NCBI GenBank assembly: GCA_016209865.1
Contig: JACQVL010000157.1
Coordinates: 1 to 10,948, forward strand
Reading direction: 5' to 3'
DNA: 10,948 nucleotides
Origin: Candidatus Latescibacterota bacterium
GTDB taxonomy: Bacteria > JAAXHH01 > JACQVL01
Under the pieces are notes generated by a model. It was not told the origin of the DNA and made no database searches. It saw only the letters and a program-made list of their open reading frames with translations. The position numbers were made by a program, and so were the translations under genes. Shown piece after piece: positions 1 through 10,948 of the stretch. The stretch's first letter is position 1; the number at the start of each line of letters is the position of its first letter.

Positions 1-623
1 CGACCGGAGCGCTGCCGCGCCGTGTGCTCGATGATGAAGTGGCCGTCGAGCATGAGCGCCTGCACCTGCGTCAACAGGGAAGCCGCCCGGTTGAGATGCC
101 CCCAGCGCGTCTGAATCATGCCCACCCGCGCATCCGCGAACCCCGGCAGGGTTTGCTTGAGGAGCGCCGGCGGCGGGAGGAAGTCCGCGTCGAAGATGGC
201 GATGAACTCCCCGCGAGCGTGCCGCAGGCCCTCGTGCAGCGCGCCCGCCTTGTAGCCATGCCGCTCCGTCCGGGGGAGGTAGTGGATGTCCACGCCCCGC
301 GCCCGGTGGCGGGCGACACACGCCGCCGCGAGCGGCGCGGTCTCGTCGGTCGAATCGTCGAGCACCTGCACCTCGAGGCGGTCGGCGGGATAGTCGAGCC
401 CGCAGACCGCGTCGATCAGTCGCTCGACGACGTGCCGTTCGTTGTACACCGGGAGCTGCACGGTCACGACCGGCCAGGCGCCGAGGGCGGCGGGGGGCGG
501 GAACCCCGGGCGTGGATATTTGTAGTACAGGAACACCATCAACGCCCGGTGGGCACCGTACAGCGCGAGCCACGCAAGGACAAAAAAATAGAGGATGAGG
601 ACAATAATGTGAAGAAAGACCAT
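1..623 (-). CDS. Family-2 glycosyltransferase, membrane-anchored (3' part lies beyond the left edge)
   Basis: The reading frame opens with ATG at 623 and stays open to the left edge, giving 207 residues of a longer protein. Residues 3-22 form a hydrophobic membrane helix. A GT-A catalytic domain starts near residue 51 (PVVTVQLPVYNE). Visible motifs are the nucleotide-binding DDSTDE at 89-94, the HGYKAGAL stretch at 122-129, the metal-binding DAD at 145-147 and QTRW at 171-174. The layout matches processive, membrane-bound GT2 enzymes of the COG1215/cellulose-synthase-like group, which transfer sugars from nucleotide donors and usually have more helices at the C-terminus (not visible here). 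The start lies 4 nt after the stop of the preceding glycosyltransferase, so the two are almost certainly cotranscribed. There is no clear Shine-Dalgarno, which fits translational coupling. The sugar and acceptor cannot be told; a role in glycosylating a product of this operon is inference. Confidence 0.88.
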   Translation of the reverse strand, partial: MVFLHIIVLILYFFVLAWLALYGAHRALMVFLYYKYPRPGFPPPAALGAWPVVTVQLPVYNERHVVERLIDAVCGLDYPADRLEVQVLDDSTDETAPLAAACVARHRARGVDIHYLPRTERHGYKAGALHEGLRHARGEFIAIFDADFLPPPALLKQTLPGFADARVGMIQTRWGHLNRAASLLTQVQALMLDGHFIIEHTARQRSG

Positions 624-627
624 TGGC

Positions 628-1371
628 TTATCGCACGACACTGTAGTATCGGATTAACTTCTCGGGCGGTACGGAGAGGGTGTAGAGCCCCCGAAGCACC
701 CACATCAAGAGTACCGTTCGCATCACACCACGGTTTTTCCATCGCCGTACGGACGTGATGACCGGCTCATCGATCCAGGCCAACCGGCCTTCCCGGCCGA
801 GCCGTCGACAAAATTCCGAATCCTCGAACAGCGGGAGGAGCGGAAACCCCCCGACCCGCTTGAACACATCACGACGCGTGTAGATCACCTGATCGCCATA
901 CGTGATGCCCAAGACGCGGGATCGGACGTTCGTCCCCCACGCGATGCACCGGTAGGCCAGACCGGGTTCGGAGAGTTGAAGACGGAACCGTCCGCCCACG
1001 GCACCATCTCGATCAATCGAGGCGATCACTACTTCCTGCCATTGCGCCGGAAGGAACGTATCCGCATGCAGAAAAATGAACACGTCACCGGTGGCCGCTG
1101 CAGCCCCAGTATTCATCTGGATCGCCCGACCGCGATGTTGATTCTGGATTACGCGGACGAAGGAGAACTGGCGTGCCACCTCGACGGTACGATCGGTGCT
1201 CCCTCCATCCACGACGATGATTTCATAGGGTTCCTTCCCCTGAAATTGTCGCAAGCATGGAGCAATCGTCCGTTCTTCATCGAGCGTCGGAACGATCACA
1301 CTGATATGTAAAGGGCTGTCCATAGGCGTTGTCAAGGAGGGTGGCTCGACTTGAGAACAACCGTAATCCAT
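628..1371 (-). CDS. TIGR04283-type family-2 glycosyltransferase (arsenosugar-associated family)
   Basis: This is a 247-residue soluble GT-A glycosyltransferase. Motifs are ISVIVPTLDEE from residue 23, VVDGGSTD ending at 60, the RGRAIQMNTGA stretch at about 80-90, FLHAD with the metal-binding HAD at 102-104, and a late FEDSEFCRRL motif. This pattern is that of TIGR04283, first named rSAM/selenodomain-associated transferase 2 and, as I recall, now described as an arsenosugar biosynthesis glycosyltransferase. The start at 1371 was chosen because GGAGGG lies 5-6 nt upstream. The frame is open further upstream, and an ATG at 1404 overlaps the permease stop as ATGA but lacks a ribosome site. The gene sits third after a radical SAM-ArsM fusion, which supports the family assignment. 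The enzyme may add a sugar to, or process, an arsenic-bearing intermediate. That reaction is inferred, not shown. Confidence 0.88.
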   Translation of the reverse strand: MDYGCSQVEPPSLTTPMDSPLHISVIVPTLDEERTIAPCLRQFQGKEPYEIIVVDGGSTDRTVEVARQFSFVRVIQNQHRGRAIQMNTGAAAATGDVFIFLHADTFLPAQWQEVVIASIDRDGAVGGRFRLQLSEPGLAYRCIAWGTNVRSRVLGITYGDQVIYTRRDVFKRVGGFPLLPLFEDSEFCRRLGREGRLAWIDEPVITSVRRWKNRGVMRTVLLMWVLRGLYTLSVPPEKLIRYYSVVR

Positions 1372-1400
1372 CGTAGCCCTCCAATCCACGATCAGGATCA

Positions 1401-2546
1401 TCATAAAGATCGTGCGATCGCGTAGGCAAGCATCGCGAACCCACCCGCAGCGGGCAAGGTCACGACCCAGGCCAGCGCGATATCCCGGACCACGTTCCAC
1501 GAGACCGCGTGCGCATCCCGCTGGACGCCGATGCTGACGATCGCGGAACTGCTGACAAGCGTCGTCGAGACCGGGAGCCCGAAATGCGCGGCCACCGTGA
1601 CGAGTGCGGAGGTCGTCAGGTTTGCCGTGAGCCCATCGCGATCCTCCATCGGGGTGATCTTTTCCGCTAACGTTTCCGTGACTCGTATCCCACCGAACAG
1701 ACTGCCGAGCCCCATCGCGATCGTTGTGACCCAGAACAGCCTGACAAGGTCAGTTCCTCCAGGATGAGCACCGGCGAAGAGCACCCCGATCATCACAATC
1801 TTGGGGGCATCGTTGAGTCCTCGGGCGACACTGACTGCTCCACTGGACAGCCAGTGGAGCAACCGGGCATCAACCCGGAAGTATCGCCACGGGAGCCAGG
1901 CACACATCGTGTTCGTTGCCCGAACGACTCGTGGGACGGGCACCACAAGAGGCGCCTCGATCGTGATCATATTTTGAGCGGTCGCGGCATGGACAGGACA
2001 ACCAGCGGTCTCCAGGCCGATACACAGGCACGCATCGCCCCGTGCACCGATCATCGGTTTCATCAGACGATCCAGTCCAATTGCACCGAGGAATGCGAGG
2101 AGCGGACTCGCCAGGAGGGGAAACAGGATCTGACGCGTGAGCACGTGCCATTGAAGGTGATCCAGTCCGAAGGCATAGGCTCCTCCGAACACCAGCGCGC
2201 CGGTGAGTGCATGCGTGGTCGAGACGGGTCGACTGAACCGTGTAGCCAACAGCACCCAGCCACAGGCGCCAGCCGCAATCGCGACGGCAAACGGGAGGGT
2301 TGGCCCTCCTTGATCCATGATGATGACCCCGGTCTTGAACACCGCAACCATACGGGACGAGAACCAGACCGCCAGCCCCGCGCCGAAGACGGTGCAGAAC
2401 GTGCCCCAGAGTATCGCCCGCCGGTAGTCGGTCACCCCGCTCCCGACGAGGGTGGCGATGGCCTTCGAGACGTCATTCGCCCCGTTCGCGTATGCGAGGA
2501 AGAAGACGGCGCTGAACGCCAGCAAGTCCAAAGCCAGTACATTCAT
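1401..2546 (-). CDS. PiT-family inorganic phosphate (possibly arsenate) permease
   Basis: This 381-residue polytopic inner-membrane protein has both halves of the PiT (PF01384) inverted repeat. The signature GANDVSKA is at 22-29 and its mirror ARGLNDAPKI at 241-250. The paired motifs PVSTTHAL (107-114) and PVSTTLVSS (325-333) complete the two substrate-binding halves. PiT carriers import phosphate, or metal-phosphate, with a cation, and are a known entry route for arsenate. The polar central loop (about 168-215) contains Cys173, Cys175 and Cys183. The start at 2546 follows an AAGGAG nine nt upstream. The in-frame ATGs at 2570 and 2555 lie in or against the previous gene and were not chosen. 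It begins 14 nt after the radical SAM-ArsM stop and ends 29 nt before the glycosyltransferase, so it belongs to that operon. Family is certain; a special role in arsenate transport is inference from context. Confidence 0.93.
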   Translation of the reverse strand: MNVLALDLLAFSAVFFLAYANGANDVSKAIATLVGSGVTDYRRAILWGTFCTVFGAGLAVWFSSRMVAVFKTGVIIMDQGGPTLPFAVAIAAGACGWVLLATRFSRPVSTTHALTGALVFGGAYAFGLDHLQWHVLTRQILFPLLASPLLAFLGAIGLDRLMKPMIGARGDACLCIGLETAGCPVHAATAQNMITIEAPLVVPVPRVVRATNTMCAWLPWRYFRVDARLLHWLSSGAVSVARGLNDAPKIVMIGVLFAGAHPGGTDLVRLFWVTTIAMGLGSLFGGIRVTETLAEKITPMEDRDGLTANLTTSALVTVAAHFGLPVSTTLVSSSAIVSIGVQRDAHAVSWNVVRDIALAWVVTLPAAGGFAMLAYAIARSL

Positions 2547-2560
2547 TGTATCCATCTCCT

Positions 2561-5059
2561 TCAGCAGCACTTTCCGCCGGGGGAGCAGCAGGCGGACAGA
2601 AAATCTTCCGGGATATCACGGGTGGGGTCGGTGACCGTGAACAAACCCTGATGCGGCGGTTTCTGCAATTTTGCGGCGGTGTCGGTGCACACCTCGACCG
2701 CCTCGTCCCGTGGGAACAGATGGCCTTCTTCGTCCATGACCGCCTTGAACGGCCCCCGGTAGATGGCGGTCTGGCCGATATAGACGCATCCCGCTTTCTT
2801 CTCGTACTTGTACCCGCGGATGGTCACCGAGAAGAACTTGTAGCCTTCGACCTCTTTCCAGTACGTCTTCCGCAGCACGGACAGGCCGTAGAAGCCCGCC
2901 TGCTCGAGGAATACGAGAAATTCATCTTCCGTCAACGCCCCGCTCAGGCATTCCCCCCAGAGCCGTGCATTCGCCTGCAGATGGGACGGGACCGGGACTT
3001 CAGTCACGATGTCAGCGATGACCACACGGCCGTGGTCCTTGAGAATGCGCCACATCTCACGGAAGACTCGCTTTTTATCAGGAGACAGGTTGATCACGCA
3101 ATTCGAGGTGATCAGATCGACACTCCGATCCTCGATCGGGAGCTCCTCAAGAAAGCCCTTCCGAAACTCGACCACGTCGTACCCGAGCCGCTCCGCCACC
3201 TTGCTCTGATTCTCCACCGCGATCTGGAGCATCTGGTCAGTCATATCCACGCCGACCACCTTGCCGGTCGGGCCGACGAGCTTCGCGGCGATGAAACAAT
3301 CGATCCCGCCGCCTGAGCCGAGGTCCACGACCGTCTCGCCCTCGACGGCCTCGGCTAAACTCATCGGCGACCCGCACCCGTAGAACCGATCGAGCACCTC
3401 CTGCGGGATATGGGTGGTCAGGTTTGGGTTGTAGGTAGTCGGGCAGCACAGTTCGGCTTGCGGCTCCTCGGCGGCGTGACCATAGAATTCCCGGACGACC
3501 GTGCGCGAGGCGTCCAGGTCGAACGTCAGCACACAGTTCGAGTGGAGGGTCTCCACCCGGAGCGCGCCCGGGCGTGGCTGTCGGCCGTCCGTCCCACACA
3601 CCACCGCCCCTTCTCCCATCGCATGGTACACTGGCGGGGAGTTGTACCCGGAGTTGGTCCTGGCTCGTGCTTTGGCTTCCGTGAGCTGTCCCATCCCTTC
3701 ACGGATGAGATGCTTGTAGACCTCGCAATAGGGATCCCAGGCCAGGAGACTGCCTTCACTGCCCGTCTGACGGGAATGGAAATAACTGTGCTCGATGTCT
3801 CCGCCGCCGCAGATGAACTTCAGATGACAGGCATGGCAGACGTCCTTCTTCTGGACAGTCGCCGACCGGAACTCCTGCGCGACGCGGGAATGTAGCCAGA
3901 TGTCCTGGAGGGACTGAGTCGCCAGGTCGCCCATGTCCATCCGCTCGAACCCGGCGAACGACGCGGAGGGATAGACATGACCGTCCGCATAGACGCAGAG
4001 CGAGCCCCAGCCGGCGTGACTCAGGTCGAGCTTCACGCCTGGCATGCCGTTGATCCGGTTTCGGATCGCCTCGTAATTATCCACCGTCACCCCCACTTCA
4101 TCCCCCACCCCTCGTGCCTTCTTTGCGACCTCGATGAGCCGCTCGACCGACAGGACGAGGCCCGTTCCCCCCGGCTCCGTCGCCCGCCCACGGGCATGCA
4201 TCCACATCAAATGATGCGTCGTCAGGCCGAGTCGGCCCACGAATCGGGTAATTTCAGGCACATCATCGGCGTTGGTCGGGGTCACGACCGTCGTGATCGT
4301 CGGCGTGAACCCGAGGGCCTTGACGTTCATCAATCCATTGAGCGTCCCGCCGAAACTCCCCGGTCCACGAATCGAGTCGTTGATCTCTGGAGTGGATCCA
4401 TCCAGACTCACCTGGAGGGTCAGTTTCGACCGGTCCACCTTCGTCAGCGCCTCCAACCGGGCGTCTTTGAGGAGCATGGCGTTCGTCAGGATGACCAGCT
4501 CTGCCCGCGCGGTCACGTACGCGATCAGGTCAAAGATATCCCGCCGGACGAACGGCTCACCGCCGGTGAAATAAAACCGGGAGACGCCAAGCTCCAGCGC
4601 CTGATCGATGATGTTGATCAGGCGTTCTGTACTCAACCCGCGCACTCCTTCAGGCGATGAGGACACGAGGCAGTGGGCGCAGGCGAGGTTGCACGAATTG
4701 TTGGTATGCAGCCAGAGTTCGCTCAGGCGTTCTGGCTTCAGCACATCGCTACGTCCGGTATACGGCGGGCGAAAGAACGGGGTCGTTGACGCCAGATGAG
4801 ACCGCATGGCTTCCTTGAGAAAGTCATGGCAATGGAGCCAGGCCTTCGCCAGGTCGACGCCGTGCTCCTGCGCGTAGAGCGTGACCACCTCGCCGAACGA
4901 CCGTCGGCCGTCGAGGTAGCTCAAGATTCGAATCCCACGCTGGTCGGTCCCAATCCAGTTCGGGGCCTCGGGGTCGATGACGAACCCCACGCCATCGTAG
5001 GTCTCGACGGCCAATTGCGGGGTATGCAGAATCAAGGTTTCATTGAATTCAAGCGTCAT
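2561..5059 (-). CDS. PqqD-like/radical SAM/SPASM enzyme fused to an ArsM (AS3MT-type) arsenite S-adenosylmethionine methyltransferase
   Basis: This is an 832-residue, two-enzyme fusion. Residues 1-90 look like a PqqD-type winged-helix domain. Residues 112-310 are a radical SAM core with the CxxxCxxC cluster at Cys123, Cys127 and Cys130 (SCNLACAHC) and the SAM-binding GGEP at 166-169. A SPASM-type region with Cys355, Cys408, Cys411, Cys417 and Cys445 follows. After a linker (about 460-515), residues 515-832 align end to end with animal AS3MT and bacterial ArsM. They show VREFYG, Cys538/539, YGCGSP (Cys562), the SAM motif VVDLGSGGG, GVDMTD, SNCVINLSPDK (Cys654), WGECLSGAL (Cys704) and a Cys-rich tail ending GGKCC. 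All four arsenic-handling cysteines of AS3MT (32, 61, 156, 206) have counterparts. The start at 5059 has AAAGGAG eight to nine nt upstream. Expected role: methylation of As(III) plus a radical modification of the arsenical or another substrate. The first is strong family knowledge, the second inference. Plain ArsM is about 280-380 residues and normally stands alone. Confidence 0.93.
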   Translation of the reverse strand: MTLEFNETLILHTPQLAVETYDGVGFVIDPEAPNWIGTDQRGIRILSYLDGRRSFGEVVTLYAQEHGVDLAKAWLHCHDFLKEAMRSHLASTTPFFRPPYTGRSDVLKPERLSELWLHTNNSCNLACAHCLVSSSPEGVRGLSTERLINIIDQALELGVSRFYFTGGEPFVRRDIFDLIAYVTARAELVILTNAMLLKDARLEALTKVDRSKLTLQVSLDGSTPEINDSIRGPGSFGGTLNGLMNVKALGFTPTITTVVTPTNADDVPEITRFVGRLGLTTHHLMWMHARGRATEPGGTGLVLSVERLIEVAKKARGVGDEVGVTVDNYEAIRNRINGMPGVKLDLSHAGWGSLCVYADGHVYPSASFAGFERMDMGDLATQSLQDIWLHSRVAQEFRSATVQKKDVCHACHLKFICGGGDIEHSYFHSRQTGSEGSLLAWDPYCEVYKHLIREGMGQLTEAKARARTNSGYNSPPVYHAMGEGAVVCGTDGRQPRPGALRVETLHSNCVLTFDLDASRTVVREFYGHAAEEPQAELCCPTTYNPNLTTHIPQEVLDRFYGCGSPMSLAEAVEGETVVDLGSGGGIDCFIAAKLVGPTGKVVGVDMTDQMLQIAVENQSKVAERLGYDVVEFRKGFLEELPIEDRSVDLITSNCVINLSPDKKRVFREMWRILKDHGRVVIADIVTEVPVPSHLQANARLWGECLSGALTEDEFLVFLEQAGFYGLSVLRKTYWKEVEGYKFFSVTIRGYKYEKKAGCVYIGQTAIYRGPFKAVMDEEGHLFPRDEAVEVCTDTAAKLQKPPHQGLFTVTDPTRDIPEDFLSACCSPGGKCC

Positions 5060-5088
5060 ACAAGTATCTCCTTTATTCGCGACATACC

Positions 5089-5865
5089 CTACGGTCGTCC
5101 GCGCAGCCAGTGGATGTACGCGATGATCGCGTTCATCTGTTCGTCCGTGATGTGACCACGGAAGCGCGGCATCTTGATGGGTTCGCGTTCGATGAACCAC
5201 TTTGCGACAGGATGCTCAAGAATCCGTTTCGGTCCACCGTCGAGGATCCAGTCCCGGATCTCCTGATCATTCTGAACTAACTCCGGGAAATCGTCTCCAT
5301 TCCAGCTTGGAATATAGCCTTTAAACGACCGTACATTGGGCATCGTGCCGCGCCCCTGCGGCCCGTGACAACTGAAGCATCCGAGTTTCTTGGCCTCCTG
5401 TCGGCCCTGTTCTGCCAGCGAACTATCGGGAGGCGTGACAAAATCCGAGACCGCTTTATAGAAGGCAATGAGATCAGTCAGCTCGCGCTCTGAGATCGCG
5501 CCGCGCCAGCCTGGCATCGTGATGACCGCCTTCTGCTGTTGCCGCATCCACTCTGGATCGCTCCGGAGACGGGCTGGGGCACCATCGAGGATCCAGTCCC
5601 GGATTTCCTGCTCGTCCTTCACGTACATCATGTACGTGCCCCCTTCCCACGTCGGCGCCTCTCCGAACGTCGAGCCAGGAGCAGGCGTTCCTCGAATGCC
5701 GCCAGGTCCGTGGCAGGTAAAACATCCCTTGTTATGCGCCACCGTCCATCCGCGTTGCACGGACGAAATATTCTTCGTGCGCCACAAGTGGAACGCCAGG
5801 ACGAGGACTAGACTGCCCACGACGACCACGCCACCTGCGAGTTGCCATTTGTGCCTGCGCGTCAT
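5089..5865 (-). CDS. Membrane-anchored diheme c-type cytochrome with two duplicated modules
   Basis: This 258-residue protein has one N-terminal membrane helix (about 10-28) and two heme c attachment motifs, CFTCH at 48-52 and CFSCH at 163-167, so both hemes face the periplasm. Each motif is followed by a near-identical segment (DEQEIRDWILDGAP at 84-97, NDQEIRDWILDGGP at 199-212) and then by a likely distal Met ligand in TMPGWRG (Met117) or KMPRFRG (Met232). The protein is therefore an internal tandem duplication of a monoheme unit. ATG at 5865 is preceded by GGAGGG at a seven-nt gap; an upstream ATG at 5880 is part of that same stretch and has no ribosome site. It is first in the run of co-directional genes, 29 nt before the radical SAM-ArsM fusion. 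It probably transfers electrons to or from periplasmic partners. A direct redox role in arsenic chemistry is only suggested by position. Confidence 0.92.
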   Translation of the reverse strand: MTRRHKWQLAGGVVVVGSLVLVLAFHLWRTKNISSVQRGWTVAHNKGCFTCHGPGGIRGTPAPGSTFGEAPTWEGGTYMMYVKDEQEIRDWILDGAPARLRSDPEWMRQQQKAVITMPGWRGAISERELTDLIAFYKAVSDFVTPPDSSLAEQGRQEAKKLGCFSCHGPQGRGTMPNVRSFKGYIPSWNGDDFPELVQNDQEIRDWILDGGPKRILEHPVAKWFIEREPIKMPRFRGHITDEQMNAIIAYIHWLRGRP

Positions 5866-6115
5866 TATACGGCCCTCCATTGGAATGATCGCTTATTGAT
5901 ACAATTCTGACCCTCGAAAGAAGGCTCCCCCGGCAAAACGCGACACAGGTCACGGTAATCACGATCGTGGCATACCACATTTGCCACTCCATTCCTGTCC
6001 CTTTCCACTCCCGTTCTATGGAGGCCTGGCTGAAGCCTACCTCCTCGAATGACGGGATGAGGAGAAAAGTTCCCTCGCCGTATCGTCCACGACCGGAGAG
6101 ACGCTTATGCCAATA
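5866..6115. other. Intergenic stretch upstream of the cytochrome/ArsM operon
   Basis: This 250-nt gap separates the outer-membrane protein gene from the cytochrome gene, both on the minus strand. It must hold the operon promoter if the operon is separate from the DUF3179 unit. A possible minus-strand -10 (TATCAA, 5901-5896) has no convincing -35. A perfect 10-bp palindrome CACGATCGTG lies at 5960-5969, short enough to occur by chance. No copy of the CTGTAAG palindrome found elsewhere in the window is present. A hairpin lies at 6020-6044. A minus-strand frame starting at 5992 has a hydrophobic N-terminus but runs out of phase into the cytochrome and is not called. Confidence 0.5.
6020..6044 (-). 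other. Interrupted hairpin downstream of the outer-membrane protein gene
   Basis: GGAGG at 6020-6024 pairs with CCTCC at 6040-6044. Inside, GGC(T) at 6028-6031 pairs with (A)GCC at 6034-6037, with a small internal loop between the two helices. It lies about 75 nt beyond the stop of the beta-barrel gene on the same strand. It has no T-run on either side, so it is not a good intrinsic terminator. It may be a transcript-end or mRNA-stability structure, or chance. Confidence 0.3.
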
Positions 6116-7042
6116 TTACGGGATTTCAGACGCACGGTGGACGATCCTCGCCAGGTCGAATGTGTAGGAGACACCCACACTATACTGCGGCCCGGCGGGG
6201 ACATCCTGTCCCCGGACCGGCAGACGGACCATCCCCTCAACGGTCAGCCTATGGACCGGAGTCACCAGCACTGCCGGGGCAACAGTCAACAACTCCCGGC
6301 GCTCCCGTGTGAACGTGAACCCGAGCGACCGTGGATGGCCGCTGTAGAGGTAGTCGATCATCCCCTTGCCCGTCACCCGACGGGTGACCTGCCATCCCAA
6401 TTCTCCAAGCAGGGTCAACTCATCGCCTGGCTTATGGGCGAACCGCGTGTTCGTCCTCCGCCTCCGGTAGCCGACGGCCACGTTGGCATAGCCCGGCAGG
6501 ACGGAGAACGAGCGTCCAATCTCCCCGATGCCCTCGATGTCCCATTGCCCCTCACCAACCGGAACGACCTCAGCATCCACGTTGACGCCCCCCGTCGGCG
6601 TCTTCACACCAACCCGAACACTCGTCACGACAGGGTGCGTCGAGACCCGGTATTTCGCGTAGAGTCGAATATCCCCGACCTTCTGCGTCCGCGGGCGGGT
6701 CGGGTTGGCCCGATCGCGGAATTCCAGGCTGTAGAACGGAACCTGAACGCCGATCTCGAGCCAGTCGGTCGCCCCGTAGGCCACGTCCGTGAAGAGCGCC
6801 AACGCACGGCTCCGACCGCCAGTGAAGGGATTGAACGGGGCTCGATCATGGGCTCGACAAAATGCAAGATTCCCGGTGCAGAACTGCTGGTCGGTGGACT
6901 GGTAGAACACCGATTCTTTGACCCAAGCCTGTCCCTTCGGCAGTGTCCACGCTCCGGCTGCTACGACGGGAGGGACGAGGAGCAGGCCGATCACCCAGAA
7001 CCATCCCGTCAGAAGCAGGCGTCCACGCGGCGAGCGCGTCAT
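6116..7042 (-). CDS. Predicted outer-membrane beta-barrel protein (transporter-like, phenol-degradation MetA-type family)
   Basis: This 308-residue protein starts with a basic N-terminus and a hydrophobic signal sequence to about residue 29 (PPVVAAG then AWTLPKGQ), so it is exported. The mature part alternates polar and hydrophobic residues in many short strands with glycine and aromatic residues. Recognisable stretches are the AWTLPKGQAW start, GATDWLEIGVQVPFY, a RLYAKYRV strand, VGVKTPTGG and a near-terminal YSVGVSYTF strand. This is typical of the loosely defined transporter/MetA-type barrels (PF13557-like), whose substrates are mostly unknown. Cys55 and Cys62 are the only cysteines of the mature part and could form a disulfide. 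The start codon overlaps the DUF3179 stop as ATGA, which indicates translational coupling, so the two products probably work together at the cell envelope. A specific substrate cannot be assigned. Confidence 0.75.
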   Translation of the reverse strand: MTRSPRGRLLLTGWFWVIGLLLVPPVVAAGAWTLPKGQAWVKESVFYQSTDQQFCTGNLAFCRAHDRAPFNPFTGGRSRALALFTDVAYGATDWLEIGVQVPFYSLEFRDRANPTRPRTQKVGDIRLYAKYRVSTHPVVTSVRVGVKTPTGGVNVDAEVVPVGEGQWDIEGIGEIGRSFSVLPGYANVAVGYRRRRTNTRFAHKPGDELTLLGELGWQVTRRVTGKGMIDYLYSGHPRSLGFTFTRERRELLTVAPAVLVTPVHRLTVEGMVRLPVRGQDVPAGPQYSVGVSYTFDLARIVHRASEIP

Positions 7043-8169
7043 AGGGCGTACACCGCCGTCGTCGGCCAGAACGCCGCCCAGGCAAACCAGAAGGCGTTAT
7101 ATGCGGTCGAAATTCTGGTGAGCGTTTTTCCGTTCAGCGGCCCGTCGATGGCTTTGCCCTCGACCGTCCACACCGTCCCGGTCTCCTGATCCTGTAGCCG
7201 AAACGGTACTCCTCCGTCGACCACCCTGAACGTGAGAGACTGGCCGTTGACCCGGCGATCATAGGAGAGGGCCAACCGTCCAGCCTGATCGAACACCACC
7301 AGCACGTCACGACCGACGATGGCGTCATTGACAGCCGCCCGTGTCCCAAGACTACTGAACGGATACGCTTTGACCAGCCCACTGGTGAGGATCCCGTGGA
7401 TCATCCGCTTCGGGGGAAACCGTGTATCGAGCGACCGATTGAGGGGAAACAGCGGTGGAGTATTTTCAAACTGATAGCTGCCATACGGATATTGAGTCAA
7501 CAGTCGGTTGGAATTCGACCGGGCGATGACCAGCGTCTCCGGATGGAGTTGTTTCCACAGCCTCCAGGTCACTTCTGTGGCAGGGATCATCTCCAGATGA
7601 TCGCGCGGGGTGGTGATGTCAAACACGAGGCCGGTGCCGGTCAACGGGCAGAAGGTCACGGAGACCCGCTGGCCGCCGACCTGATCGTTGACGATCTCAT
7701 GCCACCAGAGCACATTATGCGGGTATGCCCGCGTCTCCCCGTTCAGGACAAGTCCGATGACCAGATCATCATCCGCCAGGTAATCCACCCCGCTCGCCGT
7801 CACGAACGAGGGATTGGTGAGCGCAGGAATATCGTCGATCTTCGGCCCCCCGGAGGCGAGTTGATCCTTCGGGAACGTCCCGTAGACGGGAAAGTCTGGT
7901 GCATCGATGGTGGTAAAGTATATCTGCGGGATGAGCACCAGCTTAGACGCTCGGAGATCGGATCGACTCCGGTCATACATGACGAGGTTATTGTTGAACA
8001 GAAGCCCGGATACTCCGAACCCGACGGCTCCGGCCCGAGACGGGTCGTCCATGGGGGTGCCCGTGTCTGGCGTGGTGGGAGTCGAGGGGTTCGCGTTGTC
8101 CTGACACCCCATCCCTCCCATCGACAGCAAGAGGACGAGCACGATCAGACGAGTCGGAGAAGTCATCAT
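7039..8169 (-). CDS. DUF3179 domain lipoprotein with a displaced conserved segment
   Basis: This 376-residue protein has a signal sequence ending LSMGGMGC, with a plausible lipobox Cys at residue 22, and then a Thr/Pro-rich linker, so it is probably a lipid-anchored periplasmic protein. The DUF3179 (PF11376) hallmarks are clear: DDIPALTNPSFV (112-123), GETRAYPHNVLWWHEIVND (144-162), VTFCPLTGTGLVFD (171-184) and a C-terminal module ending AYNAFWFAWAAFWP. The function of DUF3179 is not established. Unusually, the FGVSGLLFNNNLVMYDR segment stands at 51-67, before the domain, instead of between VFD and LEMIPATEVTW, where this protein has only a few residues. The start at 8169 follows GGGAGG by seven nt. 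It is the first gene of a two-gene unit, and its promoter region carries a Crp/Fnr-like palindrome and a matching -10 box. The export assignment is fairly sure; the role is unknown. Confidence 0.88.
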   Translation of the reverse strand: MMTSPTRLIVLVLLLSMGGMGCQDNANPSTPTTPDTGTPMDDPSRAGAVGFGVSGLLFNNNLVMYDRSRSDLRASKLVLIPQIYFTTIDAPDFPVYGTFPKDQLASGGPKIDDIPALTNPSFVTASGVDYLADDDLVIGLVLNGETRAYPHNVLWWHEIVNDQVGGQRVSVTFCPLTGTGLVFDITTPRDHLEMIPATEVTWRLWKQLHPETLVIARSNSNRLLTQYPYGSYQFENTPPLFPLNRSLDTRFPPKRMIHGILTSGLVKAYPFSSLGTRAAVNDAIVGRDVLVVFDQAGRLALSYDRRVNGQSLTFRVVDGGVPFRLQDQETGTVWTVEGKAIDGPLNGKTLTRISTAYNAFWFAWAAFWPTTAVYAL

Positions 8170-8193
8170 AAGTTTTCCTCCCGATTGGGAGCG

Positions 8194-8220
8194 GTTGAAC
8201 AGTCTCAACAATCTTGTTGA
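8194..8220. repeat. Two overlapping GTTGA/TCAAC inverted repeats in the leader of the DUF3179 gene
   Basis: GTTGA (8194-8198), N6, TCAAC (8205-8209) is one dyad. The same TCAAC then begins a second, perfect dyad, TCAACAATCTTGTTGA (8205-8220). Three half-sites are thus spaced at 11-nt intervals, one helical turn. They lie downstream of the predicted transcription start of the DUF3179 gene. They could form a repressor operator (TTGA-N6-TCAA recalls FNR-type half-sites) or two mutually exclusive RNA hairpins. Only the symmetry is seen directly. Confidence 0.45.
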
Positions 8221-8242
8221 CTGAAGTAAGGATTCATGATAT

Positions 8243-8248
8243 AGTATA
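8243..8248 (-). promoter_or_regulatory. Predicted -10 box (TATACT) of the DUF3179 promoter
   Basis: Read on the minus strand, TATACT matches five of six bases of the sigma-70 TATAAT consensus. It stands exactly 20 nt downstream of the CTTACAG end of the palindrome at 8269-8286. The start of transcription would be near 8236. There is no good -35 hexamer, as expected for an activator-dependent promoter. The same arrangement is found at 9189-9232. Confidence 0.6.
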
Positions 8249-8268
8249 CTCATGGATTAGTATTGTAT

Positions 8269-8286
8269 CTGTAAGAAACCTTACAG
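8269..8286. promoter_or_regulatory. Crp/Fnr-type palindromic operator CTGTAAG-N4-CTTACAG, between divergent genes
   Basis: CTGTAAGAAACCTTACAG is a perfect dyad with 7-bp arms and a 4-bp centre, in the region between the DUF3179 gene and the Crp/Fnr-family gene. Size and symmetry suit a dimeric Crp/Fnr regulator, whose classical sites are TGTGA-N6-TCACA and TTGAT-N4-ATCAA. Its centre is at about -41.5 relative to the predicted start of the DUF3179 transcript, the class II activation position. It also lies 130 nt before the regulator's own start codon, so autoregulation is possible. A second copy of the motif is at 9189-9206. Confidence 0.7.
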
Positions 8287-8407
8287 TTTGATTGTACGTA
8301 TGGGGAACCTTTACCCGGACTGGCTCGTTGTATACGCAGCAGTATAGGGGGTGCTTCCAGACGAGAGTCTTTCTTCTGCGTGTCATCGAGTGGACAAGGG
8401 GGAGATG

Positions 8408-9094
8408 ATGCCCGACCGGCTCTGGTACCTGAAACAGATTAACATCTTTTCCCAGATGGACGAGGCCATGTTTCGTCAACTCAACGACATGATGGTTGAG
8501 AAGACGCTGCAGAAGAAAGCCATCGTCTACATGCCCGATGATCCGAGCGAGTATGTCTATTGTTTGAAGCGTGGGCGGGTCAAAATCTCCAAAATCTCGG
8601 AAGAGGGGAAAGAGATCACGATCACGATCTTAGAGCCGGGCGAGATCTTCGGGGAGCTTTCCCTCATCGATTCAGGACCGCGCGAGACGATCGCGGAAGT
8701 GATCGATGATGCCTATCTCTGCATCGTCCGACGAACCGATTTCGAGCGTCTGATGGCCCAGGCTCCGGACATGGCGCTCAGGGTGACGAAACTGATCGGG
8801 TTGCGCCTGCGGGCGATCGAGAACAAGATGGAAGACCTCGTCTTCCGGGACGTCCCGGCCCGGCTCGCCCGGTTGCTCCTCCGATTGGCCCACGACCACG
8901 GCAAACCGGCCCCATCGGGCGGGACGCTGATCGACCTCAAGCTGTCGCAGCATGAATTCGCCTGTTTGATCGGCTCAACGCGGGAGACGACGAGTCTCTT
9001 CCTGAACGAATTCAAGCGGGACGGCCTGATCGATCTGGTCCATCGCAGGATTGTCGTGCTCGACCCCCACAGCCTTGAAGCACGAGGCGTCTGA
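8408..9094 (+). CDS. Crp/Fnr-family transcriptional regulator
   Basis: This 228-residue cytosolic DNA-binding protein has an N-terminal cyclic-nucleotide-binding-type beta-roll (about 12-120), a long dimerisation helix (about 120-147) and a C-terminal winged helix-turn-helix (about 150-222). The HTH reads LSQHEFACLIGSTRETTSLFLNEFKRDGLI, with the usual RET at the start of the recognition helix. In the ligand pocket, GELSLIDSGPRETIAEV (82-98) keeps GEL and an Arg, but the following Ser/Thr-type residue is Glu, so cAMP binding is doubtful. Cysteines are only at 52, 105 and 186, which does not fit an FNR-type iron-sulfur sensor. AGGGGGAG lies just upstream. ATG at 8408 gives a better gap than the adjacent ATG at 8405; the frame also reaches back to a GTG at 8351 without a ribosome site. 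It is divergent from the DUF3179 unit, and matching palindromes on both sides make it the likely regulator of its neighbours. The signal is unknown. Confidence 0.92.
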   Translation: MPDRLWYLKQINIFSQMDEAMFRQLNDMMVEKTLQKKAIVYMPDDPSEYVYCLKRGRVKISKISEEGKEITITILEPGEIFGELSLIDSGPRETIAEVIDDAYLCIVRRTDFERLMAQAPDMALRVTKLIGLRLRAIENKMEDLVFRDVPARLARLLLRLAHDHGKPAPSGGTLIDLKLSQHEFACLIGSTRETTSLFLNEFKRDGLIDLVHRRIVVLDPHSLEARGV

Positions 9095-9188
9095 AATCCC
9101 CCTGTATAGCTTATCAAGAGCGCTTCTCTCCGCTGTCCCACTTGTTCTCCTCACCCTGCGTCCCAACCCTCACACAATCATCCTGCAA

Positions 9189-9206
9189 CCGTAAGCCTGC
9201 TTACAG
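9189..9206. promoter_or_regulatory. Second Crp/Fnr-type palindromic operator (GTAAG-N4-CTTAC)
   Basis: CCGTAAGCCTGCTTACAG has the same design as the site at 8269-8286. The inner dyad GTAAG-N4-CTTAC is perfect, the right half-site CTTACAG is identical, and the left half differs only by T to C (CCGTAAG). Its centre lies 34.5 nt upstream of the last base of TATATT (9227-9232), the same distance as at the DUF3179 promoter. It is the likely activator site for the thioredoxin-fold gene and its downstream neighbour. Confidence 0.68.
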
Positions 9207-9226
9207 AATACCGCCCCCTGCCGCCT

Positions 9227-9232
9227 TATATT
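9227..9232 (+). promoter_or_regulatory. Predicted -10 box (TATATT) of the thioredoxin-fold/exported protein unit
   Basis: TATATT matches five of six bases of the TATAAT consensus and begins exactly 20 nt after the CTTACAG half-site. Transcription would start near 9239, leaving a leader of about 70 nt before the ATG at 9311. No -35 hexamer is evident, consistent with an activator-dependent promoter. Confidence 0.58.
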
Positions 9233-9310
9233 GTCTGACGTCTGAAGAGAGGTTTGACCGAACCAGGAGTGCCCGTGGGGCCGTCGTGCCTGAGCTGGAA
9301 GGAGGTGGTC

Positions 9311-9637
9311 ATGCTCTACCTGGACGTGTTCATCACGCACGGATGTCCGTCGGAGGATGAAGCACGACGGCTGGCGGAATCCGTCTCGCGCACGTTCACC
9401 AACGTGACGGTCGCTGTGCGGAACTTCCTGGACGATGAGGCACGCGCCGCAGCGTTCGGTGTGTTTGTCGTCCCGGCGTTTGTGCTCGATGGTCAGATCA
9501 TCGGGATGGGGCCGATCAACCCACGTCAGTTGTATGGGGCTATTCTACGGCGGGGTGGAATACTGGCTTCACAGAATGGTCAGACTGGCCAGATGGAACC
9601 GGATCAGGAAAGGTCATCCTCTCACGAGACACTGTAA
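9311..9637 (+). CDS. Small single-cysteine thioredoxin-fold protein
   Basis: This 108-residue protein opens with a beta strand and an active-site-like loop, LDVFITHGCPSEDEARRLAE. The first Cys of a CxxC motif is present (Cys12, CPSE), but the second is Glu15. A strand and then VVPAFVLDGQIIGMGP follow; Pro55 after Val is the likely cis-proline of the thioredoxin fold. There is no other cysteine, so it would act as a monothiol enzyme, a carrier or a binding protein rather than a dithiol reductase. No signal peptide is seen, so it is probably cytosolic. The last 25 residues are polar and probably disordered. GGAGG ends five nt before the ATG at 9311, which fixes the start although the frame is open earlier. 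The gene follows a Crp/Fnr-like operator with a -10 box and lies 61 nt before the exported Cys/His protein. Partner and substrate are unknown. Confidence 0.78.
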   Translation: MLYLDVFITHGCPSEDEARRLAESVSRTFTNVTVAVRNFLDDEARAAAFGVFVVPAFVLDGQIIGMGPINPRQLYGAILRRGGILASQNGQTGQMEPDQERSSSHETL

Positions 9638-9698
9638 CCATCCATTTTCTCGCGGAGTCTTCATCCACATCACCCATCACAGAGGAAAGGAGTCATCC

Positions 9699-10091
9699 AT
9701 GCGTCACATTCTCATCTGCTCGTTCATGAGTCTCTTCATGCTCGTGAGCATAGCCGCTGTCGCTGCTCATGCCCAGGAGAAGATGGGCAAGAGCACCACG
9801 GTGGAAGGGGAATTGATCGACCTGCGCTGCTTCAGTGCACAGGGATCTCGCGGAGAAAAACACCAGATGTGCGCGGTGGCCTGTGCCAAGGTCGGCGATC
9901 CGGTCGGGATCGTGGACGCGAAGGGTAAAGTCTACACGCTGGGATCACAAACAGGTGGGTACGTCGATCACATGGCCAAGACGGCGCGGGTCACCGGGAT
10001 GGTGTCCGGGAACGTGATCATCCCGATGAAAGTGGAGGTGAAAGAGGGGAACAGTTGGAAGACGATTACATTGCCCAAAGAGATGATGTAA
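9699..10091 (+). CDS. Small exported protein of unknown function with a Cys/His cluster
   Basis: This 130-residue protein has a clear Sec signal sequence (residues 1-25, AAVAAHA then QEKMG), so the mature part of about 105 residues is periplasmic or secreted. The mature domain starts STTVEGELIDLRCF and holds Cys44, His55, Cys58 and Cys62 (CFSAQGS, KHQMCAVACAK), followed by beta-strand-like PVGIVDAKGKVYTL and a strand-rich second half ending in a TLPKEMM tail. The Cys/His spacing could bind a metal or heme, or form a disulfide; no CxxCH heme motif is present. I do not recognise a named family, though GEL-D-C plus MC--ACAK-G-PVG proteins occur as hypothetical secreted proteins in other environmental bacteria. 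AAAGGAG with a six-nt gap supports ATG at 9699. It is probably cotranscribed with the thioredoxin-fold gene and ends before a strong terminator. Confidence 0.82.
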   Translation: MRHILICSFMSLFMLVSIAAVAAHAQEKMGKSTTVEGELIDLRCFSAQGSRGEKHQMCAVACAKVGDPVGIVDAKGKVYTLGSQTGGYVDHMAKTARVTGMVSGNVIIPMKVEVKEGNSWKTITLPKEMM

Positions 10092-10116
10092 TCGTCCTAA
10101 GCAGAAAGGCTGGATA

Positions 10117-10162
10117 AAAGAAAACAGGGGACCTTGAACGATGACGGGTCCCCGTTTTCTTT
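10117..10162. terminator. Strong bidirectional intrinsic terminator
   Basis: AAAGAAAAC then GGGGACC (10117-10133, with one bulged A at 10126) pairs with GGTCCCC then GTTTTCTTT (10147-10162), giving a stem of about 16 bp around a 13-nt loop. The T-rich end terminates plus-strand transcripts from the exported-protein gene. Because the left arm is A-rich, the same structure also works for minus-strand transcripts from the dehydrogenase. It lies between convergent genes, where such a terminator is expected. Confidence 0.88.
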
Positions 10163-10192
10163 GGGTAGGTGCTGCATCATGAGTCTCTTGTC

Positions 10193-10212
10193 ATTCCCGC
10201 GAAAGCGGGAAT
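10193..10212. repeat. REP-like inverted repeat ATTCCCGC-GAAA-GCGGGAAT
   Basis: This is a perfect 8-bp inverted repeat around a GAAA tetraloop sequence, preceded by GTC and placed 5 nt beyond the dehydrogenase stop. It resembles widely dispersed intergenic repeats of the CATTCCCGCGAAAGCGGGAAT type (REP-like and Neisseria dRS3-like elements); in-frame it gives the familiar SFPRKRES peptide. In RNA it would fold as a stable hairpin at the 3' end of the dehydrogenase transcript. Copy number in the genome cannot be seen from one window. Confidence 0.7.
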
Positions 10213-10217
10213 CTATC

Positions 10218-10948
10218 CTACGCCGGCATCCCCCACTTCTTCGCCGCCAGCGGCTTGACGGCCGGGTTGACCAGCCCGTCCGCCGGCCAGCGCCCGCTCA
10301 GGATCGTGACGAGCTGCTGCGCCAGCTTCTTGCGCCGCTCAACGCTCCCCCGGTCGGACGCCGACGCCATGTGCGGGGTGAGGACGACGCGGTCCATCTT
10401 CAAGAGGGGATTGTCCGGCACGGGCGGCTCCTGCTCCAGGACGTCCAGTCCAGCCCCGGCGATCCATCCTTCTTGCAGCGCCCGGATGAGCGCCGCTTCC
10501 TCTACCACTTTGCCCCGGCCGGTGTTGATGAAGTACGCCGATGGCTTCATCCGGCGAAAGTCCTCCTCCCCGATGAGATGATAGGTTCCCTTCGTGAGAG
10601 GAAGATGGCAGGACACAAAGTCTGATTCCCGGAACAGCGCCTCCTTGTCAACCATCCGAACGCCGTACCCGTCCGCCACTTCCTGACCGACGTACGGGTC
10701 GTACGCGAGCATCTGGAACTCAAACCCGGCCGCCATCTTCGCCATCGCGCGGGGGATATTCCCGAACGAGACGAACCCTAACGTCTGGCCGTAGAGATGC
10801 TGGATCGGGCCGAGCGAGGGACGGGGGTTGAGTCCCTTCATCCCGTTGTTGATCGGGACGAGATGGCGCGCTAACGCTAAGAGGAACATCATCGCGTGCG
10901 CCGCGACTTCCCGCTCGAAGACGCCGACGAGGTTGAACACGATAATCC
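10218..10948 (-). CDS. D-isomer-specific 2-hydroxyacid dehydrogenase (5' part lies beyond the right edge)
   Basis: The frame is open to the right edge, so about 242 C-terminal residues are visible. They cover the NAD-binding domain and the end of the catalytic domain of the phosphoglycerate dehydrogenase/D-lactate dehydrogenase superfamily (PF02826). Seen in order: FEREVAAHAMMFLLALAR, which leads into the nucleotide domain, then LGFVSFGNIPRAMAKMA, YDPYV, CHLPLTKGTYHLI, FINTGRGKVVEE with the catalytic Arg, AGLDVLEQEPP with the catalytic Glu, and LTPHMAS with the catalytic His. All three catalytic residues are present. The dinucleotide glycine motif reads SFGNIP where GxGxxG is usual, so two of three glycines are changed. 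The enzyme would reduce a 2-oxoacid or oxidise a 2-hydroxyacid with NAD(H); the substrate is not evident. It is convergent with the exported-protein gene and shares its terminator. Confidence 0.9.
   Translation of the reverse strand, partial: IIVFNLVGVFEREVAAHAMMFLLALARHLVPINNGMKGLNPRPSLGPIQHLYGQTLGFVSFGNIPRAMAKMAAGFEFQMLAYDPYVGQEVADGYGVRMVDKEALFRESDFVSCHLPLTKGTYHLIGEEDFRRMKPSAYFINTGRGKVVEEAALIRALQEGWIAGAGLDVLEQEPPVPDNPLLKMDRVVLTPHMASASDRGSVERRKKLAQQLVTILSGRWPADGLVNPAVKPLAAKKWGMPA

Follow-up and report, generated by a model that had tools for sequence, protein, structure and literature searches.

A radical SAM-ArsM fusion protein as a candidate single-chain organoarsenical synthase in diverse bacteria

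The arsenosugar pathway cited for Synechocystis in PMC8552651 pairs the methyltransferase ArsM with the radical SAM enzyme ArsS, and the arsinothricin pathway, which yields an amino-acid arsenical, uses ArsL and ArsM encoded by separate genes, with ArsQ as the exporter (PMC8552651). The locus described here, on a contig of a Candidatus Latescibacterota bacterium, raises the question of what an ArsM does when a radical SAM enzyme is part of the same polypeptide. We found no published radical SAM-ArsM fusion in the open-access papers searched, an absence that is weak evidence, nor did we find described there any bacterial arsenosugar or arsenolipid route other than ArsM with ArsS. ArsM selenoprotein fusions do exist (ArsM_AhpD_UU and ArsM_DUF2284_UU; NCBIfam; PMC13188914) and likewise join ArsM to another domain, but their partners are other domains, without radical SAM; a survey of ArsM proteins names only a SelD fusion (PMC5552862).

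Within the window, by which we mean the whole 10,948-nucleotide stretch that was analysed, the fusion is one open frame of 832 amino acids on the minus strand (5059-2561). It runs from an ATG at 5059, preceded by AAAGGAGATACTTGT with the ribosome-binding site AAGGAG, to a TGA at 2563-2561. The original observation of a single uninterrupted frame is upheld for this strand, whereas stops interrupt the plus strand of 2561-5059. Its cysteine numbering (C123/C127/C130, C538/C539, C562, C654, C704) is also correct, and the domain search that it proposed returned methyltransferase domains and, above their Pfam cut-offs, Radical_SAM and SPASM, with PqqD below its cut-off. The domain order is PqqD-like, radical SAM, SPASM and a full ArsM, laid out as follows (architectures A, B and C are defined below):

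2561..5059, minus strand: rSAM-ArsM fusion gene (open frame, ribosome-binding site, full-length fused homologues)
4790..5032, minus strand: PqqD/RRE-like N-terminal domain, residues ~10-90 (weak PF05402 match, structural alignment)
4160..4738, minus strand: radical SAM core, residues ~108-300 (PF04055, 77 bits)
4670..4693, minus strand: CX3CX2C cluster motif, Cys123/127/130 (invariant, 40/40)
3710..4042, minus strand: SPASM/twitch domain, with Cys355 and the putative auxiliary-cluster residues Cys408/411/417/445 (PF13186)
2564..3547, minus strand: ArsM half, residues 505-832, with Cys-rich C-terminal tail (PRK11873 and CrArsM/CmArsM/AS3MT matches)
3443..3448, minus strand: Cys538-Cys539, in the position of CmArsM Cys44 (invariant in A and C, lost in B)
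3374..3376, minus strand: Cys562, counterpart of CmArsM Cys72 (51/51)
3098..3100, minus strand: Cys654, counterpart of CmArsM Cys174 (51/51)
2948..2950, minus strand: Cys704, counterpart of CmArsM Cys224 (51/51)

The joining of the two halves is genuine and widespread. Full-length fused homologues with 35-76% identity occur in many genomes, which excludes chance and assembly error, and a merged-gene error or chimera is likewise excluded by 41 independent loci with the same architecture. The first such homologues came from MAGs labelled Zixiibacteriota, Acidobacteria, Planctomycetota, Gemmatimonadetes and Candidatus Anammoxibacter. The census across genomes that had been suggested for this architecture found those 41 loci of the window type (architecture A), a few of them truncated by contig ends, in at least five bacterial lineages. 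Of 396 Acidobacteriota genomes sampled, 18 carry the fusion (14 with architecture A and 4 with architecture B); for the 249 Gemmatimonadota the count is 7, and for the 392 Planctomycetota it is 25 (16 A and 9 C). The order to which the window belongs contributes two more genomes, as does another small phylum. One A-type fusion (L110:5380-7900, minus strand) has an in-frame TAG after LRLQI, for which a pseudogene, a sequencing error and recoding are candidate explanations.

Architecture B, seen at Acidobacteriota loci L067, L068, L069 and L071, is an rSAM-ArsM chain with a C-terminal DUF5714 domain, as checked in L068, where this domain resembles the double selenoprotein MbdU. Cys538/539 and Cys355 are lost in B, and arsenosugar-type neighbours are absent; its role may therefore differ from that of A. 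In architecture C (Planctomycetota loci L120-L125; a contig of the C genome G795 is 4.4 Mb in length), the same type of ArsM is fused to a shorter radical SAM part whose end is rich in cysteines, and there is no PqqD-like domain.

An AlphaFold2 model of the fusion (38 sequences; mean pLDDT 87.9, pTM 0.85) has its best solved matches in ArsM/AS3MT over residues ~536-817 and in radical SAM/SPASM maturases over residues ~9-476. At the N-terminus, the PqqD match is weak (PF05402, 16 bits, below the Pfam cut-off of 23.4) and W35 of this domain is invariant; the model aligns with the maturases 8vpo (TigE) and 5wgg (CteB) from residue 9 or 14 onward, which supports a PqqD/RRE-like identity. The order PqqD-like, radical SAM, SPASM is shared with the RRE-containing maturases CteB (5wgg), SuiB (5v1t) and SkfB (6efn) and with PqqE (6c8v), from all of which the fusion differs in carrying an ArsM, in the loss of auxiliary ligands in one clade, and in that no precursor peptide was found.

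These structural matches to CteB, SuiB and SkfB, together with the SPASM domain and the PqqD-like N-terminus, are what speaks for a peptide-directed enzyme, in which the PqqD/RRE-like domain would bind a leader peptide and methylated arsenic would be placed on the peptide; a peptide-linked arsenical had been among the products first suggested. However, no small ORF or precursor peptide gene is conserved within 1.2 kb of the fusion at the A and C loci, there is almost no intergenic space on either side of it in the window, and architecture C does without a PqqD-like domain altogether. The small ORFs that do recur near the fusion resemble shadow ORFs or the ends of neighbouring genes and were rejected as precursor peptides. 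The idea is weakened by the lack of a conserved small peptide gene within this distance and of a PqqD-like domain in one related architecture, and we now consider it very improbable.

In the radical SAM half, Radical_SAM (PF04055) scores 77 bits against a Pfam cut-off of 29.5 and SPASM (PF13186) 35 bits against 21.5, and every full-length sequence of A and B, 40 of 40, has Cys123/127/130. This half should cleave SAM reductively. Cys355 is kept in 34 of 36 A sequences. Cys408, 411, 417 and 445, all present in the window protein, covary: all four are missing in 10 of the 36 A sequences, which make up one clade of the radical SAM tree (support 99), and also in B. Since they covary, they are probably ligands of a single auxiliary cluster that has been lost in that clade and in B, and their joint loss makes the cluster appear dispensable.

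The nearest NCBIfam models for this half are Rv1681, NirJ2 and mycofactocin (MftC-type), all far below cut-off. It had been described at the outset as unlike ArsS, and this is borne out: the ArsS model TIGR04167, with a cut-off of 300 bits, gives 56.8 bits, which rules out membership of that family, and a Pfam scan of the fusion found no match to DUF3641, the C-terminal domain of ArsS. As the half is no nearer to ArsS (hhalign E ~1e-18) than to PqqE (~1e-20), its homology does not imply 5'-deoxyadenosyl transfer.

The C-terminal half contains methyltransferase domains in Pfam, and among solved structures it is matched best by CrArsM, CmArsM and human AS3MT. The ArsM-fold match has a Foldseek E of 2.7e-24 and, against 6cx6, a Z of 29.3 (rmsd 7.4 over 280 aligned residues). 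Scores with ArsM models all lie below their cut-offs: 240.9 bits with the NCBIfam arsenite methyltransferase model PRK11873, just under its cut-off of 263, 230 bits with the arsinothricin ArsM model and 180 bits with the arsenosugar ArsM model. CmArsM binds As(III) through Cys72/174/224 (PMC5552862), and the corresponding Cys562/654/704 are kept in 51 of 51 sequences checked. Cys538/539 are present in all A and C sequences and missing from B; their assignment to the Cys44 position was made with a CmArsM fragment that does not include Cys44, and CrArsM has a cysteine at the 538 column. The fusion thus has in common with ArsM/AS3MT (CmArsM 4fr0, CrArsM 5evj, human 8xt7) the fold, the SAM site and the cysteines that bind As(III), but differs from them in the attached radical SAM enzyme, the conserved Cys509, Cys758 and Cys791, and the Cys-rich tail. 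This half groups with the arsenite methyltransferases, as originally claimed, and its prediction as an As(III) methyltransferase is well supported by residues, fold and phylogeny.

In that phylogeny, the ArsM halves of all three architectures fall together (SH-aLRT 86), and a branch at 95 sets A to one side; the group is separate from canonical, algal and arsenosugar ArsMs and from the long ArsMs at true ArsS loci. By hhalign, the radical SAM half of C is nearest to its counterpart in A (E ~1e-33) and farther from ArsS (~1e-15). A single ancestral fusion would be the simplest reading of these relationships. A quick radical SAM tree placed C with ArsS, but this placement carried a long-branch flag and was not relied on.

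Around the fusion in the window, the order of transcription on the same strand is DUF3179, putative outer-membrane protein, cytochrome c, fusion, PiT, TIGR04283 and family-2 glycosyltransferase, with the PiT gene starting 14 bases after the fusion stop and having its own ribosome-binding site:

7039..8253, minus strand: DUF3179 protein (PF11376, 254 bits), a recurrent neighbour of the fusion
6116..7042, minus strand: putative outer-membrane beta-barrel protein, in the operon, without Pfam or NCBIfam match
5089..5880, minus strand: two-domain (diheme-type) cytochrome c, upstream of the fusion (PF00034, two stretches)
1401..2546, minus strand: PiT/PHO4-type transporter (PF01384, 200 bits)
628..1371, minus strand: TIGR04283 'arsenosugar biosynthesis glycosyltransferase' (249.8 bits, cut-off 182)
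1..641, minus strand: family-2 glycosyltransferase, truncated by the contig end (195 bits to the CelA-like glycosyltransferase of other fusion loci)
8351..9094, plus strand: CRP-type regulator, divergent

Several of these genes recur. With bit-score thresholds set after the score lists had been seen (representatives of both glycosyltransferase families pass the NCBIfam cut-offs), TIGR04282 or TIGR04283, for which 'arsenosugar' is a family name and not a tested function, lies near the fusion at 17/41 A and 4/6 C loci, near ArsS at 5/21 loci, and in 0/20 control regions drawn from fusion-bearing or ArsS-bearing genomes. A PiT gene is near 20/41 A, 2/6 C and 1/21 ArsS loci (0/20 controls), and DUF3179 near 11/41 A and 2/6 C loci (1/20 controls). 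Fusion loci and ArsS loci alike have genes for DUF547, VTT and a MerA-like FAD oxidoreductase; genes for GT87, the CelA-like glycosyltransferase and DUF3179 recur at fusion loci, and none was seen at the 21 ArsS loci examined. TIGR04283 and TIGR04282 are apparently one chain at L060:16148-17530, L065:7309-8757, L114:6618-7964, L120:8066-9439 and L121:2798-4159. A 619-aa frame beside the rSAM-ArsM gene at L105 (2388-4247, plus strand) matches both PiT and DUF547 and is possibly a transporter-DUF547 fusion. At L018 (296-1816, minus strand), an ArsC-type arsenate reductase and an ACR3 arsenite exporter share one frame ~7 kb from the fusion.

Across whole genomes and at the curated cut-offs, TIGR04282, TIGR04283 or both are present in 42 of the 43 fusion genomes and in all 10 ArsS genomes, compared with 6 of the 27 comparison genomes; the Fisher p of 1.5e-11 for the association with the fusion is uncorrected for phylogeny and inflated, because the genomes are phylogenetically non-independent. 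ArsS is present in two of the six comparison genomes that carry these families. Of the 43 fusion genomes, 41 lack it and two, both of architecture A (G060 and G379), encode it as well. The idea that in Acidobacteriota the fusion and ArsS exclude each other found no support: the two co-occur in 2 of 14 A genomes against 2.3 expected, showing neither avoidance nor attraction.

One alternative is that the fusion serves detoxification only, with an ArsM half that methylates As(III) and a radical SAM half that is a redox or regulatory partner and forms no C-As bond. The intact ArsM residues would suit such a role, as would the ArsC-ACR3 gene near one fusion. Against this, the genome of the window already encodes a separate ArsM homologue, the radical SAM motif residues are invariant, and the associated genes are glycosyltransferases, ACR3 having been detected near just one fusion. 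We think a purely detoxifying role improbable.

Instead, we favour, at a probability of roughly 60%, the reading that the fusion is a single-chain organoarsenical synthase that replaces ArsM and ArsS, most likely transfers a 5'-deoxyadenosyl group, and feeds arsenosugar or arsenolipid synthesis. Because it recurs beside arsenosugar-type sugar-transfer genes in at least five lineages, it probably makes arsenic-sugar compounds, and since it has the glycosyltransferase companions of ArsM and ArsS in genomes without ArsS, it would supply the same type of intermediate. In this respect the genome context adds to the original prediction, pointing specifically to the arsenosugar branch. We propose that the fusion works like ArsM with ArsS yet stands outside the ArsS family. 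The two systems have in common an ArsM paired with a radical SAM enzyme, as well as TIGR04282/TIGR04283, DUF547, VTT and MerA-like genes; they differ in that the fusion is one chain, not two, and that its radical SAM half is of the PqqD/SPASM type, without DUF3641.

What the data show are the architecture, which residues are conserved, the phylogeny and the gene association; that arsenic is the substrate of both halves we infer, and likewise the transferred group and the order of steps. In a rough scheme, Cys562/654/704 of the ArsM half would bind As(III) for SAM-dependent methylation, and a second SAM would be cleaved in the radical SAM half at the [4Fe-4S] cluster of Cys123/127/130. A SAM-derived carbon group, likeliest 5'-deoxyadenosyl by comparison with the ArsS route, would then be joined to the methylated As(III), and the TIGR04282/TIGR04283 glycosyltransferases could turn the product into an arsenosugar or arsenolipid. 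The fusion would thereby perform the work of both ArsM and ArsS in ArsS-free genomes, and the PiT transporter may take up arsenate or phosphate. In the closest relative (L020, 76%), a nucleoside phosphorylase gene lies immediately upstream of the PiT and fusion genes; this single case, found at that locus only, fits the removal of adenine from a deoxyadenosyl-arsenical ahead of glycosyl transfer.

The transferred group could also be another one, such as 3-amino-3-carboxypropyl (as with ArsL) or a carbon group not derived from SAM, giving a new arsenical that is then decorated by glycosyltransferases. Like ArsL with ArsM, the fusion combines a radical SAM enzyme with an ArsM predicted to act on As(III); its ArsM half scores higher with the arsinothricin than with the arsenosugar ArsM model, its radical SAM half is closest to Rv1681, NirJ2 and MftC-type models and not to ArsS, and GT87, CelA-like glycosyltransferase and DUF3179 set its loci apart from the ArsS loci. 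However, ArsMs of true ArsS loci likewise prefer the arsinothricin model (334-357 bits; L161:10655-11818, minus strand; L176:6485-8053, plus strand; L037:7935-9131, plus strand), so that this score cannot discriminate; the model's name is unsafe as a guide to the product, and we dropped it for that purpose. No ArsQ-type (GntP) neighbour was noticed, and unlike the separate ArsL and ArsM genes with their ArsQ, the fusion sits among glycosyltransferases. On balance we hold transfer of a different group to be unlikely. A broader proposal, that the C-As bond is formed by radical chemistry unlike that of ArsS or ArsL and leads to an undescribed class of organoarsenicals, for example glycan- or lipid-linked, in phyla without reported chemistry of this kind, is conceivable but somewhat doubtful.

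Arsenosugars and arsenolipids are major organic forms of arsenic in many waters. If a single-chain synthase of the kind that we favour is indeed what these loci encode, Acidobacteriota, Gemmatimonadota, Planctomycetota (including anammox bacteria) and others would have a one-gene route to such compounds, and more organisms of soil, lakes and groundwater would count as likely producers. The PiT, TIGR04282/83, DUF547, DUF3179 and GT87 genes are candidates for further steps. Finally, the fusion offers a single protein in which to study the making of C-As bonds, with natural variants in which either the PqqD domain or the putative auxiliary iron-sulphur cluster is missing.
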